From Catenulispora sp. EB89 (GTDB lineage: Bacteria > Actinomycetota > Actinomycetes > Streptomycetales > Catenulisporaceae): DNA of 64,000 bases. The stretch spans positions 186,001-250,000 of the forward strand of contig NZ_JBGCCU010000001.1 of NCBI RefSeq assembly GCF_041261445.1, given 5' to 3'. Under the pieces are notes generated by a model, which had not been told where the DNA came from, made no database searches, and saw only the letters and a program-made list of their open reading frames with translations. Positions 1 to 64,000 of this stretch are shown here, one piece after another (the stretch's first letter is position 1; every line of letters starts with the position of its first letter). The position numbers and the translations under genes were made by a program.

Positions 1-18
1 CCATGTCGGGAGCAACGC

Positions 19-774
19 TCACAGCGGCAGACCGCCTTCCCCCGGCTTGTACTTGAGCAACGCCGCCGCCTTCACCGGGTCCTGCTCCCCGATCCCCCGG
101 CTGGGGCACAGCTTCGCGATCGGGCACGCGCCGCACGCGGGCTTCTTCGCGTGGCAGACCCGCCGGCCGTGGTAGATGACCCGGTGCGAGAGCAGCGTCC
201 AGTCCTTGCGCGGGAACAGCTCGCCGATGGCGTGCTCGACCTTCACCGGATCCTCGAGGCTGGTCCACCCGAAACGGCGCACCAGGCGCCCGAAGTGGGT
301 GTCGACGGTGATGCCGGGGACGCCGAACGCGTCGCCGAGGACGACGTTCGCCGTCTTGCGGCCCACCCCCGGAAGCTTCACCAGCTCGTTGAGCTTCCCC
401 GGAACCGCGCCGCCGTAGTCGGACACCACGGACCGGGACATGCCCAGCAGCGACTTGGCCTTGTTGTGGAAGAAGCCGGTGGGCTTGATCAGCGCCTCGA
501 GCTCCTCGGGATCGGCGGCGGCCAGATCGGCGGGGGTCGGGTAGCGCTTGAAGAGCGCGGGGGTGACCTTGTTCACGCCGACGTCGGTCGACTGCGCCGA
601 CAAGATGACGGCGGTCAGGAGCTGGTAGGGGTCCTCGAAGTCGAGCTCGCACTTGGCGTACGGGTACACGTCGCTGAGCTCGCGGTAGATCTTCCGGGCG
701 CGCCTGACCAGCGCAGTGTGGGTCTCCGGCTTCACCTTCGTCACGTCGGAGACGTCAGCCGCGGCTCGGGTCAT
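19..774 (-). CDS. nth: Endonuclease III (base-excision DNA glycosylase/AP lyase)
   Basis: Removes oxidised pyrimidines from DNA and nicks the abasic site. The 251-residue protein has the helix-hairpin-helix [12 protein letters not shown] with the catalytic Lys near residue 140, the catalytic Asp in VDTHFGR near 158, and a C-terminal 4Fe-4S loop with the C-X6-C-X2-C-X5-C pattern (Cys about 207, 214, 217, 223). An ATG at 774 is preferred over an upstream GTG at 783: a TACAGT -10 hexamer (782-787, minus strand) ends 7 nt before it, so the mRNA is probably leaderless. In many actinobacteria nth lies close to crp, but here crp is 42 kb away. Length and all motifs are normal. Confidence 0.96.
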
Positions 775-862
775 GGACTCCACTGTAAGCCGGTGGACCT
801 AAGAGACGGGTGTGAACCCGCAGTCGTCACTCGGCGGTTCCTCGGTCGGAAGGGCTCGCGAG

Positions 863-1345
863 TCAGTCCTTCGGCATGTCGCTGCGAACCCGGCTGACCA
901 TCGGGCGCGCGTCGGCGACCTGGAGTCGGGCGAACTCGAGGTTCAGCACGCCGGTGTCCACGATGCCGATGGAGACCCGGTAGGCCTGCGCCACGCCCGG
1001 GATCAGCTCATCGGTTATCCAGGCGACCTGGTCGTATGAGTACGTGAGGAGCAGTTCCCTCGGCTTGGCGACGAGGGCGCCGCCGGAGGCGAACACCAGC
1101 AGGCGCTGGTTGGTCAGCCCGAAGTAGAACCGCTTCGGCACGTGGATGCTCGTGCCGGGGACGGCGGCGCGCTTCGAGGTGGCGGCCACCGCGGCGGCCG
1201 CGGCCGCTCCGGCGATGCCCAGGGCGCCGCCGATCATCGCCTTGCGGACTTCGCCGAACCGCATGCCGCGCGTGCCGTACAGCACCTTCTCCTGCGGCTG
1301 CAGGTCGTCCGCCATGAGCTGCCGGATCTTCTCGACGGTCTCCAC
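863..1345 (-). CDS. Hypothetical protein with Ala/Gly-rich hydrophobic segment
   Basis: 160-residue protein without a family I can name with certainty. The N-terminal 30 residues are charged and helical. A short Ala/Gly-rich hydrophobic stretch (GGALGIAGAAAAAAVAAT, about residues 39-56) follows, then a beta-rich C-terminal half containing FYFGLTNQRLLVF. That last pattern resembles bacterial PH-like or membrane-associated beta domains (inference only). The GTG start at 1345 is preceded by a GGGGG Shine-Dalgarno; an ATG at 1315 is the alternative. It lies between nth and an aldo/keto reductase on the same strand with its own spacing, so no operon is implied. Confidence 0.75.
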   Translation of the reverse strand: METVEKIRQLMADDLQPQEKVLYGTRGMRFGEVRKAMIGGALGIAGAAAAAAVAATSKRAAVPGTSIHVPKRFYFGLTNQRLLVFASGGALVAKPRELLLTYSYDQVAWITDELIPGVAQAYRVSIGIVDTGVLNLEFARLQVADARPMVSRVRSDMPKD

Positions 1346-1444
1346 GCCGTACCCCCTTTTTGTTCGCGGCAGCCTACAAACGGTGATCGACTTCGGGGGC
1401 CGGATAAATACCCGCAGGCGCGCGTCGGGTCAGTAGGTGCCGGG

Positions 1445-2314
1445 TCAGCGGCCCCCGATGGCGTCGAGCTCGGCGACCGCGTCGGCCGGGAGCACCAGTG
1501 CCGCGGCGGCGATGTTCTCGCGCAGGTGGGCCGGCGAGGAGGTGCCGGGGATCAGGACCGTGGACGAGGAACGCTGGAGCAGCCAGGCCAGCGCCACCTG
1601 CTGCGGTGCGGCGTCCAGGCGCTTCGCCACGTCGGTGAGTGTGTGGGACTGCAGGGAGTTGAAACCGCCGAGGGGGAAGAACGCCGCGTAGGCGATGTTC
1701 TCGGCGGCGCAGCGGTCGAGCAGCGCGTCGTCGGCGCGGTTGGCCAGGTTGTACAGGTTCTGCACGGTCACCACCGGCGCGATGCCCTGGGCCTCGGTGA
1801 GCTGGACGCCGCTGACGCCGCTCAGGCCGAGGTGGCGGATCAGGCCCTGCTCGCGCAGCTCCGCCAGGGCGCCGAACTGCTCGGCGATGGACGCGGTGCT
1901 GCCGCCTTCCATGGACGGAGTGCGCAGGTTCACCACATCCAAGGTGTCCAGGCCCAGATGCCGGAGGTTGTCGTGGACCTGAGCCTTGAGGGCGGCCGGC
2001 TCCTGGGCCGGGATCCAGCCGCCGGCGGCGTCCCGGCGCGCGCCGACCTTGGTGACGATCCGCAGGTCGGCGGGGTAGGGGTGCAGCGCTTCCCGGATCA
2101 GCTCGTTGACGACGGCCGGGCCGTAGAAGTCGCTGGTGTCGATGTGGGTGATGCCCGCCTCGACGACCGCGCGCAGCACGGCGACGGCCTGGCCGCGGTC
2201 CTTCGGCGGGCCGAAGACGCCGGGGCCGGCCAGCTGCATCGCTCCGTAGCCCATGCGCGTGAGGGTCAGGTCGTCGGCGAGGGTGATGGCGGTGAGGGCG
2301 GCGCTGTTCGCCAT
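1445..2314 (-). CDS. Aldo/keto reductase family oxidoreductase
   Basis: NADPH-dependent carbonyl reductase of the TIM-barrel AKR superfamily, 289 residues. Visible motifs are GYGAMQL at the N terminus, the catalytic Asp and Tyr in DTSDFYG, the catalytic Lys in TKVG, and the cofactor-binding LIPGTSSPAHL near the C terminus. The usual catalytic His after strand 4 is replaced by Asn (DVVNLR), as also in the paralogue at 3076-3945. The ATG at 2314 has GAGAGGAC upstream. It is divergent from a TetR gene, and its promoter (TTGACT, 17 bp, TAGTGT, 2369-2397) is flanked by TAACT-type half-sites, so repression by that TetR is likely. The substrate is unknown. Confidence 0.9.
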   Translation of the reverse strand: MANSAALTAITLADDLTLTRMGYGAMQLAGPGVFGPPKDRGQAVAVLRAVVEAGITHIDTSDFYGPAVVNELIREALHPYPADLRIVTKVGARRDAAGGWIPAQEPAALKAQVHDNLRHLGLDTLDVVNLRTPSMEGGSTASIAEQFGALAELREQGLIRHLGLSGVSGVQLTEAQGIAPVVTVQNLYNLANRADDALLDRCAAENIAYAAFFPLGGFNSLQSHTLTDVAKRLDAAPQQVALAWLLQRSSSTVLIPGTSSPAHLRENIAAAALVLPADAVAELDAIGGR

Positions 2315-2353
2315 GGTGGGGCGTCCTCTCAAGCGGTGCGGGCCAGAGGTATC

Positions 2354-2410
2354 TAACTGGATAGTTACACACTAGGCCGCCGCCCCGGGTAAGTCAAAAG
2401 TTAGTTACTT
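2354..2410. promoter_or_regulatory. Divergent promoter with TetR half-sites (AKR / TetR)
   Basis: On the minus strand TTGACT (2392-2397) and TAGTGT (2369-2374) are exactly 17 bp apart, a near-ideal sigma-70 promoter for the aldo/keto reductase. An inverted repeat TAACT-GGAT-AGTTA (2354-2367) covers the predicted start of transcription. A second copy of the GTAACTA half-site (minus strand of 2399-2410) sits just upstream of the -35. The arrangement suits repression by the TetR protein encoded at 2428. Confidence 0.7.
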
Positions 2411-2427
2411 CGCCTAGACTGACCGCC

Positions 2428-3057
2428 GTGACCAGGCCATCGAGCGGCACGCCCGCACCCGCCCCCCGCCCTCGCGACTCCGCGGCGACGACGGAGCTGC
2501 TGCTGGCCGCGGCGACGGCGGAGTTCGCCGAGTACGGGTTCGCCGGCGCCCGCATCGACCGCATCGCCGAGCGTGCCGGGGCCAACAAGCGCCTGCTCTA
2601 CGTCTACTTCGGCGACAAGGACGCGGTCTTCGAAGCCGTGCTGCGACGCCAGATCGGCGAGCTCGCCGAGCAGACGCCGCTCGTCGACGGAGACCTCGCG
2701 GCCTTCGGCGCGGCCAGATTCGACTACATGGCGGCCCACCCCGACGCCGCCCGGCTGGCCGCCTGGCGCCGCTTCGAGCGCACCGAGCACTGGAGCCAGA
2801 CCGAGGCCGAGAGCTACCGGGCGAAGGTGGACGCCGTCGCCGCCGCGCAGCGCGAGGGCCGCCTCGACGACAGCCTTCCGGCGATCGACCTGTTCGCCAT
2901 CGTCCTGCGCGTCACCGAGAGCTGGCTGGACGCGCCGCCGGCCCTGAAAGCCCTGGCCGACGGCGGCGATCCGACGGCGCAGTCCCGGCTGAGCGAGCAT
3001 CGCGCCTCGCTGGTCGAAACGCTGCGGCGCCTCACCGAACCGCGCGCACAGGACTAA
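2428..3057 (+). CDS. TetR/AcrR family transcriptional regulator
   Basis: 209-residue one-component repressor. The N-terminal TetR DNA-binding domain spans about residues 18-65, with the recognition-helix region RIDRIAERAGANKRLLYVYF; the C-terminal ligand-binding half resembles TetR_C proteins. The GTG start follows a TAGACT -10 hexamer (2415-2420) by 7 nt, so the transcript is probably leaderless. It is divergent from the aldo/keto reductase at 1445-2314, and half-sites in the shared intergenic region point to control of that gene and of itself. The ligand is unknown. Confidence 0.92.
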   Translation: MTRPSSGTPAPAPRPRDSAATTELLLAAATAEFAEYGFAGARIDRIAERAGANKRLLYVYFGDKDAVFEAVLRRQIGELAEQTPLVDGDLAAFGAARFDYMAAHPDAARLAAWRRFERTEHWSQTEAESYRAKVDAVAAAQREGRLDDSLPAIDLFAIVLRVTESWLDAPPALKALADGGDPTAQSRLSEHRASLVETLRRLTEPRAQD

Positions 3058-3075
3058 CACCGAACGGGACTGAAG

Positions 3076-3945
3076 CTAGCGACCGATCTTGTCCAACTCG
3101 GCGAGATCGTCGTCGCTGAGGCTGAGTCCCGCGCCGGTGATGTTCTCGCGCAGGTGCGCCGCAGAAGAGGTGCCGGGGATCAGCAGGATGTTCGGCGAAC
3201 GCCGCAACAGCCATGCCAGCGCCACCGACATCGGCGTCGAGCCGAGCCGGTCGGCGACGGCCGAGAGCGCCGAGGATTGCAGTGGGCTGAAACCACCGAG
3301 CGGGAAGAAGGGCACGTAGGCGATGCCCGCCACGGCGAGCGTTTCGATCAGCTCGTCGTCGTGCCGGTAGGCAAGGTTGTACATGTTCTGCACGCACACG
3401 ATCGGCGCGATCGCGCGCGCTTCGGCGACCTGTTCGGCCGTCGCGTTGCTCACGCCGAGGTGCCGGATCAGACCCTGCTGCTGGAGGTCGACGAGCGCCG
3501 CGAAGGCTTCGGCGAGCGAGCCGGGCTGCGGCCCTTGGGCGTTGCCCAGCCTGAGGTTCACCACGTCGAGCGCGTCCAGGCCGAGGGTTTCCAGGTTCTC
3601 GTGCACGGCACGGCGCAGCGCCTCGGGCTCCCGCGCCGGCGGCCAGCCTCCCTGCGCGTCGCGGGTCGCGCCGACCTTCGTCACGATGTGCAGCGCCTCC
3701 GGATAGGGGTGCAGCGCTTCGCGGATCAGCCGGTTCGTGACCTGCGGGCCGTACGCGTCGGCCGTGTCGATGTGGGTGATACCGAGATCGACGGCCTCAC
3801 GCAGGACCGCGAGCGCGCCGTCGGGATCGGCGGGCGGTCCCATGACGCCGGGCCCGGCCAGCTGCATGGCGCCGTAGCCGAAGCGGGTGACGGTCAGGTC
3901 CCCCAGGGTCCAGGTGCCGCCGGGAAGCGAGGAGAGCGTGCTCAT
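3076..3945 (-). CDS. Aldo/keto reductase family oxidoreductase (second copy)
   Basis: 289-residue paralogue of the reductase at 1445-2314, sharing GYGAMQLAGPGV, DTADAYGP (Asp/Tyr), TKVGATRDAQGGW and LLIPGTSSAAHL. As in the first copy, the catalytic His position holds Asn (DVVNLR). The open frame extends well upstream, but ATG 3945 (MSTLSSLPGG) gives the family-typical N terminus. Unlike the first copy, it is divergent from an HxlR regulator, so two related enzymes are controlled by unrelated regulator families. A possible minus-strand promoter is TTCCTG, 17 bp, CATACT, just beyond the HxlR palindrome. It ends 19 bp from the TetR gene stop (convergent). Confidence 0.88.
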   Translation of the reverse strand: MSTLSSLPGGTWTLGDLTVTRFGYGAMQLAGPGVMGPPADPDGALAVLREAVDLGITHIDTADAYGPQVTNRLIREALHPYPEALHIVTKVGATRDAQGGWPPAREPEALRRAVHENLETLGLDALDVVNLRLGNAQGPQPGSLAEAFAALVDLQQQGLIRHLGVSNATAEQVAEARAIAPIVCVQNMYNLAYRHDDELIETLAVAGIAYVPFFPLGGFSPLQSSALSAVADRLGSTPMSVALAWLLRRSPNILLIPGTSSAAHLRENITGAGLSLSDDDLAELDKIGR

Positions 3946-4029
3946 GCCTGTGTCTTTCGTAGAGTGCCGGGAAAGTGGTGCCCGATGGGCTGTTGCTTCA
4001 GTATGGATAGGCAACTTCCCGACAGGAAG

Positions 4030-4049
4030 TACGCACTTCGAAGTGCGTA
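4030..4049. promoter_or_regulatory. 20-bp perfect palindrome, probable HxlR operator
   Basis: TACGCACTTCGAAGTGCGTA is a perfect 20-bp palindrome located 30 bp upstream of the HxlR start and between the divergent aldo/keto reductase and regulator. HxlR proteins bind as dimers to such dyads. The position is consistent with control of both genes. Confidence 0.72.
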
Positions 4050-4078
4050 AGGGACCCACGAGTGCAAGGAGCGGCGCG

Positions 4079-4504
4079 ATGGCCACGATGACGGCGGCCC
4101 AACAGCGGGCCCAGGCCAAGGCGGAGTACGACGCCTTCCTGGCGGCCTGCCCCAGCCGCAAGCTGCTCGACCGGATCTCCGACAAGTGGGTCGCGCTGAT
4201 CCTGTGTGCCCTCGGCAACGACGACGAACCCCGGCCGATGCGCTACTCGGAACTGTCGCGCCTGCTGGCCGGCGTCAGCCAGAAGATGCTGACTCAGACG
4301 CTGCGCTCCTTGGAGCGCGACGGCCTCATCACGCGGCAGGCGACGCCGACCGTGCCGGTCACGGTCACCTACGAACTGACCGATCTCGGCCGGTCGCTGC
4401 AACAGATGGTGCGGGGCATCAAGAGCTGGGCCGAGACGCACATGGACGATGTCCTCACCAACCGCGCGGCCTACGACGACGGCGCCGCGGAACAAGGATC
4501 CTGA
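4079..4504 (+). CDS. HxlR family winged-helix transcriptional regulator
   Basis: 141-residue HxlR/MarR-like regulator. The hallmark N-terminal Cys is in CPSRKLLDRISDKWVALIL, followed by RYSELSRLLAGVSQKMLTQT (recognition helix) and the wing around VTYELTDLGRSL. HxlR members often sense electrophiles or redox state through that Cys. The ATG has AAGGA upstream; an upstream in-frame extension lacks family similarity and would run through the palindrome at 4030-4049. Divergent from the second aldo/keto reductase, which is its likely target. Confidence 0.92.
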   Translation: MATMTAAQQRAQAKAEYDAFLAACPSRKLLDRISDKWVALILCALGNDDEPRPMRYSELSRLLAGVSQKMLTQTLRSLERDGLITRQATPTVPVTVTYELTDLGRSLQQMVRGIKSWAETHMDDVLTNRAAYDDGAAEQGS

Positions 4505-4510
4505 GACCGA

Positions 4511-5044
4511 TCACCGCGCCTGATTGAGGCGGAGTCCGGCGACGGGGCTCGCCTGTCCTACGGAACGGCCGCTGAGTTCCGCGTCGAGCGATTCCTGGGC
4601 ATGGCGCATCTGCTCCTGGTACTCCGGCTCCTCCAGGCGCCGCATTCCCTCTTCCGCGGCAACGGTTTCGACGATCGCGGTGACCCACCAGATGTTGCCG
4701 AACGGATCGCGGATCCGGCCGCCACGCTGGCCGAAAGCGTTGCTGCTCAACGCGGTCACTTCCTGCGCACCGGCCTTCAGCGCGGCGGCGAACGCGGCGT
4801 CGGCGTCCGGCACGAAGACCCTCAGCAGCGACGGCATGGCCGGCCAGTCCGCGCGCTGGTCGAAGGCGAGCAACACGGTATCTCCGACCCGGATCTCGGC
4901 GTGTCCGATGCTGCCGTCCTCCAGCGGAACGCGGCCGAGTTCGACGCCGTCGAAGGCGGCGGTCACGAAGTCGAGCAGCGCTCCGGTGTCCGTGGTGACG
5001 ATCCACGGCGCGACGGTGGTGTATCCGCTGGGAGTGGTGGTCAT
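4511..5044 (-). CDS. VOC-family (glyoxalase/bleomycin-resistance fold, PhnB-like) protein
   Basis: 177 residues. The first about 125 residues carry the vicinal-oxygen-chelate fold (TVAPWIVTTDTGALLDFVTAAF, split here by its Thr-rich turn; then GHAEIRVGDTVLLAFDQR; then AFGQRGGRIRDPFGNIWWV), as in PhnB/YcgJ-like proteins. A charged C-terminal extension of about 50 residues follows. These folds act in metal-dependent lyase, dioxygenase or drug-sequestering roles; which one applies is unclear. ATG 5044 is preferred over GTG 5059 because AAGGGAAA precedes it. It is convergent with the HxlR gene (6 bp gap) and divergent from the WYL regulator at 5130, its probable controller. Confidence 0.85.
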   Translation of the reverse strand: MTTTPSGYTTVAPWIVTTDTGALLDFVTAAFDGVELGRVPLEDGSIGHAEIRVGDTVLLAFDQRADWPAMPSLLRVFVPDADAAFAAALKAGAQEVTALSSNAFGQRGGRIRDPFGNIWWVTAIVETVAAEEGMRRLEEPEYQEQMRHAQESLDAELSGRSVGQASPVAGLRLNQAR

Positions 5045-5129
5045 GGCGTTTCCCTTCACGAGGTTGTCCCTTCACGGTAGGAGCCGTATAGGTCAGGTTC
5101 CGTCCTAGTCGCGACATAGAGTTCGAGAC

Positions 5130-6116
5130 GTGCCCGACACCACCGCACGCCTGCTGTCCCTGCTGTCATTGCTCCAGACGCCCCGGCTCTGGCCCGGCAG
5201 CGAACTGGCGCGCCGCCTGGAGGTGAGCGGCCGGACCGTGCGCCGCGACATCGAACGGCTGCGGGACATCGGCTATCCCGTGGAGGCGGTGGAGGGCGGC
5301 CAAGGCGGATACCGGCTGGTCGCCGGCTCCGCGATGCCGCCGTTGCTGCTCGACGACGAGGAAGCGGTGGCGATCGCCGTGGGCCTGGCCACGATCGCCG
5401 GGCAGGCCGTCAGCGGACTGGACGAGCCGGCGGTGCGCGCCACAGCCAAGCTCGCGCAGGTGCTGCCCGCGAGACTGCGCCGGCGGGTGTCGACGTTGGT
5501 GGCCACGACGCTGCCGTTCGTCCTGGCGCCGGCCGCACCGGTCCCTCCGGGCGCGCTGGTCGCGATCACCTCGGCGTGCGCGAACCAAGAACGCCTGCGC
5601 TTCCACTACCGGAATCAGGACGGGAGCACGGCGGCGCGGCACGTGGAACCGGTCCGCCTCGTCGCCGCCGGCCGGAAGTGGTACCTGCTGGCATTCGATC
5701 TGCTCCGCGACGACTGGCGCACCTTCCGGGTGGACCGGATGACCGAGATACAGGCCACTGGTGCTCGCTTCAAACAGCGCAGGCCTCCTGCCGAGGGAGT
5801 CGAGGAGTTCTTGCGAGCGCGCATCCTGGACATGGCGCCGACCTTCAGCGCCGACGTCACCCTTTACGCCTCGCGCACCGTGATCGCCGCCCGGCTCGGA
5901 GACCACCTCGGGGACGGCACGCTCAGCGAAAACGACAACAGCGACACCGACACCGACACCGGCGACACATGCCGCTGGCATTCGCACCCCGACACGGTCG
6001 AATGGCTGGCGACCCGCCTGCTGTCCCTGGACACCGACTTCCACGTCCACGGCCCGCCGGAGCTCGTCGCCCACCTCGACGCGCTGGCCGGCCGGATCAC
6101 CCGCTCGCACCGATAG
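5130..6116 (+). CDS. WYL-domain HTH transcriptional regulator (YafY type)
   Basis: 328 residues. The N-terminal DeoR-like winged helix ([18 protein letters not shown], about residues 27-44) is followed by a central WYL domain (about 140-210, with [20 protein letters not shown]) and a WCX-like C-terminal region. An acidic Asp/Thr/Asn-rich low-complexity insert (about residues 270-280, encoded by repeated GACACC hexamers at 5940-5966) interrupts the C-terminal region. The GTG start follows a TAGAGT -10 (5117-5122) by 7 nt, so it is probably leaderless. Divergent from the VOC gene, which is its likely target. WYL regulators commonly sense nucleic-acid or stress ligands; the ligand here is unknown. 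Confidence 0.9.
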
Positions 6117-6159
6117 AAAACCCTTATACAAACCACCGGGCCGCGGTCATCATGAACGC

Positions 6160-6306
6160 GTGTTCCCGACGACGTTCGCGCCGACCGCAGCAGGCATCGC
6201 CCTGCCGGTTCCGGCTGCCGTCGTCGCGGCGTTCGCGGTCATCGCGGCATCGGCAGGCGTTGCGGCATCCGCAACCGCCGCCGCACTCATCGGCGTCCGA
6301 AGCTGA
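6160..6306 (+). CDS. Possible small hydrophobic protein (48 aa)
   Basis: A GTG-initiated frame of 49 codons encodes an almost entirely Ala/Val/Pro hydrophobic peptide (core [20 protein letters not shown]) that would span a membrane once. Its TGA (6304-6306) runs directly into an 11-bp terminator-like stem. No clear Shine-Dalgarno precedes the GTG. The TATACA hexamer at 6124-6129 could serve as a -10 about 30 nt upstream. High GC favours chance frames, so this is a weak call. Confidence 0.3.
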
Positions 6307-6342
6307 CCCTCCCCGCCCCGGCGGGAACCGAGCGGGGAGGGT
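6306..6342 (+). terminator. Hairpin between WYL gene and tuf
   Basis: ACCCTCCCCGC (6306-6316) and its exact complement (6332-6342) form an 11-bp G+C-rich stem with a 15-nt loop. No U-tract follows, as is common in actinobacteria. It could end the WYL or small-ORF transcript, or form part of the tuf leader. The rest of 6117-6466 shows no convincing gene besides the small frame at 6160. Confidence 0.5.
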
Positions 6343-6466
6343 GGCTCCCCTTCCGGTTCTCCGGCCCCGCGCGCCTCGGCTGGCGCGCGTGCGGGCCGTC
6401 GATCAGCCGACTCTCCAGCGGGACCGAGGCGATGCCGCCTGCCCGCACCAGCTTCAGGGATTCACC

Positions 6467-7663
6467 ATGTCCAAGCAGCAGTTCGCGCGCACCAAGCCGC
6501 ATCTGAACATCGGCACGATGGGCCACGTCGACCACGGCAAGACCACCTTGACCGCGGCCATCACCAAGGTCCTGGCCGAGCGGTCGGCCGGCTCCGGCAG
6601 CGCCAACCACTACGTCGCCTTCGACCGGATCGACCGGGCCCCGGAGGAGATCAGTCGCGGGATCACCATCAACATCGCGCACGTCGAGTACGAGACCGAG
6701 CAGCGCCACTACGCGCACGTCGACATGCCCGGGCACGCCGACTACGTGAAGAACATGATCACCGGCGCCGCGCAGGTGGACGGGGCGATCCTGGTCGTCT
6801 CGGCGCAGGACGGCGCGATGCCGCAGACCCGGGAGCACATCCTGCTGGCGCGGCAGGTCGGCGTCCCGCACGTGGTCGTCGCGCTCAACAAGGCCGACCT
6901 GGTCCAGGACGAGGAGCTGCTGGACCTGGTGGAGCTGGAGATCAGGGACCTGCTGACCGCGCAGGGCTTCCCGGGCGACGAGGTGGCCGTGGTCCGGGTG
7001 TCCGGGCTGCGCGCGCTGGAGGGCGACCCGGTGTGGACGCAGCGGGTCCTGGACCTGCTGGACGCGGTGGACACCACCGTCCCGGACCCGGTCCGGGACC
7101 TGGAGTCCCCGTTCCTGATGCCGGTGGAGAACGTGCTGACCATCACCGGCCGCGGGACGGTCGTGACCGGCGCGGTCGAGCGCGGCACGCTGGCGCTGGG
7201 CGCGCAGATCGAGGTGACCGGGCACGGCGAGGCGTTCACCGCGGTGGTCACCGGCATCGAGACCTTCGGCCGCACCATGGAGGCCGCGCAGGCCGGGGAC
7301 AACGCGGCGCTGCTGCTGCGCGGCGTGCGCCGGGAGCAGATCCGGCGCGGCCAGGTCCTGGCCGCCCCGCACAGCATCCGGCCGCACCGCCGGTTCCGCG
7401 CCGAGGTGTACGTGCTCTCCGCCGCCGAGGGCGGCCGGCACACCGGGTTCGGCGCGGGCTACCGGCCGCAGTTCCACTTCCGCACCACCGACGTGGTCGG
7501 GGCGGTGGACCTGGGCCCGGACGGCCTCGCGCTGCCCGGCGACCGGGTCACGATGACCGTCGAGCTCGGGCACGGCGTCGCGATGGAGCCCGGCCTCGGG
7601 TTCGCCATCCGCGAGGGCGGCCGGACCGTCGGCGCCGGGACCGTGCTGGAGCTGGTGGAGTAG
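6467..7663 (+). CDS. tuf: Divergent elongation factor Tu paralogue
   Basis: 398-residue EF-Tu with all GTPase motifs: GHVDHGKT (G1), RGIT (G2), DMPGH (G3, catalytic His kept), NKAD (G4) and SGL (G5). It delivers aminoacyl-tRNA to the ribosome. The gene stands alone rather than after rpsG-fusA, and the protein is divergent, like streptomycete tuf3-type copies. Against E. coli numbering it has C81M, Y160Q, A174G, R230A and G275A (DNAALLLRG for ENVGVLLRG). Positions 160, 230 and 275 are sites where E. coli substitutions give kirromycin, pulvomycin and GE2270A resistance respectively. Start ATG 6467 gives the canonical SKxxFxRTKPH N terminus with GGGA upstream; the longer open frame upstream is an artefact. 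A strong bidirectional terminator follows. Confidence 0.95.
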
Positions 7664-7692
7664 GCGAGCAGACCGGTAGCGGGCCGCCGATT

Positions 7693-7725
7693 CGCGGCCC
7701 GATCGATGACGTCGATCGGGCCGCG
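7693..7725. terminator. Bidirectional terminator between tuf and DUF1062 gene
   Basis: CGCGGCCCGATCGA (7693-7706) and its perfect 14-bp complement (7712-7725) flank a 5-nt TGACG loop. It sits between two convergent genes and would serve both strands. Confidence 0.8.
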
Positions 7726-7744
7726 AGCGGCGTTTCCGCACTCG

Positions 7745-8320
7745 CTACCAGCGCATGACGAAGCCGAAATCGCTCGCCCTGCGTCCGGTCAGCTTGTCGT
7801 CGGAAGTGATCCCGCCGGTCGCGATCAGCTTCGCGACTTCGGATCCCGACAGGTCCAGCCCGGTCGCGATCACCGTCGTCACCCGCAGCGGGATGCGATG
7901 CGTGAACTCGACACGGACGTCCAGGACGTCCGCCTTCGGCAACTCGAAGGGATCCATGTCCAGCCGCCACGCGTCGCTCCAGTCGAGCGCGACGTCGTTG
8001 CGGTGCGGGAGCTGGGGATCGGTGAGCAGCCGCGCCGCGAGCGAGGCGTCGTTCTCGTGGAACCGGCTCAGCATGTCCGGGTCTATCGAGCGGACGTGGG
8101 TCCGCTCCATGACCGTCAGCTTGATCGTCTCGCCGCACTGCGCGCACAGCGCCAGCAGCCAGACGTCGAGCAGCTTGTGGTTCGCGTTGACCCGGAAGCG
8201 CCCTTGGGTCTGGAACTCCGTGGAAGGGCAGGCCCGGCAACGGCGCCGGATGGTCGGGAGGGCGGTCGGGCGTACGCGCCAGTGCGTCGTGGCGCGCACG
8301 ACGAAGGTGTTTTCGAGCAC
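7745..8320 (-). CDS. DUF1062 family protein
   Basis: 191 residues matching the DUF1062 pattern as I remember it. Two N-terminal CxxC pairs (RCRAC near residue 28; CAQC near 59) probably bind zinc, a middle region is rich in charged residues, and the C-terminal GLDLSGSEVAKLIATGGI resembles an S4-like RNA-binding turn. The biochemical role is unknown; zinc-ribbon plus S4-like features would fit RNA or ribosome interaction (inference). It is convergent with the tuf paralogue across a shared terminator. Confidence 0.75.
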   Translation of the reverse strand: MLENTFVVRATTHWRVRPTALPTIRRRCRACPSTEFQTQGRFRVNANHKLLDVWLLALCAQCGETIKLTVMERTHVRSIDPDMLSRFHENDASLAARLLTDPQLPHRNDVALDWSDAWRLDMDPFELPKADVLDVRVEFTHRIPLRVTTVIATGLDLSGSEVAKLIATGGITSDDKLTGRRASDFGFVMRW

Positions 8321-8689
8321 CAGGAAAGACCGATCTGCTGCGAGATCATCGTGAGACGTCGGTGCCGCGCGCGAGCGCGCAGCACCGGATCGACCTACGG
8401 GTGCCTGGAAGCCGGGCAGCCGGACGCCGATGACCTGCCGAGGACACGCACAACCGCGGCCGTGGCGCTACAGCGCTGCGCGGCCGGGGACCCCTGACGG
8501 GTCCGGTGTGTCGTCTCGACGCGATGAACGTCTCAGCTGGTGTACAACGGCCTACCTTTGACGCAGCGGCCCGGTTCGCCGAACTTCGGCCCATCCCGGA
8601 TATCGGCGTAAGCCTAACGCCGGAGGATTTGGCGTGGCCAGCGATTTATTGCGTTGCGCCGCAGTCCCTCGGCGACGAGGCTGCGGTCC
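8321..8689. other. Intergenic region without a supported gene
   Basis: 369 bp between divergent genes. The open frame beginning at 8506 has no family-like features and runs into the next gene out of frame. Small dyads are visible, including GGACCC-N5-GGGTCC around 8489-8505. A TTGACG (about 8558-8563) could be a -35 for the downstream zinc-ribbon gene, but I see no convincing -10. Confidence 0.4.
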
Positions 8690-9307
8690 ATGACCAGACC
8701 CGCCGTCGGCGCGCCGTTGCGACGCTGCGCGGAGTGCGGCGGCTATGAGTACGGCGGTGCGCCTGCGTGTGGCACATGTCGTGAGCTGGTGGACGCCATC
8801 GTCGAAGCAGAATGGTCGCTGTTCCTGGCGCGCTGGAACATCGATGCCGTCGATGCCGCCGAGGAGAAGGCGCTCGCCGAGATGGTCACGGCCGAGCCCG
8901 ACAGGCACGACTGGCGCGTCGTGGACGCCGCCTACGACCGTCTGGCCTGCCCCGAATGCGGCGAGCGGCTGAGCCGGGGACCGGTCGGATGCGCAGCCTG
9001 CGATCTCGCGCACGGCTTCCGCTACGCCGCGATCGAGACGGACCGTCCGGGCGCGCAACCGGGCAACGAACACGGGGTCCGGGTCAACGTCTCGGTCGTA
9101 CGGCGGCCTCAGGTCACATCAGAGGGCGAACTCGTCGCGCGCCGGTTGGTGTTGCCGATGCTCCTGATCGGATGGCTGCTGACCACCGAACAGGCGCAGC
9201 GTGCCAGTACCCTGATCAAGAAGGCGGCTCCGGAAGACCGGGTCCGGGTGACCGAGCAAGCCGTCGCCGAGTGGATCGAGCAGGCCGTCAGCCGATCTCG
9301 ACCGTGA
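8690..9307 (+). CDS. Hypothetical protein with two zinc-ribbon-like CxxC pairs
   Basis: 205 residues. Two similar four-Cys modules lie at about residues 13-30 (CAECGGYEYGGAPACGTC) and 86-103 (CPECGERLSRGPVGCAAC), each with two CxxC pairs about 10 residues apart. A helical C-terminal third follows. I do not recognise the family. Repeated zinc ribbons suggest a protein-protein or nucleic-acid scaffold (inference). ATG 8690 (MTRPAVG) was chosen over an upstream in-frame ATG at 8654. Its 3' end overlaps the convergent DUF6882-like gene by 20 bp. Confidence 0.7.
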   Translation: MTRPAVGAPLRRCAECGGYEYGGAPACGTCRELVDAIVEAEWSLFLARWNIDAVDAAEEKALAEMVTAEPDRHDWRVVDAAYDRLACPECGERLSRGPVGCAACDLAHGFRYAAIETDRPGAQPGNEHGVRVNVSVVRRPQVTSEGELVARRLVLPMLLIGWLLTTEQAQRASTLIKKAAPEDRVRVTEQAVAEWIEQAVSRSRP

Positions 9308-9827
9308 CCGTCCGGGTCCCGCCGTCCTTCGAGGTCAGCGTCACCGGCCCGAAGGTGATGATCGGGATCGCGCCGCCGGTCCCGCCCTTGTGGTACCCGG
9401 TCGCGCGCGTGATCCGCACCGCGACCGCGACCAGCGCGCCGGCCGTGCTGGCGTCGCCGTGCACCTTGGGCTCAATCAGCGCGCGGTGGCCGTGCGCCTG
9501 GCCCCACTCGTGGACGGCCCAGGCGTCGCGGCTCATCTCCGGCAGGACGCTGTCGTTCGCCCAGGCCCACAGCCAGGACTCGGCCTCGGCGTTGAAGCTG
9601 CCGAGGATCTGCGCGGGAGCGGTCGCGATCTTGTCCGGGAACGTCCAGGTGATCAGCCCGGTCCGCTGGTCCAGGTCCCAGCGGTCGGCCGTGCCCAGGC
9701 CCCAGGCCTTGGCGTGCGCGGCGCCGAGCTGCTCGATCATGTCCTCGCCCTGGAGCAGCAGGGTGTTCAGATCCGAGGTCTCGGGCTGTCCCGGCCCGGG
9801 ATCGGTGCCGCCATGGAAAGGTCCCAT
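9288..9827 (-). CDS. DUF6882-like protein
   Basis: 179 residues. The pattern of an aromatic strand around GLITWTF, then AQILGSFN and SWLWAWAN, matches the DUF6882-type family as I recall it. There is no signal peptide and the function is unknown. The start at 9827 lies inside the 3' end of the LLM oxidoreductase gene (61-bp overlap, same strand), so the two are probably co-transcribed and perhaps translationally coupled. An internal ATG at 9740 would avoid most of the overlap but would lose conserved-looking N-terminal helix. Confidence 0.7.
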   Translation of the reverse strand: MGPFHGGTDPGPGQPETSDLNTLLLQGEDMIEQLGAAHAKAWGLGTADRWDLDQRTGLITWTFPDKIATAPAQILGSFNAEAESWLWAWANDSVLPEMSRDAWAVHEWGQAHGHRALIEPKVHGDASTAGALVAVAVRITRATGYHKGGTGGAIPIITFGPVTLTSKDGGTRTVTVEIG

Positions 9828-10774
9828 GCGGCGCAGTCTGCCAGGCGACCGACCAGGGCCGCGACGGCGTCGAGCTGTTCCCGCTGGGCGGACAGGCCGA
9901 TCGCGCCGAGGCGGAGCACCAGGTGGCGTGCCCCGGCGGCGACGTAGCCGCCGAGCCCGGCCGTCACCTGCTCGGCGGTGCCGGTGACGACGGCCTGGAT
10001 GGTCTCCAGGTCGGCGAGCGGCATGCCGTAGTTGGCCCGGGAGTAGCGGTCGAGCTGCGCGCGCCCCGCCGCCTCGTCGGTGTCGACGCGCACCGTCACG
10101 AACAGCGCCGGGGTGACGGCCTCGGCCGAGCGGCCTTCCCGGAGCGCGGTCTCGCGGATCGTCGCCAGACCACTGCGATAGTCGGCGGGATCCGGCGGGT
10201 AGGGCAGCCAGCCGTCGTAGAGCTTGGCCGTGCGCGCCAGGGCCGCAGGCGTCGCGCCGCCCAACCAGATCGGTGGTCCTCCGGCACGGAACGGCTTCGT
10301 CGCCGGCGGCAGGTCGTCGAAGTGGATGAGCTCGCCGTGGAACGCCGTGTCCCCGGCCCAGAGCGCGCGCCACAGCGCCACCGTCTCGTCCAGGCGCCGG
10401 AACCGGCGCTCCCACGGCAGCTCGGACAGCGTGTACATGGGCTGTCCGAACCGCCCCGGGAATCCGGCGCCGACCGCGACCGCCAGCCGGCCGCCGGACA
10501 GCAGGTCGATCGAGGCCAGCGACTGCGCGGCCTGCACCGGCCGCCGCAGGAACGGCAGCAGCGCACCGGTCCCGAGCGTGACGCGCTCGGTCGCCGGGGC
10601 GAGGGCCGCGAGCATGGTCAGCGCCTCGACGCGCGGGCTGATCAGCGAATCGTTGACGAAGAGCGAGGAGAACCCGAGCTGTTCGGCCCGCACCGCCAGC
10701 GCGACGACGTCCCGCGGATCGTCCCCGGATTCCCACTGCGCCTCGCCGGTCGGAAGCAACACACCGATGTCCAT
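9767..10774 (-). CDS. LLM-class (luciferase-like, probably F420-dependent) oxidoreductase
   Basis: 335-residue TIM-barrel flavin or F420-dependent oxidoreductase. MDIGVLLPTGEAQWESGDD leads strand 1, followed by AEQLGFSSLFVNDSL, RVTLGTGALLPFLRRP, GGRLAVAVGAGFPGRFG and PPIWLGGATPAAL, all typical of LLM-class proteins. Substrate unknown. It lies 58 bp downstream of the ECF41 sigma gene on the same strand. ECF41 factors are commonly linked to oxidoreductases, so it is a likely regulon member. A dyad ATTCCC-N4-GGGAAT (10809-10824) lies between the two. The last about 20 residues, downstream of the overlap with the next gene, are poorly conserved in appearance. Confidence 0.9.
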   Translation of the reverse strand: MDIGVLLPTGEAQWESGDDPRDVVALAVRAEQLGFSSLFVNDSLISPRVEALTMLAALAPATERVTLGTGALLPFLRRPVQAAQSLASIDLLSGGRLAVAVGAGFPGRFGQPMYTLSELPWERRFRRLDETVALWRALWAGDTAFHGELIHFDDLPPATKPFRAGGPPIWLGGATPAALARTAKLYDGWLPYPPDPADYRSGLATIRETALREGRSAEAVTPALFVTVRVDTDEAAGRAQLDRYSRANYGMPLADLETIQAVVTGTAEQVTAGLGGYVAAGARHLVLRLGAIGLSAQREQLDAVAALVGRLADCAAWDLSMAAPIPGRDSPRPRI

Positions 10775-10808
10775 GCCCCGATGGTCTCCGGGCGGCTGCG
10801 GCGTCTCA

Positions 10809-10824
10809 ATTCCCGGCAGGGAAT
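10809..10824. promoter_or_regulatory. Dyad between ECF41 sigma and LLM genes
   Basis: ATTCCCGGCAGGGAAT is an inverted repeat with 6-bp arms and a GGCA centre, in the 58-bp gap before the LLM oxidoreductase. It could be an operator for an internal promoter or a weak hairpin. Confidence 0.4.
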
Positions 10825-10832
10825 GACGCAGC

Positions 10833-11729
10833 TCACCGCGCCATCGCGGTCTCCTCCTCGACCCGCGACAGCTTCTCCGGATTGCGGACCACGTAGATCC
10901 CGGTGATCAGGCCGTTCTCGGTGTGCATCGCCACGATCGTGTCGATGACGCCGCCGACCCGCAGGACCACTCCCAGGCCGCCGTTGACGTACGCCGTCTC
11001 CATGGTGACGAGACCAGCCAGATGGGACAGGCCGTCGGCCAGGAACCGGGAAACGACGTCCGCGCCCTGGAGCGGCACCGGCGTGGCCTGCACGACGCCG
11101 CCGCCGTCGCCGATGAAGACGACGTCCGGGGCGAGCAGGTCGAACAGGCTCTGCAGGTCGCCGGTGGAGACCGCCTTCTGGAACGCCTCGGTGGCGCCCA
11201 GGAGCTCGGCCTTGGACGTGACGCCGCGCGGCCGCCGCGCCGCGACGTGGTTGCGGGCCCGGTGCGCGATCTGCCGGACCGCGGCCGGGGTCTTGTCGAC
11301 GGCCTCGGCGATCTCGTCGTACTCCAGACCGAACACGTCGCGCAGCACGAACACCGCGCGCTCGGCGGGCGTCAGCGTCTCCATCACCAGCAGCATCGCC
11401 ATCGAGACGCTGTCGGCCAGCTCCACGTCCTCGGCCACGTCCGGCGCGGTCAACAGCGGCTCGGGCAGCCACGGCCCGACATAGGACTCCTTGCGCCGCC
11501 CGAGTTTCCGCAGCTGGGTCAGCGCCTGCCGGGTGGTGATCCGCACCAGGTACGCCCGCCGGTCCCGCACCGTGTCCAGGTCGACGGTGGTCCAGCGCAG
11601 CCAGGTCTCCTGCAGCACGTCCTCGGCGTCGACGGCCGAGCCCAGCATCTCGTAGGCGACCGTGAACAGCAGGTTGCGATGGGCGACGAAGGTCTCGGTC
11701 GCGGACTGCCCCGACGGTTCCTCACTCAT
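10833..11729 (-). CDS. ECF41-family RNA polymerase sigma factor (SigJ type) with SnoaL-like C-terminal domain
   Basis: 298 residues. Sigma region 2 (about residues 14-80, DAEDVLQETWLRW) and region 4 (about 110-165, FGLEYDEIAEAVDKTPAAVR) are followed by a SnoaL_2-like extension. The three ECF41 signatures are present: WLPEPL in the linker (87-92), DGGG (208-211) and NPEKL (283-287). In ECF41 factors the extension acts as a built-in regulator instead of an anti-sigma factor. The ATG at 11729 (RBS AGGTAGGT) is preferred over an upstream start at 11777, because a probable ECF41 promoter (11770-11795) overlaps that region. Predicted targets are itself, the LLM gene and the AhpD-like gene at 20430. 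Confidence 0.94.
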   Translation of the reverse strand: MSEEPSGQSATETFVAHRNLLFTVAYEMLGSAVDAEDVLQETWLRWTTVDLDTVRDRRAYLVRITTRQALTQLRKLGRRKESYVGPWLPEPLLTAPDVAEDVELADSVSMAMLLVMETLTPAERAVFVLRDVFGLEYDEIAEAVDKTPAAVRQIAHRARNHVAARRPRGVTSKAELLGATEAFQKAVSTGDLQSLFDLLAPDVVFIGDGGGVVQATPVPLQGADVVSRFLADGLSHLAGLVTMETAYVNGGLGVVLRVGGVIDTIVAMHTENGLITGIYVVRNPEKLSRVEEETAMAR

Positions 11730-11769
11730 GACGGCACCTACCTGTTCGCTCGCGAGTACTTTTACACGG

Positions 11770-11795
11770 GACTCCACGAACCGCGCGGTTGTGAC
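11770..11795 (-). promoter_or_regulatory. Candidate ECF41 autoregulatory promoter
   Basis: On the minus strand GTCACA (11795-11790) is followed after exactly 16 bp by AGTC (11773-11770). The described ECF41 promoter is TGTCACA-N16-CGTC, so this matches in all but one base of each box. Transcription would start about 35 nt before ATG 11729. A nearby element at 11806-11827 (GTGACG-TG-CGTCAC plus flank) recurs upstream of the AhpD-like gene at 20327-20348. Confidence 0.6.
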
Positions 11796-11836
11796 GTGCC
11801 CTCAGAGTGACGTGCGTCACATCGGATCGGAAGCGC

Positions 11837-11859
11837 GTTGACCCTGACGCAGGGTCAAC
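11837..11859. promoter_or_regulatory. MerR-type operator upstream of ABC exporter
   Basis: GTTGACCCT-GACGC-AGGGTCAAC is an inverted repeat with perfect 9-bp arms, 18 bp upstream of the ATPase ATG. Its left arm contains a TTGACC -35-like hexamer. Placement of the dyad within the promoter spacer is typical of MerR regulators, and a MerR gene closes this operon. Confidence 0.7.
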
Positions 11860-11876
11860 CTTCCAGCATTGCCGTC

Positions 11877-12815
11877 ATGACGACGACAGCAACCGCCTCC
11901 CCCGCGATCAGCGTCTCCGACCTGCGCAAGTCCTTCGGTGAGAAGGCCGTTCTGAACGGCGTGGACCTCAGCGTCCCGGCCGGGACGGTCTTCGCCCTGC
12001 TCGGCCCGAACGGCGCCGGCAAGACCACGACGGTCCGCATCCTGTCCAGCCTGATCGCCGCCGATGGCGGCCGGGTCTCGGTCGCCGGCCACGACCTGGC
12101 CGAGGCGCCGGAGGCGGTGCGCGCGGCGATCGGGGTGACCGGCCAGTTCTCCGCGGTCGACAACCTGCTGACCGCGCGGGAGAACCTGATCCTGATGGCC
12201 GACCTGTACCGGCTGGGCCGACGCCCCGGCCGGGCCCGCGCCGCGGAGCTGCTGGAGCGCTTCGACCTCACCGACGTCGCCGACAAGCCGCTGTCCACCT
12301 ACTCCGGCGGCCTGCGCCGGCGGCTGGACCTGGCGATGACGCTGGTCGGCGACCCGCGGGTGATCTTCCTCGACGAGCCGACCACCGGCCTGGACCCGCG
12401 CAGCCGCCGTGAGCTGTGGGCCATCGTGCGGGAGCTGGTCGCCGACGGCGTCACGATCCTGCTGACGACGCAGTACCTGGAGGAGGCCGACCAGCTCGCG
12501 GACCGGATCGCGGTGCTGGACGGCGGGCGGATCGTCGCCGAGGGCACGGCCGCGGAGCTGAAGCGGCTGATCCCCGGCGGGCACATCACGCTGCGGTTCG
12601 CCGACCCCGCCCGGCTCACCGCGGCAGCCGTCGCGCTCGGCGCGGACTCCGTCGACGAAGACGCCCTCACCGTGCAGGTCGCGAGCGACGGCGGCTTCGA
12701 CTCGCTACGGACCGTCCTGGACCTGTTGACGTCCGCAGACCTGGCCGCCGAAGAGCTTTCGGTGCACACGCCGGACCTCGACGACGTCTTCCTCGCGCTG
12801 ACCGGCAACGCGTGA
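11877..12815 (+). CDS. ABC transporter ATP-binding protein (DrrA-like exporter)
   Basis: 312-residue ATPase with Walker A GPNGAGKTTT, signature YSGGLRRRLDLAM, Walker B VIFLDEPTTGLD and the H-loop region TTQYLEEADQLADR. The C-terminal extension (about 240-312) matches daunorubicin-resistance (DrrA) type exporters. It powers the permease encoded 44 bp downstream. ATG 11877 (MTTTATA) is preferred; an in-frame upstream start at 11838 lies inside the MerR-type operator. First gene of a three-gene ATPase-permease-MerR operon, probably induced by the exported drug. Confidence 0.94.
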   Translation: MTTTATASPAISVSDLRKSFGEKAVLNGVDLSVPAGTVFALLGPNGAGKTTTVRILSSLIAADGGRVSVAGHDLAEAPEAVRAAIGVTGQFSAVDNLLTARENLILMADLYRLGRRPGRARAAELLERFDLTDVADKPLSTYSGGLRRRLDLAMTLVGDPRVIFLDEPTTGLDPRSRRELWAIVRELVADGVTILLTTQYLEEADQLADRIAVLDGGRIVAEGTAAELKRLIPGGHITLRFADPARLTAAAVALGADSVDEDALTVQVASDGGFDSLRTVLDLLTSADLAAEELSVHTPDLDDVFLALTGNA

Positions 12816-12859
12816 GCCCTGTTCTTCTCCACCCCTTCCACTCGTCTCAGGAGCCTGCC

Positions 12860-13648
12860 ATGACCACCAAGAGCCACACCCTCGCCGACACCCGCACCCT
12901 GCTGCGCCGCAACCTGCGCCACACGATCCGCTACCCCTCGATGACCCTCGGATCGGTCTTCGGCCCGGTCATCATGCTGCTGTTGTTCGTCGGCGTCCTC
13001 GGCAAGACCCTGGGCAAGGGCCTGGCATCCGGGGCACACTCCGGCGGATACATCGGCTACATCGCGCCGGGCATCATCATCACGGCCGTCGCCTCCGGCA
13101 GCATGGCCACCGCGGTCGCGGTCTGCGTGGACATGACCGAGGGGATCGTCGACCGCTTCCGGACCATGCCGATATCGCGGGTCGCGATCCTCGCCGCGCA
13201 CGTCCTCAACAGCGTGGTGACGACAGTGGTGTCGACGGGGGCGGTGATCGTCGCGGCCGTACTGCTCGGCTTCCGGCCGCACGCCTCGGCGCTGGAGTGG
13301 GTGGCGGCCGGCGGCCTGCTGCTGATCCTGAGCATCGCGCTGACGTGGATGGCCGTGGCCATGGGCCTGGTGTCCCCGACGCCGGAAGCCGCCAGCAACG
13401 CGCCGATGCTGATCGTGTTCCTGCCGTTCGTCGGATCCGCGTTCGCGCCGGCCTCGTCGATGCCCGTCGGGGTGCGCCAGTTCGCCGAGTACCAGCCGTT
13501 CACACCGGCCATCGAGACCGTGCGGGGCCTGCTCACCGGCGCGCCGATCGGGCACAACGCGGTGATCTGCCTGGTGTGGTGCGCGGTGATCGCGGCCGGC
13601 GGGTACGCCTGGGCGGTGGCGTCGTTCCGGAAGCCTCAGGCACACTGA
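12860..13648 (+). CDS. ABC-2 type transporter permease (DrrB-like)
   Basis: 262-residue membrane protein with about six transmembrane segments (for example SVFGPVIMLLLFVGVL, GIIITAVASGSMATAVAV, VVSTGAVIVAAVLLG, LLLILSIALTWMAVAMG and a C-terminal VICLVWCAVIAAGGYAW). The pattern EYQPFTPAIETVRGLLTG is characteristic of DrrB/ABC-2 permeases. ATG 12860 has CAGGAG upstream; longer in-frame sequence is the reading-frame shadow of the ATPase gene. Partner of the ATPase at 11877; likely exports a hydrophobic compound. Confidence 0.93.
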   Translation: MTTKSHTLADTRTLLRRNLRHTIRYPSMTLGSVFGPVIMLLLFVGVLGKTLGKGLASGAHSGGYIGYIAPGIIITAVASGSMATAVAVCVDMTEGIVDRFRTMPISRVAILAAHVLNSVVTTVVSTGAVIVAAVLLGFRPHASALEWVAAGGLLLILSIALTWMAVAMGLVSPTPEAASNAPMLIVFLPFVGSAFAPASSMPVGVRQFAEYQPFTPAIETVRGLLTGAPIGHNAVICLVWCAVIAAGGYAWAVASFRKPQAH

Positions 13649-13698
13649 TGGCGCTCATGATCGCGTCCCGGCGGCCGGGCCGGCCCGGGAGGACCCTG

Positions 13699-14451
13699 AT
13701 GCTCACCATCAGCCAGCTCGCCGACTACGTCGGGGTGACGGTGCGGGCCGTGCGGCACTACCACCAGCGCGGCCTGCTCCCCGAGCCGGAGCGGGACCAC
13801 TCGGGCTACCGCCGCTACGACGCGCGGGCGGTGATCGACCTGATCCGGGTCAAGACCCTGGCCGAGGCCGGGGTCCCGCTGGCCCGGATCGAGGAGCTGC
13901 TGGCCGCCGACACCGAGAGCTTCGCCGAGGCGGTCGACGAGATCGACCGCTCGATGCAGGAGCAGATCCGCGAGCTGAAGGAGCGGCGCCGCCGGGTCGC
14001 CCAGCTGGCCTCCGGCGAGCGCCTGTTCCTCCCGCCGGAGATCGCCGAGTACATCGAGGAACTGCGGGCGGCCGGGGTGAGCGAGCGCGGGGTGCTGATG
14101 GAGCGCGACGGCTGGGTGATGCTGGCCGCGGCGTATCCGCAGCTGGCACCGCGCTGGATAGCGCAGAAGCGTGCCGACTTGGACGACCCCGAGTACCGGG
14201 CCTTCTATGTGGTCTACGACCAGGCGCACGACTGGAAAGTCGACGATCCCCGGCTGGAGGCGCTGGCGGACACCATGGTCGAGCGGTTCCGGGCGCAGCT
14301 GGCCGAAGCTGGCGACCAAGCCGACGAACTGCGGATGGAGAAGGTGCTGTCCGTGGAGGAACAGAAGCTGTTCGCGGCGTACGTCAACGACTACTCGCCG
14401 GCCTGGATACGCCTGCACGACATGGTCGGTCGGCGGCTTCAGGCCTCCTGA
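13699..14451 (+). CDS. MerR family regulator with TipAS-like C-terminal domain
   Basis: 250 residues. An N-terminal MerR helix-turn-helix (LTISQLADYVGVTVRAVRHY, then HSGYRRYDARAV) and dimerisation helix (about 75-110) precede a C-terminal all-helical domain (about 150-250) resembling antibiotic-binding TipAS domains. ATG 13699 has GGGAGG at good spacing. An alternative ATG at 13648 overlaps the permease stop (TGATG) and would add 17 Arg-rich residues. Third gene of the exporter operon and the probable ligand of the 9-bp-arm dyad at 11837-11859. Its 3' end overlaps the convergent sigma gene by 13 bp. Confidence 0.92.
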   Translation: MLTISQLADYVGVTVRAVRHYHQRGLLPEPERDHSGYRRYDARAVIDLIRVKTLAEAGVPLARIEELLAADTESFAEAVDEIDRSMQEQIRELKERRRRVAQLASGERLFLPPEIAEYIEELRAAGVSERGVLMERDGWVMLAAAYPQLAPRWIAQKRADLDDPEYRAFYVVYDQAHDWKVDDPRLEALADTMVERFRAQLAEAGDQADELRMEKVLSVEEQKLFAAYVNDYSPAWIRLHDMVGRRLQAS

Positions 14452-15692
14452 CTCCGCCGGACCTCGGCAAGGCGTCTGGTGAGGAACGCGCGCTCGGCTT
14501 CGTTGTCGGTGAGCACCAGAGCTTCCTCATAGGCGGTGACGGCTTCCGGCCACTGCCCCAGCCTTCTGAGAAAGTCAGCGCGGGCCGCGCTGAGATAGCG
14601 GTAGGTCGCCAGCGCGGGCTCGGCGGCCAAGCGGTCGAGGGCGACGAGGCCGGCCTCGGGACCGTCGCGCATTCCGAGGGCCACAGCCTGGTTGAGCTTG
14701 ACGACCGGCGAGGGCCACAGGCGGAGCAGGACGTCGTAGAGGGAGACGATCTCCGACCAGTCGGTCGCTTCGAAGGTGGCGGCTTCCGCGTGGACGGCGG
14801 CGATCGCGGCCTGGACCGCGTAGCGGGTCGGGGGACCGGCGCGAAGGGACTCCGTCAGGAGGTCGATCCCCTCGGTGATCATCTCGCGGTCCCACCACGA
14901 CCGGTCCTGGTCTTCGAGCAGGACGGGACGGCCGTCGTCGTCGGTCCGCGTCGCGCGCCGCGCGTCGATCAGCAGCAGCAGGGCCAGCAGGCCGGCGGGC
15001 TCGGCGACCGGCAGCAGCCGGTGGAGCGTCCGCGCCAAGCCGACCGCGGAGCCGACGAGATCGTCGCGGACCAGCGTCTCCCCGACCGGCGCGTTGCTCC
15101 CGGTGGTGAAGACGAGGTGAACGACGTCGCAGACCGCTGAGACCCGCTCGGGCAGCTCTTCGGCAGTCGGCACGCGATAGGGGATGCGGGCCGCGGCGAT
15201 CTTCTTCTTCGCGCGGGTGATGCGCGCGGCCATGGTGCTCTCCTGGACCAGGAAGGCCCGGGCGACCTCGGCCGTCGACAGGCCGCAGACCAGGCGCAGC
15301 GTGAGGGCGACACGGGCTTCCCTGGAAAGCGCGGGATGGCAGCAGGTGAAGATCAGCCGCAGGGTGTCGTCGGCGACGGCCGGCGGTTCGTCCGCGTCCT
15401 GCGGGTCCGGGGCGGTAGCGGTGGCTTCCTCGACGAGCAGCGGCATCGCGCGCCGCCACACCGATTCGCGCCGCAGCAGGTCGCGGGCCCGGTTGCCGGC
15501 CACCGTGCGCAGCCACGCGGCCGGATGGTCCGGGACGCCGCCCGACGGCCAGGTGCGCAGGGCTTGGGCGTAGGCGTCCTGGACGCATTCCTCGGCGGTG
15601 TCGAGGTCGCGGGTGATGCGGACGGTCGCGGCCAGGACGCCGGCCCAGTGGGCACGGTGAGCGGCCGCGACGGCGTCGCCGGGGGTGCTCAC
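14439..15692 (-). CDS. ECF42-family RNA polymerase sigma factor with TPR-like C-terminal extension
   Basis: 417 residues. Sigma-2 (about 10-75, DTAEECVQDAYAQAL) and sigma-4 (about 110-165, CGLSTAEVARAFLVQESTMA) are followed by a DUF6596/TPR-like extension of about 240 residues with helical repeats such as YRYLSAARADFLRRLGQWPE. This architecture and the adjacent YCII/DGPF gene are diagnostic of ECF42, which lacks an anti-sigma factor and depends on the extension. The GTG start has GAGGAG 8 nt upstream. It lies 40 bp downstream of the YCII gene in the same operon. Confidence 0.94.
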   Translation of the reverse strand: MSTPGDAVAAAHRAHWAGVLAATVRITRDLDTAEECVQDAYAQALRTWPSGGVPDHPAAWLRTVAGNRARDLLRRESVWRRAMPLLVEEATATAPDPQDADEPPAVADDTLRLIFTCCHPALSREARVALTLRLVCGLSTAEVARAFLVQESTMAARITRAKKKIAAARIPYRVPTAEELPERVSAVCDVVHLVFTTGSNAPVGETLVRDDLVGSAVGLARTLHRLLPVAEPAGLLALLLLIDARRATRTDDDGRPVLLEDQDRSWWDREMITEGIDLLTESLRAGPPTRYAVQAAIAAVHAEAATFEATDWSEIVSLYDVLLRLWPSPVVKLNQAVALGMRDGPEAGLVALDRLAAEPALATYRYLSAARADFLRRLGQWPEAVTAYEEALVLTDNEAERAFLTRRLAEVRRSQEA

Positions 15693-15732
15693 CGTGTGTC
15701 TCCTCTCGGGCGTGGTAGCCGTCTCAGCCGTC

Positions 15733-16086
15733 TCAGCCGTGGTGGACGAGCGGCTTGATCTCGACGCCGGAGTGCGCGTGCCGGACTTCCGCCAGCTCCC
15801 GGCTCAGGGCCACGGCCTCGTCGAGATCGGCGGCCTCGATCAGGTAGAAGCCGCCGAGGACTTCCTTCGTCTCCAGGAACGGGCCGTCGGTCACCGCGGG
15901 CGCCTCGCCGTCGCCGCGCAAGGTGGTGGCCGTCGAGGACGGCTCCAGCTGGCCCGAGGCGAGGATCCGGTCGCCGGCCCGCTTCTGGAAGGCGACATGG
16001 CCGGCGTCGATCTCGGCCATGTCCTCCGCGGAGATGGTCTCCCACTGCTGCTCGTCGCCGTAGATGAGGAGCATGTACTTGGACAT
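15733..16086 (-). CDS. YCII/DGPF family protein
   Basis: 117-residue ferredoxin-like YCII-related protein. MSKYMLLIYGDE at the N terminus and the DGPF motif in AVTDGPFLETKEVLGGFY are diagnostic. These proteins are the characteristic partners and transcriptional targets of ECF42 sigma factors; their biochemical role is unresolved. ATG 16086 has AAGGGAA upstream and is preferred to an ATG at 16101. First gene of the YCII-sigma operon. Confidence 0.93.
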   Translation of the reverse strand: MSKYMLLIYGDEQQWETISAEDMAEIDAGHVAFQKRAGDRILASGQLEPSSTATTLRGDGEAPAVTDGPFLETKEVLGGFYLIEAADLDEAVALSRELAEVRHAHSGVEIKPLVHHG

Positions 16087-16129
16087 CGGCGTTCCCTTCA
16101 TGGCGGGCCGGTCTTCGACCCTCTCACTA

Positions 16130-17035
16130 CTAGGGACGATCCGCATCGGTGGCGATCGACAGCCGCGCGTGCTCGATCGCCGCGGCGAGTGCTTCGTCCT
16201 CCGCGACCGCGACGTCCGGGGCGACGCCGACGCCCTCCCAGTCGGTGCCGGTGAAGGGGCTCTCGGAGCGGCAGTTCGGGACGGTGACCGTCACGTGCTC
16301 GGTGAGCTGGTACCAGTCGGTGGGATGCGCACCGCCGCGGGTGGTGGCCCCGACCAGCGTCGCGCGCCGCAGGCTCTGGAGCGTGTAGGCGAGGTCTTCG
16401 CCGCCGGAGAAGGTGCGGGCACCGGTGAGGACGTAAACGGGACGGTCGAGGTAGCGCGGGGCGTCGAGGTGTCCGAGCGTCCAGTACTGGCGCGTCCCCT
16501 TCACCGTGGAGTGCGAGGTGGTGAGGAGGGTGTCGGCGCCGCGGGTCAGGTAGCTGCACCACAGCTGCACGCCGTCGGTGGAGCCGCCGATGGTGCTGCG
16601 CAGGTCCAGGATGAGGGCGCCGGTGCCGGCGACCAGCTGCATCGCGGCGGCGATGGTGGCGCCGCCAGCCTCGGCGGTCGGGATCAGCGTCAGGTCGACG
16701 TAACCGATGCCGCCGTCGAGGACCTCGATCTTGCGGACGCCGTTGTTGTGCTCACGGCACAGCGCGGCGAACATGGCCGCGCCGGCCTCCTCGTCGTCCT
16801 CGTCGAGCGGCTCGGGCTCCTCGCTCCATATGAGCCGCAGGTGCTTGTCCCGACAGACGTCCGCGAACACTTTGGTCACGGCCGCACACGCTGCGGCGCC
16901 GTCCAACTCGGCGTATTCGCCGGCCGCCGCAGCACGCCGGATCTCGGCGGCGGCCCCGGCCGCCTTGTCGGGGTCGATGTACTCCGCCTCGAACCGGACC
17001 AGCGCGGCTTCGAGGACCTTCGGCTCCAGGATCAT
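16130..17035 (-). CDS. S41 family peptidase (C-terminal processing protease-like)
   Basis: 301 residues. The peptidase core has ALILDLRSTIGGSTDG and the nucleophile Ser about residue 210 in TFSGGED, as in S41/IRBP-like serine proteases. An N-terminal helical domain (about 1-100) resembles the IRBP/retinol-binding-type N-terminal domain. There is no signal peptide or PDZ domain, so it is probably cytoplasmic. A TATGAT -10 (17044-17049, minus strand) lies 8 nt before the ATG, suggesting a leaderless transcript. Not obviously linked to the YCII-sigma operon although it is on the same strand (43-bp gap). Confidence 0.88.
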   Translation of the reverse strand: MILEPKVLEAALVRFEAEYIDPDKAAGAAAEIRRAAAAGEYAELDGAAACAAVTKVFADVCRDKHLRLIWSEEPEPLDEDDEEAGAAMFAALCREHNNGVRKIEVLDGGIGYVDLTLIPTAEAGGATIAAAMQLVAGTGALILDLRSTIGGSTDGVQLWCSYLTRGADTLLTTSHSTVKGTRQYWTLGHLDAPRYLDRPVYVLTGARTFSGGEDLAYTLQSLRRATLVGATTRGGAHPTDWYQLTEHVTVTVPNCRSESPFTGTDWEGVGVAPDVAVAEDEALAAAIEHARLSIATDADRP

Positions 17036-17097
17036 GGCAGGTGATCATAGGGGTGTAACGCATTTCGATCACTAGACGCCTCTTCTACAAGGCACAG

Positions 17098-17182
17098 GGG
17101 AGAGGGCTCAGGCCCGGCACCGTGTCCGAAGGAACGCGTCGCGCCGCACCCCCCGATCGGCGCGGCGCGTTCCGCTTTTTTT
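17098..17182 (+). ncRNA. Candidate small RNA ending in a strong intrinsic terminator
   Basis: A strong plus-strand terminator (17131-17182) has no plus-strand gene upstream: the preceding gene (16130-17035) is on the minus strand and the following gene starts at 17259. A possible promoter, TTCGAT (17064-17069), 16 bp, TACAAG (17086-17091), would give a transcript of about 85 nt from near 17098. Alternatively it is a leader or attenuator of the 17259 gene. The 5' end is a prediction. Confidence 0.4.
17131..17182 (+). terminator. Strong rho-independent terminator on plus strand
   Basis: GGAACGCG-T-CGCGCCG (17131-17146) pairs with 17158-17173 as a 16-bp stem with a single wobble and an 11-nt loop. 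It is followed by GC and an uninterrupted T run (17176-17182). This is the clearest intrinsic terminator in the window, and its U-tract polarity is plus strand only. Confidence 0.85.
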
Positions 17183-17196
17183 GTGTCCCCGTTGAA

Positions 17197-17232
17197 GTTC
17201 GCATCACGAACGACTAGGTTCGTATAGCGAAC
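17197..17232. promoter_or_regulatory. Tandem dyads GTTCG-N5-CGAAC upstream of LLM gene
   Basis: Two identical-architecture sites, GTTCG-CATCA-CGAAC (17197-17211) and GTTCG-TATAG-CGAAC (17218-17232), have centres 21 bp apart, two helical turns. They lie 27 bp before the LLM oxidoreductase start. No regulator gene lies immediately upstream; the MerR downstream has a different dyad at its own promoter. Confidence 0.65.
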
Positions 17233-17258
17233 TAGCTGGCACGGGGAAGCGAGGACCC

Positions 17259-18182
17259 ATGGCTGAGAACACCGAGAACACCGTCCGGTTCGGCATCGGA
17301 GTGTCGAACGCGGTACAGGACATCGCGCAGACTGGGGAGATCGTCGCCGGCGCGGACCGAGCGGGGCTGGACCACTTCTCCGTCTCGGACCATCCCTACC
17401 TCGGCCGGATGCTCGACGCGTACTCGCTCGTCGGCGTGCTTCTCGGGCGTACGCAGCGGATCAGCGGGATGGTCAACGTCAGCAATCTGCCGACGCGGCC
17501 CGCTCCGATGCTGGCGCGCGCTGTCACCTCGCTGTCCGCGCTCACCGGTGGCCGTGTGGTTCTGGGGTTGGGAGCCGGCGGTTCGTGGGACGACATCGCG
17601 CGCCTGGGTTTCGCGCGGCTGAGTGGTGGCGAGGCGGTGCGCGCCTTCGAGGAGGCCTTCGCCGTCATCAGGTCTCTGACCGGCGGTGGTGATCCGGTCA
17701 CCTTCGACGGGGAGTTCTACCACCTGGACCGTGTCGAGCCGGCGGCGGTGGCCGCGCCGCCGATCTGGACGGGCTCGGTCGGGGCGAAGTCGTTGGCGGT
17801 CACCGGGCGGCAGGCCGACGGCTGGATTCCCGGCCACGCCGCCGACTGGCTGAGCGTGCGCTACCGCGAGTCGCGGCCGATCATCGACGAGGCCGCGCGG
17901 GCCGTGGGCCGCGATCCACATGCCGTCGCGACGATCTACAACCTGCCCGGCCGCATCAGTGCTACGCCGCTGGCGAGCACGCGCGACCAGGACGGCCGTT
18001 GGCTCGGGGGGTCGGTGGCGCAGTGGGTCGCGGAGTTGACCGGCGCGGTGTTGGAGCACGGAGCGGGCGGCTTCACCTACTTCCCGGTCGGTGATGTGCC
18101 GGTGGAGCACGCGTCGGCGCTGTGGGCGGAGGAGATCGCACCCGGGGTGCGCGAGGCGCTGGCTAAGGCGACGCCCGCTTAG
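17259..18182 (+). CDS. LLM-class (probably F420-dependent) oxidoreductase
   Basis: 307-residue TIM-barrel oxidoreductase with FGIGVSNAVQDIAQTGEI, HFSVSDHPYLGRMLDAYS, RISGMVNVSNLPTRPAPMLA, GGRVVLGLGAGGSWDDIARL and PPIWTGSVGAKSLAVTGRQA, all typical of the luciferase-like family. Cofactor (F420 or FMN) is inferred from family and host. The ATG has GCGAGGA upstream. Two tandem GTTCG-N5-CGAAC dyads precede it. The stop overlaps that of the convergent MerR gene by four bases (TTAG). Confidence 0.9.
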   Translation: MAENTENTVRFGIGVSNAVQDIAQTGEIVAGADRAGLDHFSVSDHPYLGRMLDAYSLVGVLLGRTQRISGMVNVSNLPTRPAPMLARAVTSLSALTGGRVVLGLGAGGSWDDIARLGFARLSGGEAVRAFEEAFAVIRSLTGGGDPVTFDGEFYHLDRVEPAAVAAPPIWTGSVGAKSLAVTGRQADGWIPGHAADWLSVRYRESRPIIDEAARAVGRDPHAVATIYNLPGRISATPLASTRDQDGRWLGGSVAQWVAELTGAVLEHGAGGFTYFPVGDVPVEHASALWAEEIAPGVREALAKATPA

Positions 18183-18865
18183 GCCGTGTGCTCCCCGCCA
18201 TCATCGTCGGCGGCGCCGTCACCGTCCCCATAGTGCAGCCGCGACGACACGTCCTCATGCGCCAACCGCCGTAGCGCCAACAGCACTGGCTCGACCAACA
18301 CCGTGTAGGCGACCGTCGCCTCGATCGCCTCCTCGATCTGCTCGTACTCGCCGATCGTGGCGTACTCCGTCTCGGCCATGGGGTGAATCGCCTTGGCGTA
18401 CCCGCGCAAATGCTCTACAGAGGCCTTATAGCCGAGGTCCCGCAGCGTCACCACAGACTGCGTCAGCAAGTCGAGCGCCGGCGCCATGTCCTGGAAGCGC
18501 CATCCGAGCGCCCGCAGCTCGTCGCGGATCAGCGCCCGCATCTCGTCCCACGCCGCGCGCTCCTCCGCGTCCTCTGCGGGAGCCTCTACATGCGGCGGCA
18601 GCATGTACTGCGCGATGCCCAGGCGTTCGTGGCGCGTAAAGGCCGGGTCGTCGGCCACCGCCAGGACGTCCCGCACCTGGGCGACCGACATCTTCCCGAT
18701 GGTGAGCATCGCCCGCACGAGACGCAGCCGCCGCACATGCTGGTCGCTGTACTCCGCCTTGCGCGCCGACACCGGCACGCCCGCGGGCACCAGCCCCTCG
18801 CGCAGGTAGAACTTGATGCTCGGCACCGACACACCGCTGCGTCGACTCAACTCCGCCAGGTGCAC
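18179..18865 (-). CDS. MerR family transcriptional regulator
   Basis: 228 residues. The N-terminal HTH MHLAELSRRSGVSVPSIKFY with REGLVPAG and the wing are typical; the C-terminal region is long, helical and acidic at the end. GTG 18865 has GGGAG upstream. Divergent from the DUF4188 gene with a 19-bp perfect palindrome between them, so it probably controls that gene and itself. The effector is unknown. Confidence 0.92.
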   Translation of the reverse strand: MHLAELSRRSGVSVPSIKFYLREGLVPAGVPVSARKAEYSDQHVRRLRLVRAMLTIGKMSVAQVRDVLAVADDPAFTRHERLGIAQYMLPPHVEAPAEDAEERAAWDEMRALIRDELRALGWRFQDMAPALDLLTQSVVTLRDLGYKASVEHLRGYAKAIHPMAETEYATIGEYEQIEEAIEATVAYTVLVEPVLLALRRLAHEDVSSRLHYGDGDGAADDDGGEHTA

Positions 18866-18922
18866 GTCATCTCCCGCTCCGGGTCTCGACAGCCGTCGCG
18901 CCGGGTTCTACCCTGAGCCAGA

Positions 18923-18941
18923 AGGATAGTTCAACTATCCT
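18923..18941. promoter_or_regulatory. 19-bp perfect palindrome, probable MerR operator
   Basis: AGGATAGTT-C-AACTATCCT lies between the divergent MerR (18179-18865) and DUF4188 (18985-19557) genes. Its right arm contains a TATCCT -10-like hexamer for the DUF4188 gene, so binding would directly affect that promoter. Confidence 0.72.
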
Positions 18942-18984
18942 CCTGCCACGCACCGCCCGGAGCACGTCTCGATGGGGGTACCGT

Positions 18985-19557
18985 ATGCCAGTCCAGAACC
19001 CGATGCCCATGCACTGGAGCCGGTCCGCGCCCGGCGCGCCGGACCCCCGCAAGCGCATGCGCGGCCGCTTCATGGCCGACAACACCGAGCCGATCGCCGT
19101 ACTGCTGATCGGCGCGCGCATCAACAAGTGGTGGGCCGTCCACCACTGGATCCCGGTCTTCCGCGCCATGCCGCGCATGCTCAGGGAACTGCGCAAGGAT
19201 CCCGACAGCCCTCTGTTGGGCTACCGCATACTGTGGGGTCCCTGGTTCGGCCAGGTGACCGTCGTGCAGTACTGGCGCCGCGCCGGCGACATCCGCGCGT
19301 TCTCCCATGACGAGAGCCGCACGCATCGCCCTGCGCAGGACCGCTTCATGGCCCGCTATATGCGAGCCAACGGAGCGGTAGGCATCTGGCACGAGATGCT
19401 GTCCGTCCGCGCGGGCTCGTATCAGTGCCTGTACGGCGACATGCCTCCGACCGGCATCGGCGCCTTCCGTGGCCTGGACGCCGTGATGAACCGACCGGAC
19501 GGCCTCGGCTACGTAAAGGGCGAGGACCCGCAGTTCGCCGCAATCACCAAGCACTGA
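18985..19557 (+). CDS. DUF4188 family (monooxygenase-like) protein
   Basis: 190 residues of the DUF4188 / Monooxy_af470-like family: RGRFMADNTEPIAVLLIGAR, KWWAVHHWIPVFRAM, LLGYRILWGPWFGQVTVVQYW, and a terminal MPPTGIGAF. Members resemble ferredoxin-like heme or cofactorless monooxygenases; activity is unproven. The ATG follows a G-rich SD (GGGGG). Divergent from its probable MerR regulator. Confidence 0.85.
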   Translation: MPVQNPMPMHWSRSAPGAPDPRKRMRGRFMADNTEPIAVLLIGARINKWWAVHHWIPVFRAMPRMLRELRKDPDSPLLGYRILWGPWFGQVTVVQYWRRAGDIRAFSHDESRTHRPAQDRFMARYMRANGAVGIWHEMLSVRAGSYQCLYGDMPPTGIGAFRGLDAVMNRPDGLGYVKGEDPQFAAITKH

Positions 19558-19614
19558 GGCGCGCCCCGTCGCGACCCGCCGGTTTTGTCAGAGTTCGCGG
19601 CTAGCGTTGGAGAC

Positions 19615-20313
19615 GTGGCTACCTACGTCTTGATTCACGGAGCGTCCTCGGACTCCTGGCTGTGGCACCGCGTCGCCCCGCTCCTGCGCGCGGCAGGGCA
19701 CGACGTCGTCGCCCCCGACCTGCCGATCTCCGACAACGAGGCGGGGATCCCGGAGTATGCCGACGCCGTCGTCGCAGCCCTCGGCGACCGCGCCGCCGCC
19801 GACGACCTCATCGTCGTCGCGCAGTCCTTCGGCAGCTTCACCGGGACCGTGCTGACCCACCGGGTTCCGGTGAAACTCCTGGTCTTCCTCTCGGCGATGG
19901 CGCCGAAGGAGGGCGAGACGCCCGGCGAGTGGTGGGAGGCGACCGACTACACCCGGGACCGGCAGGCCAGCGACGCGGGCCTCGGCCTGCCGCCGGACGC
20001 CGATCTGAAGGTGGTCTTCTTCCACGACGTCCCCGACGACGTCGTGGCAGAGGCCTGGGAGCGCGGCGAGATCCCGCAGAGCGACCGGCCTTTCGCGCCG
20101 CCGCCGATGCCGGCGCTGCCGGCCGATCTCCCGATCCGTTTCCTCGCGGGCCGCGACGACCGCTTCTTCCCGATCGACTTCCAGCGCCGCGTCGTGCGGG
20201 AGCGGCTGGGCTTCGCCCCGGATGAGATGGAAGGCGGTCACCTGGAACCGCTGGCGCACCCCGAAGAGCTCGTCCGACGGCTGGAGGGCTATCGCGTGGA
20301 AGCCGGACTATGA
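19615..20313 (+). CDS. Alpha/beta-fold hydrolase
   Basis: 232 residues. The oxyanion strand is TYVLIHGASSDSW. The nucleophile elbow is AQSFGS (Ser71, with Ala in place of the first Gly), the acid is probably in FLAGRDDRFFP and the catalytic His in EGGHLEPLAHP. The whole is closest to MhpC/esterase-like hydrolases. A TAGCGT -10 (19602-19607) lies 7 nt before GTG 19615, so a leaderless start is preferred over an in-frame TTG at 19585. Substrate unknown. It is followed by the AhpD-like gene on the same strand. Confidence 0.9.
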   Translation: MATYVLIHGASSDSWLWHRVAPLLRAAGHDVVAPDLPISDNEAGIPEYADAVVAALGDRAAADDLIVVAQSFGSFTGTVLTHRVPVKLLVFLSAMAPKEGETPGEWWEATDYTRDRQASDAGLGLPPDADLKVVFFHDVPDDVVAEAWERGEIPQSDRPFAPPPMPALPADLPIRFLAGRDDRFFPIDFQRRVVRERLGFAPDEMEGGHLEPLAHPEELVRRLEGYRVEAGL

Positions 20314-20361
20314 CCGCCTGAGAGGCAGTGACGCAGGTCACATCAGATCCTCCCGCACCGC

Positions 20362-20388
20362 TGTCACAACACCTGCGCGCCACGGGTC
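20362..20388 (+). promoter_or_regulatory. Candidate ECF41 promoter of the AhpD-like gene
   Basis: TGTCACA (20362-20368), 16 bp, GGTC (20385-20388) matches the described ECF41 promoter TGTCACA-N16-CGTC except for one base. Upstream, 20327-20348 is an element identical at 18 of 22 positions to 11806-11827 beside the ECF41 sigma gene. AhpD/carboxymuconolactone decarboxylase genes are known ECF41 targets. Confidence 0.6.
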
Positions 20389-20429
20389 TACGTAACGAAA
20401 GCAACCGCGAGACCCGAGGAGCACACACC

Positions 20430-20900
20430 ATGGAAGCCCGCTTCAACTACTACGGCACCGCCACCGGCCAGAAGTTCAGCAAGTACATCAACTCGGCGGG
20501 CAAGGCGGCCGGCGACTCCGGCGTGCCCTACGCCACGACCCAGCTGGTCCTGCTGCGGGCCAGCCAGATCAACGGCTGCGGCATGTGCACCGACATGCAC
20601 TACAAGGACGCCGTCCACGCCGGCGACCAGCCCGAGCGCCTGAACCTGGTGGCGGCCTGGCGCGAGGCCACGGTGTTCACCGACGCCGAGCGCGCCGCGC
20701 TGGAGCTGGCCGAGGAGGGCACGCGCGTCGCCGACGCGGCCGGCGGGGTCCCGGACGAGGTGTGGGCGAACGCCGCCAAGCACTTCGACGAAGAGCAGCT
20801 GGCCGGCCTGGTGTCGACGATCGCGCTGATCAACGCCTACAACCGGATGAACGTCATCGCCCGCACCCCGGCCGGGAGCTACCAGCCCGGCCAGTGGTGA
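20430..20900 (+). CDS. AhpD/carboxymuconolactone decarboxylase-like peroxidase-fold protein
   Basis: 156 residues. The redox motif is CGMCTDMH (Cys50, Cys53, His57), as in AhpD-like alkylhydroperoxidases, with the partner-region pattern WREATVFTDAERAALELAE. Likely a thiol-dependent peroxide or redox protein. ATG 20430 has GAGGAG upstream. A candidate ECF41 promoter precedes it, linking it to the sigma factor 8.7 kb away. A second paralogue at 40632-41123 shares NGCxxCxDMH but not this promoter. Confidence 0.93.
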   Translation: MEARFNYYGTATGQKFSKYINSAGKAAGDSGVPYATTQLVLLRASQINGCGMCTDMHYKDAVHAGDQPERLNLVAAWREATVFTDAERAALELAEEGTRVADAAGGVPDEVWANAAKHFDEEQLAGLVSTIALINAYNRMNVIARTPAGSYQPGQW

Positions 20901-20917
20901 CCGCGGCGACCGGCAGG

Positions 20918-21943
20918 TCAGCAGGTCTTGTAGACGTAAGACGAGCTGCCGGCCGCGCTCACGTTCTGGTCGCGCAGAACGATCGCGATCTTCCCGCCGT
21001 CATCGCGGCAGGCGTTGGTGAATCCCGAGTCGTCGTACTCGACGTCCACGACGTGGTTCGCGTACGTACTCGCATACCCGCCGCACTCGCCGTAGTCCCC
21101 GCACTGCTCGGAGACTGCGAAGTCGAAACCGATCTGGTGCGCGCGCGACAGGAACTCCGTGGTGTTCTTCTGCGCGATCGCCAGTCCCTTGGCGTGCGCC
21201 AGCCGCGCCAACTGCGTGGCCATCGCGACGTCGTTGTCGGCGGTCAGCAAGCCCTGGGAGCGTGAGTACGAGTCAAGGTTGTCGGGCTCGATGGCTTGGA
21301 AACCCTTGGCCGCGCAGCTAGCGATCCATCCGCCCTCGACCTGCGCGAGCGCGGCGCGCTTGGCGTCGGTGGACACGTCGAGCAGCTGCTCGTTCCAGTT
21401 CTGGTCGATCACCGGCGCGCCGGACGAGGTCTTCAGCAACAGATCCGGATGGTTGCTCTGCCACCAGCCGGTGGCGTCCGGCTGCGCCTGGAACGCGTTG
21501 ATGTAGCAGATGTTGTAGAGCCCCGGAGCAGGCGACGCGGAGCTGTCGCGGGAGACGACGCGCACGCCGGACGGCGGGGGATAGGCGCCGCCGATCTGGT
21601 AGTCCCACTTCACACCGGTCGGCGGCGGCGCGGCCGATCCGGCGGGAGCAGCGGGAGCGGCGGCACTGCTCGGCGCGGTGGACGGCTTGCCCGCCGACGA
21701 CGACGGCGCATGTGATGCGGACGACGCAGACGAAGCAGCAGACGACGAACGCCCGCTCGCAGATGTGGACGTCGACGACGAAGCGCTCGGATCCGCCGAC
21801 ATCGTGGGCGAACCCGCGGACGAACTCGGCACGGACGACGAATTCCCCGCCGCGGCCTGCGGCGTCGACCCGCCGCCGCTGGAACAGCCCGCCATCACCA
21901 GCACCGCAGCCGCTGCCGCGACCGCGATCGTGACCCCGCGCAT
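20918..21943 (-). CDS. Secreted lipoprotein with GH114-like (endo-alpha-1,4-polygalactosaminidase type) domain
   Basis: 341 residues. The lipoprotein signal ends at the lipobox VMAGC (about residues 15-19), followed by a Ser/Ala-rich linker of about 90 residues and a TIM-barrel domain. WDYQIGGAYPPPSGV, CYINAFQAQPDATGWW, KGFQAIEPDNLDSYS and ALAQVEGGWIASCAAKGFQ match GH114. The catalytic acid is probably in EPDNLD. It would sit on the outer membrane face and cleave galactosamine-rich polysaccharide. ATG 21943 has GAGAGGTGG upstream. Convergent with the AhpD-like gene (17 bp). Confidence 0.85.
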   Translation of the reverse strand: MRGVTIAVAAAAAVLVMAGCSSGGGSTPQAAAGNSSSVPSSSAGSPTMSADPSASSSTSTSASGRSSSAASSASSASHAPSSSAGKPSTAPSSAAAPAAPAGSAAPPPTGVKWDYQIGGAYPPPSGVRVVSRDSSASPAPGLYNICYINAFQAQPDATGWWQSNHPDLLLKTSSGAPVIDQNWNEQLLDVSTDAKRAALAQVEGGWIASCAAKGFQAIEPDNLDSYSRSQGLLTADNDVAMATQLARLAHAKGLAIAQKNTTEFLSRAHQIGFDFAVSEQCGDYGECGGYASTYANHVVDVEYDDSGFTNACRDDGGKIAIVLRDQNVSAAGSSSYVYKTC

Positions 21944-22066
21944 CCGCCCCACCTCTCCCTCACACCACCGCGCGTCCCACGCGACACGGCGATGCTAGCC
22001 GGGTGACCGGACCGCGACGGCCCGCACGATTGGTGCGAGCAGCCGATCTGATTGTTTGATGATCCT

Positions 22067-23107
22067 GTGCCTACCGTGAACGCCTACGCCGCCGTCTCCC
22101 CGACCGCCCCGCTCCAGCCGCTCACCATCGAGCGGCGCGAGGTCGGGCCCCGCGACGTCCGGATCGACATCAAGTACACCGGCATCTGCCACTCGGACAT
22201 CCACGAGGTCCGCGGCGAATGGGGCGAGGCCCACTACCCGCTCGCGCCGGGCCACGAGATCACCGGCGTGGTCGCCGAGGTCGGGGCCGAGGTGACGCGG
22301 TTCGCGGTGGGCGACCGGGTCGGCGTGGGCTGTCTGGTCGACTCGTGCGGCGAATGCGACGCGTGCGTGCGCGGCCAGGAGCAGTTCTGCTCGGTCAAGG
22401 CGGTCTGGACCTACGGCGACACCGACTTCGACGGCGCCATCACCCAGGGCGGCTACTCCACGCAGATCGTGGTGACCGAGCGCTTCGTGCTGCACGTCCC
22501 GGACGCGCTGCCGCTGGACACCGCCGCACCGCTGATGTGCGCGGGCGTCACGACCTACGCGCCTTTGCGCCGCTGGGGCGCGGGCCCCGGCAAGAAGGTC
22601 GCCGTGGTCGGCCTCGGCGGGCTCGGCCACGTCGCGGTGAAGATCGCCCGCGCGCTCGGTGCCGAGGTGACCGTGCTCTCGCAGAGCCTGTCCAAGAAGG
22701 AAGCGGGCCTGGCGCTCGGCGCCAGTGACTACCGCGCGACCAGCGACCCGGCGACCTTCGAGGAACTGGCCGGCGCCTTCGACCTGATCCTCAGCACGGT
22801 CAGCGCGCCGCTGCCGATGGACGACTACCTCCGCATGCTCGCCGTCGGCGGCGCCATGATCAACGTCGGCTCGCCGCCGGACGAGAGCAGCCTGCACATC
22901 CGCCTGCTGAACCGTCAGCGGGTCCTGGCCGGGTCGCTGATCGGCGGGATCGCGGAGACCCAGGAGATGCTCGACTTCTGCGGCGAGCACGGGATCGGCG
23001 CCGAGATCGAGGCCATCCCGGCCGAGCAGATCAACGAGGCGTACGAGCGGGTGCTCGCCTCGGACGTGCGGTACCGGTTCGTCATCGACATCTCGACGCT
23101 GGCCTGA
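22067..23107 (+). CDS. Zinc-dependent NAD(P) alcohol dehydrogenase (YahK/cinnamyl-alcohol type)
   Basis: 346 residues. Catalytic zinc ligands are Cys41 (GICHSDIHE), His63-Glu64 (GHE) and Cys158 (LMCAG). The structural zinc Cys are 94, 97, 100 and 108, and the Rossmann motif GLGGLG is at 182-187. Reduces aldehydes or oxidises primary alcohols. GTG 22067 is chosen; GTG 22076 is an alternative, and an upstream TTG would add five residues. It stands alone between the GH114 gene (divergent) and a hairpin terminator. Confidence 0.93.
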
Positions 23108-23125
23108 CTGAACTAGCTGTAAAAC

Positions 23126-23157
23126 ACGGCCCGACCTCCTGTGGGAGGCCGGGCCGT
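23126..23157 (+). terminator. Hairpin terminator after alcohol dehydrogenase
   Basis: ACGGCCCGACCTCC (23126-23139) pairs with 23144-23157 as a 14-bp stem with one mismatch and a 4-nt loop, 19 bp after the dehydrogenase stop. No U-tract is present. Confidence 0.7.
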
Positions 23158-23200
23158 CGGCGTTCCCGGAGTCGGGCGAGCCGATCACGGCCCGCGTAAC

Positions 23201-23231
23201 GGTTGACTAGTGTTCTAGTTAACCGTAACAA
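23201..23231 (+). promoter_or_regulatory. Promoter with embedded YtrA-type operator
   Basis: TTGACT (23203-23208) and TAACAA (23226-23231) are 17 bp apart, and the GTG start follows the -10 by 7 nt (leaderless). A dyad GGTTGACTAG-TGTT-CTAGTTAACC (23201-23224; 9 of 10 arm positions pair) fills the -35 and spacer. This fits direct repression by the GntR protein encoded next. Confidence 0.8.
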
Positions 23232-23238
23232 TCCTCTC

Positions 23239-23730
23239 GTGATTGATTTCCACATCGATCGAGCCGGCAGCGTCCCGGCCTACGCCCAACTCGTGCAGCA
23301 GGTCCGCGAGGCCCTGCGCCTGGGGGTCCTGCACCCCGGCGACAAACTGCCCACGGTCCGGGAGGTCGTCACCTCCTGCGCGGTCAACGCCGCGACCGTC
23401 CTGAAGGCCTACCGCGAACTGGAGCTCTCCGGCCTGGTCGAGGCCCGGCAGGGCGCCGGCACCTACGTCTCGGGCACGCTCGGCGGCGCCGCCGATCCCG
23501 CGGTGATGGACGCGCTGCGCGGCCGGCTCGCCGGCTGGGTCGGCGACGCCCGGACCGCCGGCCTGGAGGACGACGACCTGCGGGCCCTGATGACCTCGGT
23601 GCTCGCGGAGCCGCCGGGGGAGCTGACGGCTGAGCAGCGCGCGGACGCCGCAGCCCGGTCCACAGCCCGCTCCGATGGCCCGTCCGTTCCCGCCCCCGAC
23701 GCCCGATCCGAGAGCGGAGCGCGGCCGTGA
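23239..23730 (+). CDS. GntR family regulator, YtrA subfamily
   Basis: 163 residues. A GntR winged helix (QVREALRLGVLHPGDKLPTV, then REVVTSCAVNAATVLKAYRE) at about 15-75 precedes a short helical C-terminal region, the YtrA arrangement associated with ABC transporter operons. The GTG start is leaderless after a perfect promoter. The stop overlaps the ATPase start (GTGA), so the three genes form an operon autoregulated through the dyad at 23201-23224. YtrA-type repressors commonly respond to cell-envelope antibiotics. Confidence 0.93.
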   Translation: MIDFHIDRAGSVPAYAQLVQQVREALRLGVLHPGDKLPTVREVVTSCAVNAATVLKAYRELELSGLVEARQGAGTYVSGTLGGAADPAVMDALRGRLAGWVGDARTAGLEDDDLRALMTSVLAEPPGELTAEQRADAAARSTARSDGPSVPAPDARSESGARP

Positions 23731-24572
23731 GCGGGGTCGCCCTGGAGACCACCGGCCTCGGGAAGCGCTACCGCGACCTGTGGGCCCTGAAGGACTTCAG
23801 CGTCTCCCTGCCCGCCAACAAGGTCATCGCCCTGGTCGGCGCGAACGGCGCCGGCAAGTCGACGCTGATGTCGATCGCCGCCGGGATCCTGCCGGCCAGC
23901 GAGGGCGAGATCCACGTCGACGGCCGCGTGGTGCTGCTGTCCCAGGAGAAGCCGCTCTACCGCTCGTTCAGCGTCTCCGACATGCTCGCCTTCGGCCGGC
24001 ACCTGAACCGGGTGTGGGACCAGCAGCGGGCGCTGAACTGGCTGGGCCGCTTCGACATCCCGCTGGACCGGCCGTGCGGCAAGCTCTCCGGCGGCCAGCA
24101 GACGCAGGTCGCGATGTCTGTGGCGCTCGGCGCGCGGCCCGCGGTCCTGCTGCTCGACGAGCCGCTGGCGAACCTGGACCCGGTCGCGCGCCGCGACGTC
24201 ACCGGCGAACTGCTCGCCGAGGTGGCCGACAGCGACATGACCGTCGTGCTGTCCACCCACGTGGTGGCCGAGCTGGCCGGCGTCGGCGACCACCTGCTGC
24301 TGCTCAGCCAGGGCCGCAGCAAACTCGACGGCGACATCGAGGACCTGCTGGCCCAGCACGCCCGGCTGGTCGGCCCGCGCGCCGCCGCCCCGCCGCTCGA
24401 GGGCGAGGTGGTGCAGGAGCAGCACACCGAGCGGCAGTCGACGTTCGTGGTCCGCACGGTGCTCGGGGCGGACACCCCGGTGGCGGAGCCCTGGAAGGCC
24501 CAGCCGCTGACGTTGGAGGACCTGGTTCTGGCCTACCTGAAGCCGAATCGCAGCCTCGGGGAGGAGCTGTGA
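23727..24572 (+). CDS. ABC transporter ATP-binding protein (YtrB-like)
   Basis: 281 residues with Walker A GANGAGKST, signature LSGGQQTQVAM and Walker B AVLLLDEPLANLD. The segment RVVLLSQEKPLYRSFSVSDM replaces the usual Q-loop region. It starts at GTG 23727, overlapping the GntR stop by 4 bp, and its own TGA overlaps the permease GTG. It powers the permease at 24569, probably for envelope stress or drug export. Confidence 0.93.
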   Translation: MSGVALETTGLGKRYRDLWALKDFSVSLPANKVIALVGANGAGKSTLMSIAAGILPASEGEIHVDGRVVLLSQEKPLYRSFSVSDMLAFGRHLNRVWDQQRALNWLGRFDIPLDRPCGKLSGGQQTQVAMSVALGARPAVLLLDEPLANLDPVARRDVTGELLAEVADSDMTVVLSTHVVAELAGVGDHLLLLSQGRSKLDGDIEDLLAQHARLVGPRAAAPPLEGEVVQEQHTERQSTFVVRTVLGADTPVAEPWKAQPLTLEDLVLAYLKPNRSLGEEL

Positions 24573-25531
24573 AGGGCCTGATCTGGCTGACCTGGCGCCA
24601 GCACCGGTGGCCGATCGTCGTCAGCGCGGTGATCACCGCGGCGATGACCGCGGCCATGGCACTGACCGCTTCCCGTCTCGGGTCGATGGTCGCCAAGTGC
24701 GCGACGGCACAACCGCCCTGCACCAATACCGACCCGGAACCTTCGCACGCCAGCTACCTGATGAACTCCCTGGTCTTCCTGCCGGTGCTGATCGCCGTGT
24801 TCTGGGGCGTGCCGCTGCTGGCCCGCGAGTTCGAGCAGCGCACGCTGCCGCTGGCCTGGTCGCAGGACGTGAGTCGGCAGAAGTGGCTGTGGGGCAAGAC
24901 CGCCGTGATGATCGTGCTGGTCGGGGCGATGGGCACGATCCTGGCCGCCGAGTCGGAGCATCTGGCGCACCAGTACCACGCCTACACCGGCGACAGCCTC
25001 TTCGACGGCACGCAGTTCCAAGCCGGCGGCTGGATGCCGCTGACCCTGGCGCTGGCGTGGCTGGCGGTCGGCATCGCGGCGGGCGCCGCGACCCGGCGGG
25101 TGCTGGCGGCGATCGCGGTGGTCGGCGGACTGTGGATCGTGCGGATGGTGGTGATGGTCAAACTGCGGGGACAGTTCATGACCCCGCTGCACGTGATCAA
25201 GCCGTTCAAGGTTTCCGACCGGGGGGCCGACACCGTCCACGCCGTCGTCACGAACGACATGAGCCTGAACGGTGGGAGCCAGTCGTTCATCGACGTCCAC
25301 GGCGCCACGTACTCTCCGCAGGTCGTGATGGACGGCTGGTGCGGGCGCGCCGACAACATCGGCACCTGCCTCCAGCAGCACGGCATCGTCGGCACCCTGA
25401 ACAAGTACCAGCCCGCCAGCCGAATGGGCACGTTCCACCTCATCGAGAACGGTATGAACCTCGGGCTGTTCGTGATCGCGCTGGCCGTCGCCTGGTGGTG
25501 CGTGAAGAAGACCCGCACGACCGTCGTCTAG
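24569..25531 (+). CDS. ABC-2 family transporter permease
   Basis: 320 residues with hydrophobic segments near 14-34, 62-80, 111-129, 162-200 and 292-312. WLTWRQHRWPIVVS at the N terminus and REFEQRTLPLAWSQDVSRQK are typical of the ABC-2 permeases paired with YtrB-like ATPases in actinobacteria. A long extracytoplasmic loop (about 210-285) contains two Cys. GTG 24569 overlaps the ATPase stop. It ends 7 bp from the convergent MocR gene with no visible terminator. Confidence 0.9.
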   Translation: MKGLIWLTWRQHRWPIVVSAVITAAMTAAMALTASRLGSMVAKCATAQPPCTNTDPEPSHASYLMNSLVFLPVLIAVFWGVPLLAREFEQRTLPLAWSQDVSRQKWLWGKTAVMIVLVGAMGTILAAESEHLAHQYHAYTGDSLFDGTQFQAGGWMPLTLALAWLAVGIAAGAATRRVLAAIAVVGGLWIVRMVVMVKLRGQFMTPLHVIKPFKVSDRGADTVHAVVTNDMSLNGGSQSFIDVHGATYSPQVVMDGWCGRADNIGTCLQQHGIVGTLNKYQPASRMGTFHLIENGMNLGLFVIALAVAWWCVKKTRTTVV

Positions 25532-25538
25532 CAGCCGG

Positions 25539-26945
25539 CTAGAAACCCACCGCGCGAAGAGTCCCGGCGAGCGCCGCAAGCGCCGCCGGGTACGCGCGCT
25601 CCGATGCCGCCGCATAGCCGATCAGCAAGCCTTGTTCTGCGTTGTCGGCGTTCTGATACAGCTCGGCGAGGCCACGAACGGCCAACCCGCGCGTCTCGCC
25701 TTCGGCACGGATCTCGCTCTCCCCCGGCCCGTCGGCCGGCAGCGCCACCACGACGTGGAGACCGGCGGGAACCCCTTTCACCGTCAGGCGTGGGAACTCG
25801 TCGAGCAGTTCCACAAGACGCTCACGGCGTCGGCTGTAACGGAGCCGCGCGGCGCGCACGTGCCGGTCGTAAGCATGCGAAGCGAGGAAGTCGGCGAGCA
25901 CGGCCTGGCCGACACCCTCGCTGAAGGACTCGGTCTCCAGCTTCGCCCGCACGAACGCCTCGACCAACCGCGACGGCAGCGCCAGCCAGCCCAGGCACAG
26001 CCCCGGCCCCAGCGTCTTCGAGGCCGAGCCGCAGTAGACGACCTCACAGGTCGCGACGGGCTGCATCGCGCCGACCGGTCTCCGGTCGTAGCGGAACTCG
26101 CCGTCGTAGTCGTCCTCGACAACGAGTGCTCCGTTGGTCCGGGCCCACTCGACGACCGCTCGCCGGCGCGGTGGATCGAGCGGCACGCCGGTCGGGTACT
26201 GGTGCGCCGGGGTGAGGAAGACCGCGGCCTCGTCGGTGAGGCCGTCGACCATCGCTCCGCCCTCGTCCACAGGCAGCGGTCGCACCTCGAGGCCCGCGCC
26301 GGCGACGTACTTCCGGAAGTCCGCGTGCCCCGGTTCCTCCCACGCCACCGTCGTCGCCCCCTGCGATCGCAGCACGCGTGCGATCAGGTGCACGCTCTGG
26401 TGGTAGCCGCGGGTGATGACGACGCGGTCGGCCGAGGTCTGGACGCCGCGCGTCCGGCCGAGGTAGTCGGCCAGCGCGGCCCGCAGCTCGTACCGGCCTT
26501 GCGGGTCACCGGCGCCGAACAGCTCCGGACGCGCCGCCGAGAGCACCCGCCGGGTCGCGGCGGTCCAACCGCGCAGCGGGAATGCCGCGAGGTCCGGGCT
26601 GCCCGGACGCAGATCGTGCTCCGGCCGCACGGCCGCGAACCGGTGCGGCGAGGCGGCCGGCGGCTTCGGGTCGCGGACGTCGGCGACCGCGGTGCCGGAT
26701 CCGGGCCGCGAGGTGAGGAAGCCCTCGTCGACGAGCTGGCCGTAGGCCGAGGTGACGGTGCCGCGCGAGATGCCGAGCTGGTCGGCCAGGCCACGGCTGG
26801 AGGGCAGCGGGACGCCGGGACGCAGACTGCCGTCGCGGATCGCCTCCCGCAGCGCGGCCTCCAGCGCGGCGCGGCGCTTCGCGGGCCCCGCGGCGGTGAC
26901 GTCGAGGTGGAGGTCTATTCGCGAACCGGTCCAAGCTTTCGCCAT
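25539..26945 (-). CDS. MocR-type regulator (GntR helix with aminotransferase-like domain)
   Basis: 468 residues. The N-terminal GntR HTH (about 25-90, PLPSSRGLADQLGISRGTVT) is joined to a fold-type I aminotransferase domain (about 110-468) with the PLP lysine in GSASKTLGPG and the EDDYDGEFRYDRRPVGA signature. It is PdxR-like. A TAAGCT -10 (26954-26959, minus strand) lies 8 nt before the ATG, and the divergent phosphoesterase also has a leaderless-type promoter, so both starts are served by a 47-bp region. A paralogue is at 41171. Confidence 0.93.
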   Translation of the reverse strand: MAKAWTGSRIDLHLDVTAAGPAKRRAALEAALREAIRDGSLRPGVPLPSSRGLADQLGISRGTVTSAYGQLVDEGFLTSRPGSGTAVADVRDPKPPAASPHRFAAVRPEHDLRPGSPDLAAFPLRGWTAATRRVLSAARPELFGAGDPQGRYELRAALADYLGRTRGVQTSADRVVITRGYHQSVHLIARVLRSQGATTVAWEEPGHADFRKYVAGAGLEVRPLPVDEGGAMVDGLTDEAAVFLTPAHQYPTGVPLDPPRRRAVVEWARTNGALVVEDDYDGEFRYDRRPVGAMQPVATCEVVYCGSASKTLGPGLCLGWLALPSRLVEAFVRAKLETESFSEGVGQAVLADFLASHAYDRHVRAARLRYSRRRERLVELLDEFPRLTVKGVPAGLHVVVALPADGPGESEIRAEGETRGLAVRGLAELYQNADNAEQGLLIGYAAASERAYPAALAALAGTLRAVGF

Positions 26946-26992
26946 GGAAGTGGAGCTTAACCGTGGACCGGTCGGCTGCTTACGCTCGACCC

Positions 26993-27736
26993 ATGCCAGT
27001 CGTCATCGCGCATGTCAGCGACATCCACATCGATTCCGAGCCGCGCGCCGCCGAGCGCACCCGCCGGGTCTTCGACCACCTCGACGCCCTGCCCGCCGAC
27101 CTCGACCTGGTCGTGCTCACCGGGGACATCGCCGACCACGGCAGGACGGCCGAGTACGCGGCGGTCCGCGAAGCCACGGCCACGCGGCATCCGCTGCTGG
27201 TCTGCCCCGGGAACCACGACGACCGCGAGGCGTTCCGGCGCACGCTGCTCGGCGTCCCGGCCTCGACCGGGCCGATCGACCAGGTACACCGGACCGAGCG
27301 GTTCGTCGTCGCGCTCTGCGACTCCTCGATCCCGAGGCAGGACGACGGTTTCCTCGCCGACTCGACGTTGGAGTGGCTGGCCGGCGAGTTGGACGCGACC
27401 CCGGACGACGTCCCGGTCCTGATCGGCTTCCACCATCCGCCGGTGGAGCTGCACGCACCGTACGTGGACCGGATCCGGCAGTTCGGCGAGGAGCGGCTGG
27501 CCGAGGTGGTCGCCGGCCGGCCGAACGTCGTCGCCTTCCTGGCCGGACACGCACACACCGCCGCCGCCACGCGCTTCGCCGGGCTGCCGCTGCTGGTCGC
27601 GCCGGGGGTGGTGTCCACGGTGCCGCTGCCGTGGGAGGGCGAGCGGTCGGTACACCTGGACCATCCGCCGTCGTTGGCGTTCCACGTCATCGACGACCAG
27701 CACCGGATCACCACGCACTATCGCTGCGTCGTGTAA
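26993..27736 (+). CDS. Metallophosphoesterase (CpdA/3',5'-cyclic nucleotide phosphodiesterase-like)
   Basis: 247 residues. All calcineurin-like metal-binding motifs are present: HVSDIHID, VLTGDIAD, CPGNHDDR, GFHHPP and LAGHAHT. The arrangement matches CpdA-type phosphodiesterases. The ATG follows a TACGCT -10 (26981-26986) by 6 nt, so it is probably leaderless. Divergent from a MocR regulator that may control it. Confidence 0.92.
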   Translation: MPVVIAHVSDIHIDSEPRAAERTRRVFDHLDALPADLDLVVLTGDIADHGRTAEYAAVREATATRHPLLVCPGNHDDREAFRRTLLGVPASTGPIDQVHRTERFVVALCDSSIPRQDDGFLADSTLEWLAGELDATPDDVPVLIGFHHPPVELHAPYVDRIRQFGEERLAEVVAGRPNVVAFLAGHAHTAAATRFAGLPLLVAPGVVSTVPLPWEGERSVHLDHPPSLAFHVIDDQHRITTHYRCVV

Positions 27737-27807
27737 TTCGGTTGCCGCCGCCGTCCGGCGGTGCTGCACTGGTCCGGTCCAAGTCTCCGGCCCGGAAGGA
27801 ACCGCCC

Positions 27808-27921
27808 ATGCGTCGTTCGGCTGCCATGCCCACTCCGATGGTCATGTCTGTCAACGCGAAGGACGCGGTTTCCGGTGCGGTATCTGAACTTGGGCATTCT
27901 GGCGCACGTCGACGCCGGTAA
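27808..27921 (+). CDS. Putative leader peptide ORF (37 aa) overlapping the ribosomal protection gene
   Basis: ATG 27808 has a strong Shine-Dalgarno (GGAAGGA, about 7 nt upstream) and opens a 37-codon frame ending at TAA 27919-27921. The peptide is Met- and Arg-rich, ending in ARRRR. It overlaps the ribosomal-protection start (GTG 27875) by 47 nt in a different frame, so translation or stalling here would affect that start. Leader peptides control tet(M) and other ribosome-targeted resistance genes; a role here is inferred. Confidence 0.5.
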   Translation: MRRSAAMPTPMVMSVNAKDAVSGAVSELGHSGARRRR

Positions 27922-29779
27922 GACCTCCCTGACCGAGCGGCTGCTGCACGCCGCCGGGGTCATCGACGAGATCGGCAGCGTGGACCGCGGCACGACGCGG
28001 ACCGACAGCCTGGAGCTGGAGCGGCGGCGCGGCATCACGATCAAGACCGCGGTCACGGCGTTCCCGTTGGGCGCGACGTCGGTGAACCTGGTCGACACGC
28101 CCGGGCACCCGGACTTCATCGCCGAGGTGGAGCGCACGCTGGGGGTGCTCGACGGCGTGGTGCTGGTGGTGTCCGCGGTCGAGGGTGTGCAGGCGCAGAC
28201 CAGGGTGCTGATGCGGGCGGTCCGGCGGCTCGGGCTGCCGACGGTGTTGTTCGTGAACAAGGCCGATCGCGGCGGTGCGGATCCGGCGCGTGTGTTGGCT
28301 GATGTCTCGACGAAGCTGACGCCGGCCGCGTTTCCACTGGGGAAGATCGTGGACGCCGGGACGCGCGATGCGCGGTTCGTCTCCGACGTTCCGGAGCTGC
28401 GGCGGCTCGGACTCTGGTCGCAGCTGGTCGCGGACAGCCGTCGCGGTGCGGTGCACCCGGTGTACTTCGGCTCGGCGATCACCGGCGCCGGGATTCCGGA
28501 GCTGATGGCCGGTATCGAGCAGCTGTTGCCTCGCTCCGCCGGGGACGACGGCTCGGCCAAGGCTGCCGCCGGCCGGGTCTTCAAGGTCGAGCGCGGGCTC
28601 GCCGGTGAGCGGATCGCTTATGTGCGCATGTTCGCCGGGGCGCTGAAGACGCGCGATCGGCTGCCGAGCGGTCGCGTCACGGGGATTTCCGTGCTGTCGG
28701 CGGCGGACGGCGCGCCGGTGCCGGCCGATGCTGTCAGCGCCGGGCAGATCGGCGTCGTCCGGGGGCTGACGCGGGTGCGGATCGGCGATCGGCTCGGCGT
28801 GCGCGGCGTTGTGGCGGAGGAGGCTGCGATGTACTTCGCGCCGCCGACGCTGGAAACCGTGGTTGAGCCTCGGGATCAGGCGGACCGCGGCCCGATGTTC
28901 GCCGCGCTGACACAGCTGTCCGAGCAGGATCCGCTGATCGGGCTGCGCTACGACAAGGTCCGCGCGGAGACGTCGGTGTCGCTTTACGGCGAAGTGCAGA
29001 AAGAGGTCATCCAGACCACGCTCGCCGAGGAGTACGGCGTCGCGGTCGACTTCCGCGAGACGACGCCGATCTGTGTCGAGCGGGTGCTCGGCGTCGGCGA
29101 GGGGCTGGACGTCATCAAGCTCGGCGACAACCCGTTCCTGGCCACGGTCGGCCTGCGGATCGCCCCGGCGCCGGTGGGTGCGGGGCTGTCGTTCGGGCTG
29201 GAGATCGAGCTCGGGTCGCTGATCCCGGCGTTCCTCACCGCGATCGAGGAGACGGTGCACGCCGCCCTCGGCTCGGGGCTGCACGGCTGGCCGGTCCCGG
29301 ACGCGGTGGTGACGCTGACGCGCAGCGGCTACTGGGCTCGGCAGAGCCATTCGCACGGCACCTTCGACAAGAGCATGTCGAGCACCGCGGGCGACTTCCG
29401 GGCGCTGACACCGCTGGTGCTCATGGAGGCGCTGGCGAAGGCCGGGACCGAGGTCTGCGAACCGATGCACCGGTTCCGGCTCGAGGCGCCGAGCGCTCTG
29501 CTGGGAACACTCCTGCCGACGCTCGCGGCCTTCCGCGCGGTGCCGGGATCCACGACGGTGGCCGGGGAGACGGCGGTGTTGGAGGGGACGGTCCCCGCCG
29601 CGCGCGTGCACGCGCTGGGCCAGCGGATCCCCGGGCTGACGGGAGGCGAGGGGGTGCTGGAATCGGCGTTCGACCACTTCGCGCCGGTGAGCGGGAGCGA
29701 GGTGCCCGAGCGGGCGCGGTGGGACGCGAATCCGTTGGACCGCAAGGAGTATCTGATGCGGGTGCAGCGCGGGGTGTGA
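27875..29779 (+). CDS. Tetracycline-resistance-type ribosomal protection GTPase (Tet(M)/OtrA-like)
   Basis: 634 residues, close to Tet(M) length (639). GTG 27875 gives the family N terminus with NxGxLAHVDAGKT; sequence upstream in frame is unrelated. G1 AHVDAGKTSLTE, G2 RGITI, G3 DTPGHPDF and G4 NKAD are present, followed by EF-G-like domains II-V. Such factors bind the ribosomal A site and eject tetracycline. The domain IV loop that carries SPV in Tet(M) here reads DKSMSSTAGDF, the actinobacterial variant. This makes drug specificity uncertain. AAGGA lies 12 nt upstream, inside the leader ORF. Confidence 0.88.
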   Translation: MRYLNLGILAHVDAGKTSLTERLLHAAGVIDEIGSVDRGTTRTDSLELERRRGITIKTAVTAFPLGATSVNLVDTPGHPDFIAEVERTLGVLDGVVLVVSAVEGVQAQTRVLMRAVRRLGLPTVLFVNKADRGGADPARVLADVSTKLTPAAFPLGKIVDAGTRDARFVSDVPELRRLGLWSQLVADSRRGAVHPVYFGSAITGAGIPELMAGIEQLLPRSAGDDGSAKAAAGRVFKVERGLAGERIAYVRMFAGALKTRDRLPSGRVTGISVLSAADGAPVPADAVSAGQIGVVRGLTRVRIGDRLGVRGVVAEEAAMYFAPPTLETVVEPRDQADRGPMFAALTQLSEQDPLIGLRYDKVRAETSVSLYGEVQKEVIQTTLAEEYGVAVDFRETTPICVERVLGVGEGLDVIKLGDNPFLATVGLRIAPAPVGAGLSFGLEIELGSLIPAFLTAIEETVHAALGSGLHGWPVPDAVVTLTRSGYWARQSHSHGTFDKSMSSTAGDFRALTPLVLMEALAKAGTEVCEPMHRFRLEAPSALLGTLLPTLAAFRAVPGSTTVAGETAVLEGTVPAARVHALGQRIPGLTGGEGVLESAFDHFAPVSGSEVPERARWDANPLDRKEYLMRVQRGV

Positions 29780-30373
29780 CTACCGGCCGGCCGTCCACCG
29801 CGGGTCCCGGCCGAGGTAGCGCAGCAGCTCCGCCTCGGCGTCGTCGCCCGGCTGCGGCGCGATTTCCGCCGCGTAGACCCCGTACTGCCGCAGCGGTTCG
29901 ACGATCTGGCGCGCGACCTCCAGCAGTTCCGCCGACAGCTCCGGCGTCAGGGGCGAGGGGTTGCCGGCCGCCATCGCTATGTCCCACGCGTGCACTGCTG
30001 CGTCCAGGGCGCAGGCCCCGGCGCCGACGCGGGCGCTCAGCTTGTTCGGCGGGACCGGGACCGCGACTTCCTCGGTGTCCGGGTCGACGGCGGCCCAGGC
30101 GGCGGCGGAGCGGGTCAGCGCCTGCTCCAGGTGTGCCTTCGGGTCCTGAGGCGGGGTCGGGGAGGGGGCGAAGGGGTCCTCGTCCGGGCCGGGGCCGGCG
30201 CCGAGGAAGGCCGCGTAGCCGATCTGGTCGCCGGCCGCGTGCCGCAGGACCTGGGTCACGGACCACTGCGAGCAGGGGGTCGGGCGGTCGAGGTCGCCGG
30301 CGGCGAGCGCCCCGACCACGGTGCGCAGGGCGTCGTGCGAGGCGTCGAGGGCGGCGTATCCGGTGCCGGTCAT
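29780..30373 (-). CDS. TIGR03086-type mycothiol-dependent/DinB-fold metal-binding protein
   Basis: 197-residue maleylpyruvate-isomerase-like (DinB fold) protein. DRPTPCSQWSVTQVLRHAAG, ALDAAVHAWDIA and YGVYAAEI match TIGR03086. His residues in RHAAG and VHAWD would bind a divalent metal; mycothiol is the expected thiol cofactor in actinobacteria. Substrate unknown. Its stop abuts that of the convergent ribosomal-protection gene. Upstream (30433-30455) is a partial copy of the TetR operator found at 36821-36843. Confidence 0.88.
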   Translation of the reverse strand: MTGTGYAALDASHDALRTVVGALAAGDLDRPTPCSQWSVTQVLRHAAGDQIGYAAFLGAGPGPDEDPFAPSPTPPQDPKAHLEQALTRSAAAWAAVDPDTEEVAVPVPPNKLSARVGAGACALDAAVHAWDIAMAAGNPSPLTPELSAELLEVARQIVEPLRQYGVYAAEIAPQPGDDAEAELLRYLGRDPRWTAGR

Positions 30374-30432
30374 GGCGGATCCCTTCGGTGCGGACCTCGG
30401 CTCTGTGCCGTTGTCGTACCTCCAGAGTATCA

Positions 30433-30455
30433 GAACGGAATGATTCGTTCCACTA
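30433..30455. promoter_or_regulatory. Second, partial TetR operator
   Basis: GAACGGAA (30433-30440), 7 bp, TTCCACTA (30448-30455) keeps one complete arm and TTCC of the other, at the same 7-bp spacing as the perfect dyad at 36821-36843. It lies between the divergent TIGR03086 and N-acetyltransferase genes, 60 bp from the former. Confidence 0.5.
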
Positions 30456-30497
30456 CTTGCGGCACCCAGACCGGAGCCTCCGGGTAGCGTTCAGCCC

Positions 30498-31301
30498 GTG
30501 GACTTCGACCTCGACGCCTACCTCGCCCGCATCGGGTACACCGGCGAACGCACCCCGACCGCGGCGACGCTCAAGGCCTTGCAGCGCGCGCACATCTACA
30601 CGATCCCCTTCGAGAACCTGGACCCGGCCCGCGGCGTCGTCCCCTCCTTGGAGGCGGCCGACCTGATGGCGAAGCTCGTCCACGGCACCACGCGCGGCGG
30701 CTACTGCTACGAGCACAACATCCTTTACGCCGCCGCACTGCGTGCACTCAGCTTCAAGGTGACGCTCCTGGCCGGCCGGGTCCTGGTCGGCGCGAAGCCC
30801 GGAGACCTGCGGCCGCGTACCCACATGCTGCTGCTCGCCGAGGCCCCGGACGACTCGAACCGCTACCTGACCGACGTCGGTTTCGGCAGCGAGGGCGCAC
30901 TGCTGGACCCCATGCCGCTGGCCACGACAGAGGTCCGCGACGACCCGCGCCGCCACCGGCTCGACACCACTCCCGCAGACGGACCGCTCGAACAGTGGGT
31001 CCTGCGCGCCTTCCAGGACGGCGAGTGGCGGGATCAGTACTCGTTCACGGTCGAGCCGTTCTACGCGCCCGACTTCGGAGTCATCAACTACTACATCGCC
31101 AGCAGCCCGCGCTCGCCGTTCAGCACCCGCGTCTACGTCTGCCGGACGTTCCCGGACCGCCAGCTGAAGATCGATGCCCACACCTTCACCGTGACCCACG
31201 ACGACGGCACATCGGTGAAGCGCGAACTCACCGACGACGCCGAGCTCCGGCAGGTCCTGGCCGAGGAGTTCGGCATCATCGCCCCGGAATCCGAGGCCTG
31301 A
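30498..31301 (+). CDS. nat: Arylamine N-acetyltransferase
   Basis: 267 residues. The catalytic triad is visible: Cys70 (RGGYCYEHN), His109 (RTHMLLL) and Asp126 (TDVGFGS). It transfers acetyl from acetyl-CoA to arylamines or hydrazines; in actinobacteria homologues also act in natural-product amide formation. GTG 30498 follows a TAGCGT -10 (30485-30490) by 7 nt, so a leaderless mRNA is likely. Divergent from the TIGR03086 gene. Confidence 0.94.
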   Translation: MDFDLDAYLARIGYTGERTPTAATLKALQRAHIYTIPFENLDPARGVVPSLEAADLMAKLVHGTTRGGYCYEHNILYAAALRALSFKVTLLAGRVLVGAKPGDLRPRTHMLLLAEAPDDSNRYLTDVGFGSEGALLDPMPLATTEVRDDPRRHRLDTTPADGPLEQWVLRAFQDGEWRDQYSFTVEPFYAPDFGVINYYIASSPRSPFSTRVYVCRTFPDRQLKIDAHTFTVTHDDGTSVKRELTDDAELRQVLAEEFGIIAPESEA

Positions 31302-31311
31302 GAAACCGCCG

Positions 31312-31392
31312 CTAGAACCCGCCGAACGGCCACCATTCGGCGGCCAGCAAAAGCAGCACGAACACCGTCAATCGCCTGCGTACGCCACGCAT
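31312..31392 (-). CDS. Small membrane peptide (26 aa)
   Basis: ATG 31392 (minus strand) is preceded closely by a GGAGGGG Shine-Dalgarno. It encodes MRGVRRRL, then a hydrophobic run (TVFVLLLLAA) and the aromatic end EWWPFGGF, a typical positive-inside single-pass small protein. A possible -10 TAGACC lies about 15 nt upstream. It sits in the gap between the N-acetyltransferase and the ArsR-like gene, divergent from the latter. No family assignment. Confidence 0.5.
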   Translation of the reverse strand: MRGVRRRLTVFVLLLLAAEWWPFGGF

Positions 31393-31425
31393 AACCCCTC
31401 CGAGGGGTCTAGGTTCGATCGTTCT

Positions 31426-31446
31426 CGTACCTCCCCAAGGTACGAT
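31426..31446. promoter_or_regulatory. Operator/promoter of ArsR-like gene
   Basis: CGTACCT (31426-31432), 5 bp, AGGTACG (31438-31444) is a perfect 7-bp-arm dyad. A TACGAT -10 hexamer (31441-31446) overlaps its right arm. Repressor binding would block this promoter, giving autoregulation of the gene at 31515 and possibly the divergent small peptide. Confidence 0.65.
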
Positions 31447-31514
31447 GCAATTCGAACCCTGTCGAGAGTCGAAGAGCTGACCGAAGAACCAGCCGAAGAA
31501 CTAAGGGGGCGCGG

Positions 31515-31832
31515 ATGACCGCGGTGACAGGACTGGCGCATCCGGACATCGACGACGTCGACCTGAGCACCGTGCTGCTCGCGCTCGCCGACCCGCACCG
31601 CCGGCAGGTGGTGCTGGAGCTGGCGCGCGACCCGAAGACCGAGCGCCAGTGCGCGACGTTCGTGCTGCCGATCGCCAAGTCCACGAAGACCCACCACTGG
31701 CGCGTGCTGCGCGAATCCGGGCTCGTGTACCAGCGCGCGGTCGGCAACGGCCTCTACATCCGCCTGCGCGAGGACGATCTCAAGCGGCGCTTCCCCGGAC
31801 TGCTCGACACCATCGCCGCGCTGGAAGCGTAG
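31515..31832 (+). CDS. ArsR-type winged-helix transcriptional regulator
   Basis: 105 residues. The HTH ALADPHRRQVVLELARD, then FVLPIAKSTKTHHWRVLRES and GLYIRLREDDLKRRFPGLL match the small ArsR/HTH_20 regulators. No CxC metal site is present, so a metal sensor is unlikely. The ATG has a G-rich SD (GGGGG). It ends 6 bp from a convergent phosphotransferase gene. Targets are probably itself through the dyad at 31426. Confidence 0.88.
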   Translation: MTAVTGLAHPDIDDVDLSTVLLALADPHRRQVVLELARDPKTERQCATFVLPIAKSTKTHHWRVLRESGLVYQRAVGNGLYIRLREDDLKRRFPGLLDTIAALEA

Positions 31833-31838
31833 AAAGCC

Positions 31839-32867
31839 TTACAGCCCCAGGGAATCCGCCAGGTCGATCGCCTCGTCGGCCCAGCGCGCGCAGATCGCCA
31901 GCCCCGCAGCGCGCGCCTCGTAGCGGACGTCGGGATCGACCGCCTCGCCGCTGCCGTAGGCCCGGTGCCGGTCGTCCAGCGCGGCTTGCAGGCACCAGGG
32001 CATCATCCAGTCGTACTTGACCGCCGACGCCCGGATACCGAGCACCGCCAACCGCGGATCGCCCGACCACCCCGCGGCTCGCAGCCCTTCGAGGTAAGCC
32101 TCGGTCACCAGCCCGGGCAGGTCCTCGGCGAACCCCGGCCGCAGCGGCCAGTCGAAGAAGCTGTCCGGCACCAGGTTCCCGGCGTCCTCGCCGACCGCGC
32201 CGTCGCCGGTGAAGGCCCAGTCGAGCAGGACCACGGCGCCGTCCGGGCGCCGGATCACGTTGTTCGGCCACACATCCAGGTGGCAGACCGTACGCGGCAG
32301 GCGCGTCATCAGGTCCAGCAGCCGTCCCTGGTTGCGGTGCAGGCGGACCAGGGCATCGCGCAGATCCGGCGGGAAGTGCTTGGTGATCAACGGGAGCGAC
32401 CAGGCGCTGTCGTCGTCCAGCACTGCGAAGTCGGCGGGCCGAGTGGTGCTGTAGTCGGCCAGGAATCCGCGGCTGAACCACGGCTCCGACGGCTGCGGCT
32501 CGGCGCCCTGGGCCTCGCCCAACGCGTACGCGACGGCGGCGATGTCCTCCGCTGTCAGATCGCCGCCATGGGTCCCGGCGACGTCCTCAAGCAGCAGCTC
32601 GACATCGCCGTCCGGCAGCTCGCGGGCCTCGACGAGCTTCGGCGCGCCGAGGCCGAGGCGCTCCGGCAGGCCGCTGGTGTAGACGTCCGCTTCGCGGCGC
32701 CAGTAGTTCCAGAACCGGGGGTCGGCCGATGAGGCCCACTGGCGCGGCGCGTCGGTGCGGCGATGGGTCAGGACCTTGTGGACCAGACCGTCCTCGCCGC
32801 GCCACACGCCGCGCGTGACTCCGTTATTGCGGTTGTGGGGCAACTGCAACGGTTCGTCGTCCGACAT
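31839..32867 (-). CDS. APH-family phosphotransferase
   Basis: 342-residue kinase-like fold (aminoglycoside phosphotransferase/choline kinase type). The catalytic loop is CHLDVWPNNVI with the Brenner HxDxxxxN pattern and the metal site is VVLLDWAF. The small N-lobe shows VHKVLTH and VELLLEDVAG. The substrate cannot be told; members inactivate aminoglycosides or macrolides, or phosphorylate small metabolites. It starts 9 bp after the TetR stop, so it is co-transcribed with that regulator. Confidence 0.88.
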   Translation of the reverse strand: MSDDEPLQLPHNRNNGVTRGVWRGEDGLVHKVLTHRRTDAPRQWASSADPRFWNYWRREADVYTSGLPERLGLGAPKLVEARELPDGDVELLLEDVAGTHGGDLTAEDIAAVAYALGEAQGAEPQPSEPWFSRGFLADYSTTRPADFAVLDDDSAWSLPLITKHFPPDLRDALVRLHRNQGRLLDLMTRLPRTVCHLDVWPNNVIRRPDGAVVLLDWAFTGDGAVGEDAGNLVPDSFFDWPLRPGFAEDLPGLVTEAYLEGLRAAGWSGDPRLAVLGIRASAVKYDWMMPWCLQAALDDRHRAYGSGEAVDPDVRYEARAAGLAICARWADEAIDLADSLGL

Positions 32868-32876
32868 GGCAGCAGC

Positions 32877-33674
32877 CTACTGAGACGCGGCGGCCTGAGC
32901 CTTCTCGTCGGCGGCGAGCTTGGCGGCCAGCCTGATCTCCAGGCTGTCCAGAATGAGATCGAGCCCGTAGACGAAGTTCCCCAGGCGTGTTTCCGTTGGG
33001 TCGTTCTTGAGCTCCTCCAGGTAGATCTCCGCCAACCCGGCATCGTTGGCGGCCGACGCCATCTGCGGGCCCACGACCCGGTACCACTCGTGCTCGCTCA
33101 TGCCCCGCCGGCGCAGCGCCGACAGCCACCCGGCCTCGGCGGACGTGATGCCGATGACGTAGGAGGACACGGTGCTCATAGCCCGGGCCGACTCGTGCAT
33201 GTCGAAGCCCGCCGTGGTCAGGATGGCCAGGCTCCGCTGGGTCACCGAGACAACGTTCGGGCCCAGGTAGTTCAGCCCGACCTGGCCCAGCACGTTCATC
33301 AGCCACATGTGCCGCAGGCCGACCTGGCGCAGGCTGTGCGCATTGACGTGCAGAGCCAGGCGCCAGCTCGCGGGATCGGTGATCTCCGGGACGTCCAGCT
33401 CGCCGTAGACCTCGTCGGTCACCAGCTCGATCAGCTCGTCCTTGCTCGCGACGTGCCGGTAGAGCGAGGTCGCACCGGCGCCGAGGCGCTGGCCCAGGGT
33501 GCGCATGCTCAGCGCCTCGATGCCCTCCTCGTCGAGCAGCGAGATCGCCTCGGCGACGATGCGCTCGCGGGTGAGCTGCTCTTTCTGCCGGCGCTGCGGC
33601 CGGGTCCAGACCGAGTTCAGCGCCGGGGCCGGGGCGGCGGAGTCGTCGGGGTCGGGGTCGGGGTCGGTGTTCAC
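32877..33674 (-). CDS. TetR family regulator (TetR_C-type)
   Basis: 265 residues. An N-terminal Asp-Pro repeat tail (VNTDPDPDPDD, from GGGGTC-type hexamer repeats) precedes the HTH (about 35-80, LSMRTLGQRLGAGATSLYRH) and a TetR_C_1-like ligand domain. GTG 33674 has GAGGACC upstream; the longer in-frame start lacks one. Divergent from a DHA2 efflux pump across a symmetric array of four TGCGCA sites, and followed by the phosphotransferase. The classic repressor-efflux arrangement predicts drug-inducible export. Confidence 0.93.
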   Translation of the reverse strand: MNTDPDPDPDDSAAPAPALNSVWTRPQRRQKEQLTRERIVAEAISLLDEEGIEALSMRTLGQRLGAGATSLYRHVASKDELIELVTDEVYGELDVPEITDPASWRLALHVNAHSLRQVGLRHMWLMNVLGQVGLNYLGPNVVSVTQRSLAILTTAGFDMHESARAMSTVSSYVIGITSAEAGWLSALRRRGMSEHEWYRVVGPQMASAANDAGLAEIYLEELKNDPTETRLGNFVYGLDLILDSLEIRLAAKLAADEKAQAAASQ

Positions 33675-33735
33675 AGATGGTCCTCGTCTCAAGACGGCAG
33701 GTCTTCACTTCACGCCGCCAACGATAGCCCAGAAC

Positions 33736-33790
33736 TGCGCACGCCGTTCGCTGTTGCGCACAGCGTGCGCAGAGGCGTACGGTGTGCGCA
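33736..33790. promoter_or_regulatory. Symmetric array of four TGCGCA half-sites (TetR operator)
   Basis: TGCGCA occurs at 33736, 33755, 33766 and 33785 (spacings 19, 11 and 19), so the array is mirror-symmetric about 33763. The inner pair forms TGCGCAC-AGC-GTGCGCA. The outer right copy overlaps a TACGGT -10-like hexamer (33779-33784) for the efflux gene. Probable binding site of two TetR dimers. Confidence 0.7.
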
Positions 33791-33829
33791 CCGGGAGAAC
33801 CGGTCTCGGCACAGGAGGAGGGGACGGAA

Positions 33830-35425
33830 ATGTCAGAGGTCACGGAGTCGAAACAGGCAGGGACAGGCGCCGAGGGCGGACCGGTCGGCGGCCGGCGGCG
33901 GTGGCTCATCCTGATCGTGCTGTGCCTGGCCACGCTGGTGCTCGTCGTGGACAACATGGTCCTGACGGTCGCGGTGCCGGCGCTGACCGAGTCGCTGCAC
34001 GCCAGCGCGCAGAACATCCAGTGGGTGCTCGACTCCTACATCCTGGTGTTCGCCGGCCTGCTGCTGACCACCGGAAGCCTGTCCGACCGGTTCGGCCGGC
34101 GCCGGGTCCTGATCATCGGACTCGCGGTGTTCGGCATCGCCTCGGCGGTGGCGACGCTGGCGAACAACCCGGGCGAGCTGATCGCCGCCCGCGTCGCGAT
34201 GGGCATCGGCGGCGCGCTGCTGATGCCGAGCACACTGTCGATCCTGATCACCGTGTTCACCGACGAGGCCGAGCGGCGCAAGGCGATGGCCGCGTGGACG
34301 GTGGTGGCGATGGTCGGCCTGGTCGGCGGCCCGGTGCTGGGCGGCGTGATGATCAGCCACTTCTGGTGGGGGTCGGTCTTCCTGCTGAACATCCCGATCG
34401 CGGCGCTGGCCATCATCTCCGCCGTGGTGCTGATGCCGGAGAGCAAGGGCCCGTGGCGCAAACCCGACCCGCTGGGCACCGTGCTCTCGATCGTCGGCCT
34501 GACCTCGGCGGTCTGGGTGATCATCGAGCTCCCGAAGGGCTTCACGCGGCCCAGCACCCTGATCGCGCTGGTGGTCGCGGTGGTCGCGCTGGTCTCCTTC
34601 GGGATCTGGGAGACCCGCATCGCCGAGCCGATGGTGCCGCTGCAGCTGTTCAAGCAGCGCAACTTCTCCGGCGGCTCGTTCTCGCTGACCCTGGTGCAGA
34701 TCGGCAACGGCGGCCTGCTGCTGGTGATGACGCAGTACCTGCAGTTCGTGCTCGGCTTCTCGGCACTGAAGGCCTCGCTGTGCTTCATCCCGCTGGCCAT
34801 CGCCGCCTTGATCTTCAACACCCTGGGCGCCGGTCTGGGCATGAAGTTCGGCAACCGGCCGCTGATGGTCGTCGGGCTGCTGATCTGCGCGGTCGCCTTC
34901 GGCGTCCTGGCCGACCTGGGCGTCGACGACGGCCTGAGCAAGCTGTTCGTGGGCTTGTTCCTGCTGGGCGCCGGCTCCGGCCTGGCGATGCCGGCGGCGA
35001 TCACCGCGATCATGGGGGCGGTCCCGCCGGAGCACGCCGGCGTCAGCTCCGCGCTGAACGACACCGTGCAGCAGACCGGCGCGGCCCTGGGTGTGGCGAT
35101 CATGGGCACCGTGGTGGCCAGCCGATTCACCGCCGGGATGCCGGCCAAGTACGTGGGCACCGCGAGGCACTCGCTGGGTGAGGCCTACGGCATCGCCAAG
35201 ACGACGGGCGACAACGCCCTGCTGGACTCGGCCCGCCACGCCTTCACCCACGCGGCGTCGGTCGCGTACATCGCCGGCGCGGTCGGCGTGGTCGCCGCGG
35301 CGATCGTGTCCTTCGTGGTCCTGCGGGACGTCAAGCCGCCGACGGCGCCGGCCGCGGGCGAAGACGAAGGCGCGGTCCCGGTGGTGGGCGACGACATCGC
35401 AACAGGTGCGACTGTGGCTCTGTGA
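33830..35425 (+). CDS. DHA2-family MFS multidrug efflux transporter (14 TMS)
   Basis: 531-residue proton-coupled exporter with about 14 transmembrane helices. Motif A is GSLSDRFGRRRVL, motif C is GPVLGGVM, and D1-type VDNMVLTVAVPALTESL marks the first helix, as in EmrB/QacA-type pumps. ATG 33830 has AGGAGGAGGGG upstream. Divergent from its probable TetR repressor, whose operator array overlaps the promoter. Substrate unknown. Confidence 0.94.
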   Translation: MSEVTESKQAGTGAEGGPVGGRRRWLILIVLCLATLVLVVDNMVLTVAVPALTESLHASAQNIQWVLDSYILVFAGLLLTTGSLSDRFGRRRVLIIGLAVFGIASAVATLANNPGELIAARVAMGIGGALLMPSTLSILITVFTDEAERRKAMAAWTVVAMVGLVGGPVLGGVMISHFWWGSVFLLNIPIAALAIISAVVLMPESKGPWRKPDPLGTVLSIVGLTSAVWVIIELPKGFTRPSTLIALVVAVVALVSFGIWETRIAEPMVPLQLFKQRNFSGGSFSLTLVQIGNGGLLLVMTQYLQFVLGFSALKASLCFIPLAIAALIFNTLGAGLGMKFGNRPLMVVGLLICAVAFGVLADLGVDDGLSKLFVGLFLLGAGSGLAMPAAITAIMGAVPPEHAGVSSALNDTVQQTGAALGVAIMGTVVASRFTAGMPAKYVGTARHSLGEAYGIAKTTGDNALLDSARHAFTHAASVAYIAGAVGVVAAAIVSFVVLRDVKPPTAPAAGEDEGAVPVVGDDIATGATVAL

Positions 35426-35465
35426 GCCATATCACAACGCAGAGTAAGAGCCCATTGTTCCCTGC

Positions 35466-36857
35466 ATGACGGAATCCCCCACCAGCACAAACCCCACCAC
35501 CGAAAGCGCCGGCGACTCCGTCTGGAGAGTCGTCGGCGCTTCCATGGTCGGCACCACCCTCGAGTGGTACGACTTCTTCCTCTACGGCACCGCGGCGGCC
35601 GTGGTCTTCCCGAAGGTCTTCTTCGTCAAGAGCGACCCGCTCACCGCGACGCTGCTGTCGTTCCTCACCTACGCCCTGGGCTTCGCGGCGCGACCGATCG
35701 GCGGCGTGGTCTTCGGACACGTCGGCGACCGCGTCGGGCGCAAGAAGACACTGATGGTCAGCCTGGTCATCATGGGGATCGCCACCACAGGGATGGCTTT
35801 CGTCCCGGGCTACAACTCCATAGGCGTCTGGGCGCCGGTCCTGCTCACCTCGCTGCGCATGATCCAGGGCTTCGCGCTCGGCGGCGAGTGGGGCGGCTCG
35901 GTGCTGATCGTGGCCGAGCGCGACAAATCCCGGCGCGGGTTCTGGGCTTCCTGGCCGCAGGCCGGCGCGCCGCTGGGACTGGTGCTCGGGACCGGCGTGC
36001 TCATCCTGCTGTCCCAGAACATGAGCGAGAAGTCGTTCCTGGACTGGGGCTGGCGGCTGTCGTTCGGGCTGTCGGCGATCCTGCTGTTGGTCGGCGTCTG
36101 GGTCCGCAAGTCGCTCAACGAGACCGAGGCGTTCCGGGCCGCGCAGGCGAAGAAGACGAGCGCGCCGCCGAAGCTGCCGGTCCTGGAGGTCTTCCGCACC
36201 TCCTGGCGCGAGGTCCTGATCGCCTTCGGGACCCGCATGGCCGAAAACATCTCCTTCTACCTGGTCGCCACCTTCTCGGTCACCTGGATCACCGAGCACC
36301 TGAAGCTCTCGAAGTCCTTCGGGCTGGACGCGGTGATGATCGGCGCGGCGATCGAGACCGTCCTGATCCCGGTGTTCGGCATGCTCTCCGACCGGATCGG
36401 GCGGCGGCCGGTCTACCTGGCCGGCGCGATCGGGATCGGGGTGTGGACGCCGATCTTCTTCGCGCTCGTCGATCAGAAGTCGTATCCGCTGGCGGTGCTC
36501 GCGGTCACCGTCGCCCTGGCCTTCCACGGCCTGATGTACGGCCCGCAGGCGGCCTTCTTCGCGGAGATGTTCCCGACCGGGGTCCGCTACTCCGGCGCCT
36601 CGATCGGCTACCAGGTGGCCTCGATCGCGGCCGGCGCGCCGGCGCCGCTGATCGCCGTGGCGATCCTGCAGCACAACGGCGGGAAGACCTCGGCGTGGCT
36701 GACGCTCTACATGGGGCTGGCCTCCGTGGTGACCATCGTCGCGCTCTACTTCGCACGGGAGACGCGGTCGGTGTCGATGAACGGCGAGGCGGACGGTGCT
36801 ACCGACGGTGCGGCGGGCGCGAACGGAACAAAGCATTCCGTTCAGGTGCTATCCTGA
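35466..36857 (+). CDS. MFS transporter, metabolite:H+ symporter (MHS/ProP-ShiA) family
   Basis: 463 residues, 12 predicted transmembrane helices. TTLEWYDFFLYGTAAAVVF at helix 1, GHVGDRVGRKKTL (motif A), RMIQGFALGGEWGGSVLI and AEMFPTGVRYSGASIGYQ are diagnostic of MHS symporters, which import organic acids, betaines or shikimate. A CATTGT hexamer lies 7 nt before the ATG, so the mRNA may be leaderless. Its 3' end contains the perfect TetR operator at 36821-36843, just before the next gene. Confidence 0.92.
   Translation: MTESPTSTNPTTESAGDSVWRVVGASMVGTTLEWYDFFLYGTAAAVVFPKVFFVKSDPLTATLLSFLTYALGFAARPIGGVVFGHVGDRVGRKKTLMVSLVIMGIATTGMAFVPGYNSIGVWAPVLLTSLRMIQGFALGGEWGGSVLIVAERDKSRRGFWASWPQAGAPLGLVLGTGVLILLSQNMSEKSFLDWGWRLSFGLSAILLLVGVWVRKSLNETEAFRAAQAKKTSAPPKLPVLEVFRTSWREVLIAFGTRMAENISFYLVATFSVTWITEHLKLSKSFGLDAVMIGAAIETVLIPVFGMLSDRIGRRPVYLAGAIGIGVWTPIFFALVDQKSYPLAVLAVTVALAFHGLMYGPQAAFFAEMFPTGVRYSGASIGYQVASIAAGAPAPLIAVAILQHNGGKTSAWLTLYMGLASVVTIVALYFARETRSVSMNGEADGATDGAAGANGTKHSVQVLS
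36821..36843. promoter_or_regulatory. Perfect TetR operator
   Basis: GAACGGAA (36821-36828), 7 bp, TTCCGTTC (36836-36843) is a perfect 8-bp-arm dyad, 6 bp upstream of a TATCCT -10 (36850-36855) that serves the leaderless TetR gene at 36862. It lies inside the end of the MHS coding region. Confidence 0.75.
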
Positions 36858-36861
36858 CCCC

Positions 36862-37587
36862 ATGCCCGCCCCGAGCACCCCGAGCACACCGCCTGCGCCG
36901 ACCACGCCGACCGCCCCCCGCACCGGACCGCTGTCCGGCCGCAAGGCCCAGGCGAACCGCAACGACGAGGCCATCCTGCGAGCCGCGCGCGAGGTGTTCG
37001 TCGCCGATCCGTCCGCGCCGATCTCCGCGGTCGCCAAGGCGGCCGGGGTCGGGATCAGCGCCCTGTACCGGCGCTACGAGAGCAAGGAAGTGCTGCTGCA
37101 GACGCTGTGCGCGGACGGCCTGGCGACGTACATCGAGTGCGCGGAGGCGGCGCTGGCCTCGGAGGCCGGGCCGTGGGAGACGTTCACGGACTTCGTGCGC
37201 GCGGTGATCGACGCCGACGTGCACGCGCTGACGGTGAACCTGGCGGGGACCTTCACGCCGACCGCGGAGATGTCCGGCCAGGCCACGCGCGCCGTGGGCC
37301 TGGCCGCCGCGATCCTGGAGCAGGCGCACGAGGCCGGGGTGGTCCGCGCCGACTTCGCCCTCAACGACATCGCGATGCTGCTGGAGCAGCTGACCGCGGT
37401 CACCGGGCCGGGGCCGGAGCGGACCCGGGAGCTGCGACACCGCTATCTGGCGCTGCACTTCGACGCGCTGCGGCCGCAGACCGCGAAGGCCGGGACCGGG
37501 CTGCCCGGGCCGCCGCCGAGCGACGAGGAACTGGGCGCCCGATGGGTCCCGAAGGGGGCCCAGGACAGGGTCCCGACGGTGGCTTGA
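36862..37587 (+). CDS. TetR/AcrR family transcriptional regulator
   Basis: 241 residues. A Pro/Thr-rich N-terminal tail of about 28 residues precedes the HTH (about 35-80, ISAVAKAAGVGISALYRRYE). The ligand domain ends in a Pro-rich tail. ATG 36862 is preferred over a longer frame because a TATCCT -10 lies 6 nt before it. The perfect dyad at 36821-36843 implies autorepression; a partial copy at 30433-30455 suggests the TIGR03086 gene is another target. Only 4 bp separate it from the MHS stop. Confidence 0.92.
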   Translation: MPAPSTPSTPPAPTTPTAPRTGPLSGRKAQANRNDEAILRAAREVFVADPSAPISAVAKAAGVGISALYRRYESKEVLLQTLCADGLATYIECAEAALASEAGPWETFTDFVRAVIDADVHALTVNLAGTFTPTAEMSGQATRAVGLAAAILEQAHEAGVVRADFALNDIAMLLEQLTAVTGPGPERTRELRHRYLALHFDALRPQTAKAGTGLPGPPPSDEELGARWVPKGAQDRVPTVA

Positions 37588-37618
37588 AAAGAGTGATCCG
37601 GCGGCTCCCGGCAAATTT

Positions 37619-37637
37619 CTGCTACATCTTGTAACAG
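37619..37637. promoter_or_regulatory. Dyad upstream of DUF347 membrane gene
   Basis: CTGCTACA-TCT-TGTAACAG is an inverted repeat with 7 of 8 arm positions pairing, 31 bp after the TetR stop and 51 bp before the membrane protein. AT content is locally raised, as expected for a promoter or operator. Confidence 0.45.
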
Positions 37638-37688
37638 ATTCCGGACAACCCGGGTCGGCGGGCCGCGCTTCTGGGATGATCGGCCGCT

Positions 37689-38519
37689 ATGACGACCGAA
37701 CTGACCCGGCGGAGCGCGGCCGGCTCGGCCCGCCGGCGCCTGGCATCGACCACCACGCTGAGCAAGGTCCCCGAAGTCACGCTGATCTTCTGGATCACGA
37801 AGATCCTCACCACCGGGATGGGCGAGACCACCTCGGACTTCCTGAACCAGAGGTGGGACCCGAAGATCATGGTCTCGCTGTCCGGCCTGGTGCTGGCCGG
37901 CGTGATCTGGGTGCAGTTCAAGGCCTCGCGGTACTCGGCGTGGCTCTACTGGGCCGCCGTCGTCATGGTGAGCGTCTTCGGCACGATGTGCGCCGACGTG
38001 CTGCACGTCGGCTTCGGCATCCCCTACACGGTGTCCACGGCCTTCTTCGCCGTCGCGCTCGCTGCGATCTTCGTACTTTGGTACCGGGTCGAGGGCACGC
38101 TGTCGATCCACAGCATCACCACCCCGCGCCGCGAGCTCTTCTACTGGCTGACCGTGGTGACCACGTTCGCGCTCGGCACCGCCGTCGGCGACCTGACCGC
38201 CACGACGCTGAAGCTCGGGTACTTCTCCTCCGGCGTGATGTTCGCCGTGCTGTTCGCGGTGCCCGCGGTGGCGTACAAGTTCGGGCTGAACGGGATCTTC
38301 GCGTTCTGGTTCGCGTACGTCGTGACCCGGCCGTTCGGTGCGTCCTTCGCGGACTGGATGGGCGTCTCGGTCAAGCGCGGCGGCCTGGCGTGGGGGACCG
38401 GGCCGGTGAGCCTGGTGCTGCTCGGGATCATCGTGGTGCTGGTGGCCGTCCTGGCCGTGACCAAGATGGACATCGCGCAAGGGGATGTTGTGGATGGGGA
38501 CGTCGCGCAGAGCGACTGA
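37689..38519 (+). CDS. DUF347/COG4705 integral membrane protein
   Basis: 276 residues with about eight transmembrane segments. The internally repeated DUF347 signature is visible twice: KVPEVTLIFWITKILTTGMG (about 27-46) and RRELFYWLTVVTTFALGTAVG (quoted without its last residue; about 144-165). It also carries conserved acidic residues (GETTSDF, GDLTATT) in the same relative position. Function unknown; the repeated helix-acid pattern would fit ion or metal transport (inference). It is followed by a two-component system on the same strand but with its own promoter. Confidence 0.87.
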   Translation: MTTELTRRSAAGSARRRLASTTTLSKVPEVTLIFWITKILTTGMGETTSDFLNQRWDPKIMVSLSGLVLAGVIWVQFKASRYSAWLYWAAVVMVSVFGTMCADVLHVGFGIPYTVSTAFFAVALAAIFVLWYRVEGTLSIHSITTPRRELFYWLTVVTTFALGTAVGDLTATTLKLGYFSSGVMFAVLFAVPAVAYKFGLNGIFAFWFAYVVTRPFGASFADWMGVSVKRGGLAWGTGPVSLVLLGIIVVLVAVLAVTKMDIAQGDVVDGDVAQSD

Positions 38520-38597
38520 CCCCCTACCCCGGTACTACGCGGAGCCTGGCTCCCTGGTGTGACGTGCGGCGGCGGCGGTGGAGCTACCGTCGTCGGC

Positions 38598-39848
38598 ATG
38601 ACTTCTGTGCCGGGGGCACCACAGAACACCCGCGGGGCCGTCTACGGGCTCGGATTCACCCGCACCGAGCTGCTGACCGTGGCGGCGACGGTCGCCGGAC
38701 TGGTCCTGTTCGGGTACGCCGACCTGCACGAGCGCTTCGACGAGGCGCACGCGGTGTGGCGGGCCGGGGCCGAGGACGCCTACGTCTGGCTCTTCGCCAT
38801 CCTGCGCGCGGTGCCCATCCTGTGGTGCCGCCGGTATCCGGTCTTCGGCTTCGCCGCGACGCTCGCCGGGTCCGCGTTCGCCGGCGCGGCCCTGGCCGCG
38901 GTGGTCGGGGCGCCGCTGCCGTGGTCGGTCTGGCCGTGGTCGCCGTCGAGCCAGCTGTGCGTGCTGGCGGCGCTGGTGATCGCCGGATGGGAGGTCGGCC
39001 GGCGGCGCAGTATCGAGATGGCCACGGCGTACTTCCTGCTGACGCTCTTCCTGGAGACGGTGCGCCCCGGCTACGGCTTCAGCCTCAGCATCGGCTCGGT
39101 CCTCGCCGGATCGGCCCTGGCGGTCGGATGCGTGGAGCTGCTGCGCGATCGGCGCGTCACGCGGCAGGCGCTGGCGGTGCAGGAGGAGCGGACCGAGGCC
39201 GAGCGGACGCGCCGGACGCTGCTGGAGGAGCGGGCCCGCATAGGGCGTGAGCTGCATGATGTGGTCGCGCACCACATGTCGCTGATCGCCGTGCAGGCGG
39301 AGACCGCGCCGTTCCGGATCACCGGGCAGAGCCCTGAGGCGGAGGCGGAGTTCCAGTCGATCAGCGCGGTCTCGCGGGAGGCGCTGAACGACATGCGCAA
39401 GCTTTTGGGGCTGCTGCGCGCCGACTCCGGGCAGGCCGAGACCGCGCCGCAGCCGCGGTTGACGGACGTGCCGGGGCTGGTCAAGGAGGCGGGGGCCGGG
39501 TTGGAGGTGGTCGGCGACCTGGACGAGGCGCCGCCGTTGATCGGGCTGACCGGGTACCGGGTGGTGCAGGAGTCGTTGTCGAACGCGCGGCGGCATGCCC
39601 GGGGTGCCGAGGTCTCGGTGCGGATCGCGCGGACCGAGGACGAGGTGCGGATCGAAGTTCGGAACGGGCCGACGGTCGGGGAGGATCTGCAACGGGCGGC
39701 CGACCGGGACGACGATCCGACCGAGGGTCAGGGCATCGCCGGGATGCGTGAGCGCGTGGTCCTGGTCCAGGGCGAGCTCGAGACCGGCCCGACGGCCAAC
39801 GGCGGCTTCGCCGTCACCGCGACCCTCCCGTTGGGGAGCAGAGCGTGA
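38598..39848 (+). CDS. NarL/DesK-type sensor histidine kinase
   Basis: 416 residues. Four to five N-terminal transmembrane helices (about 25-190) precede a coiled linker, the HisKA_3 box RIGRELHDVVAHH (phosphorylated His220) and a HATPase_c domain ending in GQGIAGMRERV. Phosphorylates the response regulator encoded by the overlapping next gene. The ATG follows a TACCGT -10 (38585-38590) by 7 nt and is probably leaderless. The signal is unknown; no large sensor domain is seen, so an intramembrane-sensing type is plausible. Confidence 0.93.
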   Translation: MTSVPGAPQNTRGAVYGLGFTRTELLTVAATVAGLVLFGYADLHERFDEAHAVWRAGAEDAYVWLFAILRAVPILWCRRYPVFGFAATLAGSAFAGAALAAVVGAPLPWSVWPWSPSSQLCVLAALVIAGWEVGRRRSIEMATAYFLLTLFLETVRPGYGFSLSIGSVLAGSALAVGCVELLRDRRVTRQALAVQEERTEAERTRRTLLEERARIGRELHDVVAHHMSLIAVQAETAPFRITGQSPEAEAEFQSISAVSREALNDMRKLLGLLRADSGQAETAPQPRLTDVPGLVKEAGAGLEVVGDLDEAPPLIGLTGYRVVQESLSNARRHARGAEVSVRIARTEDEVRIEVRNGPTVGEDLQRAADRDDDPTEGQGIAGMRERVVLVQGELETGPTANGGFAVTATLPLGSRA

Positions 39849-40510
39849 GCATACGAGTCCTGATCGCCGACGACCAGGCGATGGTCCGGGCGGGGTTCGG
39901 CGCGCTACTGGCCGCCCAGCCCGACATCGAGGTGGTCGGCGACGCCGCCGACGGGGCCCAGGCGCTCGCGCAGGTGGCCGAGCACGAGCCGGACGTGGTG
40001 CTGATGGACGTGCGGATGCCGGTGATGGACGGGCTGGAGGCGGTGCGGTACCTCCTCGCCGACGCCCCGGAGCGTCCCCGGGTCCTGATGCTGACCACGT
40101 TCGACCTCGACGACTACGTCTACGCGGCCCTGCGCGCCGGGGCCAGCGGCTTCCTACTCAAGGACGCCCCGGCCGCGGAGCTGGTGCACGCGGTGCGGGT
40201 GGTCGCCGCGGGGGACGCCCTGCTCGCGCCGTCGGTGACGCGCCGGCTGATCGCGGACTTCGCGGCCCGCCGGCCGGTGGACCAGGCGGGGCCGACGACC
40301 ATCACGGCGCTGACGCCGCGGGAGCTGGACGTGCTGCGGCTGATCGCACGAGGGCTGTCGAACCAGGAGATCGCCGGGGAGCTGGTGCTGGCCGAGCAGA
40401 CGGTGAAGACGCATGTCTCGCGGATCCTGGCCAAGACCGGGCTGCGGGACCGGGCCCAGGCGGTGGTGCTGGCGTACGAGTCGGGGCTGGTGACGGCGAA
40501 CAGCCGGTGA
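39845..40510 (+). CDS. NarL/FixJ-family response regulator
   Basis: 221 residues. The receiver domain (about 1-120) has DD at 9-10, phospho-acceptor Asp55 (VLMDVRMP), Thr in MLTTFD and Lys in FLLKDAP. The LuxR-type HTH (about 152-215, LTPRELDVLRLIARGLSNQE) follows. GTG 39845 overlaps the kinase stop by 4 bp (GTGA), giving coupled translation. The target is unknown; adjacent DUF347 gene is a candidate. Confidence 0.95.
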   Translation: MSIRVLIADDQAMVRAGFGALLAAQPDIEVVGDAADGAQALAQVAEHEPDVVLMDVRMPVMDGLEAVRYLLADAPERPRVLMLTTFDLDDYVYAALRAGASGFLLKDAPAAELVHAVRVVAAGDALLAPSVTRRLIADFAARRPVDQAGPTTITALTPRELDVLRLIARGLSNQEIAGELVLAEQTVKTHVSRILAKTGLRDRAQAVVLAYESGLVTANSR

Positions 40511-40514
40511 GGCT

Positions 40515-40565
40515 GAGAGACCGATGAGTCCGAGAGACCGATGAGTCCGAGAGACCGATGAGTCC
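40515..40565. repeat. Three perfect 17-bp tandem repeats
   Basis: GAGAGACCGATGAGTCC is repeated three times without change at 40515, 40532 and 40549, directly after the response regulator stop. Being non-coding and perfect, it is probably a recent slippage product. A regulatory role is not evident. Confidence 0.9.
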
Positions 40566-40631
40566 GCACCCGGGATGACCCCTCCGCATCGGGTGCGTGC
40601 TCATCGGCTCGGCTGGTTCGCGGGCTGATCC

Positions 40632-41123
40632 TCAGTCCTGCACGCCGCCGGACAGCTCCCACGGCCGGGCCGTCGCGCCGAGCCGGTTCCACAGGTTGAT
40701 GATCCCGATGTGCCAGACCAGCTCGGCCAGTTCCTGCTCGGAGAAGTGCGCCGCGGCCTCGTCCCAGACCGCGTCGGACACCTCGCGGTCGGCCAGCCGG
40801 GTCACGGCCTCGGTCAGCGCAAGGGCGGCGCGCTCTCGGGCCGTGAAGTACGGGGCCTCGCGCCAGACCGCGACCAGGTTCAGGCGGCGCCAGGTGTCGC
40901 CGCCGGCCACCGCGTCGCGGGAGTGCATGTCGACGCAGTAGACGCAGCCGTTGATCTGGGAAGCGCGCAGCTTGATCATCTCGCGCAGCGGCTTCTCCAG
41001 GCTCGACTCGCCGGCGGCGCGCTCCAGGCCGTTCATCGCCTTGGCGAGCCCCGGGGCGAGTTCGTCGACGGCCAGGCGGACGGTGGGCTTCACGTATGCG
41101 GTCTCTGTCGTGTTCGTTGTCAT
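40632..41123 (-). CDS. AhpD/carboxymuconolactone decarboxylase-like protein
   Basis: 163 residues. Redox motif INGCVYCVDMH (Cys60, Cys63, His67) and the pattern WREAPYFTARERAALALTE mark an AhpD-like alkylhydroperoxidase. A TACCGT -10 (41131-41136, minus strand) lies 7 nt before ATG 41123. Divergent from a MocR regulator at 41171, with only 47 bp between starts, so the two share regulation. Paralogue of the protein at 20430-20900, but without the ECF41-type promoter. Confidence 0.92.
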   Translation of the reverse strand: MTTNTTETAYVKPTVRLAVDELAPGLAKAMNGLERAAGESSLEKPLREMIKLRASQINGCVYCVDMHSRDAVAGGDTWRRLNLVAVWREAPYFTARERAALALTEAVTRLADREVSDAVWDEAAAHFSEQELAELVWHIGIINLWNRLGATARPWELSGGVQD

Positions 41124-41170
41124 GACTATGACGGTACGCGGGGTGTGGACTGTTGTTAGGATCCAATCTG

Positions 41171-42763
41171 ATGGCTGAATATTGGTCCACTTTGGACGTC
41201 GATCTGCATCTGTCCGTCGACCCCGCGTCCGGGCGCCGGGTCGGGTTGGAGCACGCGCTGCGCGAGGCGATCCGGGACGGCCGGCTCGGCGCGGGGACGC
41301 GGCTGCCGTCGACGCGGACGCTGGCGGTGGAGCTCGGGCTGGCCCGGGGGACGGTGTCGGCGGCTTATGACCAGCTGGTCGCCGAGGGGCATCTGGTCGC
41401 GGTGCGGGGGTCGGGGACGCATGTCGCCGAGCTGGCGGGGCAGGGTGGTGCGAGCGGGCTGGTTGCTGCGCCGGGCTCGCCGCGCTCGCTGGACGCGCTT
41501 GGGGTGTCGAGCGGGCTGCGTCAGGCCGGCATGCCTGGTCAGCCCGGCATGCCTGGTGAGCCCGGCATGCCAGGTCAGCCGGGCGCGCTGGGTCTGCCGG
41601 GCGCGTGGGCCGGCGAGCAGGCACGCAGCCGGCCCAAGCCGCTCGGCAACAATCTCCTGCCGGGCTCGCCGGACCTGTCGCACTTCCCTCGCGCCGCGTG
41701 GCTGCGCGCATCCCGCCGGGCGTTGAACGCGGCCCCCAACGACGCGTTCGGCTATGGGGATCCGCGCGGCCGGGTCGAGCTGCGCCGGGCGTTGGCCGAG
41801 TACTTGGGGCGGGCGCGGGGCGTGCTCGCCGATCCGGAGCGGATCGTCATCGTCTCCGGCGCGGTGCAGGGGCTGGCGCTGCTCGGGCAGGTGCTCGGCG
41901 GGGTGGTGGCGATGGAGGATCCGTACATTCCGCTGTTCCACGAGGTGGTGCGCTCGCACGGCGCGGACGTGGTGCCGCTCCCGGTGGATGACGACGGCGC
42001 GCGCGTGGATCTGCTCGCCGGCCCCGGCTTCGACCAGGTGGGGACCGTCGTGGTCACCCCCAGTCACCAGTATCCGATCGGCTCGACGCTGCACCCGGCG
42101 CGCCGCCAGGCGCTGGTCGAGTGGGCGTGCGAGGGCCGGCGGCTGGTCGTCGAGGACGACTACGACGGCGAGTTCCGCTACGACCGGCAGCCGGTCGGCG
42201 CGGTGCAGGGCATGGCGCCCGAGCGCGTGGTCTATCTGGGCACGGCGTCCAAGACCCTGGGCCCGGGCATCCGGCTGGCGTGGATGGTGCTGCCCGGGCC
42301 CCTGGTCGGGCCGGTCACCGAGGCCAAGCGGCACGCCGACCACCAGTCCGAGGCGCTGGGCCAGCTGACGCTCGCGGAGTTCATCGCCTCGCACGACTAC
42401 GACCGGCACGTCCGCGCCGCGCGCCTGCGCTACCGCCGACGCCGCGACCTGCTGGCCGAGCGCCTGCACACCCGGGCCGGACGGCCGGCGGCGGGCTTCG
42501 CCCTCGGCGGCATCGCGGCCGGGCTGCACGCGCTGGTCCGCCTGGAGCCCGCGGGGATGACCGAGGCGGAAGTGCTCAAGCGCGCATCTGAGTTCGATCT
42601 GGAGTTGGAAGGCCTCGGCGGTCTCTGGCACACCGCCACGGCGAACACGCTAGCGAGCTCCGCCCCACGTCCGCAGGGCATCGTGGTCGGTTTCGGCAGC
42701 CCCACCGAGGCGGCGTACCCGCGCGCGCTGGACGCGTTGGTGCGGACACTTTCGTGGAGATGA
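41171..42763 (+). CDS. MocR-type regulator with collagen-like linker
   Basis: 530 residues. The GntR HTH (about 20-90, RLPSTRTLAVELGLARGTVS) and aminotransferase-like domain (about 160-530, PLP lysine in GTASKTLGPG, EDDYDGEFRYDRQPVGA) are joined by an unusually long linker. About residues 120-146 form nine consecutive Gly-X-Y triplets (GMPGQPGMPGEPGMPGQPG and on), encoded by three 18-bp repeats (41528-41581). The paralogue at 25539 lacks this. ATG 41171 follows a TAGGAT -10 (41157-41162) by 8 nt. Divergent from the AhpD-like gene, its likely target. Confidence 0.92.
   Translation: MAEYWSTLDVDLHLSVDPASGRRVGLEHALREAIRDGRLGAGTRLPSTRTLAVELGLARGTVSAAYDQLVAEGHLVAVRGSGTHVAELAGQGGASGLVAAPGSPRSLDALGVSSGLRQAGMPGQPGMPGEPGMPGQPGALGLPGAWAGEQARSRPKPLGNNLLPGSPDLSHFPRAAWLRASRRALNAAPNDAFGYGDPRGRVELRRALAEYLGRARGVLADPERIVIVSGAVQGLALLGQVLGGVVAMEDPYIPLFHEVVRSHGADVVPLPVDDDGARVDLLAGPGFDQVGTVVVTPSHQYPIGSTLHPARRQALVEWACEGRRLVVEDDYDGEFRYDRQPVGAVQGMAPERVVYLGTASKTLGPGIRLAWMVLPGPLVGPVTEAKRHADHQSEALGQLTLAEFIASHDYDRHVRAARLRYRRRRDLLAERLHTRAGRPAAGFALGGIAAGLHALVRLEPAGMTEAEVLKRASEFDLELEGLGGLWHTATANTLASSAPRPQGIVVGFGSPTEAAYPRALDALVRTLSWR
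41528..41581 (+). repeat. 18-bp coding tandem repeat (three units) in MocR linker
   Basis: Three units of GGCATGCCTGGTCAGCCC with few changes at 41528, 41546 and 41564 encode Gly-Met-Pro-Gly-(Gln/Glu)-Pro. The Gly-X-Y pattern continues for three more triplets beyond the repeat. Confidence 0.88.
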
Positions 42764-42876
42764 CTACTCATACGGTCTAATGGACATCGCACGATAGCCC
42801 GACCCGGCGTGCTGCGCAGGCGCTCCCTGCGTCACACTGGTCTCGGAACAGCACTGCCTTTTAAGAGGAGAAACCC

Positions 42877-43551
42877 GTGGACGACGTACTGCGCCGTACG
42901 CCCCTCTTCGCCACGCTCGACCAGGACGCGGCCGCGTCGCTGCGCGCCTCCATGAACGAGATCGAGCTGGCCCGAGGTGACCTCCTGTTCCACGAGGGCG
43001 ACCCCGGCGACTCGCTGTACGTGGTCCTGCGCGGCAAGATCAAGCTCGGCCGCACCAGCGGCGACGGCCGGGAGAACCTGGTCGCGGTCCTCGGCCCCGG
43101 CGAGATGTTCGGCGAGCTGTCCCTGTTCGACCCGGGCCCCCGCTCCGCCGGCGCCACCGCCCTGGTGGACTCCACCCTGCTGGGCCTGAGCTCCGACGAG
43201 CTGACCCCGTGGCTGGCCACCCGCCCCGACGTGGCCCGAGCGCTGCTCCGCGCGATCGCCCGCCGCCTGCGCCGCACGAACGACTCGATGTCCGATCTGG
43301 TGTTCTCAGACGTCCCCGGCCGCGTGGCCAAGGCCCTGCTGGACCTCTCGGCCCGCTTCGGCACCCCCGCCGAGGACGGCATCCACGTCGCCCACGACAT
43401 GACGCAGGAGGAGCTGGCGCAGCTGGTCGGCGCCTCGCGCGAGACGGTGAACAAGGCGCTGGCGGACTTCGCGGGCCGCGGCTGGCTGCGGCTGGAGGCG
43501 CGCGCTGTGGTGCTGACGAATGTGGAGAGGCTGAGTCAGCGGTCGCGGTAG
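42877..43551 (+). CDS. crp: Crp/Fnr family transcriptional regulator
   Basis: 224 residues. The cNMP-binding domain (about 10-120) has the phosphate-binding cassette GEMFGELSLFDPGPRSAGA with Arg and Ser-equivalent residues kept, then a C helix and the HTH (MTQEELAQLVGASRETVNKA). This is the core actinobacterial Crp/GlxR-type global regulator. The GTG has AAGAGGAG upstream. It opens a conserved core block (crp, ArsA pair, RidA, NUDIX, wblA, PBP) and is followed by a clear terminator. Confidence 0.93.
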   Translation: MDDVLRRTPLFATLDQDAAASLRASMNEIELARGDLLFHEGDPGDSLYVVLRGKIKLGRTSGDGRENLVAVLGPGEMFGELSLFDPGPRSAGATALVDSTLLGLSSDELTPWLATRPDVARALLRAIARRLRRTNDSMSDLVFSDVPGRVAKALLDLSARFGTPAEDGIHVAHDMTQEELAQLVGASRETVNKALADFAGRGWLRLEARAVVLTNVERLSQRSR

Positions 43552-43567
43552 TTCTGGTTTGGTTTGT

Positions 43568-43606
43568 GGCCCGGGCGCCGGATGGCGTGCCGGGCCTGAT
43601 GTTTTT
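43568..43606 (+). terminator. Rho-independent terminator after crp
   Basis: GGCCCGG (43568-43574) pairs with CCGGGCC (43590-43596), with an inner CGCC-GGAT-GGCG stem. TGATG and TTTTT (43602-43606) follow. It lies 17 bp after the crp stop, between convergent genes. Confidence 0.82.
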
Positions 43607-43668
43607 GGGGCGGGTGCCGCGCGGTCTGATGGCGTGGCCACGCTGGCGGCGTGCCGCGCAGGCGAGCG

Positions 43669-44817
43669 TCAGTTGCTCCCCGCCAGCAGCTCGCCGGCGA
43701 GCCGCAGCCCGTCCAGGTCGTGGATGTCGCCGGACTGCGCCGGGATCTCGGCCACCGCGACGTTCGGCTGCGAAGCCGTGAACCGGTCGGCCAGGCGCCG
43801 TTCGCGCGCGCTGAGTCGCATGCGCTCCGCGTGCAGGCGCAGCAGGCCGGCGGCGAGGCGGAGGTCGGGGGAGTCGGCGTCGAGTTCCTCGGCGGCGGCC
43901 AGGGCTTTCTCGGCGGACAGCTCGGGGACCGTGACGGGGTGCACGCGGTTCAGGATCAGGCCGGCCAGGGGCATGTTCTCGGCGGCCAGGCGCTCGGTGA
44001 AGTAGGCGGCCTCGCGGAGGGCGTCCGGCTCGGGGGCCGCGACGACCAGGAAGGCCGTGCCCTCGGCCTGGAGCAGCTGGTACGTCTCCTCGGCGCGTTG
44101 GCGGAAGCCGCCGAACATCGATTCCAGGGAGCCCACGAAGGTCTGGACGTCGTGCAGGAGGCCGGAGCCCAGGAGCTTGTTCAGGGCCATGGTGGCGATG
44201 GAGAAGCCGGAGGCCAGGACCTTCAGTGCGAAGCCGCCGCCGGCCTTGGCCGGGGCCATCAGCACCTTGATCAGGCGGCCGTCGAGGAAGCTGCCGAGGC
44301 GGTTCGGGGCGTCCAGGAAGTCCAGGGCCGAGCGGCTGGGCGGAGTGTCGACGATGATCAGGTCCCAGCTGCCGGTCTCGTCACCGGTGCGGCGGAGCTG
44401 CCCCAGCTTCTCCATCGCCATGTACTCCTGCGTGCCGGAGAAGCCCGCGGACAGCGACTGGTAGAACGGGTTTTCGAGGATCTGCTCGATCCGGTCCGGG
44501 TCGGCGTGGTTCTCCACGATCTCGTCGAAGGTCCGCTGCATGTCGAGCATCATCGCGAACAGGCGGCCGGAGCCCTGGACGCCCTCGACCTCGCGCGGGT
44601 TGTTGTCCAGCTCGGTCAGGCCCAGGGACTGCGCCAGGCGGCGCGCCGGGTCGATCGTCAGGACCACGACCTTGCGGCCCTGTTCGGCGGCGCGGAGGGC
44701 CAGGGCCGCGGCGGCGGTGGTCTTGCCGACGCCGCCGGAGCCGCAGCACACCACGATCGAGGTCGCCGGGTCGGTCAGCAGGCCGTCGATGTCGAGGCGC
44801 TTCGGGGTCACACTCAT
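43669..44817 (-). CDS. ArsA-like ion-pump/Get3-type ATPase (second of pair)
   Basis: 382-residue deviant-Walker P-loop ATPase: CCGSGGVGKTTAAAALALRA near residue 24, VLTIDPARRLAQSLGL (switch-like) and IVDTPPSRSALDFLDAP. No arsenite-binding Cys triad is apparent, so an arsenic role is unlikely; these paired actinobacterial proteins are of unknown client, with Get3-like targeting as one proposal. ATG 44817 overlaps the stop of the first ATPase (ATGA), so the pair is made in equal amounts and probably forms a heterodimer. Confidence 0.92.
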   Translation of the reverse strand: MSVTPKRLDIDGLLTDPATSIVVCCGSGGVGKTTAAAALALRAAEQGRKVVVLTIDPARRLAQSLGLTELDNNPREVEGVQGSGRLFAMMLDMQRTFDEIVENHADPDRIEQILENPFYQSLSAGFSGTQEYMAMEKLGQLRRTGDETGSWDLIIVDTPPSRSALDFLDAPNRLGSFLDGRLIKVLMAPAKAGGGFALKVLASGFSIATMALNKLLGSGLLHDVQTFVGSLESMFGGFRQRAEETYQLLQAEGTAFLVVAAPEPDALREAAYFTERLAAENMPLAGLILNRVHPVTVPELSAEKALAAAEELDADSPDLRLAAGLLRLHAERMRLSARERRLADRFTASQPNVAVAEIPAQSGDIHDLDGLRLAGELLAGSN

Positions 44818-45809
44818 GCGGCCTCCCCGGTCGCCGCCGCCGCGGACAGCGCCGCGGCCAGCTCGTAGAGTCCGCCGAGGTCGATGCCCCCGGCGATCAG
44901 CGGCAGCTCCACCACCGGCCGGCCGGCGGAGTCCAGCGCGCGCCGTTCGACCTCCTCCAGGCTGAGGCGTTCGGCGTGCTCGCGGCCGAGGACCGCCAGG
45001 GCGTGGGTCTCGGCGGTGTCGATGCCGTAGGGCCGGAGCAGGGCCGCGACCCGCTTCTCGGCCGCCGCGCTGACCGCCGCGCGCTTGCCGATGGCCAGGT
45101 GCGCGGTGCGGACCATGTTCACCAGGATCGCGCCGACCGGCAGGCCCGCGGCGTGCAGTTCCTCGACGCCGTCGAGGGTCTCCTGGACCGGCATGTCCTC
45201 CAGCACGGTGGTCAGGTGCACCGCGGTCTGCGGCGAGGTCAGGACCCGCATGACCGCCTCGGCCTGGTTCTTCACCGGGCCCACCCGGGCCAGCCCGGCG
45301 ACCTCGGTGTTCACGTTCAGGAAGCGGGTGATGCGGCCGGTCGGCGGGGCGTCCATCACCACGGCGTCGTAGGCGAAGGCCGCGCCGGGGCGGTCCGGGG
45401 CGGTGCGGCGGACCGCCTCGCAGGCCTTGCCGGTGAGCAGCACGTCGCGCATGCCCGGGGCCACGGTGGTCGCGAAGTCGATGGCGCCGAACTTCTTCAG
45501 CGCCTTGCCGGCCCGGCCCAGCTTGTAGAACATGTCCAGGTACTCGAGCAGCGCCTGCTCCGGGTCGATGGCCAGGGCGAACACCTCGCCGCCGCCGGGC
45601 GCGATCGCGATGCTGCGCTCCTCGTACGGCAGCGGAGCCGTGTCGAAGAGCTGCGCGATGCCCTGCCGTCCCTCGACCTCCACCAGCAGCACCCGGCCGC
45701 CGCCCTCGGCCAGCGCCAGCGCCAGCGCCGCGGCGGCCGTGGTCTTCCCGGTGCCGCCTTTTCCCGTGACGATGTGCAGGCGGCACTCCGGCGGCCAGGG
45801 TCGGCTCAT
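44814..45809 (-). CDS. ArsA-like ATPase (first of pair)
   Basis: 331 residues with deviant Walker A IVTGKGGTGKTTAAAALALA (residues about 13-32), VEGRQGIAQLF and VVMDAPPTGRITRFLNV. It is upstream of and translationally coupled to the second ATPase. The pair is conserved next to wblA in streptomycetes. Divergent from the Ser/Thr kinase at 45978. The client is unknown; no arsR or arsB neighbours support an arsenical pump. Confidence 0.92.
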   Translation of the reverse strand: MSRPWPPECRLHIVTGKGGTGKTTAAAALALALAEGGGRVLLVEVEGRQGIAQLFDTAPLPYEERSIAIAPGGGEVFALAIDPEQALLEYLDMFYKLGRAGKALKKFGAIDFATTVAPGMRDVLLTGKACEAVRRTAPDRPGAAFAYDAVVMDAPPTGRITRFLNVNTEVAGLARVGPVKNQAEAVMRVLTSPQTAVHLTTVLEDMPVQETLDGVEELHAAGLPVGAILVNMVRTAHLAIGKRAAVSAAAEKRVAALLRPYGIDTAETHALAVLGREHAERLSLEEVERRALDSAGRPVVELPLIAGGIDLGGLYELAAALSAAAATGEAA

Positions 45810-45977
45810 GGCCCCAGCCTAACCATGCGCCGGACACTCCTGGGACGGCCTACCCCTGGCGCTACTCTGGGGCCCATAAACTTACGACGCGCAGCGTCTC
45901 CTCAACGGGTGGCGGTGGGAGACGGGTGGGCGTAGGGGTGGTGCTTATCAGGGAACTTGGCCGAGGGGGGCCCACAG

Positions 45978-47510
45978 ATGAGCGACGACGTCGACACCGC
46001 ACGCCTGGCACCGCCGGAGCGCGTGATCGCGGAGCGTTATGTTCTGCGCACGGAGCTCGGCCGGGGTGGCATGGGCGTCGTGTGGCGCGCCGAGGACCGG
46101 GTGATCGGGCGGCCGGTCGCCGTGAAAGAGATGCGGCTCGGCGAGGGTGTGACCATCCCCGAGCGCGCGGTGTTCGAGCAGCGCATCCTGCGCGAGGCCC
46201 GCACCGCCGGCCGGCTGAACGACCCGGCCGTGGTGACCGTCTTCGACGTGGTCCACGACAACGGCTCCGTGTTCATCGTCATGGAGCTGGTCGAGGCACC
46301 GAACCTGGCGCAGCTGGTCCGCGCCTCCGGTCCGCTCGCCCCGCGCGCTGTCGCCGACATCGGCCGCCAGGTGCTCTCCGCGCTGGAGGCCGCGCACCAG
46401 GCCGGGATCGTGCACCGTGACGTGAAGCCGTCGAACATCATGGTCGGCGGCAACGGCCGGGCCAAGCTCACCGACTTCGGCATCGCGCAGGCCGCCGACG
46501 ACCCCACCCTGACCAAGACCGGCGCGGTCATCGGCTCCCCCGCCTACCTGGCGCCGGAGCGGCTGTCCGGCCACGAGGCGAGCCCGGCCTCCGACCTGTG
46601 GTCGCTCGGCGCGGTGCTGTACTTCGCGATCGAGGGCCGGGCCGCGTTCGAGCGCGACACCACGGCGGCCACGTTCGGCGCGGTGCTGAACGAGGTCCCG
46701 TACCTGACGAACGTGCAGGGTCCGCTGGCCGCCGCGGTGTCCGGGATGCTGGCCTCCGCGCCGGAGGGCCGGCTGACCGCTCCGCAGATCCGGACGTTGC
46801 TGGACGCGGTGGCTCCCGAGACGTCCACGCCGATCATGCCGCTGAGCACGGTCATGATCACGCCCACCGGGGCCCCGGCCACGCCGCCGGACGCGACGCG
46901 GAATCCGGCAGCCGCCCCGCCGAAGCGGTCCTGGGCCAAGATCGCCGGAACGTTCGCGGCGGCGGTGCTGGTCACCGCGGCAGTGGCCGGGTTCGCCGCA
47001 TACGGCGCGGGATCGAGCTCGGGCAAGAAGCAGGAGAAGAAGGCAGACGTCGCGCCCTCGGACGCCGTATTGGTCTACACGCTCGGCGGCCCCGGGACCG
47101 ATTTCCCCAGCTTGCCCATCGGCAGCAGCCCGGCCTGCCTGAGCGGCCCGCCCTTCGTCCCCGGCACCCCGACGTACCAGGACGCCGAGTGCAAGAGCCC
47201 GCACGATGTGGAGCTCTACTACCAGACCTCTGTCACCAATTCGTCGTTCAGCCAGTACGGCACCGACGGCAACGGCCCGATCCCCTATCCGGGCGTCTCC
47301 GAGCTGACGGCGCTGGGCAAACAGCTGTGCTGGGCCGACCGGCTGATCGCGCCGTGGGCGGATCCGGCGGGCAGCCACTATCACTACTACGCGCTCATCC
47401 CCAGCACCAACCTGTGGAACGGCAAGAATCTGCCCGCCAACTGGAGCGTCAACCAGAACATCTACTGCGTCATGACGAACACCGAAGGCCAGCTGCCCGG
47501 CGACGGCTGA
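45978..47510 (+). CDS. Membrane Ser/Thr protein kinase (Hanks type)
   Basis: 510 residues. The cytoplasmic kinase domain (about 20-270) has the Gly loop GRGGMGVV, Lys50 (VAVKEM), catalytic HRDVKPSN (Asp148) and DFG (Asp166), all intact. A Pro/Thr-rich linker leads to one transmembrane helix (about 324-350) and an extracellular domain of about 155 residues with four Cys, ending in QNIYCVMTN; this resembles septum-formation-type sensor domains. ATG 45978 has GAGGGGGG upstream. Divergent from the ArsA pair. Confidence 0.93.
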   Translation: MSDDVDTARLAPPERVIAERYVLRTELGRGGMGVVWRAEDRVIGRPVAVKEMRLGEGVTIPERAVFEQRILREARTAGRLNDPAVVTVFDVVHDNGSVFIVMELVEAPNLAQLVRASGPLAPRAVADIGRQVLSALEAAHQAGIVHRDVKPSNIMVGGNGRAKLTDFGIAQAADDPTLTKTGAVIGSPAYLAPERLSGHEASPASDLWSLGAVLYFAIEGRAAFERDTTAATFGAVLNEVPYLTNVQGPLAAAVSGMLASAPEGRLTAPQIRTLLDAVAPETSTPIMPLSTVMITPTGAPATPPDATRNPAAAPPKRSWAKIAGTFAAAVLVTAAVAGFAAYGAGSSSGKKQEKKADVAPSDAVLVYTLGGPGTDFPSLPIGSSPACLSGPPFVPGTPTYQDAECKSPHDVELYYQTSVTNSSFSQYGTDGNGPIPYPGVSELTALGKQLCWADRLIAPWADPAGSHYHYYALIPSTNLWNGKNLPANWSVNQNIYCVMTNTEGQLPGDG

Positions 47511-47536
47511 CCGGACCGGCCCCGTAGTCTTACCTC

Positions 47537-47719
47537 ATGACGCTGCGTCCAATTTACAATCAATGGGAATACGCAACTGTGCCGCTGCTGGTGCACGCCA
47601 CCAAGCAGATCCTCGACACCTGGGGCGAGGACGGCTGGGAACTCGTCCAGGTCGTCCCGGGCCCGAACCCGGACCAGCTGGTCGCCTACCTGAAGCGTCC
47701 GAAGACGACGGAGTCCTAA
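47537..47719 (+). CDS. DUF4177 family small protein
   Basis: 60 residues of the DUF4177 type (WEYATVPLLVHATKQILDTW, then GEDGWELVQVVPG). These small conserved proteins lie next to RidA/NUDIX genes in actinobacteria; function unknown. A TAGTCT -10 (47525-47530) lies 6 nt before the ATG, so it heads a leaderless transcript. RidA starts 3 bp after its stop, so they form an operon. Confidence 0.9.
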   Translation: MTLRPIYNQWEYATVPLLVHATKQILDTWGEDGWELVQVVPGPNPDQLVAYLKRPKTTES

Positions 47720-47722
47720 GAC

Positions 47723-48181
47723 ATGACCCACCCCGAAGAGAAGCTGACCGAGCTCGGCCTGAAGCTGCCGGAGGTCGCGGCCCCGGTCGCGGCCTACATC
47801 CCGGTGCTGCGCAGCGGCAACCTCGTCTACACCTCCGGCCAGCTGCCGATGGTCGAGGGCGCGCTGCCGATGGTCGGCAAGGTCGGCGCCGAGGTCAGCC
47901 CGGAGGACGCCAAGGCCCTGGCGCAGCGCTGCGCGCTGAACGCGCTGGCCGCGGTGAAGTCCGAGATCGGCGACCTGGCCAAGGTCAAGCGGGTCGTGAA
48001 GGTGGTCGGGTTCGTGGCCAGCGCCCCGGACTTCACCGGTCAGCCCGGCGTCATCAACGGCGCCTCGGAGCTGCTCGGCGCGGTCTTCGGCGAGGCCGGC
48101 CGGCACGCGCGCTCGGCGGTCGGGGTGGCGGTGCTGCCGCTGGACGCGCCGGTCGAGGTCGAGCTGACCGTCGAGGTCTGA
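47723..48181 (+). CDS. RidA family (YjgF/YER057c) deaminase
   Basis: 152 residues. [34 protein letters not shown], and [20 protein letters not shown] with the conserved Arg are characteristic. RidA hydrolyses reactive enamine/imine intermediates from PLP enzymes; this longer subfamily may have other substrates. Co-transcribed with DUF4177, and separated from the NUDIX gene by a perfect 26-bp palindrome. Confidence 0.92.
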
Positions 48182-48205
48182 GCCGGCGGCGGTACACGGC
48201 GGCTT

Positions 48206-48231
48206 CTGGTTCCCGCCGCGGCGGGAACCAG
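48206..48231. promoter_or_regulatory. 26-bp perfect palindrome between ridA-like and NUDIX genes
   Basis: CTGGTTCCCGCCG (48206-48218) is followed immediately by its exact complement (48219-48231) with no spacer. As RNA it would form a strong hairpin with a tight loop (terminator or processing site); as DNA it is an operator-like dyad. It lies 18 bp before the NUDIX ATG and just upstream of its AAGGAAGG ribosome site. Confidence 0.7.
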
Positions 48232-48248
48232 ACAAGGAAGGGGAACGC

Positions 48249-49118
48249 ATGTCGCAGCAAGGCGGGGATTACATAGCCCCGGCCGGCAGCCGGCTCAGCG
48301 CGCGGGTGCCGGAGGGCTGGGAGGAGCAGATCGCCGCCCACGAGCGCGGCGAGTTCACCCCGGTGGCCCCGAAGCACGCCGCGACCGTGGTGCTGCTGCG
48401 CGACCGCGCGGACGCGCCCCCGGACGTCTACCTGCTCAAGCGCGCCGCCTCGATGTCCTTCGCCGGCGGCTTCTACGCCTTCCCCGGCGGCCGGGTCGAC
48501 CCGCGCGACGCCGACGCCGAGATCGCCTGGGTCGGGCCGTCGGCCGCGGACTGGGCCCGGCGCTTCGGCAGCGACGAGGCCGAGGCCCGCGCGCTGCTGT
48601 GCGCGGCGGTCCGGGAGACCTTCGAGGAGTCCGGCGTCCTGTTCGCCGGCCCCGACGAGCACTCCGTGGTCGCCGACACCACCGACGAGGACTGGGAAGC
48701 CGACCGGCGGGCGTTGGTTTCACGGGAAACATCACTGGCCGGGTTCCTCACAAAAAGGTCGCTCGTGCTGCGCACCGACCTGCTCGGCGGCTGGTCCCGC
48801 TGGATCACCCCGGAGTTCGAGCCGCGGCGCTACGACACCGCGTTCTTCGTCTCGGCGCTGCCGGCCGGCCAGCGGACCCGGGACGTCTCGGGGGAGACCG
48901 AGTCGACCATCTGGATGCAGCCCCGACAGGCTATTGACGACCACGTCGCGGGCCGGGCCCTGATGCTCCCGCCGACCGTCACCACGCTGCGCGAGGTGCA
49001 CGGCTTCGGCACCGCCGAGGAGGCGGTGGCAGCCGCGGCGAGCCGCCCGCTGAAGCCGATCATGGCCACGGTGCGACGCCACGGCGACGGGTCCTGGCAC
49101 CTCGAATGGGAACTCTGA
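48249..49118 (+). CDS. NUDIX hydrolase
   Basis: 289 residues. The Nudix box is present with an insertion: FPGGRVDP is followed by about 35 residues before AAVRETFEESGVLF, with REtxEE catalytic residues kept. This long form matches the actinobacterial NUDIX proteins beside RidA and metallo-beta-lactamase-fold genes. Substrate probably a nucleoside diphosphate derivative or CoA. ATG preceded by AAGGAAGG. Followed 16 bp later by the metallohydrolase gene. Confidence 0.92.
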   Translation: MSQQGGDYIAPAGSRLSARVPEGWEEQIAAHERGEFTPVAPKHAATVVLLRDRADAPPDVYLLKRAASMSFAGGFYAFPGGRVDPRDADAEIAWVGPSAADWARRFGSDEAEARALLCAAVRETFEESGVLFAGPDEHSVVADTTDEDWEADRRALVSRETSLAGFLTKRSLVLRTDLLGGWSRWITPEFEPRRYDTAFFVSALPAGQRTRDVSGETESTIWMQPRQAIDDHVAGRALMLPPTVTTLREVHGFGTAEEAVAAAASRPLKPIMATVRRHGDGSWHLEWEL

Positions 49119-49134
49119 CAGAGGCGGGGCGGCG

Positions 49135-49950
49135 ATGAACGACCTGATGAAGCCCGGTGTCCGGCCCGAGGCCGGGACGGAGCGCGCGACCCTGATCCTG
49201 GCCCCCAACGCCGACCCGATGACCCTGGACGGCACCAACACCTGGCTGCTCGCCGAGCCCGGGGCGCGCCGCGCGGTGGTCGTCGACCCGGGGCCGCTGC
49301 ACGAGGACCACCTCCAGCTGGTCCTGGCCACGGCCGAGGAGCGCGAGCAGCGGATCGGGCTGATCCTGCTCACCCACGGGCACTTCGACCACTCCGAGGG
49401 CGCGCCGCGGCTGGCCGAGCTGACCGGCGCGCCGGTGCGCGCGCTGGACCCGCGGTTCCGGCTCGGGGACGAGGGGCTGGTCGGCGGCGACGTCGTGGAC
49501 CTGGACGGGCTGCGCCTGAACGTGGTCGCCACGCCCGGGCACAGCGCGGACAGCCTGTGCTTCGTGCTGCCCGACGATCGCGCGGTCCTGACCGGCGACA
49601 CCATCCTGGGCCGGGGCACGACCGTGGTCGCGCATCCGGACGGACGGCTGGGGGACTACCTCGACTCGCTGCGCCACCTGCGGGACCTGGCGTCCGCGCA
49701 CGAGGTGGAGACCGTGCTGCCCGGGCACGGACCGGTGCCGGCCGACGCGCTGGGCGTCGTCGAGTTCTACCTCGAACACCGTCGGCAGCGGCTGGAGCAG
49801 GTGCGGGCGGCGCTGGCCGCGGGCGACGAGACCGCCGCCGACGTGGTGGACCGGGTGTACGCGGACGTGGATCCGGCGGTCAGGTTCGCGGCCGAGATGT
49901 CGGTGCGGGCCCAGCTGGAGTACCTGGGCGCCGAGTTGGACACGGACTAG
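49135..49950 (+). CDS. Metallo-beta-lactamase-fold hydrolase (glyoxalase II/LACTB2-like)
   Basis: 271 residues with the binuclear zinc motif LTHGHFDHSEG, then ATPGHSADSLCF and VLPGHGPV, plus a helical C-terminal region. Such proteins hydrolyse thioesters, RNA or lactams; LACTB2-like is the closest subgroup by pattern. The coding end (ELDTD) runs into a degenerate 12-bp repeat where an 11-bp unit creates the stop, so the protein may be recently shortened. Confidence 0.92.
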   Translation: MNDLMKPGVRPEAGTERATLILAPNADPMTLDGTNTWLLAEPGARRAVVVDPGPLHEDHLQLVLATAEEREQRIGLILLTHGHFDHSEGAPRLAELTGAPVRALDPRFRLGDEGLVGGDVVDLDGLRLNVVATPGHSADSLCFVLPDDRAVLTGDTILGRGTTVVAHPDGRLGDYLDSLRHLRDLASAHEVETVLPGHGPVPADALGVVEFYLEHRRQRLEQVRAALAAGDETAADVVDRVYADVDPAVRFAAEMSVRAQLEYLGAELDTD

Positions 49951-50003
49951 GCACCGAACTGGACACTGAGCCGGATACTGAGCTGAACACCGAGCTGCGC
50001 ACC
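49933..50003 (+). repeat. Degenerate 12-bp repeat at the end of the metallohydrolase gene
   Basis: Units resembling GAGCTGGACACC start at 49933, 49945, 49956, 49968, 49980 and 49992. All are 12 bp except the second (GACTAGGCACC, 11 bp), which contains the stop codon. Beyond it the next frame continues the Glu-Leu-Asp-Thr pattern to about 50066. Confidence 0.75.
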
Positions 50004-50142
50004 GCGGGACAGGACAGCTGCCCGTGCGGCTCGCACCGCACGGCAGCAGGCGTCAGCGAGCCCTGAGGACCCGCTTGACCACGGGTGGATGGCCACCGGT
50101 GGTTCGCGCTCGCCGGCCGCGGCCGGGTCGCGCGGGGACGGA

Positions 50143-50544
50143 TCAGGCCCGGCCGAAGGAACCGGCCTCGCTGCGCTGCCGAGGGATGGCGGCCTGGGTC
50201 GCGGCGGCGAACCGCGCGTCGACCTCCGCCGCGGTACCGAGGTCGCCCCCGGTGCGCTCGGCCCCGTTGCGCTCGTAGTGCTCCTTGGCGGCCTCCAGGA
50301 ACTGCCGCCAGGAGCGCACCTCGGGGCGCCGGCGCAGCAGCGCACGCCGCTCGCGCTCGGTCATCCCGCCCCACACTCCGTACTCGACGCGGTTGTCGAG
50401 CGCGTCGGCCAGGCACTCGGTGCGCACCGGGCACCCCGAGCACACGGTCTTCGCCCGGTTCTGAGCTGCCCCCTGCACGAACAGCTCATCCGGATCCATG
50501 CCGCGGCACGCCGCCACAACGGTCCAGTCCTCTACCCAGCTCAT
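50143..50544 (-). CDS. wblA: WhiB-family iron-sulfur regulator WblA
   Basis: 133 residues. Four 4Fe-4S ligands are Cys13, Cys35, Cys38 and Cys44 (CxxC in VCSGCPVRTEC), followed by the WhiB turn EYGVWGGMTERERRALLRRR. The run DPDELFVQGAAQNRAK is characteristic of WblA (WhiB4 orthologue), which in streptomycetes promotes sporulation and represses antibiotic synthesis. Context (ArsA pair on one side, class A PBP on the other) matches the known wblA locus. ATG 50544 has AGAGGA upstream. A long upstream region suggests an untranslated leader. Confidence 0.93.
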   Translation of the reverse strand: MSWVEDWTVVAACRGMDPDELFVQGAAQNRAKTVCSGCPVRTECLADALDNRVEYGVWGGMTERERRALLRRRPEVRSWRQFLEAAKEHYERNGAERTGGDLGTAAEVDARFAAATQAAIPRQRSEAGSFGRA

Positions 50545-50937
50545 CGCCGGTGCCGTCCTCTCGCAAAGATCGAGCTCCCCCAACGGCGGAGCCGACAGCG
50601 GCCCTTCCCCTCACCGACAGCCGTCCTCGGACCCGGACGCGCTGGTGATGGCCGGCCCGTCGGTCGGACCGAAACGCATCCGACCTGGTGGAAGGGTCGA
50701 TCTCGGCAGCCAAACAGCACAATACGGAAGATCGGGAGGGCGCAACAGTCCCCGATGTACTCAATTCCTATGGTCCTTTGTGACTAGATCGCCGCAGATG
50801 CCGCACCCTCCGCTCGCGGCGCCGCCGCGGCCCCCCGCGCGGCGCTGAACAGCGGCGGTACGAAGGAGCAGGGCGCGTGCGCCCCGACCGCGCCACCCGC
50901 CCACCCGGGTCGAGGTTGACGTCGTAGTCTGTCCCCC
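50545..50937. other. Divergent intergenic region wblA / PBP
   Basis: 393 bp. For the PBP gene, TAGTCT (50925-50930) is 7 nt before the ATG. For wblA (minus strand), TTGCGC (50740-50745) and TATTGT (50719-50724) with 15-bp spacing are a possible promoter, giving a leader of about 170 nt. The stretch 50700-50800 is locally richer in A+T. I see no gene or strong hairpin in it. Confidence 0.45.
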
Positions 50938-53172
50938 ATGGCTTCGCACCCGCCCCGGCCCTTCCGCGGCAGCGGTCCGCTGCGCGCCCTGTTCGGCCTG
51001 TTGATGATCAGTGCGCTGGCCGGCGTGCTGGTGGCCGGTATGGCACTGCCCTTCGTCGGCACCGCGGGGCTGGCCGCCAAGAGCGCCTCGGACCACTTCG
51101 AGGACATCCCGGACGACCTGAAGACCCCCGACCTGCCGCAGCGTTCGCAGATCCTGGCCGCCGACGGCTCGGTGATGGCGACCGTCTGGGGCGACTTCGG
51201 CAACCGGGTCATCGTGCCCTTCAACGCCATCAGCCCGAACGTGTGGCAGGCCCTGGTGGCCACCGAGGACTCCCGCTTCTTCTCGCACGGCGGCATCGAC
51301 ATCAAGGGCACGCTCCGCGCGTTCGTCTCCGACCTCGGCGGATCCAACCAGGGCGGCTCCTCGATCTCGCAGCAGTACGTGAAGAACGTCCTGGTGCTGG
51401 AGGCCGGCAACAACAAGGCCGCCTACGCCGACGCCACCGGCGACTCGATGGCCCGCAAGGTCCGCGAGCTGAAGTACGCGATCGCGGTCGAGCAGAAGTT
51501 CTCCAAGACCGAGATCCTCGAGCGCTACCTGAACCTGGTGCCGTTCGCCGAGAACGTCTCGGGCATCGAGACCGCCGCCGACCGCTGGTTCGGCGTGCAC
51601 GCCAGCCAGCTCACCGTGCCGCAGGCCGCGACCCTGATCGGGATGCTGAAGAACCCGGTCGCCTACGACCCGGCCAAGCACCCGCAGGCGGCCACCGACC
51701 GGCGCAACACCGTGCTGGACCGGATGGCCGACCCGACCGTGCACTACATCACGCCGGAGCAGGCCGCGGCCTTCAAGGCGCAGCCGCTGGGCCTGAACCT
51801 GCAGGCGCAGCACTCCGGCTGCATCTACGCGCCGGGCAGCACGGCGTTCTTCTGCGAGTACATCGAGCAGGAGATCCTCAACGACCCGATATACGGAAAG
51901 ACCACGGCCGACCGCGCGGCCTTCTTCAACCGCGGCGGCCTGACCATCAAGACCACGATGGACCCGAAGATGGAGGCCTCCGCCGAGAAGGCGATCAACG
52001 ACAACGTGCTGCCCACCGACGTCCCGGGCGCGGCGATCGCGATGATCCAACCCGGCACCGGCCAGATCAAGGCCATGGCGCAGAGCCGGAACATGGGCAC
52101 CGGAGAGGGCCAGACCTATCTGAACCTGGCCGCCGACCCCTCGCACGGCGGCGGCAACGGCTACCAGGCGGGCTCGACCTTCAAGTCCTTCGTGGCGATG
52201 GCCGCGCTGGAGAAGGGTCTGACCCCGCAGTACGTCCAGGACCTGCCGTACCAGATCGACGAGACCCAGAGTAAGTTCACGACCTGCGACACCCCGGCCG
52301 GCTTCACCCAGGACCCGAAGTGGAAGCCGACCGACGAGACCCAGGCCGAACAGGGTCCGCAGACCATGACCAGCGCGTTGTGGAACTCGGTCAACAACTA
52401 CTTCATCAAGATGGAGGAGCAGACCGGCATCTGCGAGCCGGCCCGGCTGGCCGCCGCCGCCGGTCTGACGATCGACAGCGACAGCGGCGCCGGCAAGCGG
52501 CTGCAGCAGGTCGGATCGTTCACCCTGGGCACCAACCAGGTGACGCCGATCGCGATGGCGAACGCCTACGCGACCTTCGCCGCGCACGGCATGTACTGCA
52601 AGCCGACGGCGATCTCCTCGATCACCGACACCTCCGGCAAGCAGTACCCGGTCGCCACCCCCGACTGCCACCAGACCATCGACCCCTCGCTGACCGACCA
52701 GCTGACCGGGATGCTGCAGGGCGTGGTGGACAAGGGCACGGCGTCCAGCATCCGCACCTACTTCTCGGGCCCGGCGGCCGGCAAGACCGGCACCAACGAC
52801 AGCCGCCTGATGACCTGGTTCGACGGCTACACCCCGAACCTGGCCGCCGCGGTCTGGGTCGGCGTGGTCTCGCCGAAGCCCGGCGACAAGGGCCTGGTCA
52901 ACGTGAAGATCCACGGTCAGTACTACGACAAGGTCTGTGGTGGCTGTCTGGCCGCGCCGATCTGGGGCCAGGCCGTCAACGGCGCCCTGGCCGGCACCAC
53001 GCCGCCCGGCTTCTCGATGCCCGAGCTGCCCGGCGACATCCCGCCGCCCACGCAGCCGACGCCGCCGCCGGGCCAGCCCACCCCGCCGCCCGGCCAGGCC
53101 AACGGCGGCCAGACCGGCGGCGCCAACGGCGGCACCGGCGGGTTCATCGGAGGATTCATCGGCGGGCAGTAG
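50938..53172 (+). CDS. Class A penicillin-binding protein (bifunctional transglycosylase/transpeptidase)
   Basis: 744 residues. One N-terminal membrane anchor (about 17-43) precedes a GT51 domain with catalytic Glu110 in ATEDSRFFSHGG and GGSSISQQYVKN. The transpeptidase has the S-x-x-K pair Ser413/Lys416 (GSTFK), SVN 484-486 and KTG 616-618. The C terminus is a Pro-rich then Gly-rich tail (about 695-744). Builds and crosslinks peptidoglycan outside the membrane. A TAGTCT -10 lies 7 nt before the ATG (leaderless). Conserved neighbour of wblA. Confidence 0.95.
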   Translation: MASHPPRPFRGSGPLRALFGLLMISALAGVLVAGMALPFVGTAGLAAKSASDHFEDIPDDLKTPDLPQRSQILAADGSVMATVWGDFGNRVIVPFNAISPNVWQALVATEDSRFFSHGGIDIKGTLRAFVSDLGGSNQGGSSISQQYVKNVLVLEAGNNKAAYADATGDSMARKVRELKYAIAVEQKFSKTEILERYLNLVPFAENVSGIETAADRWFGVHASQLTVPQAATLIGMLKNPVAYDPAKHPQAATDRRNTVLDRMADPTVHYITPEQAAAFKAQPLGLNLQAQHSGCIYAPGSTAFFCEYIEQEILNDPIYGKTTADRAAFFNRGGLTIKTTMDPKMEASAEKAINDNVLPTDVPGAAIAMIQPGTGQIKAMAQSRNMGTGEGQTYLNLAADPSHGGGNGYQAGSTFKSFVAMAALEKGLTPQYVQDLPYQIDETQSKFTTCDTPAGFTQDPKWKPTDETQAEQGPQTMTSALWNSVNNYFIKMEEQTGICEPARLAAAAGLTIDSDSGAGKRLQQVGSFTLGTNQVTPIAMANAYATFAAHGMYCKPTAISSITDTSGKQYPVATPDCHQTIDPSLTDQLTGMLQGVVDKGTASSIRTYFSGPAAGKTGTNDSRLMTWFDGYTPNLAAAVWVGVVSPKPGDKGLVNVKIHGQYYDKVCGGCLAAPIWGQAVNGALAGTTPPGFSMPELPGDIPPPTQPTPPPGQPTPPPGQANGGQTGGANGGTGGFIGGFIGGQ

Positions 53173-53205
53173 CCCGACGGGCGACAGCCGCGAAAGGATC
53201 ACGGC

Positions 53206-53235
53206 GGGGCACGGAACCGAGCGGTTCCGTGCCCC
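53206..53235 (+). terminator. Hairpin terminator after PBP
   Basis: GGGGCACGGAACC (53206-53218) and its perfect 13-bp complement (53223-53235) flank a GAGC loop, 33 bp after the PBP stop and 11 bp before the next start. No U-tract. Confidence 0.75.
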
Positions 53236-53246
53236 GTCGAACGTTC

Positions 53247-54224
53247 ATGAAGTCTCCTCGATCGAACCTACGGAACACTCCGGGCTGGATCGGCGCGACT
53301 CTGGCAGCGGTGGCCGTCGTGTCCGGCGCCGCGGTGGGAGCACAGGCGTCGTCCTCCGGTCCGGCATCGCCGGCGACCAGATCGATCGTGCCCGCAGGAT
53401 CGTCCTCAGCGAACGATCCCCATGAGGCGGCGGCCCAGCGCGAGGTCGTCCAGATGCTCGCGGCCTTCCAGCCCCCGCCGGGAGCGGCCAGGGTCGCGAA
53501 CCAGCCGGATCCGCTGCCGTCCGGCCTGGACCGCCCGCCGACGAAATCGGACGCGCTGACCCAGGTCGCCTCGGTCGGCTGGTACGAGACCTCGCAGAGT
53601 CCGGACGAAGTACTGGCCTGGGTCAAGGCGCATCCGCCGACCGGGTCGGCCTTGTCGGGATCGGTCAGCGGGTCCGGGCCCGGCTTCCTGATCTTCGCCT
53701 TCCCCGGAGGCACCAACTGGCTGATCGTGACGCCGCAGAGCGCGTCCGACGGCCGCACGATCATCCGGCTCGACGCCTCCGACGTCTGGACGCCGTCGCG
53801 CCCTGCGGGCTCGACGCTCGGCTACACCGCGCCGTCCGTGTCCGTGGTCACCGTGAACGCGACGGACCCGCAGTTCACGCTGTCCGCCGACGAGACCGCC
53901 ACCCGCGTCAGCACCGACCCGGCTGTCGTCCACAAGGTCGTCGACCTGCTCAACGCCCTGCAGCCGCCGGTCCCGGGGACCAAGAACTGCCCGGCCGACG
54001 TGGGTGTCACCGTCCAGATCACGCTGCCGGGCCTGGCGGCGGTCGCCGCACAGGCCAGCGGTTGCGGCGAGGTCGTGATCGCCCCGCAGGGCGGCATCCG
54101 GCAGTACTACGACGGCGCCGCCGATCTCATCCCCAGGATCTACTCGTTGTTCGGCGTCACTTGGAGCCGATCAACAAGTCTCCCACCAGGTATTGAAAGG
54201 CCCGGGGCATTCGGGACCCGGTGA
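53247..54224 (+). CDS. Hypothetical exported protein
   Basis: 325 residues. A Sec-type signal or anchor (about 13-34, WIGATLAAVAVVSGAAVGAQ) ends near AQA-S; a Ser/Pro/Ala-rich segment follows, then a beta-rich domain with two Cys (KNCPADVG and ASGCGEV) likely disulfide-bonded outside the cell. No family recognised; the pattern VTVQITLPGLAAVAAQ resembles lipoprotein-like carriers in other actinobacterial secreted proteins. Its last 68 bp overlap the convergent SDR gene, so its C terminus may be overestimated or the overlap is real. Confidence 0.72.
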   Translation: MKSPRSNLRNTPGWIGATLAAVAVVSGAAVGAQASSSGPASPATRSIVPAGSSSANDPHEAAAQREVVQMLAAFQPPPGAARVANQPDPLPSGLDRPPTKSDALTQVASVGWYETSQSPDEVLAWVKAHPPTGSALSGSVSGSGPGFLIFAFPGGTNWLIVTPQSASDGRTIIRLDASDVWTPSRPAGSTLGYTAPSVSVVTVNATDPQFTLSADETATRVSTDPAVVHKVVDLLNALQPPVPGTKNCPADVGVTVQITLPGLAAVAAQASGCGEVVIAPQGGIRQYYDGAADLIPRIYSLFGVTWSRSTSLPPGIERPGAFGTR

Positions 54225-54927
54225 CCGTGGCGAACGCCAGCACCCGGCTCGGGATGCACACCGGCTTGCCCGCCGCCACCGCCGCCAGCCCGCGCGCCAC
54301 GATCGCCTCCGGCGACTGCCAGAACAACTTCGGCAGCCGGTTGTCGAACCCGTGGTCCGTGAGCGGCGTCGGTGACGGGCCGGCCACCAGGGCCGTGACG
54401 TGCACGCCGTTCCGGCGGGTCTCGCGGTGCAGGTTCTCGCTGAAGGTCAGGACGAACGCCTTGCTCGCGGCGTAGGTCGTCGCGCGCGGCGTCGGCGAGG
54501 TGGCCGCGAGCGAGGAGAGGTTGAGGATGCCGCCGTGGCCGGCCGCGGTCATCCGCGGCAGCGCGGCGTGGCTCAGCCGCATCAGCGCCATGACGTTCAG
54601 CGCGACCTTGTTGATCTCGCCCTCGGCCGGCAGCTTCACGAACTCGCCGGTCGTGCCCACCCCGGCGTTGTTCACCAGGAGGTCGACCGGCTTCGCGGTG
54701 TCCCGCAGACGCTCCTCGACCGCCGCCAGCCCGGCCGGATCGGTCAGGTCGGCGGGCAGGATCTCGGTCTCGGTGCCCAGCTCGGCGGCGAGCTTCTCCA
54801 GCACCTCGCCGCGCCGGGCGACCAGCACCAGCGCGGTGCCGCGGGCGGACAGCTGCCGGGCGAACTGCTCGCCGAACCCGGACGACGCCCCGGTCACCAG
54901 GGCTCTGGCATAGGTCTGCTTCATCAT
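54157..54927 (-). CDS. Short-chain dehydrogenase/reductase
   Basis: 256 residues with the cofactor motif TGASSGFGEQF near the N terminus, NNAGVG, catalytic Ser (NLSSLA) and YAASK. C-terminal RAFQYLVGDLLIG. It reduces or oxidises a carbonyl/alcohol with NAD(P). ATG 54927 overlaps the stop of the upstream gene (TGATG), so translation is coupled; a second ATG follows directly. Convergent overlap of 68 bp with the exported-protein gene. Confidence 0.92.
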   Translation of the reverse strand: MMKQTYARALVTGASSGFGEQFARQLSARGTALVLVARRGEVLEKLAAELGTETEILPADLTDPAGLAAVEERLRDTAKPVDLLVNNAGVGTTGEFVKLPAEGEINKVALNVMALMRLSHAALPRMTAAGHGGILNLSSLAATSPTPRATTYAASKAFVLTFSENLHRETRRNGVHVTALVAGPSPTPLTDHGFDNRLPKLFWQSPEAIVARGLAAVAAGKPVCIPSRVLAFATVTGSRMPRAFQYLVGDLLIGSK

Positions 54928-56351
54928 CACACCGGCTGGTCGACGTTGTCGGTACGGAAGGCGATCGCGGCCCGGCCGGCCGGGTCGAACAGGTCCAGCA
55001 GGCCGGTCAGCGGCTCGTCGGGGACGTCGGGCGTCCACAGCTCCACGGCCATCTCGCCGTGGTAGAGCATCGGCCAGCGCACGTAGGAGCGGGAGTCGCC
55101 GGCGTCGTTGATGGCCTGCGAGCGCCGTACGGTCGCGGCGGCGACGTCCACCATCAGGTCGGTTCCGCAGCCGAAGCCGTAGGGGTAGGCGGCGCGGTCC
55201 GGCGGGATGCTCTCGATCAGCGTCTCGTCGGCCTCGTCGACACCGACGTGCGCGTGCAGGCCGCCGCGGACCGAAGGCACCTCGACAGTGCCGTCGGGAT
55301 CGGGGCGCCATATCCCGCTGGCGTCCTTGCTGACCCGGATCTTGGGGGCCGCGGCCATCAGCGCGCAGACTTCCCAGGCCTCGACCGACGGGCCCTTCTG
55401 CCCGGCGCCGCCGACCTCGAGCAGCCGCAGCCGGCCGCCGTCCAGCTGGTGGTCGACCACCACGACGTCCTCGGGCCGCAGGTCCCGCTTGTCGACCTCG
55501 AAGCTGCCGGACGCGGTGACCACCAGCGCCTGCAGGTCCGGGTCGAAGACGAACATCATGCCCTCGCTGAACCCCTTGATGCCGAGGTAGCGCTGGTAGG
55601 CCGAGGCCATGGTGACCGAGACGTAGTCGGAGACGCGGTGCGGCGGAGGCAGCAGGCCCAGGCTGCCCATCCGACGCCCGGCGGTGACCAGCACCTGCGG
55701 GGCGTGCGCGGCGTCGAAGGCCGAGGTCTGCACCGAGTCCGGTATCCGGTCCAGGCGGTCGTTGACCTCGGTGGCGCAGGCCGTGGCGACCAGCCGGTCG
55801 CGAATGTCCCGGACTATGTCCACGGTGACGGAGGGGTGGCCGCCCTCCATGGTGCACAGGGTGGCCTCGCGGATCTCGCCGGTCTCCGGGTCCGGATAGA
55901 CGAAGAGCGTCTTCGGCGATCCGACCCGGGCCATCAGGACCCGGGCCAGCTGGACCACTTCCAGGTGCTTGGCCCCGGCCAGCGGCTCGTCGACCTCGAA
56001 CACCCCGACCAGGTTCCGGACCCCGCCGCGCACGTCGCCGGTGCGCCGCAGACTCACCATCAGCGGCGGGTACTGCTCGGCGACGCGGTCCAGCAGCGTG
56101 CCGGGACCGGCCGGGACGGGTATGTGGACCAGCAGCACGTCCAGCTCGACGCGCTTGCCGGCGCCGGCGACCGAGGTGGGCCGGCCGACTTCGTGGCCCT
56201 GGTCGGCGAACGCTTTGCACAGGTCGTCGAGGAACGACTGCACCGCACCCTGCCCGGGGGCGACCGCGTCGACGCGGCAGACCCGCCACCAGGGCAGCGC
56301 GGTCAGGTCGAAGCGGTCCGCCCCGTGAGTGCCATGCCAGGTATCGAGCAT
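54927..56351 (-). CDS. Conserved hypothetical protein, possibly SseB-like
   Basis: 474 residues, soluble, acidic, no signal peptide. I do not recognise the family with confidence. Two similar beta/alpha halves may exist: an N-terminal domain with LMVSLRRTGDVRGG and a C-terminal one with GFGCGTDLMVDVAAATV and YVRWPMLYHGEMAVEL. SAYQRYLGIKGFSEGMMFVFD in the middle (cut here after its core) resembles conserved actinobacterial hypothetical proteins. Coupled to the SDR gene by TGATG overlap, so the two probably act together. Confidence 0.75.
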   Translation of the reverse strand: MLDTWHGTHGADRFDLTALPWWRVCRVDAVAPGQGAVQSFLDDLCKAFADQGHEVGRPTSVAGAGKRVELDVLLVHIPVPAGPGTLLDRVAEQYPPLMVSLRRTGDVRGGVRNLVGVFEVDEPLAGAKHLEVVQLARVLMARVGSPKTLFVYPDPETGEIREATLCTMEGGHPSVTVDIVRDIRDRLVATACATEVNDRLDRIPDSVQTSAFDAAHAPQVLVTAGRRMGSLGLLPPPHRVSDYVSVTMASAYQRYLGIKGFSEGMMFVFDPDLQALVVTASGSFEVDKRDLRPEDVVVVDHQLDGGRLRLLEVGGAGQKGPSVEAWEVCALMAAAPKIRVSKDASGIWRPDPDGTVEVPSVRGGLHAHVGVDEADETLIESIPPDRAAYPYGFGCGTDLMVDVAAATVRRSQAINDAGDSRSYVRWPMLYHGEMAVELWTPDVPDEPLTGLLDLFDPAGRAAIAFRTDNVDQPV

Positions 56352-56396
56352 GGACCGTACGCTACCCGAGGGACGGGGATTACTACCCCATTCGGC

Positions 56397-57929
56397 CTAG
56401 CCAATGGCCGCACCGATTGCCAGGAAGCCACAGATCATGACCAACATCACCGCCAGATACGGCAGGATGAACCGGATGTACTTGTCGTAACCGACCTTGG
56501 CGAGCGTCAGGCCGCCCATGATGACGGCGCTGGTCGGGACGAAGAGGTTCATGAAGCCGTTCGAGTTGCACCACGCGGTGACCACGAGCGACTTGGGCAC
56601 GTTGGCGAAGGCGGCGAGCGGCGCCATGATCGGCATCACCAGCGTGGCGTGCCCGGACGTGGACGGGATCAGGAACGCCAGCGGCAGGTTCACCACGAAC
56701 ACCAGGATCGAGAACACCGCCGATGTGGTGCCGTGCACCGCGCCCTCCAGCGCGTGCAGCACCGTGTCGGTGATCTTCGCGTTGTTCATGATCACCGTGA
56801 TGCCCCGGGCCAGCGCCACCACCAGCGCCGGCGAGATGAAGTCGGCGGCCCCGGAGATGATGGTGCCGGTCAGCTTGGCCTCGTTCATCCGCGCGATCAC
56901 CCCGATCACCACCCCGGCCAGCAGGAACATCGCAGCCAACTGCGGGAACGACCAGTCCAGCTGCCAGGAGTAGGCGGCCGCGTCGGACTTTCCGGTGATC
57001 ACCGAGGCCCACGGGATGACCGAGAAGATCATCAGCGCGAAGGTCAGCCCGGTGGCGATCAGCGCGGACTTCTGCGTAGTGGTCAGCGGCGGCGGCTCCT
57101 CGGCCGAGCCGGCCGCGACTTCGTGGTCGCCGGGCAGGAAGCCGACGACCGAGTGGGCCGGGTCGGTGCGCACGCGCGAGGCGTAGCGCAGGACGAACGC
57201 GATGGTCACGGCGGTGAGCACGACGAGCATGAGACCGCGCAGCACGATGCCGTCGCCGATCGAGATCCCGGCGGCCGAGGAGGCGACGCCGATGGCGAAC
57301 GGGTTCACCGTCGAGCACAGCACGCCGATGCCGGAACTGAGCAGGATCGCGGCCACCGCGACCATCCGGTCGTAACCCAGCGCCAGCGACAGCGGCACGA
57401 TCAGGCCGTAGAAGCCGAGCGTCTCCTCCGACCAGCCCTCGACGGAGCCCAGCAGTGCGAACACCGCCATGATCGCGATGATCAGCAGCGCTCCGCGCTC
57501 GCGCAGGCGGTGCGCCAGCCGGCCGATGCCGGTGTCCAGGGCGCCGGTGGCGAACAGGACCGTGATGAAGGCGCCGATGGCCAGGACGAAGAAGAACACG
57601 CCGACGCTGCCGTACAGGGAGCCGTCGTTCTCGGTGGAGACCTGGCCGGACTTCGCGTCCTGGATGCCATAGAGGCCGTTGACCGGGGACATCGCCAGGT
57701 TGCTGACCCGGCCGCCGAAGGACAGGGGCGAGGAGATGCGGTGGTAGGTGCCCTGGACCGGGTTGCCGGCGTCGTTGCGCTCGTACTCGCCGCTCGGGAT
57801 GAAGAAGGCCGCGATCCAGACCAGGATGGTGACGATCGCCAGGACGGTCATGGCGCTGGGGAAGGAGCGCGTGCGCGCGCCGCCGGCGTCCTGCTCATCC
57901 CGTTTGTCCTGCTGCTGGTTGTCCGCCAT
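56397..57929 (-). CDS. YfcC family (C4-dicarboxylate/basic amino-acid-type) membrane transporter
   Basis: 510 residues with about 12 transmembrane segments. FPSAMTVLAIVTILVWIAAF at the N terminus, GVEGWSEETLGFYG-like loop (SVEGWSEETLGFYGLIVPL), NPFAIGVASSAAG and the second-half hairpin IPSTSGHATLVMPIMAPLA are typical of YfcC/DcuC-like carriers. Substrate not clear (dicarboxylate, or arginine/ornithine). A GACATT hexamer 6 nt before ATG 57929 may be the -10 of a leaderless mRNA. Divergent from the CocE hydrolase. Confidence 0.9.
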   Translation of the reverse strand: MADNQQQDKRDEQDAGGARTRSFPSAMTVLAIVTILVWIAAFFIPSGEYERNDAGNPVQGTYHRISSPLSFGGRVSNLAMSPVNGLYGIQDAKSGQVSTENDGSLYGSVGVFFFVLAIGAFITVLFATGALDTGIGRLAHRLRERGALLIIAIMAVFALLGSVEGWSEETLGFYGLIVPLSLALGYDRMVAVAAILLSSGIGVLCSTVNPFAIGVASSAAGISIGDGIVLRGLMLVVLTAVTIAFVLRYASRVRTDPAHSVVGFLPGDHEVAAGSAEEPPPLTTTQKSALIATGLTFALMIFSVIPWASVITGKSDAAAYSWQLDWSFPQLAAMFLLAGVVIGVIARMNEAKLTGTIISGAADFISPALVVALARGITVIMNNAKITDTVLHALEGAVHGTTSAVFSILVFVVNLPLAFLIPSTSGHATLVMPIMAPLAAFANVPKSLVVTAWCNSNGFMNLFVPTSAVIMGGLTLAKVGYDKYIRFILPYLAVMLVMICGFLAIGAAIG

Positions 57930-58010
57930 GCACCGAATGTCACAGAAAGACCGCCCCGAATGGGTGAGGCTCGCAAGCCGGTGCGCTTTCCGGGTGGAAC
58001 TTTGGAACAC

Positions 58011-60041
58011 ATGAGCCACCCGGTCCGCGTCCTGCGCCATGTCTGGATCCCGATGCGCGACGGCGTGCGGCTGTCGGCCCGGGTCTGGCTGCCCGCGGAC
58101 ACCGACGAGCCGCAGCCGGCGGTCATGGAATACATCCCCTACCGGAAGAACGACGGCACGGCGCCCCGCGACCTGACCCTGCACGCCGCCTTCGCCGCCG
58201 CCGGCTACGCCGCGCTGCGCGTCGACAACCGCGGCAGCGGCGACTCCGAGGGCATCATGCTCGACGAGTACCACCCCACCGAGCAGGACGACGCGCTGCA
58301 GATCCTGCAGTGGCTGGCCGCGCAGCCCTGGTGCGACGGCAGTGTGGCGATGATCGGAAAGTCCTGGGGCGGCTTCAATGGCTTGCAAGTCGCGGCCCTG
58401 ACCCCGCCCCAACTGAAATGCATTGTGACCGTCTGCTCCACCGACGACCGCTACGCGGACGACGTCCACTACCTCGGCGGATCGCTGGTCGCCTCCGAGG
58501 CGCTGCCCTGGGCCTCGACCATGCTCTGCTACAACGCGCGGCCGCCGGACCCGGACGTGGCCGGCGCCGGCTGGCGCACGGAATGGTTCCGGCGGATGGC
58601 GGAGACGCCGTCGTATATCGGCACGTGGCTGGCCCATCAGAGGCGCGACGCGTACTGGCGGCACGGCTCGGTGATCGAGGATCCGTCGGGCATCAAGGCC
58701 GCGGTCCTGGCGGTCGGCGGCTGGGCCGATCCCTACCGCGGCGCGGTGTTCCGCCTCCTCGACGAACTCACTCCGCTGGGCACTCCTGTCAAAGGTCTGA
58801 TCGGCCCCTGGGCTCATACATATCCGCACCAGGCGGCCCCCGGACCCGCGATGGATTTCATCGGCGAATGTTTGAAATGGTTTGACCGGTTCCTCCGCGA
58901 AAACGCGGACCAGGATGAAGAACTGCCCGCGCTGCGGGCCTGGATGCCGGATCCGGCACCGTTCGGCTCGGACGTGGACGAGCGCCCGGGGCGCTGGGTC
59001 GTGGAGCCGACCTGGCCGCCGGAAAACGCGGAGCGGCATGGTTTTCACACCTGTCGGCTGATCGGCCGCCACCTCCACCTGCACGAACCGACCACGGGCT
59101 CGCTGACCGCCACCGGCGACGAGGCGGTGCTGCGCTCGCCGCTGGCGATCGGCTCGGCGGCCGGCAACGTCCTGCAGTTCGGCGACGTCGCGGGACGGCC
59201 CGGCGACCAGGCCGCGGACGACGGACGGTCGCACACGTTCACGTCCTGCCCGCTGCCCGAGCAGCTGGAGATCCTCGGGCCCGCGAGCGTCGAGCTGCTG
59301 GTCGACGCCGACCAGCCCACCGCCCAACTCGCGGTCCGCCTCTGCGAGGTCACCCCCGACGGCACCTCCCGCCTGGTCACCACCGGCGCACTGAACCTGA
59401 CGCACCGGGAGAGCCACGAGGAGCCGGAGCCAATGGAGCCGGGCCAGGCGTACCGCGTCACGATCCCCCTGTTCGCCACCGGGCACGCCTTCGGCGCGGG
59501 CAACCGGATCCGGCTGACGGTGTCAGCGTCCTTCTGGCCCTGGCTGTGGCCCTCCCCCACCTCCACGGCGGTGACCATCCATCCCGAAGGCGGCACCCTG
59601 CACCTCCCGTTCCGCACCCCGGACCCGGCCCTGGACGGCACACCGACGGCGCCGCCGCGGCCCGACCCGCCGAGCCCGTTCGACGTGGTGGACGTGCCCG
59701 CCACCCGCACGATCACGTGGGACCCGGTCACCCGCACGCAGGTGGTCGAGATGACGTTCTCCGACGGCACCACCACCGACCACACCGACGGCCTGACCCG
59801 CACCGAGACCGAACTGAACCGCTTCCACCTCACCGAAGCCGACCCGGAATCCGCCGTCGTGGAGTGCGAGCGCACCGACGCCATCGGCCGCGGGGCGTGG
59901 CAGACGGAGGTGCGGACGTTCTCGCGGATGACGTGTACGGGAACCGAGTTCCTGGTGGTGGACCGGCTGGTCGCCTACGAGAACGGGGTGGAGGTCTTCA
60001 CGAAGAGCTGGACGACTTCGGTGCCCCGCGACCTGGTCTAG
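58011..60041 (+). CDS. CocE/NonD family hydrolase (X-Pro dipeptidyl-peptidase-like)
   Basis: 676 residues. An alpha/beta hydrolase domain with nucleophile Ser118 in GKSWGG and RVDNRGSGDSEG, a helical cap, and a C-terminal jelly-roll PepX_C domain (about 340-560, SVELLVDADQPTAQLAVRL and NRIRLTVSASFWPWLWPSP). Members cleave ester or acyl-peptide bonds. A further C-terminal beta extension (about 560-676) is unusual in length. ATG 58011 has weak SD. The frame stays open for another 2.9 kb upstream across the opposite-strand genes; that part is not coding. Confidence 0.92.
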   Translation: MSHPVRVLRHVWIPMRDGVRLSARVWLPADTDEPQPAVMEYIPYRKNDGTAPRDLTLHAAFAAAGYAALRVDNRGSGDSEGIMLDEYHPTEQDDALQILQWLAAQPWCDGSVAMIGKSWGGFNGLQVAALTPPQLKCIVTVCSTDDRYADDVHYLGGSLVASEALPWASTMLCYNARPPDPDVAGAGWRTEWFRRMAETPSYIGTWLAHQRRDAYWRHGSVIEDPSGIKAAVLAVGGWADPYRGAVFRLLDELTPLGTPVKGLIGPWAHTYPHQAAPGPAMDFIGECLKWFDRFLRENADQDEELPALRAWMPDPAPFGSDVDERPGRWVVEPTWPPENAERHGFHTCRLIGRHLHLHEPTTGSLTATGDEAVLRSPLAIGSAAGNVLQFGDVAGRPGDQAADDGRSHTFTSCPLPEQLEILGPASVELLVDADQPTAQLAVRLCEVTPDGTSRLVTTGALNLTHRESHEEPEPMEPGQAYRVTIPLFATGHAFGAGNRIRLTVSASFWPWLWPSPTSTAVTIHPEGGTLHLPFRTPDPALDGTPTAPPRPDPPSPFDVVDVPATRTITWDPVTRTQVVEMTFSDGTTTDHTDGLTRTETELNRFHLTEADPESAVVECERTDAIGRGAWQTEVRTFSRMTCTGTEFLVVDRLVAYENGVEVFTKSWTTSVPRDLV

Positions 60042-60160
60042 CACCTGGTCCAGCCGAAAAACCTGGGCCCTCCTCGGAGCAGTGTCCCAAGGCTCTTACG
60101 TAGTCCGTCTCCGCATACCAGCTGATAAATCAGCAGGCGAAGGCGCCTACTCTCACGAAT

Positions 60161-62104
60161 ATGCCGAAGAAGTCCCGTCTCCTGTCCGCTGCAGCAGTGC
60201 TCAGCAGCGTCATCGCCATGGCGACAGTCAGTCCGTCGGCAGGCGCGAGCCTGCCCGGCGACCTGAGCGGCGTCATCACCTTCCTGCCCGGCTCCCAGCC
60301 CTCGAACGGGCCGCTCCTCGCGTCCGTGAACGCCGACGGCTCGAACCCGAGGCAGTGGTGGCCCGCCGGAATGCCGCAGCCGCCCATGACCGGCGGCATG
60401 GCCCGGGTGAGTTCGATGGCGTATTCACCGGACGGCTCGAAGCTGGCGCTCGTCGCCACCACCAAGAGCCCGTCGCGGCTGTACGTCATGGCGGCCGACG
60501 GATCCGACGCCCACGCGGTCGCCTGGACGAACTCGGCCGACATCGCCTGGAGCGCCGACGGCAAGTCGATCTACATCGTCCAGTACGGCAGCGAGAAGAA
60601 GTCCGGGAACCTGGTCGCGACGATCGTCCGCATGTCCCCCGACGGCGGCGGAGCGGTCCCGGTCGTCACCGTGACCGGCCCCGGCAATCCGAACATCGAC
60701 TCCTTCAAGGTGTCGAGCAAGGGCGACATCGCCTATGACGTCCGTGTCTCCAACGGATCGCTCAGCAACACCAGCTACCTGTTCCACGCCGCGAGCGGCC
60801 AGACCACGCAGTTGCCGGCAGCGATATCGGGCTACGACTTCTCTCCCGACGGAACTTCGCTGATGTACCCGCAGGCAGCGGACAAGGTCTGCGTGCTGCC
60901 AGTGTCCGGCGGCTCGTGCACGACGATCTCCACCGCCGCCACCGCGTCCGAGGTGGCCTGGTCGCCGGACGGGACCGAGTTCGCCTACGGTTCGGGCGAG
61001 GGGCCGTCGGGCACCCTCACCATCGCGGACCTGACGGGTAAGACGGTCGCCAAGGTCGCCCCCGCGTTCGGCGTCGGCAGCAAGCTCACCTGGCAGCCAC
61101 ACGCGTACCACGGCGCCCCGGCCCCGGCGCCCACCGCGGACCGCGTGGCCGGAGCGGACCGTTTCGGCACCGCGATCAACGCCAGCCGCCTGCAGTTCGC
61201 GGACCACTCCGCACCAGTAGCCGTACTCTCGCGCTCCGACACCTACGCCGACGCGCTGGCCGGCAGCGCACTCGCCGCGGAGAAGCACGGCCCGCTGCTC
61301 CTCACCCCGACCGACAGCCTCGACGCGTCAACGGCGGCCGAACTACACCGCGCCCTGGCCCCCGGCGCCACGGTCTACCTGCTCGGCGGCCCGAAGGCAC
61401 TGTCCCCCGCAGTCGAGCAGGCGCTCCACAACCAGGGCTTCACCACCAAGCGGCTGCAAGGCCCCGACCGCTACCAGACGAGCGTGGCGATCGCCGAGGA
61501 GATCACCCCGGACCCGAGCACCATCCTGCTCGCCACCGGCAACAACTACCCGGACGCCCTAGCGGCCGGCGCCACCGCCGGCGCCCGCACCGGCGCGGTG
61601 GTCCTGCTGACGAACGACAGCGTCCTCCCGCCCCAGGTCCGCACCTACCTCACGGCCAGCCTGACGAAGCCCGTCATACCGTCGGTCCTGGCCGTCGGCG
61701 GCCCGGCGGACAACGCCGAGAACAGCCTCAACGGCCTACCCTTCACCGACCTCGCCCAGGTCGGAGGCATAGACCGCTACGACACCGCGGCCCGCCTCGC
61801 CGCAGAGTACGGAAGCACACAACAGGTCGTGGGCCTGGCCACCGGCAACACCTGGCCCGACGCCCTGGCCGGCGGCGCGATCGCAGCCGCACACGGAGCC
61901 CCGCTGCTGCTGAGCAACGGCCCGACGGTGCCGACCACCGAACTGCTGCACATCAGTACCCGACCCTACGAAGCACCCGACGAGATCCTGGTGTTCGGCG
62001 GAACCAAGGCCGTCCCCGACGCCGCCGTCGCCACCTTGGAGAACGCGACCGCGCGGACCGGCTGGGTGAGCCACACCAACCGGGTTCTGCCCGAGCTGCC
62101 TTAG
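60161..62104 (+). CDS. Secreted protein: PD40-type beta-propeller repeats plus three CWB2 cell-wall-binding repeats
   Basis: 647 residues. A signal peptide (about 1-29, ending SAGA) precedes a TolB-like propeller half with YSPDGSKLALV, WSADGKSIYIV, FSPDGTSLMYP and WSPDGTEFAYG repeats (about 35-315). Then three CWB2 (PF04122) repeats begin near residues 328 (RVAGADRFGT), 431 (RLQGPDRYQT) and 533 (QVGGIDRYDT), each with (S/T)xxx(Y/W)xDALA. CWB2 repeats bind anionic wall polymers, best known from Clostridioides. A TACTCT -10 lies 7 nt before the ATG (leaderless). Function at the wall unknown. Confidence 0.92.
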   Translation: MPKKSRLLSAAAVLSSVIAMATVSPSAGASLPGDLSGVITFLPGSQPSNGPLLASVNADGSNPRQWWPAGMPQPPMTGGMARVSSMAYSPDGSKLALVATTKSPSRLYVMAADGSDAHAVAWTNSADIAWSADGKSIYIVQYGSEKKSGNLVATIVRMSPDGGGAVPVVTVTGPGNPNIDSFKVSSKGDIAYDVRVSNGSLSNTSYLFHAASGQTTQLPAAISGYDFSPDGTSLMYPQAADKVCVLPVSGGSCTTISTAATASEVAWSPDGTEFAYGSGEGPSGTLTIADLTGKTVAKVAPAFGVGSKLTWQPHAYHGAPAPAPTADRVAGADRFGTAINASRLQFADHSAPVAVLSRSDTYADALAGSALAAEKHGPLLLTPTDSLDASTAAELHRALAPGATVYLLGGPKALSPAVEQALHNQGFTTKRLQGPDRYQTSVAIAEEITPDPSTILLATGNNYPDALAAGATAGARTGAVVLLTNDSVLPPQVRTYLTASLTKPVIPSVLAVGGPADNAENSLNGLPFTDLAQVGGIDRYDTAARLAAEYGSTQQVVGLATGNTWPDALAGGAIAAAHGAPLLLSNGPTVPTTELLHISTRPYEAPDEILVFGGTKAVPDAAVATLENATARTGWVSHTNRVLPELP

Positions 62105-62189
62105 GGCAGGCCTGGGATGTAGTAGTCGCTCGATGCCCCTTCGGCTGCTGGAGGGACATCGGGTGGCAAGCGGGTAGCGATGCCAAGCA

Positions 62190-62222
62190 AAGGGGCCCGG
62201 AGGATGATCCTCCGGGCCCCTT
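62190..62222. terminator. Strong hairpin terminator
   Basis: AAGGGGCCCGGAGGA (62190-62204) and its perfect 15-bp complement (62208-62222) flank a 3-nt loop, 85 bp after the CWB2 gene stop. CTCC follows, without a long U-tract. Confidence 0.8.
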
Positions 62223-62302
62223 CTCCTGGAGGGCGCGGCGAACGTACACTCGCCCGCTATGAGGTGTCGTCCATACATCTCACCGTCTTGAGGGGGATTC
62301 GG

Positions 62303-62665
62303 GTGTTCGGTCGGCGTCGAGATGCGAAGGCGCACGAGGAGTGGTCACGCATTGCCGGCTACGCGAGAATGCCGGCGCCGGCTGGTCGTCGGACTCAGAC
62401 GATGCTTGGACATGTCGAGATGGTCTACCAGCGGGCTCAGCGCGGAACGAAGGTCCTCGTTTGGTTCGATCAAGCTGGGCGCTGCGATACGTGGTGGGAA
62501 GGGCAGTGCCCGAAACCCGGAACATGGGTGTTGGTCGACTGCCATCTTTGGGTGCCGCCTGGAACGCACTCCGGAGCGCCGGTCCTTTGGATAGACGCCT
62601 GGCGGGGTAGCTGGTCCGATCAGGTCAGGGTGCGCGCAGAACGGCATCATCACCGCACGGTCTAA
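62303..62665 (+). CDS. Small hypothetical protein
   Basis: 120 residues, no family recognised. Basic N terminus (FGRRRDAKAHEEW), then a beta-rich core with TKVLVWFDQAGRCDTWWEG and KPGTWVLVDCHLWVPP. Two Cys could pair. GTG 62303 has GAGGGGG upstream. GC is a little lower than neighbours (by eye), consistent with recent acquisition but not proof. A hairpin (62670-62706) follows. Confidence 0.6.
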   Translation: MFGRRRDAKAHEEWSRIAGYARMPAPAGRRTQTMLGHVEMVYQRAQRGTKVLVWFDQAGRCDTWWEGQCPKPGTWVLVDCHLWVPPGTHSGAPVLWIDAWRGSWSDQVRVRAERHHHRTV

Positions 62666-62669
62666 CTGG

Positions 62670-62706
62670 AAGAGGCCCGCCCCCCTTGAAGGGAGACGAG
62701 CCTCTT
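62670..62706. terminator. Hairpin between hypothetical gene and tRNA-Pro
   Basis: AAGAGGC (62670-62676) and GCCTCTT (62700-62706) form a 7-bp stem around a C/G-rich loop that can pair further. It is suited to end both the convergent hypothetical gene and the tRNA transcript. Confidence 0.5.
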
Positions 62707-62713
62707 ACCTGGG

Positions 62714-62787
62714 TCGGGGTGACAGGATTTGAACCTGCGGCCTCTACGTCCCGAACGTAGCGCGCTACCAAGCTGCGCCACACCCCG
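62714..62787 (-). tRNA. tRNA-Pro (anticodon CGG)
   Basis: 74 nt on the minus strand. Acceptor CGGGGTG pairs with CACCCCG, followed by discriminator A. The anticodon arm is CTACG-TTCGGGA-CGTAG, giving anticodon CGG, which reads the CCG codon frequent in this genome. The T arm with GGTTCAAATCC is canonical. CCA is not encoded. Confidence 0.96.
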
Positions 62788-62868
62788 ATCGTGCGTGGAC
62801 AGTCTACCCAAACGTGGCCGGATAGCGAAAACGACTTAACCGTGCAGGTCAGGGCTTCGTGTGCGGGG

Positions 62869-63873
62869 TCAGGAGCGGGGCGTCAGGGTGAGCAGGGTGG
62901 CCTCCGGGGGGCAGCAGAAGCGGACCTGGGCGAAGCGGCTGGTGCCGCAGCCGGCTGAGACGTGGAGGTGGGACTCCGCGTAGGTGGACAGGCCGGCGGC
63001 TCGGCGGCGGTCGAGGTCGCAGTTGGTCACCAGGGCGCCGTAGAGGGGGAGGCGGAGTTGGCCGCCGTGGGTGTGGCCGGCCAGGATCAGGGGGAGGCCG
63101 TCTGCCGACATGGCGTCCAGGACGCGGCGGTAGGGGGCGTGGACGACGCCGATGGTCAGGTCCGTGTCGGGGAGGGTGCGGGCGGCGCTGTGGGTGCCGG
63201 ACGTGCCGGGTGTGCCGGAGGCGGTGGTGGCCCCGGGGCTCTGTGCCTCTTCGGTGGCGGTGGTGAGGGCGCTGGACGCCGTCGCGTAGTCGTCGCGGCG
63301 GATGTGCGGGTCGTCGACGCCCACCAGGCCCACCACGGGGCCCGCCGCGCCCGGGAGGGTGAGGCGGTCGGTGCGGTTGGTCAGGTCCAGCCAGCCCGCT
63401 TTGGTGAAGCCGTCGCGGATCTTCTGCCAGTCGTTCGCCGGGCCCTGGCCGCGGGTGCGCTTGCTCGGGTCGCCGCCGCGCAGGTACTTCGTCGGGTTCA
63501 GGGGCTTGGCCGCCAGGTAGTCGTTGGAGCCCATGACGAAGGCGCCCGGCAGCTCCATCAGCGGCTCCAGGGCGTCCAGGACCGAGCCGACGCCGTCCGG
63601 GTGGGACAGGTTGTCGCCGGTGTTCACCACGAAGTCCGGCTCCAGCGCGGCCAGCGAGCGCAGCCAGCGGACCTTGCGGTACTGCTCGGGGATCATGTGG
63701 ATGTCCGAGACCTGCAGGATCCGGAACGGCCGGACCCCGCGCGGGAGCACCGGGACCTCGTAGCGGCGGAGCCGGAAGAGGTTGGGCTCGACCTTGTGGG
63801 CGTACGCCAGGCCGGCTGCTGCCGCGCCGAGGAGGGACACCGGGACTGTCACGAGCTTCCGCATGGATTCCAT
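62869..63873 (-). CDS. Membrane-anchored metallophosphoesterase (YkuE/YaeI-like)
   Basis: 334 residues. One N-terminal hydrophobic anchor (about 7-24, VTVPVSLLGAAAAGLAYA) precedes a calcineurin-like domain: LQVSDIHM, VVNTGDNL, GSNDYL (Ser in place of the usual His-region residue of GNHD) and ILAGHTHGGQ. A Thr/Ser/Gly-rich insert lies about 215-240. Homologues hydrolyse lipid or UDP-sugar phosphates outside the cell. ATG 63873 has GAGG upstream; ATG 63864 is an alternative. Divergent from the YqeY gene. Confidence 0.9.
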   Translation of the reverse strand: MESMRKLVTVPVSLLGAAAAGLAYAHKVEPNLFRLRRYEVPVLPRGVRPFRILQVSDIHMIPEQYRKVRWLRSLAALEPDFVVNTGDNLSHPDGVGSVLDALEPLMELPGAFVMGSNDYLAAKPLNPTKYLRGGDPSKRTRGQGPANDWQKIRDGFTKAGWLDLTNRTDRLTLPGAAGPVVGLVGVDDPHIRRDDYATASSALTTATEEAQSPGATTASGTPGTSGTHSAARTLPDTDLTIGVVHAPYRRVLDAMSADGLPLILAGHTHGGQLRLPLYGALVTNCDLDRRRAAGLSTYAESHLHVSAGCGTSRFAQVRFCCPPEATLLTLTPRS

Positions 63874-63951
63874 TATCGGCCTCGGAGGAAATCTCGCGGC
63901 CGGACCGGGGGAGTTGGTGACACACTGGTGTGGCAGCCAGAAGGGATGATC

Positions 63952-64000
63952 ATGACCGCGCTGAAGCAAACGCTCCGCACCGATCTCACCGCCGCTATGA
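63952..64000 (+). CDS. GatB/YqeY domain protein (5' end only)
   Basis: Starts at ATG 63952 with AAGGG 5-6 nt upstream, and encodes MTALKQTLRTDLTAAM before the window ends. This N terminus matches GatB/YqeY proteins, which resemble the tRNA-binding tail of GatB. The gene is divergent from the phosphoesterase, a pairing I have seen in other actinobacteria (memory). Confidence 0.75.
   Translation, partial: MTALKQTLRTDLTAAM

Follow-up and report, generated by a model that had tools for sequence, protein, structure and literature searches.

An ECF41 sigma factor gene and a distant AhpD-like gene of Catenulispora sp. EB89 (genome size 11.9 Mb) are each preceded by an ECF41-type promoter and, further upstream, by a second element that we call E. 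The composite consists of the ECF41 -35 and -10 elements (TGTCACA-N16-CGTC) and of E, whose dyad lies about 18 or about 28 bp behind the -35. At the level of sequence comparison, the composite, its conservation, its spacing and its target genes are established, and we think it somewhat probable that they represent an actinobacterial class of ECF41 promoters equipped with a phased CRP-type operator and transcribed with the assistance of Crp. Throughout, the window is the whole stretch of 64,000 nucleotides that was analysed, E is the inverted repeat GWGR-N5-RTCAC, and distances are those that separate its dyad from the initial G of the -35 core GTCACA.

Two promoters and a shared element in the window

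The sigma factor of the window (Table 1) matches TIGR02957 over residues 12-290 with 346 bits in a profile search (cut-off 323) and is full-length, combining sigma2 and sigma4 regions with a fused C-terminal extension, SnoaL_2 alone scoring under the Pfam cut-off. Its translation contains GPWLPEPLL, that is, the WLPEP motif of the sigma2-sigma4 linker, which is an ECF41 trait (PMC3426412). The product of the second gene is an AhpD-like member of the carboxymuconolactone decarboxylase (CMD) family by its domain (PF02627, E-value 2e-18, with a match to TIGR00778) and by the CxxC motif of its translation (CGMC); its peroxidase or disulfide reductase activity is a prediction. The protein is 95% identical to its relative in C. 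rubra and 90% to that in C. pinisilvae.

Table 1. Features of the window and further genes of the same genome that carry the composite.
Feature	Position	Strand	Remarks
LLM (luciferase-like) oxidoreductase gene	9767..10774	-	PF00296; begins 58 bp after the sigma gene
ECF41 (SigJ-like) sigma factor gene	10833..11729	-	298 aa; TIGR02957, Sigma70_r2/r4, WLPEP linker
ECF41-type promoter of sigma gene	11770..11795	-	GTCACA-N16-AGTC, read from sequence
Second element E1	11806..11821	-	TGTGACGCACGTCACT in sigma orientation; dyad 18.5 bp from G of GTCACA
DrrA-like ABC gene	11877-12815	divergent from sigma	palindrome just upstream
MerR gene	about 13.7-14.45 kb		downstream of DrrA-like ABC gene and permease-like ORF
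Second ECF sigma gene	14439-15692	-	DUF6596 and TPR matches
Second element E2	20327..20342	+	AGTGACGCAGGTCACA; dyad 28.5 bp from G of GTCACA
ECF41-type promoter of AhpD-like gene	20362..20388	+	TGTCACA-N16-GGTC, read from sequence
AhpD-like / CMD family gene	20430..20900	+	156 aa; PF02627, TIGR00778, CGMC
Crp (cAMP receptor protein) orthologue	42877..43551	+	PF00027 and PF13545; homology to 3h3u/3d0s/4cyd; candidate E binder
Further CMD genes with E and ECF41 promoter	C1:505 kb and C11:158 kb		
NAD-epimerase gene with E and ECF41 promoter	C2:233 kb		adjoins another ECF41 paralogue
Berberine-bridge-type FAD oxidoreductase gene with E and ECF41 promoter	C13:240 kb		

The earlier note had described near-consensus ECF41-type promoters at both genes, and direct reading bears this out: the promoter of the AhpD-like gene differs from TGTCACA-N16-CGTC at one position, and that of the sigma gene, with the heptamer CGTCACA, at two. 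The identity of 18 out of 22 positions that it had reported between 11806-11827 and 20327-20348 was found again. This pair alone proves little and is only suggestive, because 87 of 3855 random 150-bp pairs of the window (2.3%) reach at least 18/22 on either strand. The pattern GTGACGNNNGTCACATCNGATC, which was built from the two sites themselves, matched the genome only at these two places with up to two mismatches (control, 0). The promoter motif TGTCACA-N16-SGTC occurs 13 times, as compared to 5 for the reversed pattern. Eleven of these matches were looked at, including the AhpD site, five at ECF41 paralogues (three preceding the sigma gene itself and two a neighbour) and one before another CMD gene; for four of the 13, a scripted check returned no suitably placed gene. 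The consensus form TGTCACA...CGTC stands upstream of the sigma gene in homologous loci such as L146 and L129. The decisive evidence for the shared element is its conservation in other genomes.

A split regulon including the LLM oxidoreductase and the AhpD-like protein had also been predicted. The sigma and AhpD-like genes do share the promoter and E, and the LLM gene is linked to them by position only: a start 58 bp after the sigma gene makes co-transcription plausible, but the E plus promoter matches of the genome do not include the LLM gene. A homologue lies beside the sigma gene in C. rubra (L009) and none in L012, L013 or 29 other sigma loci, a comparison that leaves out L010 (too short) and L011 (which does not reach sigma). 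That this sigma factor drives the AhpD-like gene is not proved, because the genome encodes about ten ECF41-like sigmas matching most of the TIGR02957 model, six of them above the cut-off. The best evidence for the pairing is that homologues of this sigma adjoin AhpD/CMD genes and have an E in common with them. In all 50 of 50 genomes with an AhpD relative, an ECF41 sigma is present at an E-value of 1e-40 or below, but this co-occurrence is uninformative because ECF41 paralogues are common.

Conservation, spacing and targets of the composite

On the AhpD side, we analysed the window together with the best 80 of 512 relatives; a promoter score of at least 8.5 out of 10.5 was obtained for 79 of these 81, and 75 remained after dereplication. 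In 50 of the 75, the 70 bp preceding the ECF41 promoter contained the strict pattern G[AT]G[AG]N5[AG]TCAC, against a mean of 0.08 (maximum 2) in 500 mononucleotide shuffles and 1 with the reversed pattern, and between 70 and 140 bp upstream in 0 of 73. The distances were 17.5-20.5 bp in 32 cases and 27.5-29.5 bp in 16, with one each at 12.5 and 32.5, so that 48 of the 50 fall in two classes one helical turn apart. When the right half-site alone was sought at a phased position, it was found in 45 of the 81 (1-6 with shifted positions), and the left half, although left free, was mostly GWGA in those 45 (G 43, A 24 or T 19, G 44, A 38). Strict E is missing in 25 of the 75, and the L012 relative is one base short of it. 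Some AhpD relatives from Streptomyces have an ECF41 sigma of another type nearby (L059, L070, L081, L083).

In Prescottella (L025 and L028), where the consensus scan picked a wrong E, a CRP-like inverted repeat was found by eye only 12.5 bp from the AhpD -35, a distance that departs from the usual phase by half a helical turn; in L028 it is a perfect TGTGA-N6-TCACA.

Homologues of the sigma factor occur at an E-value of 1e-60 or below in 173 of 394 genomes of the class. We compared 62 sigma loci of at least 60% identity, representing 59 distinct places (L010/L200, L013/L202 and L082/L201 are duplicate records). A CMD/AhpD gene is divergent from sigma in 26 of the 62 (24/59 distinct), and a regular expression detected an ECF41 promoter upstream of sigma in 44 (41/59 distinct) and in few of the homologues at 60-67% identity (L211-L227), most of which had none. 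Strict E lies within 60 bp of 20 of these 44 promoters (18/41 distinct) and is absent from that interval in the other 24; in 18 of the 20 (16 distinct) it is 18.5-19.5 bp from the sigma -35. Where a second, outward -35 occurs within 35 bp beyond E, it is at that same spacing in 16 of 16 cases (15/15 distinct). Where the divergent gap between sigma and CMD genes is short, E is midway between back-to-back promoters, and we propose that this single E, halfway between two -35 elements, would serve both; where the gap is longer (e.g. L082, L122, L123, L126, L132), E stands only beside the CMD promoter.

These loci bear on the assignment of E1, which lies between the sigma gene and the ABC gene. The element at 11806-11827 might instead serve the divergent ABC-transporter operon and resemble the AhpD site by a coincidence of the kind met in 2.3% of random pairs. 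We consider this extremely improbable: the sigma gene is still preceded by E in L009, and also in C. pinisilvae (L010) and the MAGs L012 and L013, where the ABC genes of the window do not adjoin sigma, and the ABC gene has a MerR-type palindrome of its own and a nearby MerR gene. Because of this retention, E1 is to be assigned to the sigma promoter, and not to the ABC transporter.

The palindrome in question, GTTGACCCTGACGCAGGGTCAAC, is at 11837-11859, upstream of the DrrA-like ABC gene, which together with the permease-like ORF and the MerR gene forms a probable MerR-controlled efflux module. The space between this sigma gene and the second ECF sigma gene is variable: ABC, permease and MerR genes occupy it in the window, C. 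pinisilvae has a CMD gene there, C. rubra (L009) has no more than the beginning of the ABC gene, and L012 and L013 have none of these genes. The second ECF sigma, which we take to be ECF42-like from its DUF6596 and TPR matches, is likewise found beside the ECF41 gene in L009, L010, L012 and L013. An 8.5-kb insertion with duplicated ends into an ancestral divergent sigma-AhpD pair, an idea arising from the same orientation of the 22-mers, was rejected because in C. pinisilvae the gene divergent from sigma is another CMD gene, and an E of its own precedes the AhpD relative.

Genome-wide searches for both elements, as the earlier note had advised, indicate that its two-gene scope was too narrow. 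A loose composite that asked for no more than the right half of E matched this genome 39 times, against 22 for the reversed pattern, barely above control. GTCACA is the -35 in seven of the 39, and the left half, which the pattern does not impose, is GTG in six of these seven. Requiring both halves gave 6 matches versus 0 reversed in this genome and 37 versus 4 across 245 further genomes from the class; the pattern was fixed after viewing the loose matches, so that 6 versus 0 is not independent and 37 versus 4 is. The six promoters precede the sigma and AhpD-like genes, two further CMD genes, one NAD-epimerase and one FAD oxidoreductase gene. E has the form GTGRNNNNNGTCACA at the composites of this genome, the individual sites differing in the centre and converging on TGTGR-N5-GTCACA. 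Among the 30 of 43 two-half matches whose downstream genes were inspected, 17 (own sigma included) precede an ECF41 sigma (5), an AhpD-type gene (6), an epimerase (2) or a CMD gene of one further type (4), of which one epimerase and one further-type CMD were confirmed by Pfam and the rest by eye; the other 13 are not identified or chance-like. CMD, oxidoreductase and epimerase genes are known neighbours of ECF41 (COE targets; Wecke et al., 2012, PMC3426412).

A variant with GAGA as its left half, taken from the AhpD promoters of named Streptomyces relatives and allowing only 16.5-30.5 bp, gave 63 matches versus 0 reversed in 147 genomes of the order, all in one genus, with distances of 17.5-19.5 bp in 50 cases, 28.5-29.5 in 8 and intermediate values in 5. 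According to BLASTP, 28 of 30 inspected (of the 63) precede an AhpD homologue, a share that is partly by construction because the variant was learned from AhpD promoters; the 63 versus 0 and the distances are not.

Some further matches were noted. In L332 (about 1500-1590), a GAGA-type E and an ECF41-like match lie 33 bp before a cytochrome b gene at the out-of-phase spacing of 23.5 bp, which may be by chance. Near position 1500 of L254-L261 (family f20), where a CMD gene and a more distantly related ECF41 sigma are close by, the composite carries GTGAASGACATCAC, and in six of seven of these loci two -35-like heptamers (TGCCACA and TGTCACA) stand in tandem at a spacing of 11-13 bp. A CMD gene of this genome that precedes the closest sigma paralogue (C39:46.5-50.5 kb) yielded no promoter.

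Five other ECF41-type promoters of this genome (those of three ECF41 paralogues, one CMD and one epimerase-like gene) lack E over a distance of 60 bp, and E is separable from ECF41 recognition. This bears on the idea that E is an intrinsic component of a longer ECF41 promoter and is recognised by RNA polymerase or another sigma molecule, not by a separate protein, for which one may cite the -35 core GTCACA inside E on one or both strands. We judge it very unlikely, since it sits poorly with these five E-less promoters, with the conserved left half of E and with two preferred spacings one turn apart. Moreover, no GTC-type -10 is found 16 bp behind E2 in the AhpD promoter, and E as a second ECF41 promoter was rejected on that ground. 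The BldD box, whose consensus is a 15-mer, was also discarded, E being one base shorter.

Crp as the candidate binder of E

All six E sites of this genome fit GTG-N6-GNCAC, the motif quoted for S. coelicolor Crp (PMC10033298), and two of the six are perfect TGTGA-N6-TCACA, but about half of the aligned AhpD relatives have GAG: of 45, 24 show A and 19 show T in the middle of the left half-site, A departing from the classical TGTGA. The window itself encodes the canonical Crp, with a cyclic-nucleotide domain and a Crp helix-turn-helix, whose recognition helix GASRETVNKALADFA (RE type) is identical to that of 3h3u. It matches the chains 3h3u and 3d0s (about 2e-80) and 4cyd (8e-75) over their full length; these are labelled CRP/FNR-family or probable transcription regulator, and we take the first two to be M. 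tuberculosis CRP and the third to be GlxR. E is most likely a CRP-family site that this Crp would bind.

Rather unlikely, in our estimate, is that E serves another regulator co-controlling the ECF41 regulon, either a CRP/FNR paralogue or an unrelated dimer. Another CRP/FNR protein of the RE type does exist (L230), and the centre of E (its central six bases) and its GAG/GTG left half show conservation beyond what a generic CRP site requires, although the extra conservation of the centre may come from shared ancestry. Against such a regulator, the sites of this genome vary centrally around the common form given above, and no second regulator gene was seen travelling with both sigma and AhpD among the selected genes looked for in the loci read.

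TGTGR-N5-RTCACA has 25 matches in this genome, at 21 places (reversed control, 6). In a survey that took 19 of the 21 and whose script missed five minus-strand-only places, the genes behind 14 of them were mixed (MFS, permease, copper chaperone-like by eye), with no recognisable Crp regulon, an outcome that is not decisive. Besides the GAG left half, the conserved centre and the out-of-phase repeats of Prescottella, two published results count against Crp: gel shifts with Streptomyces Crp failed (PMC10033298), and in a capture assay Sco3571 bound unspecifically to all promoters tested (PMC12093943). In M. smegmatis, cAMP rises under oxidative stress (PMC4218801).

In the mechanism that we propose, cAMP-charged Crp would share one face of the DNA with the ECF41 holoenzyme and aid transcription of the sigma gene (autoregulation) and of CMD/AhpD, epimerase and FAD-oxidoreductase genes. 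The AhpD relatives and sigma promoters that lack a strict E, and the five E-less ECF41-type promoters of this genome, speak against it. We infer here that Crp would be the binder of E, that it would activate and not repress, and that this sigma, rather than a paralogue, would drive the AhpD-like gene. By reference to the mapped 5' ends of ECF41 promoters (PMC3426412), E would be placed very roughly at -52 for the sigma gene and -62 for the AhpD-like gene.

Crp could also bind E and repress one or both promoters, ECF41 activity then overriding it, and a position midway between two promoters would suit such a switch. A dyad near -52 is, besides, not a classical activating position in E. coli. 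Repression seems improbable to us all the same, as E shifts by a full turn without overlapping the promoter, and the sole Crp-ahp precedent found is one of activation (PMC4218801).

Relation to described systems and significance

The composite resembles the described ECF41/COE systems (PMC3426412) in its sigma family, in the TGTCACA-N16-CGTC-type promoter, in CMD, oxidoreductase and epimerase targets and, in some layouts, in the sigma gene itself being a target. It differs from them in that the motif described there has no upstream operator, as the earlier note had rightly held of the second element, which is kept with the promoter around relatives, and in that a single target transcript is reported there, against six E-bearing promoters here. 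In the M. smegmatis case just cited, Crp activates ahpC, in an operon with ahpD, from a TGTGA-N6-TCACA-like site at -81.5 (PMC4218801). A CRP-type site upstream of a peroxidase operon is common to both, and the authors call that promoter not SigA-like; in contrast, the first gene is another, the site lies at -81.5 and no ECF41 promoter is described in the text available.

The six E sites of this genome also fit the motif GTG(N)6GNCAC of the Streptomyces Crp (SCO3571) regulon (PMC10033298), for which, by contrast, the matches listed contain no ECF41 link. GlxR of C. glutamicum recognises half-sites GTG-N8-CAC, although without coupling to an ECF41 promoter in that source (PMC10033298). The closeness of 4cyd, taken to be GlxR, to the Crp of the window adds to this likeness. 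Among the matches listed in our literature search, none reports a link of Crp, or of any second element, with ECF41 promoters, and in PMC9205884 the terms ECF41 and Crp both appear only in the reference list.

ECF41 sigmas are widespread, and the signal that switches them on is unsettled; a review considers small molecules acting on the C-terminal domain likely (PMC8999054). A phased CRP-type operator points to a second input, cAMP or the state of Crp. More tentatively, and with our doubts somewhat outweighing our confidence, a phased cAMP-Crp dimer, shared by back-to-back promoters, might be required together with the C-terminally regulated sigma factor, as a second key, for the AhpD/COE regulon in a large actinobacterial ECF41 class. 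If true, a whole group of ECF sigmas would be generally coupled to Crp, a link absent from the literature searched. The composite provides a DNA signature for the regulon that divides the ECF41-type promoters of one genome into classes with and without E, a division that makes the question of ECF41 signalling directly testable.
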